In this document: positions 1-33,984 of the stretch, in pieces
How the letters are laid out: the number at the start of each line of letters is the position of its first letter
Position numbering within the stretch: position 1 is the first letter of the stretch
Source: Chloroflexota bacterium
GTDB lineage: Bacteria > Chloroflexota > Limnocylindria > Limnocylindrales > CSP1-4
NCBI GenBank assembly: GCA_025358515.1
Contig: JANYJG010000164.1
Coordinates: 1 to 33,984, forward strand
DNA: 33,984 nucleotides
Reading direction: 5' to 3'
Notes under the pieces: model-generated
What the model was told of the DNA's origin: nothing
The model's input: only the letters and a program-made list of their open reading frames with translations
Database searches by the model: none
Translations under genes and position numbers: made by a program

Positions 1-114
1 GTCGCCAACGGCTTCGATGTCGCTCTGGCAGCGGGCAAGGTCTCGATCATCTGGGTCGGCACCAAGAGCTCAACCGCCAACTATTCGCTCGACGTTACGG
101 GCTACTGGCGCTAG
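1..114 (+). CDS. C-terminal fragment of a secreted/surface protein (5' truncated)
   Basis: An open frame enters from the left edge and ends at TAG 112-114, leaving 37 residues. The tail alternates small and aromatic residues and ends ANYSLDVTGYWR. This resembles the (V)DVTGY(F/W) ending I know from beta-sandwich extracellular repeat domains of Actinomycetota and Chloroflexota. No start, signal peptide or catalytic motif is visible, so only a secreted, probably beta-rich protein can be suggested. A GC-rich hairpin follows directly, so this is probably the end of its transcription unit. Confidence 0.6.
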   Translation, partial: VANGFDVALAAGKVSIIWVGTKSSTANYSLDVTGYWR

Positions 115-125
115 AGGCGGGCAGC

Positions 126-161
126 GGCGGGGAGGCGGAACTCGGAAGCCCGCCTCCCGCC
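126..161 (+). terminator. GC-rich hairpin, possible terminator without U-tract
   Basis: GGGAGGCGG (130-138) pairs with CCGCCTCCC (150-158) around an 11-nt loop. After a one-base bulge (G129) the stem continues for three pairs (126-128 with 159-161). It lies 12 nt after the stop at 114. No T-run follows, so intrinsic termination is uncertain. Confidence 0.45.
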
Positions 162-254
162 CGTTGGCACGTCCTTCGTCGACATCTTCACCGACTCTCA
201 TATCTGCGCCGCAGGACTGGCGTGGATGTAATCAGGCTGTGCGACGATTGCGGC

Positions 255-1199
255 ATGATTGGCAGCCGCGAAGTCTGGCTCATGGCAATCCGGCCGGCGA
301 CGCTGCCGGCTGCCGCCGCCGGCGTGTTCGTGGGGCTCGGCGCCGCCCGATCCACCGGCGCACCGTTCCGGGCCGATACCGCGCTCGAGTGTCTGGTCGT
401 AGCTCTGCTGATGCAGATCCTCGCCAACCTCGCCAACGACCTGTCCGACTTCCGGCGTGGCGCCGACACGCCCGACCGGCTCGGCCCGACGCGCGTCGCG
501 GCTGCGGGCCTGATTTCGACCCGCGGCCTGGAGATGGCGATACTGGTCGTGGTCGCGGCTATCGGTCTTGACGGCATCCTGCTGGTCGCCGCAGGCGGCC
601 CGGTCATCCTGGCATTTGGCATGGCCGCTGTGGTCGCGGCGCTGGCATACACGGGCGGTCCGTGGCCGTATGGGTATCGCGGCCTCGGCGAACCGTTGGT
701 GTTCCTCTTCTTCGGCCTAGTGGCGGTCACCGGCACCGCCTATCTGCAGGCTGGTCGAGTGGAACCGCTGCATCTCGCGGCCGCGATTCCGATCGGGACG
801 CTGGTGATGGCGATCCTGGTGGTGAACAATCTGCGCGACATGGACACGGATAGGGGAGTTCGTAAGCGAACTCTGGCCGTCCATTTCGGGGCGCGGTTCG
901 CCCGGGCCGAATTCGCCGCGTGTCTGGCGGTCGCCTGGATCGTGCCCGTGGTGCTGCTGGGGGCCGGCACGGGCGGTGCCGTGGCGGGCGCGGCCGGAAC
1001 GGGCGGCGGCGGTGATATCGGTCCGCTTGTGCTGCTGCCCTTCGCGAGTTTGCCGCTGGCCATCCCGCTGCTTCGCTCCGTCTTCGCTGCAGGCGACCCG
1101 CGCCGGCTCAACGGCGTTCTGCGGGGGACAGCTCGCCTCTGCCTGGTCTTCGCCCTGCTCTTCAGCGCGGGGCTGGCCGCCGGTCGGTGGCCTCGATGA
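255..1199 (+). CDS. menA: 1,4-dihydroxy-2-naphthoate polyprenyltransferase (MenA, UbiA family)
   Basis: Predicted integral membrane prenyltransferase that joins a polyprenyl chain to DHNA in menaquinone synthesis. From ATG 255 it has 314 residues. It opens with the family-typical tryptophan and RPATLPA stretch, followed by several hydrophobic segments. The first Asp-rich motif is ANLANDLSDFRRGADT (about residues 58-72); the second region reads NNLRDMDTDRGVRKRTLAV. An in-frame GTG at 222 preceded by AGGA would add 11 residues; I prefer 255 because the family usually begins just before WLxAxRP. The stop overlaps the next start (ATGA). UbiA relatives exist, but the menaquinone assignment fits the N-terminus and length. 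Confidence 0.85.
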   Translation: MIGSREVWLMAIRPATLPAAAAGVFVGLGAARSTGAPFRADTALECLVVALLMQILANLANDLSDFRRGADTPDRLGPTRVAAAGLISTRGLEMAILVVVAAIGLDGILLVAAGGPVILAFGMAAVVAALAYTGGPWPYGYRGLGEPLVFLFFGLVAVTGTAYLQAGRVEPLHLAAAIPIGTLVMAILVVNNLRDMDTDRGVRKRTLAVHFGARFARAEFAACLAVAWIVPVVLLGAGTGGAVAGAAGTGGGGDIGPLVLLPFASLPLAIPLLRSVFAAGDPRRLNGVLRGTARLCLVFALLFSAGLAAGRWPR

Positions 1200-1597
1200 C
1201 TGCCGGCGGCCCCGGCTCGGACCAGCCTGTCGATCCCTTCGAGACGCTCGTCGTGGCGGCACTAGATTCCCTGCCGGATGTGTTCCGCGATCGGCTCGGC
1301 AGTGTTGCAGTCGTCATCGAGGACGAGGCTACGCCAGAGGAGCTGCAACGGGTCGGTGCGGCGGGCCTTCTTGGACTGTACACGGGCGTGCCCCGAACGG
1401 CCTACGGCGCCGACCAGGCAGCCATCCCGAGCAAGATCACGATTTACCGCGAGCCTCACCTGCGCACCTTCCGGAACCCCGATGCGCTCGCGCGCGGCGT
1501 CACTGCCACAGTGTTCCACGAGGTCGCCCACCATTTCGGCATCTCCGATGCCCGTCTGGAGGAAATGGCCCGCGAAAACGGCCGCGGCCGGTTCTAG
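1196..1597 (+). CDS. Small zincin-like metallopeptidase (HExxHxxGxxD)
   Basis: A 133-residue soluble protein that starts inside the menA stop (ATGA overlap), implying translational coupling. Residues 108-118 read HEVAHHFGISD, a complete HExxHxxGxxD motif, giving His108, His112 and Asp118 as likely zinc ligands and Glu109 as catalytic. The short length and the motif near the C-terminus fit the small 'Zincin_1' (DUF1025-type) family common in high-GC Gram-positives and Chloroflexota. The substrate is unknown. There is no signal peptide, so it probably acts in the cytoplasm. An in-frame GTG at 1187 is a less likely start. Confidence 0.8.
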   Translation: MTAGGPGSDQPVDPFETLVVAALDSLPDVFRDRLGSVAVVIEDEATPEELQRVGAAGLLGLYTGVPRTAYGADQAAIPSKITIYREPHLRTFRNPDALARGVTATVFHEVAHHFGISDARLEEMARENGRGRF

Positions 1598-1605
1598 GTC
1601 CTGGT

Positions 1606-1646
1606 CGACCCGGTTTTAGGCGCCACGCCGGCTCCAAAACGGGTCG
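1606..1646 (+). terminator. Imperfect inverted repeat after the zincin gene
   Basis: CGACCCGGTTTT (1606-1617) pairs with AAAACGGGTCG (1636-1646), apart from one bulged G, around an 18-nt loop. It begins 9 nt after the stop at 1597 and ends 37 nt before the next promoter-like box. It is placed as a transcript-end hairpin; no T-run follows the right arm. Confidence 0.4.
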
Positions 1647-1682
1647 TCCGGCCGCTCCGCGGGATGTAATCCGGTCCGAGCG

Positions 1683-1688
1683 TACAAT
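1683..1688 (+). promoter_or_regulatory. -10-like box TACAAT, leaderless arrangement
   Basis: TACAAT lies exactly 7 nt before ATG 1696, in GC-rich surroundings with no Shine-Dalgarno. Transcription starting about 7 nt downstream of a -10 box would put the mRNA 5' end at the start codon. No clear -35 is seen. Confidence 0.6.
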
Positions 1689-1695
1689 CGCGGCC

Positions 1696-2898
1696 ATGCC
1701 CATCTATCTCGACCACGCCGCAACCACGCCCCTGCGGCGCGAAGCGCTCGACGCGATGCTGCCGTTCCTGACCGAGCAGTTTGGGAACCCTTCCTCTGTA
1801 CACGGCTTCGGCCGAAGTGCCCGGGACGGGCTCGACGAGGCCCACGAGAAGGTCGCGCGCGCAATCGGAGCGCAGCCGCGAGAGATCGTCTTCACGTCAG
1901 GCGGGACCGAGTCGAACAATCTGGCGCTGAAGGGCGCGGCCTGGGCCGGCAAGGCTCGCGGCCACCGCATCATCACCACAGCCGTTGAGCACCACGCCGT
2001 TGGACACACCGTGCGGTATCTGGGGAAGTTCGGGTTCGAGATCGTGGAGCTGCCGGTAGACCGCTACGGGCGCGTGGATCCAGACGCGGTCGAGGCGGCG
2101 ATCACGCCCAAGACGATCCTGGTGAGCGTCATGCTCGCCAACAATGAAGTGGGCACTATCCAGCCGATCGCGGAGATCGCGGCTCGGGTCCGGCGTCACA
2201 GAGGCATCTTGCTGCACACGGACGCGGTTCAGGCTGCTCCGTACCTGGCCATCGACGTGGCTGAGCTTGATGTGGACCTGCTAACGCTCGCGGCGCACAA
2301 GTTCGGTGGACCAAAGGGCGTCGGCGCGCTGTATGTGCGCGGCGGCACGAACATCCTGGCCCAGCAGCAGGGCGGCGCCCAGGAGCGATACCGCCGCGCG
2401 GGCACGGAGAACGTGGCCGGGGCGGTTGGCATGGCCGTGGCCCTGGAGTTGGCGGCGGGGGAGCGGGACGTCACCGCGGCGCGACTTACCAGGCAGCGCG
2501 ACGCGCTTGCGAGGGTGCTGCTCGCGCTCCCGGACGTTCAGCTGAGCGGCCACCCGACCGATCGACTGCCGGGGCTGCTGTCGATAGTGGCACCCGGACT
2601 GGACGGCAACGCCCTGACCATGGCGCTGGATCTGGCGGGCGTAGCGACATCCACCGGATCGGCCTGCGTCAGCGGATCGGCGGAAGTCAGCCACGTACTG
2701 ACCGCGATGGGCTACTCGGAGGAAGAGGCGCGGGGATCGCAGCGCTTCTCGCTGGGCCGCACCACGACAGACGAGGAGGTCGCGGCAGCGGCGGCCATCG
2801 CGACCCGGGTCATCACCGCCCAGAGGGATGCCGCGGCTCGGTTGGAGGCCGTCCGGCAGGCGACGCTGCCGCGACCTATGGAGACGGCGGGCGCGTGA
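1696..2898 (+). CDS. Cysteine desulfurase (NifS/IscS family)
   Basis: PLP enzyme taking sulfur from cysteine as an enzyme persulfide. From ATG 1696 it has 400 residues and begins [14 protein letters not shown], the classical start of this class V aminotransferase family. Visible motifs: SGGTESNN (68-75), EHHAV (98-102), HTDAVQA (174-180), [10 protein letters not shown] with PLP lysine Lys202, and the active-site loop SACVSGS with Cys324. The longer open frame upstream (to 976) runs through menA and the zincin gene and is not coding. Its stop overlaps mnmA by 4 nt. That pairing, known in Actinomycetota too, suggests that one role is supplying sulfur to tRNA 2-thiouridine; a role in Fe-S assembly cannot be excluded. 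Confidence 0.93.
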
Positions 2899-4022
2899 CC
2901 GGTTCCGCTCCCGTGAAGTCCCGCATTCTCGTGGCCATGTCCGGGGGAGTGGATTCGTCGGTGGCAGCGGCCCTGGTGAAGGCGGCGGGTCACGAAGCCA
3001 TCGGGGTATGGATGCGGCTGAGCGACGTTGCCGATACCCACTCCGAAGTCAACCGCAGTTGCTGCTCCCTGGACGCGGCGGACGACGCGCGGCGCGTCGC
3101 GGCCCAGCTGGACATTCCCTTCTATGTCATGAATCTGGAGCGCGAGTTCGACGAGGGTGTTCTGCAGCCGTTCCTTCGATCCTATCTGGAGGGCAAGACG
3201 CCGAGTCCGTGCGTCGACTGCAACAATGTCGTCAAGTTCGGTGCGCTGCTGGGCCGGGCGCGGCTGCTGTACGACTGCGAGGCAGTGGCCACAGGCCACT
3301 ACGCGCGGGTCGAGGCGGCGGCGGAGTTGCCGGCACCGGAGGGAGCCACGGGCGTGCGGTTGCTGCGCGGTCGTGACTCCCAGAAGGATCAGAGCTACTT
3401 CCTCTACGGCCTGGGCCAGGACGAGCTGACGCACACCCAATTCCCGCTGGGCGAAATGACCAAGCCGGAGGTTCGCGATGCTGCTCGGGCGCTGAACCTC
3501 GCCACCGCGGAAAAGCGCGACAGCCAAGAGATCTGCTTCGTGCCACGCGGCAATTACCGCGACGTCTTGCGCGAACGCGCGGGCTGGCAGGCGCAGCCGG
3601 GTCCGTTGATGGACGTGGACGGCCGGCAGATCGGCGAGCACGGCGGGTCGGCTTCATACACGATCGGGCAGCGGCAGGGGATCGGCGTGGCTGTGGGCGA
3701 GCCGCGCTACGTCTGGCAGATCGACTCCGCCGCGAACATCGTGAAGCTCGGGCGACGGGCGGATCTTGAGACGCGTCGGTTCGTGGTGGACGCGGCACGC
3801 TTCGTGGCCGGGCATGCGCCGGCCGGCGCAGAGACCGAATTCGCGGCCGAAGTCCAGATCCGCCATCGGGGCCGAGCGACTGCGGCGACCGCAAGACCGA
3901 TCGGGGACGGCCGCTGGGCGGTCAAGACGGTTGAGCCGGTGTGGGCGGCTGCGCCCGGCCAGGCCGCGGTCTTCTACCGTGGCGATGTCGTCTTGGGCGG
4001 CGGCCGTATCGCGGCGGACTGA
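2895..4022 (+). CDS. mnmA: tRNA-specific 2-thiouridylase MnmA
   Basis: ATP-dependent enzyme that thiolates wobble U34 of certain tRNAs. It has 375 residues, usual for the family. The PP-loop is SGGVDSS (residues 16-22). The two catalytic cysteines are visible: Cys106 in SPCVDCNN and Cys214 in RDSQEICFV, with DQSYFLYGL between them. The C-terminal beta-barrel domains follow ([13 protein letters not shown], then the [10 protein letters not shown] region). The GTG start overlaps the cysteine desulfurase stop (GTGA); an in-frame GTG at 2913 is a possible alternative. The upstream desulfurase is the likely sulfur donor. Confidence 0.95.
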
Positions 4023-4048
4023 CGGCCGGCGCAAGTCGTTCGGCTGCC

Positions 4049-4054
4049 TATACT
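4049..4054 (+). promoter_or_regulatory. -10-like box TATACT, leaderless arrangement
   Basis: TATACT ends 6 nt before GTG 4061. No Shine-Dalgarno or recognisable -35 is present. It is one of three ATACT-containing boxes found at this distance from a start codon in the window. Confidence 0.55.
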
Positions 4055-4060
4055 CGTGGG

Positions 4061-4342
4061 GTGTCTGTCGGGCCCGCGCCAATCCTCGCTCTGCTCGTCG
4101 GCGGTTTTCACACCGCCTTGTTCGTCCTGCTGCGCGCACATGCCGGCGGGCGACTTCCGGTGGTGTTTCTGGCGGCTGTTTTGGGGGCGTGGGCCGGTGA
4201 CGCAACTGGCGGCAGGCTCGGCATCGACCCGCTGCGAATCGGAGACTTCCACCTGATCGCCGCTTCTGTCGTGGCCTGGGCCGGCATCGCGTTCGTGTCG
4301 GTGCTCGCGGTCCTCGGCCCCACGATCACCCCGGACGAATGA
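4061..4342 (+). CDS. Small membrane protein, unknown function
   Basis: A 93-residue protein from GTG 4061, chosen because the frame upstream runs back into mnmA and because a TATACT box sits 6 nt ahead. It shows about three hydrophobic segments: ILALLVGGFHTALFVLL, PVVFLAAVLGAWAGDATG and LIAASVVAWAGIAFVSVLAVL. The tail is acidic. I do not recognise a family. The stop overlaps the next small ORF (ATGA), so the two probably form a bicistronic unit. Confidence 0.65.
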   Translation: MSVGPAPILALLVGGFHTALFVLLRAHAGGRLPVVFLAAVLGAWAGDATGGRLGIDPLRIGDFHLIAASVVAWAGIAFVSVLAVLGPTITPDE

Positions 4343-4593
4343 GAGCGATCGGCGCGTTGGTGCGGGTTCTCCTCGGCCGCGGTCGCTCGGAGGAGCCAGC
4401 CGACCGTCGCCTGACTGCCTTTGCGCGGGGCCTGACGCTGGGCGCCCTGGCCGGCGCAGCAATCGCCGGATCGAGCCTGTGGAGCCGCCACTGGCGACGC
4501 AACCACGCCCACCCGATCAACCTCAGCCGGCCCGGGTCGCCGCCAGAGTCCGCGGCATTGTGCGGGCCAGGGCAAGCGCCGCCGCCACGATGA
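4339..4593 (+). CDS. Small single-TM protein, hypothetical
   Basis: An 84-residue frame starting in an ATGA overlap with the preceding membrane protein. It has a basic, Arg-rich N-terminal half, one hydrophobic segment (LTLGALAGAAIAGSSLW, about residues 32-48) and a Pro-rich tail. The last 71 bases overlap the 3' end of the convergent ligase-like gene, and the Pro-rich tail may only be read-through of that antisense. The translational coupling and hydrophobic core support a real gene, but composition bias could also produce this frame. Confidence 0.45.
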   Translation: MRAIGALVRVLLGRGRSEEPADRRLTAFARGLTLGALAGAAIAGSSLWSRHWRRNHAHPINLSRPGSPPESAALCGPGQAPPPR

Positions 4594-6250
4594 TCGCCGC
4601 CACAACGACGTCTGTGGAGAGGGCCCGGTCAGGGCGGTAGATGTCCACGCCGAACGCGGTCGCGGCAATCAGCCAGGCCACCATGGCGGCAGCCAGACTC
4701 GCAGCGAGGGCGCGCGTGCCGGGATCCGACGCGTTCCGGTAGACCCGCCGCATAGCCCACAACGCCGCCGCAAAGAGGACGATCACGAGGATCATGGCCG
4801 GCTGCCCGAGTTCCGCGGCGATCTCCGGGAATACCGAGTGGGCGTGGTCGACCTGGGTAGTGGCCTCCGATGGTTTGTAACCGCCGAACGTGTAGTAGGT
4901 CCGGAACTGGTCCAGTCCGACACCGAGCAGCGGATGGCTCTGACTCATGGCCAGGCCCCCTTCGACGGCGTAGAAACGTTCGGACAGGGACCCGTGGCCG
5001 GCCCGAGTCGCCGGATTCCACGAGTCGAAACGGCTCTCACCGACAAGGGCGATATCGGCGCTGCGATAGGCGCTCGCGGCGCCCGGAAACGCCTGCAGCG
5101 CGAACGCCGGCCAGGGAATGAGGATGGTCGAGAGAAGTCCGGCGGTGAGGACGATCGCGGCTCGTCGCCGCCACGTCCCGGCCAGAAGAACCAGAACGAG
5201 CACAGTACCGGCGGTGGACGCCATGTAGGCGCTCTTCGAGAAGGTCAGGAAGAGCCCGATCAAACAGCCGCTCAGGATGACGAGCATCAGGGCGAATTTT
5301 CGGGGCTGCGCGCGCGCCAGGCGACCCCGACCTACGATGCCGACGATCAGAGGAATGACGGCCGCCAGGACGACGCCGAACAGTCCAACGTTGAAGTAGC
5401 CGACTCGGGCGAAGGTTAGCCGGCGGGCTTGCATTGCTGCAAACGACGTTATGCCAGGCATCGACTGCAGGATGTTAAGCAGACCGCCGATGGCGGCGGA
5501 CGCGCCCAGGATGGTCGCGAGCAGGATCAGGTCGCGCCGCGACGGGCGAAGCAGCACGACTACGGCGGCGAGGGCCACCGGTTCCACGATGCCGTGGAGG
5601 AGTACGGTCGCGCTGAGGACCACGTTGGCCGATTGGAGCGTCGATAGCACGGCCAGCCCGACGAGGCCCAGAGTGGCGACTTCCGCGAACCTATGGGCCT
5701 CGAAACGGCCTGCCCAGCGGCGGATCGCGGTCAGCGGCGTCACACGCAGGAGGACGGTCCCCGAGTCGCCTGCCGACTCCTCGAATGCTGGCGTCTGCCT
5801 ATGCGACCGCCGCCAGCGCCAGGTGCCCACCGCAAGTGCGCAGGTGAATATGGTTTGGAGGATGACCTGGACCGGTCCAACCTGCCAGGACACCTGGGCC
5901 GCATTCCAACACGGCGTCAGCAGGAGCACGAGAAGGATGGCCCGCCAGGGTCGAAAGATCGAGTACGCAGCCACCAATCCAGCAGCAACCGGAACCGCCG
6001 ATCTAACGGCCTGAGCCGCGGTGCCGGGAAGAAAATCGTGCGCGTGTTGGTAAGACGAGGCCAGGGCAATCGTGGCCAATGTCAGAACGGTGGCCACGGC
6101 GATCAGAGCCGGCCGCACCGGCAGTAACGGTCGCTCGAGTCGGGGCAGCGCAAGCGGCAACGCCGGGCGACCGGCCGCGGTCGGCCCCCATTGCGGGCTA
6201 ACGCTCAACGCCCGATTAGGGCTCGGGTTGGGTTCGACTGTGGTGTCCAA
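4523..6250 (-). CDS. O-antigen ligase / Wzy-C-type polytopic membrane protein
   Basis: A 575-residue protein with many hydrophobic segments (roughly 12), and the only minus-strand gene here. The signature is in the second half: FLTFSKSAYMAS, then a long loop with HPLLGVGLDQFRTYY and a conserved-looking DHAHSVFPEIAAELG, as in Wzy_C/O-antigen-ligase proteins that polymerise or transfer glycans at the outer face of the membrane. Exact substrate unknown. The TTG start at 6250 is preceded by AAAGG six bases upstream. The N-terminal 45 residues are Pro-rich and cytoplasmic-looking. Its 3' end overlaps a convergent small ORF. It separates the mnmA block from the alaS block and may be an insertion relative to a more usual gene order. 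Confidence 0.8.
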   Translation of the reverse strand: MDTTVEPNPSPNRALSVSPQWGPTAAGRPALPLALPRLERPLLPVRPALIAVATVLTLATIALASSYQHAHDFLPGTAAQAVRSAVPVAAGLVAAYSIFRPWRAILLVLLLTPCWNAAQVSWQVGPVQVILQTIFTCALAVGTWRWRRSHRQTPAFEESAGDSGTVLLRVTPLTAIRRWAGRFEAHRFAEVATLGLVGLAVLSTLQSANVVLSATVLLHGIVEPVALAAVVVLLRPSRRDLILLATILGASAAIGGLLNILQSMPGITSFAAMQARRLTFARVGYFNVGLFGVVLAAVIPLIVGIVGRGRLARAQPRKFALMLVILSGCLIGLFLTFSKSAYMASTAGTVLVLVLLAGTWRRRAAIVLTAGLLSTILIPWPAFALQAFPGAASAYRSADIALVGESRFDSWNPATRAGHGSLSERFYAVEGGLAMSQSHPLLGVGLDQFRTYYTFGGYKPSEATTQVDHAHSVFPEIAAELGQPAMILVIVLFAAALWAMRRVYRNASDPGTRALAASLAAAMVAWLIAATAFGVDIYRPDRALSTDVVVAAIIVAAALALARTMPRTLAATRAG

Positions 6251-6568
6251 GTCCTGCCTTTCGCTGGCGGCGGCCTCCGACTGGAACTCGGCGTGCGATC
6301 ACACCCGATGGGAGGCCCTACGCCCCGTGCGCCACGATCAAGCTCACACGAATGGCGGCCGGATACCCTTGCGCGGGCCGATGTATCTCCTCCGGCCGGG
6401 CGCGGTCTGAATGTCGGGTTGGATGTTGCGGCCCGGCCCTGATGATTAGCTGAAACGTGGCTACGCCTCGGGCAGGATCGACCCTGTTGCGGCTGGTGAA
6501 CGCGGCCTTCGTTCTTAGTGCGTCATCGAGGCGCCCGCGCCGCCACGCGTTTGGTACCGTTAGCGGCG
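6251..6568. other. Divergent intergenic region, ligase-like gene / alaS
   Basis: 318 bases between the two divergent starts. I see no convincing gene: the open frames here are shadows with skewed composition. The only promoter-like element I can defend is the TACCGT box before alaS. A TGGTACC heptamer (6552-6558) overlaps it and resembles the conserved T-box core, but no supporting structure could be read. No confident minus-strand promoter was found. Confidence 0.5.
6555..6560 (+). promoter_or_regulatory. -10-like box TACCGT before alaS
   Basis: TACCGT (TAnnnT) ends 8 nt before ATG 6569, with no Shine-Dalgarno between. It is a weaker match than the other leaderless-type boxes in the window but has the same geometry. 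Confidence 0.4.
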
Positions 6569-9328
6569 ATGCCTGATTTGCCGATTCCCTACCTGCCCGC
6601 GGCCGACGTGCGCCGCATGTTCATAGAGTTCTTCGCCCAACACGGCCACAGCGAGGTGCCGAGTGCCTCGCTCCTGCCCGCGGGGGACCAGACGCTGCTT
6701 TTCACGAACTCTGGCATGGTCCAGTTCAAGGACGTTCTAACGGGTCGGGAAAAGCGCAGCTATGTTCGGGCCACGGACTACCAGCGCTGCCTTCGCGTGG
6801 CCGGCAAGCACAACGATTTTGAAGAAGTGGGCCGCACGACGCGCCATCACACCTTTTTCGAGATGCTGGGCAACTGGAGCTTTGGCGACTACTTCAAGCG
6901 CGATGCGATTCACTGGGCCTGGGAGTTGCTCACCGAGGTCTTCAAGATTCCGGCCGAGCGGCTGGCCGCGACCGTCTACACCGACGACGACGAGGCCTAT
7001 CGAATCTGGAGCCAGGAGATCGGCCTGCCGCCCGAGCGGATCGCTCGCTGGGGGAATGTCGAGGCCGGAGACGATGCCAACTTCTGGCGCATGGCCGAGA
7101 CTGGGCCGTGTGGCCCCTGCTCCGAGATCCACTTCGACCGGGGTGTGGAGTTCAGCGAGGGGCCGGAGTGCGTACCAGACCATTCGGAAAATTGCCCGCG
7201 CTGGCTGGAGCTCTGGAATCTCGTGTTCATGGAGTACGACCAGCGCGCCGACGGTGTGCGCGTGCCGCTGCCGATGCTCTCCGTGGACACGGGCATGGGC
7301 CTGGAGCGTCTGACGAGCGTCATCCAGCAGGTAAGTACCAACTATGACACGGACCTTTTCACTCCGATCCACGCCGCCATGCGCGAGCTGCTGGGCCACG
7401 ATCCGGAGGCCTTCGAGGCGGAGCGGTTCAGCTACCAGGTGATTGCAGACCACTCGCGAGCGGTGACGTTCCTGGTTGCGGACGGCGTTATGCCGTCCAA
7501 TGAGGGTCGCGGCTACGTGCTCCGGCGCATCATCCGTCGCGCTGTGCGGCACGGACGGCTGCTGGGGCGGCATGAACCGTTCATGGATGTGACCGCAGGC
7601 GTCGTAATCGACGTGATGAAGGATGCGTACCCCAATCTCGACAAGCAGCGGGAGAAGATTCTGAAGGTAATCCACCAGGAGGAGACCCAGTTCGCCAGAA
7701 CTCTTGAAGCGGGGACGAGTCAACTTGAGACCGCCTTGGCACCGCTGACGACGACCAAACGCTCGCTTGGCTCGCAGGCCCAGCGCACGATTGGGCGGCG
7801 GCCCGAATCGCTCCCGACCGACGCGCCCGTGCTCGCGGGCGACGTCGCGTTCCGACTCCACGACACGTACGGATTCCCCGTGGATCTGACCGTGGATATG
7901 GCCGCGGAATACGGCGTACGGGTCGACCGAGACGGGTTCGGGGTGGCGATGGCGCAACAAAAGGAGCGCAGCCGCAAGGGCACCAAGGCCGACCTGACCC
8001 GCAACGCCGAGTTGGCCGACATGTACCAGGCGATCCAGCGTCGCGCCGGTGAGACCCACTTCACCGGTTACGACAGCCTGGAGGGCGAGGTTCGCGTGGT
8101 TGCCATCGTCCGCGACGGCATGGAGTACCAGGAACTGACCGGCAACGGCGCGGCCGAGATCGTGCTGGATGCCACCCCCTTCTACGGCGAGGGCGGCGGA
8201 CAGGTCGGCGACCGCGGCGAGCTGCTCGAGGCGGGTGGCGGCAGCGCCATCTTCACGGTTCAGGACACACAGAAGCCGATCTTGGGGTTATTCCTGCATC
8301 GCGGCCAGCTGCACGGCCGGCTGCGGGTCGGTGAAACGGTCACTGCCCGCGTGGATACGGACCGGCGTGCCCGGACGATGCGAAACCACACCGCCACTCA
8401 TTTGCTCCACCGGGCGCTGCGAAACGTCGTGGGTCCGGAGGCTCATCAGGCCGGGTCACTCGTGGCGCCGGAGTACCTGCGCTTCGACTACCCGCTGGAT
8501 CGGGCCCTAACGGCGGACGAGAAGCGGGCAATAGAGGACGAGGTCCGTCGAATCGTTCGCGAGAACCATGCCGTGACGACAACCGTCCAGCCCATGGCCG
8601 ATGCGATTGCGGCCGGCGCCGATGCCTTCTTCGACGAGAAGTACGGCGAGACGGTCCGGACGGTTCGGGTGGAGGGCTACTCGCTGGAACTGTGCGGTGG
8701 TACGCATTGCCAGGCCTCCGGCCAGATCGGCAGCTTTCTGATTACGGCGGACCGCAGCATCGGAGCGGGTACGCGGCGCATCGAAGCAGTCACCGGAGAC
8801 GGCGCGGATGCCCTCCTGCGCGACCGTCTGGCTGTGCTGGAGCGCATCGCCGAGACCGTGGGCGCCACGTCGTTGGACGCGCTGCCGGATCGGATCGCGG
8901 CCCTGCAGGAGGACCTGCGCGAGACGCGGCGGCGGCTCAAGGCGGGCGGCAGCGGGCTGGCCAAGCCGGCTGAAGTCGCGGCAGCGGCCTCGGAAGTTGC
9001 GCCCGGCGTGAAACTCGTCGCCTATTCGGCCGCCTTCGAATCGCCGGAGCAGTGGAAGGCCTATGTCAAGGAAGTGCGCGCGGCGTTGGGGAACGGCGTC
9101 ATCGCGGTGGCCTTGGACGCGGAGGCGCCCCAGCTCTTCGTGACGGTCAGCGCGGACCTCGTGGCCCGCGGTATCTCCGCCGGTGAGTTGGTCAAGGTCG
9201 CCATGACGGCAATGAACGGGCGTGGTGGCGGCCGGCCGGAGATGGCTCAGGGTATGGGATCGCGCCGCGATGGGATCGCGCCGGCCCTGAGCTTGATCGC
9301 GGATACACTTACGGCAGCGGGTAAATAG
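6569..9328 (+). CDS. alaS: Alanyl-tRNA synthetase
   Basis: Charges tRNA-Ala. It has 919 residues from ATG 6569; a longer in-frame extension to 6518 is not supported by the family, whose N-terminus begins with the equivalent of VRRMFIEFFAQHGH. The class II core is clear (TNSGMVQFKDVLTG, CLRVAGKHNDFEEVGRTTRHHTFFEMLGNWSFGDYFK in sequence, written as adjoining motifs RHHTFFEMLGNWSFGDYFK and others), followed by RGYVLRRIIRRAVRHGR. The editing domain has zinc-binding HTATHLLH and CGGTHC, and a DHHA1-like domain ends the protein. The editing motifs are intact. It heads the block running to ruvX and mltG, a neighbourhood also known in Actinomycetota. Confidence 0.96.
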   Translation: MPDLPIPYLPAADVRRMFIEFFAQHGHSEVPSASLLPAGDQTLLFTNSGMVQFKDVLTGREKRSYVRATDYQRCLRVAGKHNDFEEVGRTTRHHTFFEMLGNWSFGDYFKRDAIHWAWELLTEVFKIPAERLAATVYTDDDEAYRIWSQEIGLPPERIARWGNVEAGDDANFWRMAETGPCGPCSEIHFDRGVEFSEGPECVPDHSENCPRWLELWNLVFMEYDQRADGVRVPLPMLSVDTGMGLERLTSVIQQVSTNYDTDLFTPIHAAMRELLGHDPEAFEAERFSYQVIADHSRAVTFLVADGVMPSNEGRGYVLRRIIRRAVRHGRLLGRHEPFMDVTAGVVIDVMKDAYPNLDKQREKILKVIHQEETQFARTLEAGTSQLETALAPLTTTKRSLGSQAQRTIGRRPESLPTDAPVLAGDVAFRLHDTYGFPVDLTVDMAAEYGVRVDRDGFGVAMAQQKERSRKGTKADLTRNAELADMYQAIQRRAGETHFTGYDSLEGEVRVVAIVRDGMEYQELTGNGAAEIVLDATPFYGEGGGQVGDRGELLEAGGGSAIFTVQDTQKPILGLFLHRGQLHGRLRVGETVTARVDTDRRARTMRNHTATHLLHRALRNVVGPEAHQAGSLVAPEYLRFDYPLDRALTADEKRAIEDEVRRIVRENHAVTTTVQPMADAIAAGADAFFDEKYGETVRTVRVEGYSLELCGGTHCQASGQIGSFLITADRSIGAGTRRIEAVTGDGADALLRDRLAVLERIAETVGATSLDALPDRIAALQEDLRETRRRLKAGGSGLAKPAEVAAAASEVAPGVKLVAYSAAFESPEQWKAYVKEVRAALGNGVIAVALDAEAPQLFVTVSADLVARGISAGELVKVAMTAMNGRGGGRPEMAQGMGSRRDGIAPALSLIADTLTAAGK

Positions 9329-9346
9329 GCAGCAAGGGGAGCGGCC

Positions 9347-10609
9347 GTGGCTTTCTGGCGCAAGATCTGGGGCCGCGAGGATGAGGCGGCGCTGGCCGCG
9401 TGTACGGCCTTGGACATCGGCACGGAGTTCGCCAAGGCGCTCGTCTTCGACATCGACGCCGGCGGCCTGGGCACAGTTCGAGGTGTCGGTCGCAAGCGCC
9501 AGGGCCTGGCGCACATGCAGTCCGGCACGGTCACGGACATCAACGCCGTCGTCGACAACTGCTCCGTTGCCCTCCAGGAAGCGGAGGAGATGGCCGGGTT
9601 CCGGCCCACGCAGTGCGTCATCGGCATCGCCGGAGAGCTGGTCAAGGGCTTCACCACGACCCATTCCCAGGAGCGCAAGCGAGCCGACGTTCCTATTACC
9701 GAGCCGGAGCTCCAGAAGCTGATCGGTGGCGTGCAGCGCGAGGCCTTGAGGGAGGCGGAGCGGGCAATCACCTGGGAGACGGGCCTGGCGCAAGTGGACG
9801 TCCGGCTGGTTCACGCTGCGGTCACCGGTGCCCAAATCGACGGCTATCCGGTCACTAATCCGGTGGGATTTCAGGGCCGCCACGTCAAGATCAGCGTTTT
9901 CAACGCCTTTGCGCCTTTAGTCCATTTGGGCGCTCTCCAAACCGTGGCCCAGCAGCTGGAGCTGGAACTGCTGGAGATCGTGGCCGAGCCATACGCCGTG
10001 GCGCGGGTTCTCGCGAGCGAGCAGGTCCGGCAGGCCGGCGCCCTGTTCATCGACATCGGCGGCGGCACCACGGACGTGGCCCTGGTCCGACACGGCGGCA
10101 TAGAGGGGACGCGCATGTTCGCCCTGGGTGGCCGCGCTTTTACCAAGTCGATCGCCGACCGTTTGGATCTCCCGTTCCCGCGGGCCGAGGAGACCAAGGT
10201 GGACTACGCCCGAGGCCTCAAGGTCGAGCGGCGCTCCGACGTGGCCAAGATCGTCGCCGACGACGTGGCCATCTGGTCCGCCGGCGTGGAGCTGGTGCTA
10301 GAAGAACTGGCCGAGGGCGACCTGCTGCCCGGGCACGTGTATCTGTGCGGTGGCGGCTCCCACCTGCCTGAGATCGGCACCGTCCTGTCCAGCGAACAGT
10401 TCTGGAAGCGTCTTCCTTTCAGCCGGTCGCCCGAAGTTACCGTCATGGCGCCCGATCAGGTCGAAAGGATCAAGGACGCAACCCATTTGCTCGTGGACCA
10501 GCAGGACGTCACTCCGCTGGGGCTGGCCTACCAGGCCATCGAACTTCAGACAACCGAAGACCCCCTGGACGTAGCTTTGCGCCGCGTCCTCCGAGCCATG
10601 AAGATGTAG
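9347..10609 (+). CDS. FtsA/PilM-like actin-fold ATPase
   Basis: 420 residues from GTG 9347, preceded by GGGGAG five bases upstream. It shows actin-superfamily nucleotide motifs: phosphate-1 ALDIGTEFAKALV (21-33), phosphate-2 LFIDIGGGTTDVALV (233-247) and an adenosine-type LCGGGSHLPEI (333-343). The SHS2-like insert of FtsA/PilM is visible (SGTVTDINAVVD, then IGIAGELVKGF). The C-terminus, DVALRRVLRAMKM, could form an amphipathic membrane-binding helix as in FtsA (inference). The next gene starts 3 nt downstream and encodes a single-pass membrane protein with a short cytoplasmic domain, suggesting a cytoplasmic-ATPase/membrane-partner pair analogous to PilM–PilN. No pilin or PilN/O/Q gene is in the window, so it could be a divergent PilM or a dedicated ATPase of a different envelope system. 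Confidence 0.8.
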   Translation: MAFWRKIWGREDEAALAACTALDIGTEFAKALVFDIDAGGLGTVRGVGRKRQGLAHMQSGTVTDINAVVDNCSVALQEAEEMAGFRPTQCVIGIAGELVKGFTTTHSQERKRADVPITEPELQKLIGGVQREALREAERAITWETGLAQVDVRLVHAAVTGAQIDGYPVTNPVGFQGRHVKISVFNAFAPLVHLGALQTVAQQLELELLEIVAEPYAVARVLASEQVRQAGALFIDIGGGTTDVALVRHGGIEGTRMFALGGRAFTKSIADRLDLPFPRAEETKVDYARGLKVERRSDVAKIVADDVAIWSAGVELVLEELAEGDLLPGHVYLCGGGSHLPEIGTVLSSEQFWKRLPFSRSPEVTVMAPDQVERIKDATHLLVDQQDVTPLGLAYQAIELQTTEDPLDVALRRVLRAMKM

Positions 10610-10612
10610 CCG

Positions 10613-12439
10613 ATGGCCATCTACTTTCTTGACGCAGACGATGAAGTCACGTCGGCGGCGGCGCGAATCCGCGACTCCTCCGACACTCGAATCGCGCTCG
10701 TCCTTTCGGGCGGTTCGCGGGTCGCCACTTCGCGCATCAACTTCCGAGTCCTGGCCCGCGAGGCCCAGCACCGCCACAAGCGGCTGGCGATCGTTGCGCC
10801 CGACATGTCGGTCCGTTCCGTCGCCCAGTCGGCTGGGTTGCCGGTTTTCGCGACCGTCGGCGAGTATGAGAAGTCGGAGGCGGCGCGATTGATTGCCGGG
10901 GTGGCCGGCGCGGGCGAAGTCTCTTCGACCCTGGACGAGCTTGGGGCAACGATTGAACCTGCTGCCGCACCCCCGCGCGAACGGCCCTGGTCCGGCGCCA
11001 CGCGCGTCGTTGGGAGTGGGGGAGTTGTGGTCGCCGGTTCCTCTACGCTCCGGCCCGCGGAGGCGTCACGAACCGCGTCCCGAATGCCTCGGACCGCCGC
11101 AACGTTGGTGGCCATCGCCCTGCTCCTGACGGGCGCCATCGGCCTGGCGGTCTTCTGGCCGAGTGCCACGGTGGTCCTCACCCTCAAGGAAGAAGCGGTG
11201 GGTCCGGTCAGCCTGACGGTGAAGGTGGATCCAGCGGCTCTGACCGCGGACGATGCCTCGGCGACTGTCCCCGGCAAGACGACGGCGATCGCGGTGGCGG
11301 CGACGGCCGAATTCAAGGCGACGGGCCAGAGCGTGGTGGAAACCGCTGCCACCGGCACAGTGACGTTTACGAATACGAATAACGATACGAACGTTCCGGT
11401 GCCCGCCGGAACGCAGGTTTCGACGGCCTCCGGTATCGCCTTCACGACCACTTCGGCTGTGATCGTGCCCAAGGCCACACAGCTTTCCGCGAACGTACAG
11501 ACTCCCGGCCACATCGACGCGCCGATAGTGGCGGTGCGGAAGGGATTGTCCGGGAACGTATCTGCCAGGGCGATCGTCAACATGCCAGCCGCAATTCATG
11601 CCGACCTTCATAAGTTTGGCTCGGTCAAGAACGCCAGCCCCACCACGGGCGGCACCCACGCCGTTACGCCCAAGATCCAGCAGTCGGACCTCGACATTGC
11701 CAAGGCCAACCTCACCATCCAACTCAACGACGCCTTCCAGGCCAAGCTGGCCGACCCGGCTACGGCTCCCGCCGGGTTTGAGCTCTTCGCCAAGACCGCA
11801 CAGCTCGGCGATCCCACCTTCAGTCCTGATCCCGCGAACCTTCTAAACCAAGGCGTCGCAACCTTCCAGCTCGGCGCCGCCGGGGCAGGCACGGCCACGG
11901 TCGCGGATCTGAACAACGTTCGCAGCCTGGCTGAGCGCCTCATCAAGAACAAGGTCAAGAGTGGTTATACGCTCGTCGATGGTTCCGTCTCGGTGCTATT
12001 CGGCACCGTGAAGGCCGATGGCGCCAACCTGAGCGTGCCTGTGACAGCGCGGGCGTCGCAGGTCGCCAACCTCAACCCGGATGACCTCCGCGCAGTCATC
12101 GAGGGCAAGACCGTCGATGAAGCAAAGGCCTATCTCAGCAAGTACGGCAAAGCGGACATATCGCTGTCGCCGGGCTGGGGCGGAATTCCCGGCTTCGGCT
12201 TCCGGATCGACATTCAGCTTGTGGCGCCTGTGCTTCGCCCGTCCGGGTCCGCCTCCGCCAAACCGGGCAGCCATGCCGCGTCCACGCCCGCGACGAGTGG
12301 CAGCCCGATTGTGACCGGACCAGTGACTACTGGATCGTCCGCACTGCCTAGCTCGCAAGCCTCGCCATCCGCGGGCGTGTCACCAACATCGTCACCGACC
12401 GCCGGCGCTACGGCCAGCGCGGCTCCCACGGCGACCTAG
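10613..12439 (+). CDS. Single-pass membrane protein with Baseplate_J-like extracellular domain
   Basis: 608 residues in clear modules. Residues 1-115 are a cytoplasmic alpha/beta domain (IYFLDADDEVTSAAARIRD, RIALVLSGG, RLAIVAPDMSVRSVAQSAGLPVF). A Pro/Gly-rich linker leads to one transmembrane segment (about 162-182). Outside, residues about 245-325 carry the Baseplate_J-like stretch: GTVTFTNTNN, VPVPAGTQVSTASGIAF and TTSAVIVPKA. Further beta-rich sequence follows to about 545, then a Ser/Thr/Ala/Pro-rich tail of about 60 residues. Proteins annotated 'baseplate J/gp47 family' with this layout occur in Chloroflexota and some Patescibacteria (from memory). Immediate linkage to the actin-like ATPase suggests the N-terminal domain contacts it. 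No other phage-tail genes are present, so a prophage is unlikely. Confidence 0.72.
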   Translation: MAIYFLDADDEVTSAAARIRDSSDTRIALVLSGGSRVATSRINFRVLAREAQHRHKRLAIVAPDMSVRSVAQSAGLPVFATVGEYEKSEAARLIAGVAGAGEVSSTLDELGATIEPAAAPPRERPWSGATRVVGSGGVVVAGSSTLRPAEASRTASRMPRTAATLVAIALLLTGAIGLAVFWPSATVVLTLKEEAVGPVSLTVKVDPAALTADDASATVPGKTTAIAVAATAEFKATGQSVVETAATGTVTFTNTNNDTNVPVPAGTQVSTASGIAFTTTSAVIVPKATQLSANVQTPGHIDAPIVAVRKGLSGNVSARAIVNMPAAIHADLHKFGSVKNASPTTGGTHAVTPKIQQSDLDIAKANLTIQLNDAFQAKLADPATAPAGFELFAKTAQLGDPTFSPDPANLLNQGVATFQLGAAGAGTATVADLNNVRSLAERLIKNKVKSGYTLVDGSVSVLFGTVKADGANLSVPVTARASQVANLNPDDLRAVIEGKTVDEAKAYLSKYGKADISLSPGWGGIPGFGFRIDIQLVAPVLRPSGSASAKPGSHAASTPATSGSPIVTGPVTTGSSALPSSQASPSAGVSPTSSPTAGATASAAPTAT

Positions 12440-12981
12440 TGGGTTCAGTGGAAGCGGGCTCCGCGGGCGCGGCGCACGCCCATGACGGCGCGAATGCGCC
12501 TCGACGTGCCGAGAGCCGGCGCGCTCTAGGTATCGACCTCGGGGAGCGGCGCATCGGCGTGGCGGTAGGCGATCTAGTCAGCGGTACGTCCCAGCCGCTC
12601 GTGACGCTTGGTCGCGCCAGGAAGCTCGCGGGCGATGCCCTGACCATCTCTCGGCTGGCCGCGGAACAGCAGGCCGGCATTATTGTGGTCGGGCTACCGC
12701 TGGACATGGACGGCGGCGAGGGCCTGCAGGCTGCAAAGACTCGGGACTGGGCCGAGGCGATTTCCGAGGCCACGGGTCTGCAACTTCGGCTGCGGGACGA
12801 GCGCCTGACAAGCGAACGGGCAGAACGGCGAATCGGGCATCCGGCCCGGGGCCGATCCGGCGGCCCGCCCAGCGCCTCCGCACGGGATGCATATCGCGCC
12901 CGCATCGACAGGGAGGCCGCTGCCCTTATCCTGCAAGACGAGATTGACGCGACCAGCGCGGACGCGGAGCGAGGAGTCTGA
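12439..12981 (+). CDS. ruvX: RuvX/YqgF, putative pre-16S rRNA nuclease / Holliday junction resolvase
   Basis: 180 residues with the RNase H-like fold of the YqgF family. Visible acidic residues are Asp33 in GIDLGERRIGVAV, DERLTS (120-125) and Asp157 in ARIDREAAALILQ, plus GLPLDMDG in the middle. Family members mature 16S rRNA in E. coli, and some resolve junctions. The GTG overlaps the previous stop by one base (TAGTG); GTG 12448 is an alternative start. About 27 N-terminal residues precede the conserved core and look disordered. The ruvX–mltG order is a standard neighbourhood. Confidence 0.9.
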   Translation: MGSVEAGSAGAAHAHDGANAPRRAESRRALGIDLGERRIGVAVGDLVSGTSQPLVTLGRARKLAGDALTISRLAAEQQAGIIVVGLPLDMDGGEGLQAAKTRDWAEAISEATGLQLRLRDERLTSERAERRIGHPARGRSGGPPSASARDAYRARIDREAAALILQDEIDATSADAERGV

Positions 12982-14432
12982 TGACGTTACGCAGTGGAGG
13001 AAGCCCTCGGTCCGGCCGAGGCAGGGGACCCGACAGTGACCCCGAAGGCAAGATCCCCGTGCTGGACACGGGCTGGAACGACTACCAACCGGTAGACCCC
13101 GTGTCGGGTTCCGCGGATCCACGGGACCGCAAGAAGCCCAAACTCACCCCGACGGAGTCACGCCGAGACTACCGGTCGACCCGGTCGGCGGGCATCGGGG
13201 GACTGCTCCGATTTGGCCTCTTCGCCCTGATTCTGGGCGGTCTGGTCGTCGGCGGTCTGTGGTTCATCGCCCGTCCGGCCGTCGTGAAGGGCCTGGTGGA
13301 CTGGTCCGCCGAAAACCCGACGGCCCTCAAACTGCCGTTCATACCAGATCTCGTTCGAAGCGAATTGAACACAAGCCTGACCGTGCCGGTCGACGCGAAT
13401 GACCAGACGAACGTCGTGTTCATAGTCGCTCCCGGCGACACGCCGCAACAGATCGCCCAGCAGTTGTACCAGTCCGGCCTCCTTCGCGAGTCGCGGGCAT
13501 TCGTCTTCGAATCGATCCAGTCGGGCCTCAGCAGCAAGTTTCAGGCCGGTCGCCACGGCCTGAACAAGTCGATGACCGTGGACGCCATGATCACCGCCCT
13601 TACGGCGACGCCGCTGCCGACGCCGTCCGTCAAGCTGCTGTTCAAAGAGGGGCTCAGCATTGAAGAGATGGTGGGGGTCATCGAGAAGAAGGAGGCCCAG
13701 CCGGACGATCCGACCGCGCCCCTCACTCTGGACGTCAGCCAGTTCTACCAGCTGGCGAAGAGCCCGCCGGCTTATATGCTGGCCGACTACCAGTGGCTCA
13801 AGCTGCCAGCCGGCGCGTCGCTAGAAGGCTTCCTCTTCCCGGCAACGTACACGATCGCCCCGGACATCACGCCCGAGCAACTCATCCGGCAATTGTTGGC
13901 GGCCTTCGCTGCCAACGCCCCCAAGGGCCTCCTTGACCTACCACCGGACCAGCTGTACAAGACCGTTCAGGTTGCCGCCCTGGTGGAAAGAGAGGCGGTA
14001 GTCGACTCCGAACGGCCGATCATCGCGGGCGTCTACACCAACCGCCTCAATGCCAAGGTTTGGCCAACGGGCCTGCTGGACGCGGACCCGACGCTCCTAT
14101 ACGGCTACGACCTGATGACGCTGCAGGATCCGGCCAATCCGATCACGGCCTGGGTCGACTATCCGTTCTGGACACACAGGTTCAGTGAGGCACTCGGCAA
14201 GGTGATCTTCCCGGGAGCCCTGGCGGCGTTCAACACTTACAGCCACAAGGGCTTACCGCCAACTCCGATCTGCTCGCCTGGTGCGGCCTCACTGGCCGGT
14301 GCGCTGAATCCGACCACCTCTACCGGCTACCTGTTCTTCCTGGCGAAGAATGACGGCTCAAATACTCACGCCTTCGCCAAGACCCAGAAGGAACAGGACG
14401 CCAACGCCAAGAAGTACGGCTACCTGCCGTAG
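12981..14432 (+). CDS. mltG: Endolytic murein transglycosylase MltG (YceG-like)
   Basis: Membrane-anchored lytic transglycosylase thought to release nascent glycan strands near the membrane. It has 483 residues: a polar, basic N-terminus of about 70 residues, one transmembrane segment (74-97), then the YceG domain. Family motifs seen: GDTPQQIAQQLYQSGLL, LEGFLFPATY (281-290), the catalytic-region ALVEREAV with Glu336 as the likely catalytic residue, GVYTNRL, NTYSHKGLPPTPI and the C-terminal LFFLAKNDGSNTHAFAKT. Start ATG 12981 overlaps the ruvX stop by one base (TGATG). The cytoplasmic tail is longer than in E. coli, common in high-GC Gram-positives. Confidence 0.93.
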   Translation: MTLRSGGSPRSGRGRGPDSDPEGKIPVLDTGWNDYQPVDPVSGSADPRDRKKPKLTPTESRRDYRSTRSAGIGGLLRFGLFALILGGLVVGGLWFIARPAVVKGLVDWSAENPTALKLPFIPDLVRSELNTSLTVPVDANDQTNVVFIVAPGDTPQQIAQQLYQSGLLRESRAFVFESIQSGLSSKFQAGRHGLNKSMTVDAMITALTATPLPTPSVKLLFKEGLSIEEMVGVIEKKEAQPDDPTAPLTLDVSQFYQLAKSPPAYMLADYQWLKLPAGASLEGFLFPATYTIAPDITPEQLIRQLLAAFAANAPKGLLDLPPDQLYKTVQVAALVEREAVVDSERPIIAGVYTNRLNAKVWPTGLLDADPTLLYGYDLMTLQDPANPITAWVDYPFWTHRFSEALGKVIFPGALAAFNTYSHKGLPPTPICSPGAASLAGALNPTTSTGYLFFLAKNDGSNTHAFAKTQKEQDANAKKYGYLP

Positions 14433-14468
14433 CCGCGGACTGGGCACGGGCGTTTCCCGCGGGTAATA

Positions 14469-14508
14469 CCATGAAGCCATGACTGAGACCATGAAGCCAT
14501 GACTGGCC
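14469..14508 (+). repeat. 20-bp tandem duplication over the M24 peptidase start
   Basis: ACCATGAAGCCATGACT occurs at 14469-14485 and again at 14489-14505, a period of 20 bp. Each copy contains two ATGs. ATG 14471 reads MKP then stop; ATG 14479 reads MTETMKP then stop, its TGA overlapping the peptidase ATG 14499. A TAATAC box (14464-14469) lies 9 nt before ATG 14479. Confidence 0.85.
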
Positions 14509-15728
14509 TAGTCCGGCAACTGCCTCACCCTGCGGACTTCCCCGCGCCCCCGAGTGTCATCCACCTGGCGCGCTGGAAGGAGGCGGATCGAGCGGCCCGA
14601 CCGGCTCGATTGGCCGTCCTTCGAAAACGGCTGAGCGAGGCCGGTTTGGACGCGTACTTCGGTGTCCGCCCGGAACATATGCGATACCTGACCGGCTTCG
14701 TCATGGACGAGGGCGAAGACCGAGTTGCGGGCAACTCGGGCCGCTTCCTCATCTCCGGCGACGAGGTCGTGGTCCTGGCCGACAGCCGTTACCGGCTGCA
14801 GGCCGGGTCGGAGGCGCCGGGGGCGCGCATCGAGAATGTCACCTACGAACTCGCAGAAACGTGGCCGGCCCTTGTGAAGAGCCTCGGAGCGCGGCGCATC
14901 GGCGTCGAGGCGAGCCACGTCAGCCAGCAGCTGTGGGTCGAACTGGTCGCGGCGGCGCCGGACGTGGAACTGGTGGCGGTGTCGGGCTGGGTTGAGACGG
15001 CGCGCTCGATCAAGGAGCCGGCGGAGATCGAGCGGATTCGGGCGGCGTGTGCCGTGGCGGACCGAGCTCTGGCGGCAATCGTGCGACGCATCAAGCCCGG
15101 GTCCAAAGAACGGGCTCTGGCGCTAGCCCTGGAATGGGAAATGCGGACCTGCGGTGCCGATGGGCTGGCCTTCGGGATTGCTTGCCTGGCCGGCCCCAAC
15201 GCGGCGCTGCCGCACGGCTCACCATCCGGGCACGAGGTCCGCCTGGGCGAGGCACTGCTGTTCGATTTCGGGGCGCTCGTGGACGGCTACCGCAGCGACA
15301 TGACCAGGACGCTCTTCGTTGGCGAGCCCAGCTCCCGGGACGTGGCCCTGTACGAGATCGTTGCCGCTGCCCAGGCCGCGACCATCGACCTTGTTGAGGC
15401 TGCGGCGGCCGGGACCGTGCCTGTACCGACGGGCCGGGCTGCAGACGCGGCCGCTCGCCGCGTCATCGAGGCTGCCGGTTACGGTGATCAATTCGGCCAC
15501 GGAACCGGCCATGGCATTGGCCTGGCCACGCATGAGCTGCCATCGCTGAGCCGGGTCGCCCCGGAGATCCCGCTGCCGAGCCCCACGGTATTCAGCATCG
15601 AGCCGGGCATCTACATCGACGGCGAGACCGGCATCCGGATCGAGGACCTAGTCTTGTTCGATGCCCCAAACGGCACGCTCGAGCGACTGACGGGCTTCCC
15701 GCGAGACCTGCTCATCGTGGGCGTCTGA
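14499..15728 (+). CDS. Xaa-Pro aminopeptidase/dipeptidase (M24B)
   Basis: 409-residue dinuclear-metal peptidase of the proline-peptidase branch. An N-terminal creatinase-like domain (RKRLSEAGLDAYFGVRPEHMRYLTGF) is followed by the pita-bread domain. The five metal ligands are visible in LLFDFGAL, YRSDMTRT, GHGTGHGIGL, SIEPGIY and GIRIEDL. Placement next to efp is common (pepP/pepQ–efp), and both relate to proline: peptide turnover and relief of polyproline stalling. The start is inside a tandem duplication; ATG 14499 is the only ATG there in frame with the protein. Confidence 0.9.
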   Translation: MTGLVRQLPHPADFPAPPSVIHLARWKEADRAARPARLAVLRKRLSEAGLDAYFGVRPEHMRYLTGFVMDEGEDRVAGNSGRFLISGDEVVVLADSRYRLQAGSEAPGARIENVTYELAETWPALVKSLGARRIGVEASHVSQQLWVELVAAAPDVELVAVSGWVETARSIKEPAEIERIRAACAVADRALAAIVRRIKPGSKERALALALEWEMRTCGADGLAFGIACLAGPNAALPHGSPSGHEVRLGEALLFDFGALVDGYRSDMTRTLFVGEPSSRDVALYEIVAAAQAATIDLVEAAAAGTVPVPTGRAADAAARRVIEAAGYGDQFGHGTGHGIGLATHELPSLSRVAPEIPLPSPTVFSIEPGIYIDGETGIRIEDLVLFDAPNGTLERLTGFPRDLLIVGV

Positions 15729-15759
15729 TCCTGTTGGTCGCCGGTGGCCTCGGCTCCGG

Positions 15760-15765
15760 TACAAT
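15760..15765 (+). promoter_or_regulatory. -10-like box TACAAT upstream of efp
   Basis: TACAAT 35 nt before ATG 15800, so the transcript would have a short leader of about 27 nt containing AAGGAG (15782-15787). It is identical in sequence to the box before cysteine desulfurase, but here with a leadered arrangement. No good -35 at 16-18 bp. Confidence 0.5.
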
Positions 15766-15799
15766 TCGATGTCACCAACCCAAGGAGCCCTCCGAGACC

Positions 15800-16357
15800 A
15801 TGATTTCTACAAGCGAGTTGCGCAAGGGTGTCGCCATCGAACTCGATGGGGATTTGTGGCAGATTCTCGACTACCACCACATCAAGATTGGACGCGGGTC
15901 GGCTCAGGTGCGCATAAAGCTCCGCAACGTCAAGCGCGGTGGGATCGTCGAGCGGTCCTTCCAGGCGGGCGACAAGTGGCCCCGGGCGCAGCTGGATCAC
16001 CGCCAGATCCAGTACCTATATCGCGACGGCGACGATTACCACTTCATGGAAACCGAGAGCTACGAGCAGTTCCAGATTTCGTCGGCGCAGCTGGGCGATG
16101 CAGTCAACTACCTCACCGATGGGATGCTGCTGGACCGAACCAGCTACGAGGGCGAGACGATAGGCGTCGAGTTGCCCGTTACGGTAGACCTCAAGGTTGC
16201 CGCCACGGAGCCCGGTTTCGCCGGCGACACACAGAGTGGTGCCCGCAAGAGTGCGACGCTGGAAACGGGTCTCGTCGTTCAGGTCCCGATCTTCGTCGGC
16301 GAGACGGACACGATCCGCGTCGATACTCGAACCGGCGAATACCAGACGCGACTCTAG
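15800..16357 (+). CDS. efp: Elongation factor P
   Basis: 185 residues, standard three-domain EF-P length; it rescues ribosomes stalled at polyproline. ATG 15800 gives MISTSELRKGVAIELDG, the canonical opening. An upstream in-frame start (15734) lies before the TACAAT box and is unlikely. The C-terminal TDTIRVDTRTGEYQTRL is canonical. The domain I tip loop reads HHIKIGRGSAQ, with Arg32 where E. coli has the modified Lys34 and Ile in place of the usual Pro. That points to an arginine-type or unmodified EF-P. AAGGAG lies 12 nt upstream, slightly long. Confidence 0.95.
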   Translation: MISTSELRKGVAIELDGDLWQILDYHHIKIGRGSAQVRIKLRNVKRGGIVERSFQAGDKWPRAQLDHRQIQYLYRDGDDYHFMETESYEQFQISSAQLGDAVNYLTDGMLLDRTSYEGETIGVELPVTVDLKVAATEPGFAGDTQSGARKSATLETGLVVQVPIFVGETDTIRVDTRTGEYQTRL

Positions 16358-16392
16358 CAGTCGCTCGGATCGGCGCCGCGTCTCCGCAGGCT

Positions 16393-16399
16393 GGGAGGG
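16393..16399 (+). promoter_or_regulatory. Ribosome binding site deciding the xseA start
   Basis: GGGAGGG, 7 nt before GTG 16407. It supports this start over the long open frame reaching back into efp. Confidence 0.65.
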
Positions 16400-16406
16400 T
16401 TCGCTT

Positions 16407-18029
16407 GTGAAACGTGGCGAGTCAGCGCAGAGTGAGTCCCTTTGGGGCGACTTCGCGTCGCCCGAAACGACGGAACCAGCCCACCTGCCAGACGTCCCCG
16501 AAGTCCTCGACGTCCCCACCGTCCCCGAGGCAATGAGCGACGCGCCCGAATTGGCTGCCGCTCCCGAATTGGCTGCCCGGGGCGGCGAGGTGCCCGATTG
16601 GGCTCTTCCGGCCTGGGACGCGATCGATCCATCGTTGCTGCCGGATCAGGCCGTCGCCGCCGGCTCACCTCCGCAGCTAGCGCCGCCGGTGACCGCGGCC
16701 GTGCCGACCACGCAACCTGGTTCCAACCAATTCGCGCTGCGCATCCTGGGTGTCAGCGAGGTCAATCGGGCTGTGCGCGACGCCATGCGCTCGGACCCGA
16801 ACCTGCGGGACGTGTGGGTAGAGGGCGAGGTCGGTCGGGTGACGGTTTCATCGGCCGGGCATGCGTACTTCACCCTGAAGGACGAGCGCAGCCAGCTGTC
16901 CTGTGTCTTCTTCCGCGACGATCGCCTGGCCTCGCCGTTCGAGCCGCGAACCGGTCTGCGCGTCGTGGCCCACGGCCGAGTTGATCTGTTCGAGTCCCAG
17001 GGCGTCTATCAGCTGTACGTGACCGCGATCCAGCCGGCCGGGATCGGCGACCTGGCCCTGCGGTTCGAGGCGCTCAAAGCCCGCCTTGCAGCCGAGGGCC
17101 TTTTCGACTCCGCCCGCAAGCGACCGCTGCCCGACCGACCCGCGGTGATCGGCGTGGCCACCAGCGCGACCGGTGCGGTCTGGCACGACATCTGCCACGT
17201 GGTAGCGCGACGCTGGCCGCTGGCGCGCCTGCTCCTCTCGCCGTGCCAGGTCCAGGGCGACGCCGCTCCCGCCAGCGTCGTGACTGCGTTGGATCGCCTG
17301 GCCCGTTGGGGCGAGGAATGCCGCGCCGCCGGCCGCCCGCAAGATGCTCCGGCGGTCATTATCCTGGCCCGCGGCGGCGGTTCGCTGGAGGACCTGTGGT
17401 CGTTCAACGATGAGCGAGTGGTCCGCGCGGTCGTCGCCCATCCGGTTCCGGTGGTCTGCGGCGTGGGCCACGAAGTGGATGTAACGCTGGCGGATTTCGC
17501 GGCGGACGTGCGAGCGCCGACTCCCTCCGCCGCTGCCGAACTCGTTGTTCCAGATCGGGGCGAGATGGCGGCGACGCTGCTGGACTGGGATCGGCGGGCT
17601 CGTTCGCTGGCGGTGCGGTGCCTGACTGCGTCTCGCGTGGAGCTGGCCGCCGAGGGGCGGGCCCTGGATCGGCTGCATCCCGCGGCGCAGCTCGCACAGG
17701 CCCGCGAGCGAGTCGGCTACCTGCTGGACCGGGCCACACGGTCCGTCGGCGGCGAACTGACGCGGCGAGCGACCTTGACCGCAACCCTGGGAGCCCGTCT
17801 CTCACCGGCGGTGAACGCGGACCTGGCCACGGCGCGCGTCGCCCTGGAGCGGAACCTGGCCGCCCTGTCGGCGCTAGGGCCGCAGGCCACGCTTGACCGC
17901 GGCTACGCGATCGTCAGGCGCGCCTCGGACGGTGCGGTGGTGCGGGAACTAAGTGACGCGCCGGCAGGGATCAGCCTGGCGGTTCGCGTCGCGCACGGCG
18001 AGCTGACGGCCACGGTGGATGGCGACTGA
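16407..18029 (+). CDS. xseA: Exodeoxyribonuclease VII large subunit
   Basis: Catalytic subunit of ExoVII, which degrades single-stranded DNA. It has 540 residues, against about 456 in E. coli. The first 107 residues are acidic, Pro-rich and low-complexity, with internal repeats (APELA twice, DVPEV/DVPTV). The N-terminal OB domain follows (FALRILGVSEVN, VWVEGEVGRVT, GHAYFTLKD). The catalytic domain has IGVATSATGAVWHD, LARGGGSLEDLWSFNDE and VCGVGHEVDVTLADF, and the C-terminus ends with the typical LDRGYAIV. It is followed by a small membrane protein gene and xseB, each overlapping the gene before it. Confidence 0.94.
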   Translation: MKRGESAQSESLWGDFASPETTEPAHLPDVPEVLDVPTVPEAMSDAPELAAAPELAARGGEVPDWALPAWDAIDPSLLPDQAVAAGSPPQLAPPVTAAVPTTQPGSNQFALRILGVSEVNRAVRDAMRSDPNLRDVWVEGEVGRVTVSSAGHAYFTLKDERSQLSCVFFRDDRLASPFEPRTGLRVVAHGRVDLFESQGVYQLYVTAIQPAGIGDLALRFEALKARLAAEGLFDSARKRPLPDRPAVIGVATSATGAVWHDICHVVARRWPLARLLLSPCQVQGDAAPASVVTALDRLARWGEECRAAGRPQDAPAVIILARGGGSLEDLWSFNDERVVRAVVAHPVPVVCGVGHEVDVTLADFAADVRAPTPSAAAELVVPDRGEMAATLLDWDRRARSLAVRCLTASRVELAAEGRALDRLHPAAQLAQARERVGYLLDRATRSVGGELTRRATLTATLGARLSPAVNADLATARVALERNLAALSALGPQATLDRGYAIVRRASDGAVVRELSDAPAGISLAVRVAHGELTATVDGD

Positions 18030-18235
18030 TGCCCGAGGCCATCCTTGCGCTGATCCTGATTGCGGTCGCGATTGGCGCCTTCGTGCTGGCGGTGCGGGTT
18101 GGTATCCTGATCGGCGTGAGATTGGACAGAACCATCGAGGCGCGACACGCGGCCGATACGAAGACGGAAGCGGCGGGCGCCGCGGCCGAGGACAGCGAAA
18201 CCGCGCCAAGCGAGGAGGCTCCGGGCAATGACTGA
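18029..18235 (+). CDS. Small single-TM protein between xseA and xseB
   Basis: 68 residues; the ATG shares one base with the xseA stop, and the stop overlaps xseB by 8 nt. An N-terminal hydrophobic helix (AILALILIAVAIGAFVLAVRVGILIGV, written in parts: residues 4-17 and 18-30) is followed by an acidic Ala/Glu-rich tail. I do not recognise a family. Tight coupling on both sides and a coherent TM-plus-acidic-tail layout support a real gene. A role with ExoVII is only suggested by position. Confidence 0.65.
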   Translation: MPEAILALILIAVAIGAFVLAVRVGILIGVRLDRTIEARHAADTKTEAAGAAAEDSETAPSEEAPGND

Positions 18236-18506
18236 ATCGGCCGAACCGGCCCCGGCGATCGACGTCGCCTCGCTCAGTTTTGACGATGCGCTGGCCGAGC
18301 TTCAGCGGACCGTCGGCACACTCGAGCAGGGCGGACTTCCGCTCGAGCGCTCGATCGAACTCTACGAGCGTGGAGTCGCCCTTCACGAACACTGTGCCGG
18401 CTTACTCGGCCATGCGGAGCTGCGAGTAGCGCGATTGGTCGAGCGATCTTCGGGCGCGCTCGAGGCCATCGCGGCAACGTTGGAGAACCAATCCGAGCAG
18501 GCCTGA
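18228..18506 (+). CDS. xseB: Exodeoxyribonuclease VII small subunit
   Basis: 92 residues with the XseB pattern: LSFDDALAELQRTVGTLEQGGLPLERSIELYERGVALHEHC. In the family this forms the helical coiled region that binds the large subunit. ATG 18228 overlaps the preceding small ORF by 8 nt; AGGAGG (18213-18218) lies nine bases upstream. The C-terminal 30 residues are variable. A hairpin follows the stop. Confidence 0.92.
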   Translation: MTESAEPAPAIDVASLSFDDALAELQRTVGTLEQGGLPLERSIELYERGVALHEHCAGLLGHAELRVARLVERSSGALEAIAATLENQSEQA

Positions 18507-18512
18507 CCTCTG

Positions 18513-18531
18513 GCGGCGTCCAATACGCCGC
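18513..18531 (+). terminator. Short hairpin after xseB
   Basis: GCGGCGT and ACGCCGC pair perfectly (7 bp) around a 5-nt loop, 6 nt after the xseB stop. No T-run follows, as with the other operon-end hairpins here. Confidence 0.45.
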
Positions 18532-18589
18532 GTGACCGTACCGGCTGTTACGCCATCGGTATCCCTCCTGGCGTCCGGCAGCCATCGCG

Positions 18590-18635
18590 GTAGACTGCCC
18601 GAAGCGTCCGCTGGCCAGCGGACAAAAGTAGACTG
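18590..18635. promoter_or_regulatory. 18-bp perfect palindrome between two GTAGACTG repeats, upstream of dxs
   Basis: GTCCGCTGGCCAGCGGAC (18606-18623) is its own reverse complement. It is flanked by GTAGACTG at 18590-18597 and 18628-18635. Each repeat contains TAGACT, a TAnnnT -10-like hexamer, so this may be a two-start promoter with a central dimeric operator 73 bp before the dxs start. Confidence 0.5.
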
Positions 18636-18695
18636 ACCAGTGAACAAAGTGCGCCGGCAGCGGCGCGTCGGGTCCGCCCGGGGAGCAACGAAGAG

Positions 18696-20894
18696 TTGGC
18701 CATCCTGCCGAAACTACAGGACCCATGCGAATTGCGCGGTCTCAGCGACCAGCAACTCGACGACCTTGCGGCCGAGATCCGGGAGTGCATCATCTCCACG
18801 GTTGCCAGGACGGGCGGCCATCTCGGTTCGTCTTTGGGCGTTGTCGAGTTGACCATCGCCCTGCACCGAGTGCTGGAATCGCCGCGCGACAAGATCGTCT
18901 GGGATACCGGTCACCAGGCCTACGCCCATAAGCTTCTCACCGGCCGATATGCACGTTTCGGGACGCTTCGTCAGCTGGGCGGCATCGGCGGATTCCCGCG
19001 CCGCTCCGAGTCTGAGCACGACGTCTTCGACGGCGGACACGCCGGCACGGGTCTGTCCATGGCCCAGGGGCTGGCCACTGCCCGCGACCTACGGCACTCA
19101 ATGGAGCGTATCGCGGTAGTCGTGGGCGACGCCGCGTTGATCACCGGCCTTTCCCTCGAAGCTCTCAACGACATCGGGCATCGTCAGACACAGATGCTGA
19201 TCATCCTCAACGACAACGCCATGTCGATCAGCCCGACGGTCGGCGCCTTCAGCCAGTATTTCTCGACGCTGAAGCTTTCGACGGCCTGGAAGCAAAGCAA
19301 GACGGCGTACGACAAGGTCGTCGAGGCGCTGCCGATCGTCGGCCACCCCGCTCTCTCGCTATCGCGCCGGATCCGGCGGATGGTGGTCAACTTCGCCCAG
19401 CCCGGCCAACTCTTCGAGGATCTTGGGATCACCTATCTGGGCGTGATCCCCGGTCACAATCGGCGCGGCTTGGAGCACATCTTCCGAGCCGCTCTGGATA
19501 TCCCGGGTCCTGTGATAGTCCACGTCCGGACCCGAAAAGGACGCGGCTACCGGCCCGCGGAGCGCGACCAAATTGGCTTCCACGGCGCGGCCCTGCCGCC
19601 CATGCCAGGTCTGCCCGGAGCGATGCCGCTTCCGGAGCCGCGGGGCACAGCTTCCCACTCGGCCGGACGCAGCACGGCCTTCGTCCGCAAGGAAAGTGCC
19701 ATCCCTGCGCCGGGTCACCAGGACGAGGCGCCGTTGGAACCGGCGCTGCTGGTCGAACCGGCCGGCCCAGACAACGGCACCGGCAACGGAGCCGGAGGCT
19801 CGGCCGACATGGGCACTCCGTCCGACGCGGCCCGCGCCGCAGCCTCATCCAAGCCGGCCAACTACACCCACCATTTCGCGATGGAGTTGATCGAGTTGGC
19901 GCGCCACGATCGGCGCATTGTGGCCGTGACCGCTGGGATGCCAACGGGCACGGGGCTGCACCTCTTCGCGGAACAATTCCCAGACCGCTTGATCGACGTC
20001 GGCATCGCCGAGCAGCATGCCGTGGCCCTGTCCGCCGGCATGGCTCTTGGTGGCGAGCGGCCGGTGGTGGCGCTGTATTCTACCTTCCTGCAGCGGGCCT
20101 TCGACCAGGAGGTCCACGACGTCTGCCAGAACGACCTGCCCGTTCTCATCGCCGTGGACCGTGCCGGCCTGGTCGGCGAGGACGGAACCAGCCACCAGGG
20201 CATGTTCACGCTTTCGAGCCAGCGTCAGCTACCGAACATGGTTATCGCCAGCCCCAAGGACGAGCAAGAGTTGCGGTCCCTGGTTCGGACGGCGTTTGCG
20301 CAGGAGCACCCCTTCGCGCTTCACTACCCGCGAGACCCGGGCTTCGGCGTTCCGGTGCGCGAACCGGTGGAGATCCCCGTCGGCGTTGGCGAGGTGCTCC
20401 GCGAAGGTCGTCAGGTTCTGATCGTCGGTTTTGGGCCGATTGTGGATCGCGGTCGCCAAGCCGCAGATGCTCTGGAGGCGGAAGGTTGGTCCGTGGGCCT
20501 GCTCAACGCCCGGTTCGCCAAGCCGTTGGACCGCCAGCTGATTTTGGATCAGGCTCGAGGCAAGCGGCTCGTGGTGACTCTCGAGGAGAGTGTCGTGACC
20601 GGCGGCTTCGGCAGCGGCGTGCTCGACTTACTCGAGGAAGCTCGGATGGTCGATCCGGCGTACCGGGAAGTGACCGTGAAGATCGTGGGCATCCCCGCCG
20701 ATCATTTCGTCGATCATGGCTCAGTGGATGGTTTGCGGCGCCAGCTTCGACTGGACGGTCCGGGGATTGCGGAGCAGATCCGCGAGACGCTGGCCAAGTT
20801 GCGCATCGAACGGCCGAGCGATGCCGCCACTTCTGGCCCCGCGGTCGCCTCGGCCGTTTCGGCTGCCCTGCCGCGACGCAAATCGGTCTCCTGA
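18696..20894 (+). CDS. dxs: 1-deoxy-D-xylulose-5-phosphate synthase
   Basis: Thiamine-diphosphate enzyme making DXP from pyruvate and glyceraldehyde-3-phosphate, first step of the MEP pathway. It has 732 residues from TTG 18696 (MAILPKLQDPCELRGLS matches the family start), about 100 longer than usual. Motifs: GGHLGSSLGVVEL, WDTGHQAYAHKLLTGR, HAGTGLSMAQG, ThDP/Mg region GDAALITGLSLEALND…LNDNAMSIS, catalytic GIAEQHAV and C-terminal VDHGSVDGL. Residues about 300-388 are a low-complexity Pro/Gly/Ala insert between the ThDP and pyrimidine domains. The usual GDGALTGG reads GDAALITG. Menaquinone (menA) and ispH in the same window fit isoprenoid use. Confidence 0.92.
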   Translation: MAILPKLQDPCELRGLSDQQLDDLAAEIRECIISTVARTGGHLGSSLGVVELTIALHRVLESPRDKIVWDTGHQAYAHKLLTGRYARFGTLRQLGGIGGFPRRSESEHDVFDGGHAGTGLSMAQGLATARDLRHSMERIAVVVGDAALITGLSLEALNDIGHRQTQMLIILNDNAMSISPTVGAFSQYFSTLKLSTAWKQSKTAYDKVVEALPIVGHPALSLSRRIRRMVVNFAQPGQLFEDLGITYLGVIPGHNRRGLEHIFRAALDIPGPVIVHVRTRKGRGYRPAERDQIGFHGAALPPMPGLPGAMPLPEPRGTASHSAGRSTAFVRKESAIPAPGHQDEAPLEPALLVEPAGPDNGTGNGAGGSADMGTPSDAARAAASSKPANYTHHFAMELIELARHDRRIVAVTAGMPTGTGLHLFAEQFPDRLIDVGIAEQHAVALSAGMALGGERPVVALYSTFLQRAFDQEVHDVCQNDLPVLIAVDRAGLVGEDGTSHQGMFTLSSQRQLPNMVIASPKDEQELRSLVRTAFAQEHPFALHYPRDPGFGVPVREPVEIPVGVGEVLREGRQVLIVGFGPIVDRGRQAADALEAEGWSVGLLNARFAKPLDRQLILDQARGKRLVVTLEESVVTGGFGSGVLDLLEEARMVDPAYREVTVKIVGIPADHFVDHGSVDGLRRQLRLDGPGIAEQIRETLAKLRIERPSDAATSGPAVASAVSAALPRRKSVS

Positions 20895-20964
20895 CGCCGC
20901 GCTGGTGGGCCAGTGCGCGTACCGGCTCAGCACGAGATAAGCCGGGTGTGACAGGATTGGCGAC

Positions 20965-21846
20965 ATGAGCCCCGCTTCAGATCGACCAACCCGTCAGCGC
21001 CTCGATCTACTCCTCGTTGAGAGGGGGCTGGCCGAGACGCGAACACGCGCCCAAGCCCTCATCCTGGGCGGCCACGTCCGCGTTGGGGAGGGCGACTCGT
21101 CACGCACGGATCGCAAGTCCGGCGATTTGGTGCAGAACACCATCGCCCTGGAGGTCGAGGCGCCGCCGCCGTTTGTGTCTCGTGGCGGACTCAAGCTGCG
21201 CGCTGCCCTGGACGTCTTCGGCGTTGAGCCCGTCGGGCTGGTGTGCCTGGACGTGGGTTCGTCAACGGGCGGCTTCACGGACCTGCTGCTACAGCGAGAT
21301 GCAAGCCGCGTTTATGCCGTGGACGTGGGACGGGGCCAACTCGCCGAGGCGCTCCGGCACGACCCGCGCGTCGTGTCAATGGAGCGGACCAATGCTCGGG
21401 TCCTGGGACCCGGCGTTCTCCCGACCTTCGTGGACATGGCGGTCGTTGACGTTTCCTTCATCTCGCTCGATCGAATTTTGCGGCCGGTGGCCAGCTGCTT
21501 CGGTCCGCGCGGCGGCCGGATCGTGGCCCTGGTCAAACCGCAGTTCGAGGCCGGCCGTAAGCAGGTCCGCGACGGCGTCGTTCGCGACCCGCAGGTCCAC
21601 CGCCAGACGTTGGAGACCGTCGCCCGGTACGCACTGGGAATCGGGCTGAAACTGCGCAATGCCGTGGCATCGCCGCTGACCGGGCCGGCCGGGAACCGAG
21701 AATTCTTCCTGGAACTGGAAGTGCCGGCGGGATACGTGGCCGCCGAGGTATCGCCCCCGATAGTCGGCGCGGCATCCGCCCCGGTCGAACTGGTGGAGTT
21801 GCCGGCGCAGTGGATCATAAAGTTTGGAGAGCTGGCCGGGACATGA
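20965..21846 (+). CDS. tlyA: TlyA family rRNA 2'-O-methyltransferase (S4 + FtsJ domains)
   Basis: 293 residues. The N-terminal S4 RNA-binding domain (RQRLDLLLVERGLAETRTRAQALI) precedes an FtsJ-like methyltransferase domain: SRGGLKLRAAL, SAM motif CLDVGSSTGGFTDLLL, VDVSFISL and ALVKPQFEAGR. In Mycobacterium TlyA methylates 16S and 23S rRNA; some relatives are called hemolysins, probably wrongly. AGGA precedes the ATG by 8 nt and forms part of a CAGGAT box 7 nt away, so either a Shine-Dalgarno or a leaderless promoter could be read. The stop overlaps nadK (ATGA). The tlyA–nadK–recN order is classical for Actinomycetota and relatives. Confidence 0.92.
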   Translation: MSPASDRPTRQRLDLLLVERGLAETRTRAQALILGGHVRVGEGDSSRTDRKSGDLVQNTIALEVEAPPPFVSRGGLKLRAALDVFGVEPVGLVCLDVGSSTGGFTDLLLQRDASRVYAVDVGRGQLAEALRHDPRVVSMERTNARVLGPGVLPTFVDMAVVDVSFISLDRILRPVASCFGPRGGRIVALVKPQFEAGRKQVRDGVVRDPQVHRQTLETVARYALGIGLKLRNAVASPLTGPAGNREFFLELEVPAGYVAAEVSPPIVGAASAPVELVELPAQWIIKFGELAGT

Positions 21847-22688
21847 CGCTGGAGCGCATCGGCTTCGCCTATAACCCCACCAAGGAGGCGGCGCTCGATC
21901 TGCGTGAGCGCGCCGAGGGTTGGTGTGAGGTGCGCGGCATCGGCCACTGGGCCGCACCGGCCGGGGAACGGGAGGCGTTTGCGCGGGAATTGCCCAAGAC
22001 TGGCGCCCTGGTTGTTCTGGGCGGTGACGGCACCTTCCTCCGTGCCGCAAGCTGCGCGGTGGACATGGACGTGCCGCTCCTGGGAGTGAACCTGGGCAAG
22101 ATCGGCTTTCTGTCCAAGGTGGAAACCGACGGCATGGAGGCCGTGCTGGCCCAGCTGGTCGCCGGCGAGTTCAAGCTTGAAGACCGCATGGCCCTTCACG
22201 CCGAGATCCACCCCGGCGGACAGGCTGAAGCGAGCGAAACCTTCTTCGCCCTCAATGACGTGGTCGTGGCACGCGGATCACAGGCCCGGGTCTGCCGCCT
22301 GGACGTGGCCATCGGACCGTCGCATCTGGCCACGTTTACGGCCGACGGCCTGGTCGTGGCCAGCCCAACCGGATCCACCGGATACTCCTTCTCGGCCGGC
22401 GGACCGATCTTGGACCCCAGCAGCCGGAACCTGGTGGTCACGCCCATCGCCGGCTATCTGACCGCGATCCGGTCCGTGGTCGTAAGCCCACGCCATGTCG
22501 TGAAATGCCGGGTCGTGGATGCCTACGACGTCTTGATGAGCGTCGATGGACGCGAGGACCGCCGGCTGGCCATCGGGGACGTCGTCCTGGTCAAGGAATT
22601 GGGCCGACCCGTGAAGTTCATAGAGCCAAAGGGCGCTGTCCCGTTCTGGGATCTCCTCCGCCAGAAGTCGGAACTGTTGCCTTCATGA
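21843..22688 (+). CDS. nadK: NAD kinase
   Basis: 281 residues; phosphorylates NAD to NADP. The diagnostic GGDGT is at residues 60-64 (VVLGGDGTFLRAA), followed by GVNLGKIGFLS, the NDVVVARG stretch with Asn138-Asp139, and the Gly-rich SPTGSTGYSFSAGGP. ATG 21843 overlaps the tlyA stop; the in-frame GTG at 21810 would lie deeper inside tlyA and is unlikely. The stop overlaps recN (ATGA). Confidence 0.95.
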   Translation: MTLERIGFAYNPTKEAALDLRERAEGWCEVRGIGHWAAPAGEREAFARELPKTGALVVLGGDGTFLRAASCAVDMDVPLLGVNLGKIGFLSKVETDGMEAVLAQLVAGEFKLEDRMALHAEIHPGGQAEASETFFALNDVVVARGSQARVCRLDVAIGPSHLATFTADGLVVASPTGSTGYSFSAGGPILDPSSRNLVVTPIAGYLTAIRSVVVSPRHVVKCRVVDAYDVLMSVDGREDRRLAIGDVVLVKELGRPVKFIEPKGAVPFWDLLRQKSELLPS

Positions 22689-24403
22689 GCGACACCAACG
22701 GAACGGCGCCGGCGGGACGGCTGGCCGAACTGTCGGTTCACGACCTGGCTCTGATCGAGAGGTTGCGCATCTCCTTCGAGCCGGGACTCAACGTCCTGAC
22801 CGGCGAGACCGGCGCCGGCAAGAGCCTCTTGATCGACGCCCTGGGTCTCGCGGTGGGGGCGCGGGCCGACACGTCGCTGGTCCGACACGGAACGGACGCG
22901 GCCCGCGTGGAAGCACTCTTCGACCGAATTCCGGAGCCACTGATCTGCGTCCGAGAAATATCCGCCGCCGGCCGATCGACCGCCCGCATAGACGACGAGT
23001 CGGTGACGGCGGCGCACCTGGCGGAGGTGGCCGGACGGCTGGTCGAGATTCACGGCCAGCACGACCAGCAGCGGTTGCTGGATGAGCGATGGCAGCGCGA
23101 CTTGCTGGACGCATTCGGACGGCTGGAGGCAGAGCGTACGGCGATGGCCGCTGCCGTCGAGGCCTGGCGGGCGAACCAGGCGGCCCTGGCCGAGTTGTGG
23201 CTGGACCCACGCGAACTGGCCCGCAGGCTCGAATTGCAGGAGCATCAGGCCGGCGAGATCGCCGGGGCACATCTGAGCGTCGGGGAGGCGACCGAGATCG
23301 CGGCTCGGCTCGCCGCGGCCCAGCACGCCGAGGCCATCGCGCGCGGCAGCGTCGAGATTCACGAGGCCCTGGCCGGGGAGGGGAGCGGTGCTCGCGAGGC
23401 CATCGCCGAGGCCGCCCAGCGGTCACGTGAGCTGGCCCGTCTGGACCAGCGGTACGCGCCCCTGGCGGAGCGGCTGCTGGGCCTGGCCGCGGAGCTGGAG
23501 GACGCGGCGGCGCAGGCCCGCGACCTGGCGGAGAGCGTCATTCACGATCCGTCGGCGTTGGCCCAGATGGAGGAACGGCTGTCGCTGATTTACTCCTTGG
23601 AACGCAAGTATGGCGAGGATGAGGCCGCGGTCATTGCCTACGGGGAGCGGGTATCTGCCGAGGCGCAGCGTCTGCGCAGCCTTGAGGCGTCGCGTGAGCA
23701 GCGGGAAGCGGAGTCGGCCCGGCTGGTGGTAGTGGTCGCGGCGGCGGCGGGGGGCCTGTCTCGATCGCGGACTGCGGCAGCCGGCCGACTTGGCAGCGCC
23801 GTTGAGACCGCCCTGGGCAGCCTCGGCTTCCGCCAGACGACGTTCAGCGTGTCTGTCTCGCGACGGCTCGCCGGTCCCAGCGAACCGGCGCTGGAATTGG
23901 ACGGCGGACGCGCCGCCTTCGACTTGACAGGCGTGGACGCCGTGGCGTTCTTGATCGCCCCAAATCCGGGCGAGCCCGCCCGGCCGCTGGCCCGGATTGC
24001 ATCCGGCGGTGAACTTTCTCGCGTGGCCCTGGCCATCAAGCAGATCCTGGCCGAGGCGGACCGCACGCCAACCCTGGTCTTCGACGAAATCGACTCCGGC
24101 ATCGGCGGGCGCAGCGCGGAGCCTGTAGGGCGCAGCCTGTGGGAACTGGCCCGCACTCACCAGGTCCTGTGCGTGACGCATTTGGGCCAGATCGCAGCCT
24201 ATGCGGACGCGCAGTTCCGGATCGAGAAGGTCCAGCGCGACGGCCGCACCGTGACCGAGGTCAGGCGCATCACCGGACCCGAGCGCGTCGAGGAACTGGC
24301 CCAGATGCTCGCTGGCGCCGCAGGCGGGATAGCCGCCAGGGCCAGCGCGGAGGAACTGCTGGAGCGCGCCGACTCCTGGCGTCGGGCGAACCAGGAGGCG
24401 TGA
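22685..24403 (+). CDS. recN: DNA repair protein RecN
   Basis: SMC-like ATPase acting in double-strand break repair; 572 residues. Walker A GETGAGKS (40-47), Q-loop region IHGQHDQQRLLD, a long Ala/Glu/Arg-rich central coiled coil, ABC signature ASGGELSRVALAIK and Walker B LVFDEIDSGIGG, then VTHLGQIAAYAD as H-loop. The ATG in the nadK stop (ATGA) is used; the open frame upstream to 22505 lies inside nadK. Confidence 0.95.
   Translation: MSDTNGTAPAGRLAELSVHDLALIERLRISFEPGLNVLTGETGAGKSLLIDALGLAVGARADTSLVRHGTDAARVEALFDRIPEPLICVREISAAGRSTARIDDESVTAAHLAEVAGRLVEIHGQHDQQRLLDERWQRDLLDAFGRLEAERTAMAAAVEAWRANQAALAELWLDPRELARRLELQEHQAGEIAGAHLSVGEATEIAARLAAAQHAEAIARGSVEIHEALAGEGSGAREAIAEAAQRSRELARLDQRYAPLAERLLGLAAELEDAAAQARDLAESVIHDPSALAQMEERLSLIYSLERKYGEDEAAVIAYGERVSAEAQRLRSLEASREQREAESARLVVVVAAAAGGLSRSRTAAAGRLGSAVETALGSLGFRQTTFSVSVSRRLAGPSEPALELDGGRAAFDLTGVDAVAFLIAPNPGEPARPLARIASGGELSRVALAIKQILAEADRTPTLVFDEIDSGIGGRSAEPVGRSLWELARTHQVLCVTHLGQIAAYADAQFRIEKVQRDGRTVTEVRRITGPERVEELAQMLAGAAGGIAARASAEELLERADSWRRANQEA
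24393..24398 (+). promoter_or_regulatory. Ribosome binding site for the xerD-type gene
   Basis: AGGAGG six bases before GTG 24405, inside the last recN codons. Confidence 0.6.
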
Positions 24404-24404
24404 C

Positions 24405-25343
24405 GTGGCTGGCGCAGCGCCCAGCGCGATCCGACTCGACGGCGCTGTCGAGGAGTTCTTGAACCAGCTGCGGGTGGAACGCGGCCTATCCGAAGCGACG
24501 CTGACCGCGTACCGGTCCGATCTGCTGGATTTTGCCGCAAGCCACGGTGCCGCCGACGGTTGGCGCGGTTCTGCAGACGTCGCCATCCGCTATCTGAGTG
24601 CCCTAGGCACGCCCGGCCGCCGGAGAATGGCCCTGCGCCCCACCACACTCCGACGTCGTGCGGCGACCCTGCGAGGCTTCTACCGTTTCTGCTACGCGGA
24701 GGGGTTGATCGTGCAGGACGTCGCCGCTCATTTCGATCTTCCTCGCCAGCCCCGCCTGCTGCCGGAGGTCTTGACCCTGGAGGAGGTGGAACGGCTGCTC
24801 GAGACACGGGGAGAGTTGTCGGCTGCGTCTATCCGAGACCGGGCCCTGCTGGAACTGCTCTACGCCTCCGGTCTGCGAATATCTGAGGCAGTGGGCCTCG
24901 ACCGTGATGACCTCTCACTTGAGGAGGGCCTGGTTAGGGTCATCGGCAAGGGCGACCGTGAACGCCAGGTGCCCGTCGGCGAGGTCGCGTTGGCTTGGCT
25001 GGGCAGCTATCTGGCGGATGTTCGCCCCATATTGCTCGCCTTGCGACCTGGCCCTCATCCCCACGGTGGTGCGTTCTTCCTGTCCGTGCGGGGAGACCGC
25101 CTGGACCGGCGGCGGGCCTGGGAGATGCTCGTGGAGTCGGCCCGCCGGGCCGGACTGAAGCAAGGCATCAGCCCTCATACTTTGAGACACTCTTTTGCCA
25201 CGCACCTATTGGAAGGCGGGGCAGACCTGCGTATCGTTCAGGAGTTGCTCGGACATGCGAGCATCAGCACCACACAGCTGTACACACATCTAACCGGGGA
25301 ACGGATCAAGGACGTCTACGCCCGTGCCCACCCACGTGCCTGA
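24405..25343 (+). CDS. xerD: Site-specific tyrosine recombinase, XerD type
   Basis: 312 residues. The N-terminal SAM-like core-binding domain (EEFLNQLRVERGLSEATLTAYRSDL, in parts) precedes the catalytic domain with the full set of residues: Arg158 (SGLRISE), Lys182 (GKGDRER), His258 and Arg261 (HTLRHSFATHLLEGG), His284 (LGHASISTTQ) and Tyr293 (LYTH). Chromosome-dimer resolution at dif is the expected role. Position between recN and scpA matches the housekeeping XerD of related genomes, not a mobile integrase. GTG 24405 lies one base after the recN stop. Confidence 0.9.
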   Translation: MAGAAPSAIRLDGAVEEFLNQLRVERGLSEATLTAYRSDLLDFAASHGAADGWRGSADVAIRYLSALGTPGRRRMALRPTTLRRRAATLRGFYRFCYAEGLIVQDVAAHFDLPRQPRLLPEVLTLEEVERLLETRGELSAASIRDRALLELLYASGLRISEAVGLDRDDLSLEEGLVRVIGKGDRERQVPVGEVALAWLGSYLADVRPILLALRPGPHPHGGAFFLSVRGDRLDRRRAWEMLVESARRAGLKQGISPHTLRHSFATHLLEGGADLRIVQELLGHASISTTQLYTHLTGERIKDVYARAHPRA

Positions 25344-25376
25344 AGAAGCCCAATAGCCCGCCGGTGGACGGGCCGC

Positions 25377-25383
25377 AAAGGAG
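25377..25383 (+). promoter_or_regulatory. Ribosome binding site deciding the PH/SHOCT gene start
   Basis: AAAGGAG ends 6 nt before ATG 25390 but touches ATG 25384 directly, so the second ATG is the better start. Confidence 0.65.
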
Positions 25384-25389
25384 ATGAGG

Positions 25390-26073
25390 ATGAGCTACGC
25401 GCAGTCATTGCTCGCGAAAGACGAGGAAATCCTGTATCGCGCTCGGCAGCACTGGCTCGCGCCGGTCTCCGACTCGCTCAGGCCCATCGTGCTCGTTCTT
25501 CTTGGCATCGTCGCCTTGTTCGTTTCCGTCAACGTCGACGCCATCCACCAACTCCTGCTCATCGTCGGCGGCGTGCTGCTCCTGATCGGCATCATCTGGA
25601 TCGGCATCATCGGCTTGTCCTGGAACGCCCAGGAGTACGTCATCACCAACCGTCGCATCCTCAAGGTCGAGGGCCTGCTCGACAAGAAGAGCGGCGACAG
25701 CTCGCTGGACAAGATCAACGACGCGGTCCTGAGCCAGGGTCTGCTGGCGCGGATACTGCACTACGGCGACCTCGAAATCCTCACCGCCAATGAGGAGGCA
25801 ATCGACCGCTACACCTTGCTATCGCACGTGGTCGACTTCAAGAAAGCGATGCTCAACGCCAAGAACCAGCTCGAGGATGGCTATCGAGGCAACCGCTCTT
25901 CGTCTCCGTCGGCAGCCCCAGCAGCCGTCACCACAGCCGTCGTTTCAGACCGGGCCTCGTCACCTGACGAAGTTACGCAGACTCTCTCCAAGCTTGCGGA
26001 CCTGCGCGACAAGGGCGCTATCACCCCGGCCGAGTACGAGCAGAAGAAGTCCGAACTTCTCGGTCGCCTGTAA
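25390..26073 (+). CDS. PH-domain (bPH2-like) membrane protein with C-terminal SHOCT domain
   Basis: 227 residues. A short N-terminal segment (LAKDEEILYRARQHW) is followed by two hydrophobic helices (about 32-48 and 54-77). Then comes a bPH2/YdbS-like domain: EYVITNRRILKVEGLLDKKSGDSSLDKIND in sequence, seen as YVITNRRI and SSLDKINDAVLSQGLLARIL, with YGDLEILTA. A Ser/Pro/Ala linker leads to a SHOCT motif at 197-227 (LSKLADLRDKGAITPAEYEQ and following). Precise function unknown; such proteins are membrane-bound adaptors. Confidence 0.8.
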   Translation: MSYAQSLLAKDEEILYRARQHWLAPVSDSLRPIVLVLLGIVALFVSVNVDAIHQLLLIVGGVLLLIGIIWIGIIGLSWNAQEYVITNRRILKVEGLLDKKSGDSSLDKINDAVLSQGLLARILHYGDLEILTANEEAIDRYTLLSHVVDFKKAMLNAKNQLEDGYRGNRSSSPSAAPAAVTTAVVSDRASSPDEVTQTLSKLADLRDKGAITPAEYEQKKSELLGRL

Positions 26074-26092
26074 CCTCTCGGAAGGCGACGGA

Positions 26093-26100
26093 GAGGTGAT
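26093..26100 (+). promoter_or_regulatory. Ribosome binding site for the TTG-start protease gene
   Basis: GAGGTGAT matches an extended anti-Shine-Dalgarno complement; its GAGG core ends 7 nt before TTG 26104. Confidence 0.6.
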
Positions 26101-26103
26101 CAG

Positions 26104-26787
26104 TTGACACTGACGTCCGACACTATCGCCCGTGCCGTCATTTGGGTTGCGCTCTTCTTTCTGGTGTCCGCTCCCGTACACGAGTGCGCCCATGCCTTCA
26201 CGGCGCTGCGGCAGGGGGATCGGACGGCCAAAATGTTGGGCCGCGTCTCGCTCGATCCAATTGTCCATTTCGATCCCATGGGCGGCGGAATATTGCTCAT
26301 CTCTGTGCTGCTAAACATGCTCGGCAGCGGAGTGGGCGGCTTCAGAGTGGCCGGCCTCGGTTGGGCCAAGCCGACGCCCGTGAATCCGATGAACCTGCGC
26401 GGGCGATACGCGAACTCCATGGTCGCTGTGGCCGGGCCGCTCTCGAACCTGCTGCTGGCGAGTGTGTTCGCGTTCGGACTACGGCTGGCTCAGCAGCAGG
26501 GGCTATTTCCGTCGACGACATCGGCAGGCGGCATGGTAGCTCTGGTCCTGCAGACCGGCGTAGTTCTCAATGTCTGGCTGATGCTGTTCAACCTCATCCC
26601 GGTGTCACCTCTCGACGGTTCCCACGTCCTAGACGACTTATTGGATCCCGTGACTGCGCGATCCGTGCGGGCCTTCATGGACCAATGGGGCCTGATGCTC
26701 TTGGTGCTGGTCATCTTCTTTGCCGGTCGCATTCTTTCGGTCGCCGCCGACCCGATCGTGAGCATGCTCATCGGACCGCTCTATTAG
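26104..26787 (+). CDS. Site-2-type membrane metalloprotease (M50 family)
   Basis: 227 residues, a compact membrane protease without PDZ domain. The first helix carries HECAH (residues 26-30, HExxH), and a later segment has NLIPVSPLDGSHVL with Asp171 as likely third zinc ligand, as in the N-x-x-P-x-x-P-x-D-G motif of M50B proteins. Several other hydrophobic segments are present (about 60-72, 107-127, 145-165, 195-225). The start is TTG with a strong GAGGTGAT site. Its position ahead of the HD gene and scpA is seen in related genomes (from memory). The substrate is unknown. Confidence 0.88.
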   Translation: MTLTSDTIARAVIWVALFFLVSAPVHECAHAFTALRQGDRTAKMLGRVSLDPIVHFDPMGGGILLISVLLNMLGSGVGGFRVAGLGWAKPTPVNPMNLRGRYANSMVAVAGPLSNLLLASVFAFGLRLAQQQGLFPSTTSAGGMVALVLQTGVVLNVWLMLFNLIPVSPLDGSHVLDDLLDPVTARSVRAFMDQWGLMLLVLVIFFAGRILSVAADPIVSMLIGPLY

Positions 26788-26800
26788 CCGCGGCGACGAC

Positions 26801-27295
26801 ATGGCCGAGGGCTGGTGGACCGCCAAGATTCGGCGGACCAATTCCTACGTCCGGGCGCGGGTGAGCGACTCCGAGCGGGCCGAGCTGGCGGCGTGGCTTA
26901 CAGCGCGGCAACTGCAGCTCTTCGATTGGATGCATTTGGCCGATCGGCGGCACGGCCTGAATGTCGTGGCAGCGTTGCGGGCGACCGGCGCGACGGACGC
27001 AGACTTGCTCGTGGCGGGTCTGCTGCACGACTGCGGCAAGGGCCCGCGCGTGCGGCTCGTGCATCGAGTAGCCTGGTCGCTCGGACAAAAGTACGGCGAG
27101 CGGGTTTGGTGGGCGGCGGGACGATTACCCACATTCGCCCTGGGACTCGAGAAGCTTCGCAACCACGCCGAGCGATCGGCCGAGCTGGCGGGCCGGGCCG
27201 GCTGCAGCGCCGTGACGATGGAGTTGATCCGCCACCAGGAAACGCCGCGCAGCGAGGCGGGCAGGCTCCTGCTGGCTGCTGACGAGGCGAATTGA
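26801..27295 (+). CDS. HD-domain protein, probable phosphohydrolase
   Basis: 164 residues with an HD-like metal ligand pattern: His51 (DRRHGLNV), His76-Asp77 (GLLHDCGKG), His122 (RNHAERSAELA), His145 (IRHQE) and Asp161 (AADEAN). The metal set appears complete and ends right at the C-terminus, which suggests a minimal HD hydrolase. Nucleotide or phosphoester substrate unknown. The stop shares one base with scpA ATG 27295. Confidence 0.78.
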   Translation: MAEGWWTAKIRRTNSYVRARVSDSERAELAAWLTARQLQLFDWMHLADRRHGLNVVAALRATGATDADLLVAGLLHDCGKGPRVRLVHRVAWSLGQKYGERVWWAAGRLPTFALGLEKLRNHAERSAELAGRAGCSAVTMELIRHQETPRSEAGRLLLAADEAN

Positions 27296-28146
27296 TGGTC
27301 TATACCGGCATGGTGGTTCCGACCGGGACCGTCCCTGAGATCCTCTTTGGCCGGGGTCGAGCGGAAGCCTCGACGCTGGTGCGTCTGGATGCCTTCGACG
27401 GGCCGCTCGCGCTGCTCTTGGCCCTGATCGAAGCCCGCCAGTTCGACGTCCTCACGATCCCGCTCGACAGTCTGGCCGGGGCGTACCTGGACGCGCTGGC
27501 CATTCTCGAGGGCGATCGGTTGGGCAACATCGCCTCGTTCGTAGCCGTGGCCGCGCAGCTGATTCTGATCAAGAGCCGGGCAATCCTGCCGCGGCCGCCA
27601 AAGGACCCGGCTATTTCGCTGGACAACGAACTCGATCCCGAGGCGGAGCTGCGGGCTCGGCTTATGCAATACAAACGCTACCGCAACGCCGGCCTTGCCC
27701 TGGGTGCTTTGCAGGACGGCCATTGCCTGTTCCGGCGGGACACGGAAATCGCAGCCGCGGCGGGTCGGGCCGGCGCCATTCCCCCGGAACGGCCGCCACT
27801 GCCTGCGTTCTTGCTGCACCGCGCCCTGAGCCGCCTGATCGCGATCGTCCCCGTGAGCGTGGCTCCAGCAGAGATCATGGCTCGGGTAGTCACGCTGGCT
27901 GAACGTGCGGCCGTCATTCGCGAGGCCCTGCGAAACGTTGACTGCATAGTCCTGCAGGAACTGTTGGGCGGAGTGCAAGATCGCGTGGTTGTGGCGATAA
28001 CCTTCCTGGCGATGCTGGAACTCTCAAAACGTCGCGAGATCACACTCGAGCAAGCCGAACCGTGGGGCCCGATAATCGCGCGGCGGGCCACCGCGTTCCA
28101 TGAAACTGAGGCCGCACTCGACGAGAGCCTGGAGTCGTTCGCATGA
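27295..28146 (+). CDS. scpA: Segregation and condensation protein A
   Basis: 283-residue kleisin subunit of the SMC complex. The N-terminal family motif is RLDAFDGPLALLLALIEARQ, followed by QFDVLTIPLDSLAGAYL and FVAVAAQLILIKSRAILPRP. The C-terminal winged-helix part has TFLAMLELSKRREITLEQ. ATG 27295 follows GAGG by 7 nt and overlaps the HD stop by one base; TTG 27292 directly before is an alternative. The stop overlaps scpB (ATGA). The family role is chromosome compaction and segregation together with SMC, whose gene is not in this window. Confidence 0.92.
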   Translation: MVYTGMVVPTGTVPEILFGRGRAEASTLVRLDAFDGPLALLLALIEARQFDVLTIPLDSLAGAYLDALAILEGDRLGNIASFVAVAAQLILIKSRAILPRPPKDPAISLDNELDPEAELRARLMQYKRYRNAGLALGALQDGHCLFRRDTEIAAAAGRAGAIPPERPPLPAFLLHRALSRLIAIVPVSVAPAEIMARVVTLAERAAVIREALRNVDCIVLQELLGGVQDRVVVAITFLAMLELSKRREITLEQAEPWGPIIARRATAFHETEAALDESLESFA

Positions 28147-28796
28147 CGCCCGAAGAAGCGCAAACGGCCATGGCCGAGCCCGCGGCCGACGACACCGCCC
28201 AGCCCGACGACACGGCCCAGCCCGACGTCCCGGAGACCCCCGGAGAGCTGACCGAAATCCAGCTCGAGGCTTTGCTCTTCGTGGCCGAGCGGCCACTTAC
28301 AAGGACCGAGATCTCATCGCTCGCACGGGTGGATCGCGAGACTGTGGACGCCCGCATCGGCGATCTGGCGGTCAGTCTGGCCGGGCGCGGCATCCGGCTC
28401 ATTGACTCGGTGGAGCGGGTCGAACTGGCCACGGCCCCCGAGGCCGGCGCGCTGATCGCCCGCTACGTCGGAGCGGACGCGCCCCGGCTATCCACGCCGT
28501 CGCTGGAGGCGCTGGCGATCGTCGCCTACCGCCAGCCCTGCACCCGCGCCACCATCGAGCGGATCCGGGGAGTGGACTCGGACTACACCATCCGGACCCT
28601 GCTGCATCGCCGCCTGATCGTGGAGCTGGGCCGTTCCGACGCGCCGGGCCGGCCGATTCTGTACGGCACGGGCTTCGATTTTCTGGAGCGGTTCGGGCTC
28701 ACAAGCGTCGATGACCTGCCGCCGCTCGAGGCGGAGATCGTCGGCCGTCTCTTCGACGGCAAGGACGACACAGCCACGCCGGAGGCGACCCAGTGA
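28143..28796 (+). CDS. scpB: Segregation and condensation protein B
   Basis: 217 residues; partner of ScpA in the SMC complex. An acidic 35-residue N-terminus contains a duplicated DDTAQPD repeat. Two winged-helix domains follow: LEALLFVAERPLTRTEISSLA and LSTPSLEALAIVAYRQPCTRATIERIRGV (seen as LEALAIVAYRQP), then TIRTLLHRRLIVELGR and LYGTGFDFLERFGL. Overlaps scpA by four and the next gene by four bases (GTGA). Confidence 0.93.
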   Translation: MTPEEAQTAMAEPAADDTAQPDDTAQPDVPETPGELTEIQLEALLFVAERPLTRTEISSLARVDRETVDARIGDLAVSLAGRGIRLIDSVERVELATAPEAGALIARYVGADAPRLSTPSLEALAIVAYRQPCTRATIERIRGVDSDYTIRTLLHRRLIVELGRSDAPGRPILYGTGFDFLERFGLTSVDDLPPLEAEIVGRLFDGKDDTATPEATQ

Positions 28797-29617
28797 CTCG
28801 CGAACGTATTCAGAAGGTCATGGCCGCCGCCGGCATCGCCTCGCGACGTGGCAGCGAGGATTTCATTCGGGCCGGACGGGTGACCGTGGATGGCCGTGCC
28901 GCTGTTCTGGGTGAGCAGGTCGATCCGGACATGCAGAAGGTCCTCGTGGACGGCAAACCACTCAAGGTCGTCACAGGACCGCACGCCTACTGGGCCCTCA
29001 ACAAGCCGGCGGGTGTTGTTTCGACGACCCACGATCGTCACGCCGAGCGAACGGTCATGGACTTCCTGCCACCGGCAGCTACCGGCGGCCGGCGTCTCTA
29101 TCCGGTGGGTCGGCTGGACGGCGAATCGGAGGGGCTGCTCCTCTTCACCGACGACGGCGCGTGGGCGGACCTTCTGCTTCACCCGCGCTACGGCGTGGAG
29201 CGGGAATATCTTGTCGGCCTGAACCGCTCCCTCACGAAAATCCAGAAGACGGCCCTGCGGGAGGGCGTGGAGCTTGAGGAAGGCGTGGCTCGGGTCGACC
29301 ATCTTGCCGACGCCACGGCCGCCCAGATCCGAACGATGCTTCTCCTGCTGGACCCTCCGGAGTCCGATCTGCGCTGGTACCGGGTGATTCTGGCGCAAGG
29401 TTGGAAGAGGCAGATCAGGCGCATGTTCGAGGTGGTTGAGGCTCCGGTACGGCGGCTGGTTCGGATTCGGGTGGGGACGTTCAAGTTGACGAACCTCAAG
29501 TCCGGCGAGGCTCGCGAACTGCGATATGGCGAGATGGCCCAGCTCGCGGCTTGCGCACGCACGGACGGTGGTATCCGGCCGATTCACGATGCCGCCGGCC
29601 CGTCGGCCCGGGACTGA
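28793..29617 (+). CDS. RsuA/RluB-family pseudouridine synthase
   Basis: 274 residues. An N-terminal S4 domain (RIQKVMAAAGIASRRGSEDFI) precedes the catalytic domain: YWALNKPAGVVST, then GRLDGESEGLLLFTDDG with catalytic Asp109, and later GWKRQIRRMFE. The location between scpB and cmk is that of RluB in Gram-positives, where it modifies 23S rRNA, but RsuA- and RluE-type members look similar and the exact target cannot be read here. GTG start coupled to scpB. Confidence 0.9.
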   Translation: MTRERIQKVMAAAGIASRRGSEDFIRAGRVTVDGRAAVLGEQVDPDMQKVLVDGKPLKVVTGPHAYWALNKPAGVVSTTHDRHAERTVMDFLPPAATGGRRLYPVGRLDGESEGLLLFTDDGAWADLLLHPRYGVEREYLVGLNRSLTKIQKTALREGVELEEGVARVDHLADATAAQIRTMLLLLDPPESDLRWYRVILAQGWKRQIRRMFEVVEAPVRRLVRIRVGTFKLTNLKSGEARELRYGEMAQLAACARTDGGIRPIHDAAGPSARD

Positions 29618-29624
29618 GCCGATC

Positions 29625-30383
29625 GTGACCACCGACTCGACCGACTCGACGCCGCCCGGCATCGCCCGCCCCACGGTGCGCACCAAAAGCCGCCTCATCG
29701 TCGCCCTGGACGGGCCGAGCTCCAGCGGCAAGAGCACCGTCGGCGCGGAAGCGGCCCGGCGCCTTGGTTACCGCTTCTGCGATACAGGCCTCCTGTACCG
29801 CGCCGTGACGTGGCTGGCGGTGGACCGCGGCGTCACCCCTGATCAGGTCGCGGCGCTGGTGCCGCTGGCCGACGAGATCCGGTTGGTTGCGGATGCGCGC
29901 CGTCGCCTGCGCCACGTTGAGGCCGCCGGCCGTGACGTGACCGCCGAGGTCCGCGAGGCGGCAGTGGATCGCGCCGTCTCGGACTACTCCAAGGTTCCCG
30001 AATTGAGAGCCGCGTTGGTTCCGCGTCAGCGTGGTCTGGCCTCAGAAGGCGGAATCATCATGGCCGGCCGCGACATCGGCACGATCATCCTGCCCGACGC
30101 CGACCTGAAGGTGTACCTCTCGGCATCAGCGGAAGAGCGGGCGACTCGCCGGGCGGCCCAGCGGAACCTGCCTCCCGACGATCCCGAGACGGTCCAGATT
30201 CTCCAGGAACTGCGTCGGCGAGACGCGATCGATACGGGCCGCGCGACTGCGCCTCTGCGCCGGGCCGACGACGCCGTGGTGATCCGAACGGACGGCAATA
30301 CCTTCGAGCAAACGGTGGCGGCGGTGACTCGAGTCATTCGACTCGCGGAACGGGCAAAGGGAGTCGCCAGTGCCGGCCGCTAA
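29625..30383 (+). CDS. cmk: Cytidylate kinase
   Basis: 252 residues from GTG 29625; phosphorylates CMP and dCMP. P-loop GPSSSGKS (30-37), then RLGYRFCDTGLLYRAVTWLA, VSDYSKVPELRAALVPRQR, GRDIGTIILPDADLKVYLSA and RRDAIDTGRATAPLRRADDA: all standard family blocks. About 22 residues precede the usual start and include a TDSTDST repeat from a duplicated GACTCGACC stretch. ATG 29589 inside the preceding gene is in frame and also possible. It overlaps plsC by 14 nt. Confidence 0.93.
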   Translation: MTTDSTDSTPPGIARPTVRTKSRLIVALDGPSSSGKSTVGAEAARRLGYRFCDTGLLYRAVTWLAVDRGVTPDQVAALVPLADEIRLVADARRRLRHVEAAGRDVTAEVREAAVDRAVSDYSKVPELRAALVPRQRGLASEGGIIMAGRDIGTIILPDADLKVYLSASAEERATRRAAQRNLPPDDPETVQILQELRRRDAIDTGRATAPLRRADDAVVIRTDGNTFEQTVAAVTRVIRLAERAKGVASAGR

Positions 30384-31053
30384 GTCGAAGCGCCTGCCCT
30401 TCTTCGCGCGCTTTTCCGGCGGGATTCTGCACTGGGCCGGGGCGCTCCTTGCCCGGGTCAAGGTCGAGGGCCTGGAGAACCTGCCGAGCCAGGGCGCCGT
30501 TCTGGTCATCTGCAACCATGCCTCGAATGCGGACGGGATGCTGCTGATGGGCTACGTCGTGCCCAAGATGGGACGGCGTATGAGCTGGCTGGGCAAGGAA
30601 GAGGCGCTCCACTGGCCGGTCGTCGGCTGGGCCATGCGCCAGAACGGCGTCTTCGGCGTGAGACGGGGCGCCGGTGACCTGGAAGCGTTCAAGGCCGCCA
30701 GGTCCGTCCTGGATGAGGGTCGGATTCTGGCGATCTTTCCCGAGGGTACCCGCTCTCCTACCGGCGCTATGCAGGCGGCCAAGGAAGGCGCGACCGTCCT
30801 GGCCGTGCGCAGTGGGGCGCCGATTCTGCCAATTGCGATCGAGGGCTCGCACGAGTTCTGGCCCAAAGCCAAGCTCCTGCCGCGCCCGGGCCGCCGGATG
30901 ACGGTTCGGATCGGGAAGCCGTTCACGCTGACCCTCCCCAAGTCGGCCGATCGTCGCGAGTCCCTGCGCCAGGCCACCGCCGAGTTGATGAGCCACGTCG
31001 CGGAACTGCTGCCGCCCGACCAACGCGGCGTTTATGCGGATCCTGACAGGTGA
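30370..31053 (+). CDS. 1-acyl-sn-glycerol-3-phosphate acyltransferase (PlsC-like)
   Basis: 227 residues. Acyltransferase motif I is NHASNAD (49-55, His50 and Asp55), motif III is FPEGTRS (123-129), with GVFGVRRGAGDLEAF as motif II region and APILPIAIEGS as motif IV. It should acylate lysophosphatidate in membrane lipid synthesis; one hydrophobic stretch is near the N-terminus. GTG 30370 has AAAGGGAG six bases upstream. The cmk–plsC(–ispH)–der order is shared with Firmicutes such as Clostridium (as far as I recall). Confidence 0.9.
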   Translation: MPAAKSKRLPFFARFSGGILHWAGALLARVKVEGLENLPSQGAVLVICNHASNADGMLLMGYVVPKMGRRMSWLGKEEALHWPVVGWAMRQNGVFGVRRGAGDLEAFKAARSVLDEGRILAIFPEGTRSPTGAMQAAKEGATVLAVRSGAPILPIAIEGSHEFWPKAKLLPRPGRRMTVRIGKPFTLTLPKSADRRESLRQATAELMSHVAELLPPDQRGVYADPDR

Positions 31054-31102
31054 GCCGCGTGCTGGTACGCCACGGCGTGTCGGGGTGGCGCGGACTTCTT
31101 GG

Positions 31103-31111
31103 TGGGATACT
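31103..31111 (+). promoter_or_regulatory. Extended -10-like box TGGGATACT before ispH
   Basis: TGG followed by GATACT matches an extended -10 (TGn + hexamer). It ends 8 nt before ATG 31120, and no Shine-Dalgarno is present. Confidence 0.55.
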
Positions 31112-31119
31112 TAACCGCG

Positions 31120-32076
31120 ATGGGTAACGTTCGAGAAGTCCGAATCGCCAGGCGCACGGGGTTCTGCTATGGCGTGCGTGAGGCAATCGACAAGGCCAAG
31201 GAAGCGGCGGCGGCCGGGAAGCCGACCCATACGCTCGGCCAGGTCGTCCACAACGAGGGCGTGATCGCCGATCTAGCGGCCCAGGGAATCGAAACCGTCG
31301 AGACGCTCGACGACGTCCGCTCCGGAGCCGCGGTCGTCATTCGCGCCCACGGCGTAAGGCCGGACGTGTTGGAGCGGGCGGAGCAGCGCGGCCTCGAGGT
31401 CATCGACGGCACCTGCACATGGGTGATCCAGGAGCAGCGCGAGATTACGCGACTCGTGGAAGAGGGCTACGCGATCGTGCTGCTGGGTACGCCACTCCAT
31501 CCAGAGGTCGTGGGCCTGCTCGGCTTCGCGCCGGACGCGATCGTCGTGGACGAGGAAGCGGACTGGGACAGCATCCCGCGCCGCAAGAAGATGGCTCTCC
31601 TCAGCCAGAGCACCCAGCCGCCGTGGAAATTTGAGAAGCTGGCCGCGTTCATGGTGGGCCGATGCCACGAACTCAAGATCGTCAATACCGTCTGCCCGGT
31701 CACGATCCGGCGCCAGGAGGATACGGTCGAAGCGGCGCGCGAGGTCGACCTGATGGTCGTGGTGGGCGGTCGATCCAGCGCCAACACCAAAGAGCTGACC
31801 CGGCTGTGCGGTATCGTCGGTACGCCGGCGATCCAGATCGAGTCCGAGGAAGACCTCACTGATGCGGCCATTTTCAAGGACGCGGCCGTGGTCGGCGTGA
31901 CGGGCGGTACCTCCACTCCGATCGAGGATCTGCGCTGCGTGGCGGAGCGCGTTCTGCGCCTTGCTGGAACACCACAGGCGGCCGCCCGGGCTGAAGAGCT
32001 GGCGAATGCCGCGTTGGCCGCCGCCGCCACGCCCGCTGGACGAACAACGTCGCTGCCTGCGGTGGCCGTCGGCTAG
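31120..32076 (+). CDS. ispH: 4-hydroxy-3-methylbut-2-enyl diphosphate reductase
   Basis: 318 residues; the iron-sulfur enzyme releasing IPP and DMAPP at the end of the MEP pathway. The three cluster cysteines are Cys16 (TGFCYGV), Cys99 (DGTCTWV) and Cys192 (NTVCPVT). Glu129 in LHPEVVGLLG matches the catalytic Glu, and GGRSSANTKEL and GVTGGTSTP are the substrate-binding stretches. ATG 31120 is used; TTG 31099 upstream is in frame but lies before a TGGGATACT box. The Ala-rich C-terminal tail of about 35 residues is unusual but not disruptive. It pairs with dxs in the same window. Confidence 0.95.
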   Translation: MGNVREVRIARRTGFCYGVREAIDKAKEAAAAGKPTHTLGQVVHNEGVIADLAAQGIETVETLDDVRSGAAVVIRAHGVRPDVLERAEQRGLEVIDGTCTWVIQEQREITRLVEEGYAIVLLGTPLHPEVVGLLGFAPDAIVVDEEADWDSIPRRKKMALLSQSTQPPWKFEKLAAFMVGRCHELKIVNTVCPVTIRRQEDTVEAAREVDLMVVVGGRSSANTKELTRLCGIVGTPAIQIESEEDLTDAAIFKDAAVVGVTGGTSTPIEDLRCVAERVLRLAGTPQAAARAEELANAALAAAATPAGRTTSLPAVAVG

Positions 32077-32138
32077 GGCCGAAACCGCTGAGCAAGCGCG
32101 ATCCGGCGAGGGTCGCCCGTTAATGGCTCCGGATGGCC

Positions 32139-32144
32139 CATACT
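32139..32144 (+). promoter_or_regulatory. -10-like box CATACT before der
   Basis: CATACT ends 6 nt before GTG 32151, again with no Shine-Dalgarno. If used, the upstream in-frame ATG 32133 would not be on the transcript. Confidence 0.5.
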
Positions 32145-32150
32145 CCCCGG

Positions 32151-33764
32151 GTGACCCCATTGCCGATCGTAGCCATCGTCGGTCGCCCGAACGTTGGCAA
32201 GAGCACCCTGTTCAACCGCGTCGTCGGCCACCGCAAGGCTATCGTCGAGGACCGCGCCCGCACCACCCGCGACCGTATCTACGGCGACGGCGAGTGGAAC
32301 GGGCGCCGTTTCATCGTTGTCGACACCGGCGGGCTGGAAGTCCACCCGGGCGATCCAATCGAGGAGAAGGTCCAAGAGCAGGCGCGCCTGGCCATCGCGG
32401 AGGCCGATCTCATCGTCTTCGTGGTCGATTCGATTGCCGGTCTGACGCCGTCTGACCAGGAGGCGGCCGAACTCCTGCGCGTTGCCACCGCGCCTGTACT
32501 TGTCGCCGCAAACAAGGCCGACAACGACAAGCGCGAGCTTGAGGCGGCTGAGTTCTACTCCCTGGGCTGGGAGGAAACCTATCCGATTAGCGCCGCCCAC
32601 GGCCGTGGCGTGGCGGATCTGCTCGACGCTGTTGTGTGGGCCCTGCCGCCCGAGAGTGAGGCGGAGGTTTCCCGCAAGCGACGTGAGGCCAAGGCCGACG
32701 CGTGGGCTAAGGAAATGGCATCGGGCCGACTCTCGCGTGTCCGCGACGGCGATGCCGAGGCCATCGAGATGGCCGCCGAAGGCGATGGCACCGCGGAAAT
32801 GGTATTCGAGGACGAGGCGGAACACCCCGTTTCGATCGCCCTGGTTGGACGCCCCAACGTCGGCAAATCGAGCCTGCTCAACGCCCTGCTGGGCGAGGAT
32901 CGGGCCATCGTCAGCGACATCCCGGGCACGACCCGCGACGCCATCGACACGCATGTCCAGTGGGGCCGCAGCGAGATCGTCCTGATCGACACCGCCGGCA
33001 TCAAGCGGCCGGGCAAGGTTGCCGGTGGAATGGCAGCCGAACGATATTCGACCCTGCGAGCACTCAAGGCCGTCGAAAGGGCCGACGTGGCGGTCCTGCT
33101 GGTCGATGCCTTTGAAGGCCTCACTGCCCAGGATGCGCACATCGCCGGCTTCGTGGCAGAGGAGGGCAGGGGACTGGTAATCGCCCTCAACAAGTGGGAC
33201 CTGCTGGCCGAGAAGACGGACCGCTCCTTCGACGAATACGTCGTCGCGATGCGGCGCGAGGTGCCGTTCTTGGACTTTGCCCCGGTCGTCTCGATTAGCG
33301 CCAAGACGGGCCAGCGCGTGGCTCGAGTCCTGGAGTTGGCGGTGGACGTGTGGGGCGAGCGTCGCAAGCGCATTCCCACGCCCGAATTGAACCGGATCAT
33401 CCGAGCCGCATCACTGCGCCAGGCCCCGCCGGCCGGGAAGCTGGGGCCGCCCAAGATCTTCTACGCCACTCAGGTCGCGGTTGCGCCACCGACATTCGTT
33501 TTCTTCGCGCGGCACGCCGAGGGAGTCCATTTCAGCTACCAGCGGTTTCTGGAGAACCAGTTGCGGGAGGAGTTCGGTTTCGACGGCACGCCCCTGCGCC
33601 TGATCTTCAGAGAGCGGGCCAGCGCGCGACTCGAAGGCGGGGTCAGGCCGCGCGGTGCCGGCAAGGGCAAGCCCGGCGTGCGCGCTATCCCGGGATCGAA
33701 GCACAGCCGCAAAGGCATCAGCGCCTCGAAACGGACCCAGACCGGGAACCGCAAGCCGCAGTAG
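32151..33764 (+). CDS. der: Ribosome-assembly GTPase Der (EngA)
   Basis: 537 residues with two tandem G domains and a KH-like C-terminal domain; needed for 50S maturation. G domain 1: GRPNVGKST (11-19), VVDTGGL, NKAD (121-124). G domain 2: GRPNVGKSS (233-241), [24 protein letters not shown] (347-350), SISAKTG. The linker between G domains is long and charged (about 167-224). Switch 1 of the first domain reads [10 protein letters not shown] where EDxPGxTRDR is usual. A basic Gly/Lys/Arg tail ends the protein. GTG 32151 fits the family start; ATG 32133 adds six residues. Confidence 0.95.
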
Positions 33765-33776
33765 GCGCGGTGGTGC

Positions 33777-33797
33777 CAACGGGCGGACTCGCCGTTG
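33777..33797 (+). terminator. Hairpin after der
   Basis: CAACGGGCG and CGCCGTTG pair with one bulged G around a GACT loop, 12 nt after the der stop. No T-run follows. Confidence 0.4.
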
Positions 33798-33853
33798 AGT
33801 GGCCACGCGGGACCGAAGCGGCACCGGTCACACGGAAGCAACGACACGCAGGG

Positions 33854-33906
33854 CTGTCGACGTTCAGTGACCCTGTCAGTTCAACTGCTCAGTGAATCTG
33901 TCAGGG
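33854..33906. repeat. Direct-repeat cluster (CTGTCAG / TCAGTGA), possible mobile-element end
   Basis: TCAGTGACCCTGTCAG (33864-33879) and TCAGTGAATCTGTCAG (33889-33904) are 14/16 identical with a 25-bp period. A further related CTGTC is at 33854-33858. Such repeated short boxes resemble the multiple transposase-binding repeats at ends of IS21-type elements (from memory). An ATG at 33946 opens a frame to the edge (13 codons), too short to identify. Confidence 0.45.
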
Positions 33907-33984
33907 CCCGAGCCTTGTCGCGGCGGGCAGCCGTCATTCTCTTCCATGGATGCTCAACCGGTGGGACGTAGGGGACATAGGCAG

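Follow-up and report, generated by a model that had tools for sequence, protein, structure and literature searches.

RodZ is a bitopic protein that binds the actin homologue MreB through a folded cytoplasmic domain and carries a beta domain outside the cytoplasm; among precedents for a partner whose cytoplasmic domain is folded, it comes closest. Pairs of an actin-like protein and a single-pass partner drive division, elongation, and pili, and the two genes described here, A and B, would encode a further such pair. FtsA–FtsN and PilM–PilN are established precedents in which an actin-like protein holds a bitopic partner (PMC7613929). The A–B pair spans an environmentally common phylum, the Chloroflexota, is strongly conserved, follows the occurrence of a cell-wall enzyme, and appears to be undescribed: a literature search, with coverage short of most subscription journals, found no description of the pair and none combining baseplate J and FtsA, and literature on Chloroflexota FtsA paralogues or proteins resembling FtsA likewise yielded no description of it.

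Organization of the locus

The pair lies in a window, the whole stretch of DNA that was analyzed, of 33,984 nucleotides (contig label G000:C202), from a genome of 2.78 Mb whose close relatives are Chloroflexota MAGs. The features of the locus are as follows.

6518–9328, + strand: alaS, an open reading frame and the upstream neighbor of gene A; its end is the insertion site of the A–B module
9347–10609, + strand: gene A, 420 aa, FtsA-family actin-like ATPase, a paralogue of canonical FtsA
9629–9880, + strand: 1C (SHS2-like) insert of A, at the FtsA position, residues ~95–178, from the model and hhalign
10562–10606, + strand: C-terminal amphipathic helix of A, residues 406–420, conserved, a candidate membrane anchor
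10613–12439, + strand: gene B, 608 aa, bitopic membrane protein
10613–10903, + strand: cytoplasmic alpha/beta N-domain of B, residues 1–97, pLDDT ~97, without a Pfam family
10904–11089, + strand: disordered linker of B, residues 99–159 with pLDDT <50
11090–11152, + strand: single transmembrane helix of B, residues 160–180, a helix in the model and hydrophobic in sequence
11162–12226, + strand: ectodomain of B, residues 184–538, pLDDT ~98
11270–11602, + strand: Baseplate_J/GlxA-type beta-barrel inside the ectodomain, residues ~220–330, from PF04865, Foldseek, and profile hits
12227–12436, + strand: Ser/Thr/Pro-rich low-complexity tail of B, long in this genus and absent in L023 and L027
12439–12981, + strand: ruvX, PF03652 98.6 bits, 1-nt overlap with B
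12981–14432, + strand: mltG (YceG), PF02618 206.6 bits, 1-nt overlap with ruvX

Both open reading frames of the pair were confirmed, with a spacer of 3 nt (10610–10612) between them, and very short gaps or 1-nt overlaps run throughout the alaS–A–B–ruvX–mltG order. A pattern scan of the coding strand from 9200 to 13200 found no terminator-like sites. A sequence-only reading of the window had placed the two genes 3 nt apart and just ahead of ruvX–mltG, with no pilus or phage-tail gene nearby; the open reading frames and the PF03652 and PF02618 matches confirm this placement, the neighbors being alaS, B, ruvX, and mltG in a chromosomal block. The pair is very probably a real module and is not a product of chance, since it recurs in tens of species and A is 70–90% identical across its family.

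Occurrence across Chloroflexota

One sample of 121 Chloroflexota genomes served for the survey of A, B, and MltG alike. A occurs in 32 of them, with a clean score gap (162–876 bits for its own family; next best 74, the ceiling for every other protein in the sample). B is found alongside A in all 32 genomes and directly adjacent to it in 31, the hits in G110 lying on different contigs. B itself reaches further, to at least 75 of the 121 genomes, 43 of these 75 being without A; the count is a lower bound because a better profile also detects B in G159 (L246). The order alaS–(A)–B–ruvX–mltG recurs across families. The sequence-only reading had named co-occurrence and order of the pair as one of its checks, and both hold in this sample.

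MltG is present in 106 of the 121 genomes, and neither A nor B occurs in any of the 15 that lack it, Dehalococcoides-type lineages included, as expected of an MltG-associated wall system. Dehalococcoides-type lineages are wall-less and without peptidoglycan (PMC10608941). The earlier picture of a conserved actin-like ATPase and bitopic partner next to a murein enzyme is thereby sustained, in the form of a syntenic block with mltG that is confined to MltG-bearing genomes. Fisher tests with related genomes counted as separate give p values of 9e-8 for MltG–B and 1.5e-8 for B–A; an AlaS tree of 59 rows shows about 5 changes of state for A and 6 for B, too few for significance by independent pairs. 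The synteny with mltG may simply reflect an old alaS–ruvX–mltG cluster.

Clean empty sites, with alaS directly beside ruvX, are found in most of the B-less genomes examined (L234–L238, L241–L243, L247). At L234, from genome G037 of the sister family f2 with its ~1.1 Mb genomes, A–B is absent and alaS abuts ruvX, which suggests loss of the pair in f2 during genome streamlining.

Probable coupling of the two halves, and their exchange

The N-domain is the best conserved part of B (mean column identity 75% vs 53% for the tail-less chain), and it is under stronger constraint in the presence of A: between families, the ratio of N-domain to ectodomain identity is 1.29 with A and 1.01 without (family permutation p 0.006). 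In family f3, A persists without its nucleotide motifs and the N-domain of B has drifted; in family f14, A and the N-domain are both absent, and the B profile match starts just before the transmembrane helix. The degenerate A genes (L175:5315–6391, L176:5711–6808) still lie between alaS and B, and each could be a pseudo-ATPase or a decaying gene. Many A-less genomes retain the N-domain, which points to an A-independent role for it and rules out a strict rule by which loss of A means loss of the N-domain; the difference in conservation remains. An AF2 model in which read-through joins A to residues 1–97 of B has a pLDDT of 87.6 and a pTM of 0.77, the fusion output giving no interface measure. 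On balance, A probably binds B directly.

The B ectodomain also occurs on other cytoplasmic halves. Family f21, with genomes of 5–7 Mb, carries extra ectodomain copies with an N-terminal Ser/Thr kinase (PF00069, 139–157 bits) and one transmembrane helix, several per genome.

L197:3128–5773: B-type ectodomain–Ser/Thr kinase fusion
L197:8804–11257: B-type ectodomain–Ser/Thr kinase fusion
L216:952–3675: B-type ectodomain–Ser/Thr kinase fusion
L216:11537–14056: B-type ectodomain–Ser/Thr kinase fusion
L216:14298–16805: B-type ectodomain–Ser/Thr kinase fusion
L195:4324–6606: B-type ectodomain–Ser/Thr kinase fusion

Proteins that join a weak B-type N-domain to a B ectodomain adjoin these kinases, away from gene A (L197:6114–8792, L195:6599–8989, L216:8597–11377). 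The fusions mark the ectodomain as a module with exchangeable cytoplasmic halves, like the PASTA domains of wall-sensing kinases, and they favor a role in sensing or binding the wall over a baseplate. A Pfam search of B-type ectodomain proteins found no PASTA repeats. It is conceivable, if doubtful, that the ectodomain constitutes a phylum-wide Chloroflexota receptor of wall status with interchangeable outputs, namely, an FtsA-type filament (A), a stand-alone alpha/beta domain, and a Ser/Thr kinase. A-bearing lineages would then read wall status into an actin-like filament, or have it imposed by one, and the system would amount to a PASTA-kinase equivalent with cytoskeletal output.

If B acted alone as a sensor or anchor at the wall and A were co-transcribed without binding it, one would expect what is seen: an ectodomain that also serves kinases and other cytoplasmic halves, B genomes without A (43 of 75), and an N-domain retained in many of them. 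Such independence is unlikely given that A never occurs without B, that the two are adjacent in 31 of 32 genomes, and that N-domain conservation tracks A.

The actin-like protein A

As the cytoplasmic half of the proposed two-protein module, A scores 52.9 bits against PF14450 (FtsA), above the gathering score of 31.8, and 107.8 bits over residues 20–293 against TIGR01174 (ftsA), below the equivalog cut-off of 175.85. Its nucleotide motifs are complete, comprising phosphate-1 TALDIGTEFAKAL, phosphate-2 ALFIDIGGGTTDVALV, and adenosine VYLCGGGSHLPE. The 1C region runs through strands and helices at 100–109, 119–145, 152–164, and 179–190 in the model, and A is predicted to have the actin fold in its FtsA form, where 1C (SHS2) substitutes for 1B; a profile search found no match to PF02491, although the insert is visible in both the model and the profile alignment. 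The last 11 residues (ALRRVLRAMKM) rank second among 410 windows in hydrophobic moment, and the helix is kept across the family, as in a putative FtsA-type C-terminal amphipathic membrane helix. For the N-terminus of the window protein (MAFWRKIW), an amphipathic anchor was considered and rejected, the hydrophobic moment there being unexceptional. Complete actin-fold nucleotide motifs, an SHS2-like insert, and a possibly amphipathic C-terminus had all been proposed from the letters of the window, and all three hold up.

The same proposal had left the family open as "FtsA/PilM-like," and profile and fold now place A on the FtsA side. Profile comparison by hhalign gives 99.3% probability against canonical FtsA, over 359 columns that span the 1C region, versus 3.3% against Chloroflexota PilM. 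The best Foldseek hits of the A model are all FtsA (TMt 0.75–0.86), led by 7q6i (E 9e-32, TMt 0.86), which is FtsA crystallized with the cytoplasmic peptide of bitopic FtsN; PilM follows (E 2e-21), and then EutJ and MreB.

The canonical FtsA of this genome (412 bits) is encoded with FtsQ and FtsZ on contig C155, which rules out A as the sole FtsA of the cell. A lies outside the dcw cluster and is not the single-copy neighbor of ftsZ by which FtsA is recognized. Judged by its family scores, A forms a family apart from the canonical FtsA that these cells also have; profile, fold ranking, complete motifs, C-terminal helix, and the canonical FtsA elsewhere together identify it as an FtsA-family paralogue. 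Contig C69 of the genome encodes MreB together with MreC, and C249 another MreB, so that the cell has FtsA, two MreB proteins, and A as separate actin-like proteins. Of the two MreB genes (L231:9456–10730 and L232:9595–10593), one is followed by mreC and the other lies just downstream of apparent ATP synthase genes.

With FtsA as its nearest fold and profile, and with FtsA–FtsN geometry a known kind (PMC7613929), A could be a second, specialized divisome FtsA that binds FtsZ, with B as an FtsN-like septal activator. Canonical FtsA, however, scores above the TIGR01174 cut-off in 58 of 61 relatives and sits beside FtsZ in this genome, and A falls far under that cut-off, and many FtsA-bearing genomes lack it; a second divisome FtsA is accordingly quite improbable. 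A core like PilM–PilN, belonging to a type IV pilus or a secretion machine, would have the same topology, and the Thermus PilM–PilN complex 2ych is within fold reach of A (TMt 0.80), but this reading is effectively ruled out by the PilM_2 (PF11104) score of 20.9 bits, under the gathering score of 27, by the profile comparison and fold ranking, by the absence of pilus genes from the block, and by a separate PilM-type N-terminal match in four A-bearing genomes (G062, G074, G076, G094). Dehalococcoidia-type genomes (L251–L258, L260) encode PilM-type proteins of ~500 aa that seemingly run into a transmembrane segment and are possibly PilM–PilN fusions.

The bitopic protein B

On the other side of the proposed module, the AF2 model of B, built from 84 aligned sequences, has an overall pLDDT of 89.9. 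Together with a PF04865 match of 29.2 bits (gathering score 21.1), it agrees with the sequence-only description of a cytoplasmic alpha/beta domain, one transmembrane helix, a Baseplate_J-like region, and a Ser/Thr-rich tail. Foldseek gave no confident structural relative of the N-domain, TM1081 alone being noted (TMt 0.48, E 0.32), and no HTH family was found in B or its 83 relatives. In structure and profile searches, convincing known relatives of B emerge only for the barrel at ~220–330, and these are baseplate J proteins of phages and GlxA, a secreted oxidase (Foldseek matches 8kea, 9gb2, and 5lqi; profile hits 9euf_C, 9g8s_C, and 5lxz). The PF04865 match is limited to residues 244–330 and to profile positions 21–94 of 255. 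Among the 84 B sequences, 70 match Baseplate_J and 13 the GlxA barrel. The likeness to GlxA, a radical copper oxidase that Streptomyces secretes, falls at window positions 11342–11490, where the B barrel is similar to the beta-barrel domain of that enzyme.

A baseplate origin for B, by domestication from a phage or an injection system, with the module as a contractile or surface baseplate, would accord with the PF04865 match, a phrog_6 match of 41 bits, and the Foldseek matches to baseplate proteins, but is scarcely credible and can be set aside: the likeness is confined to one barrel that GlxA also has, tblastn against 50,697 phage records gave no match and a pattern scan of IMG/VR none, a single transmembrane helix and kinase fusions are foreign to baseplates, and B shows neither PF04865 over most of the model nor a context of tail or injection-system genes. 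With its baseplate likeness restricted to ~110 residues, B is not a phage-type machine. Of the initial proposal of an actin-like ring or patch linked through the membrane to an outer, baseplate-like assembly, what stands is the conserved ATPase and its bitopic partner; the assembly itself reduces to a barrel common to baseplate proteins and a secreted oxidase. A "Baseplate_J" annotation in a bacterial genome can thus mark a wall-facing membrane protein and not a phage remnant.

Proposed mechanism

On the preferred reading, A and B make up a transmembrane module of two proteins that is dedicated to the cell wall. The FtsA paralogue A would be held at the membrane via its C-terminal amphipathic helix and, as FtsA does, form ATP-dependent filaments or patches at the inner membrane face. 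It would bind the folded N-domain of B, by which B would be gathered or positioned. B would cross the membrane once and place its barrel-containing ectodomain and disordered tail in the wall, where it may exert local control over the synthesis or trimming of peptidoglycan, most likely in concert with MltG, its partner in the operon. A wall function of the module is rather likely; the statement as a whole, including the filament, A–B binding, and wall regulation with MltG, has about an even chance of being correct.

Comparison with known systems

As in FtsA–FtsN, an actin-like ATPase with a 1C domain and a C-terminal amphipathic helix is paired with a bitopic, wall-reaching partner, and A comes nearest to FtsA in fold and profile alike. 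The differences are that A belongs to a family separate from the canonical FtsA of the same genome and lies outside the dcw cluster, and that the cytoplasmic part of B is a folded ~97-aa domain rather than a short peptide, followed by a different ectodomain. In contrast to MreB–RodZ, A is FtsA-type and not MreB-type, with two MreB proteins and MreC encoded elsewhere in the genome, and, unlike RodZ, B has no recognized HTH and its N-domain is alpha/beta.

PilM–PilN likewise combines a 1C-bearing actin-like protein with a bitopic partner, but A falls short in PilM family score and profile comparison, no pilN/O/P/Q lies alongside, and PilM is separate in some A genomes. Baseplate_J/gp47 phage proteins and GlxA share the ~110-residue beta-barrel of the ectodomain, whereas the N-domain, transmembrane helix, and remaining ectodomain of B have no match there and B is not found in the phage records. 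In f21, Ser/Thr kinases that cross the membrane once carry the B ectodomain as their outer half, in the manner of PASTA kinases of the PknB type, although Pfam finds no PASTA repeats in that ectodomain and the window B has no kinase domain. On the best reading of this evidence, A–B looks like a cell-wall control module, so far undescribed, that pairs an actin-like with a bitopic protein and has its nearest counterparts in FtsA–FtsN and MreB–RodZ.
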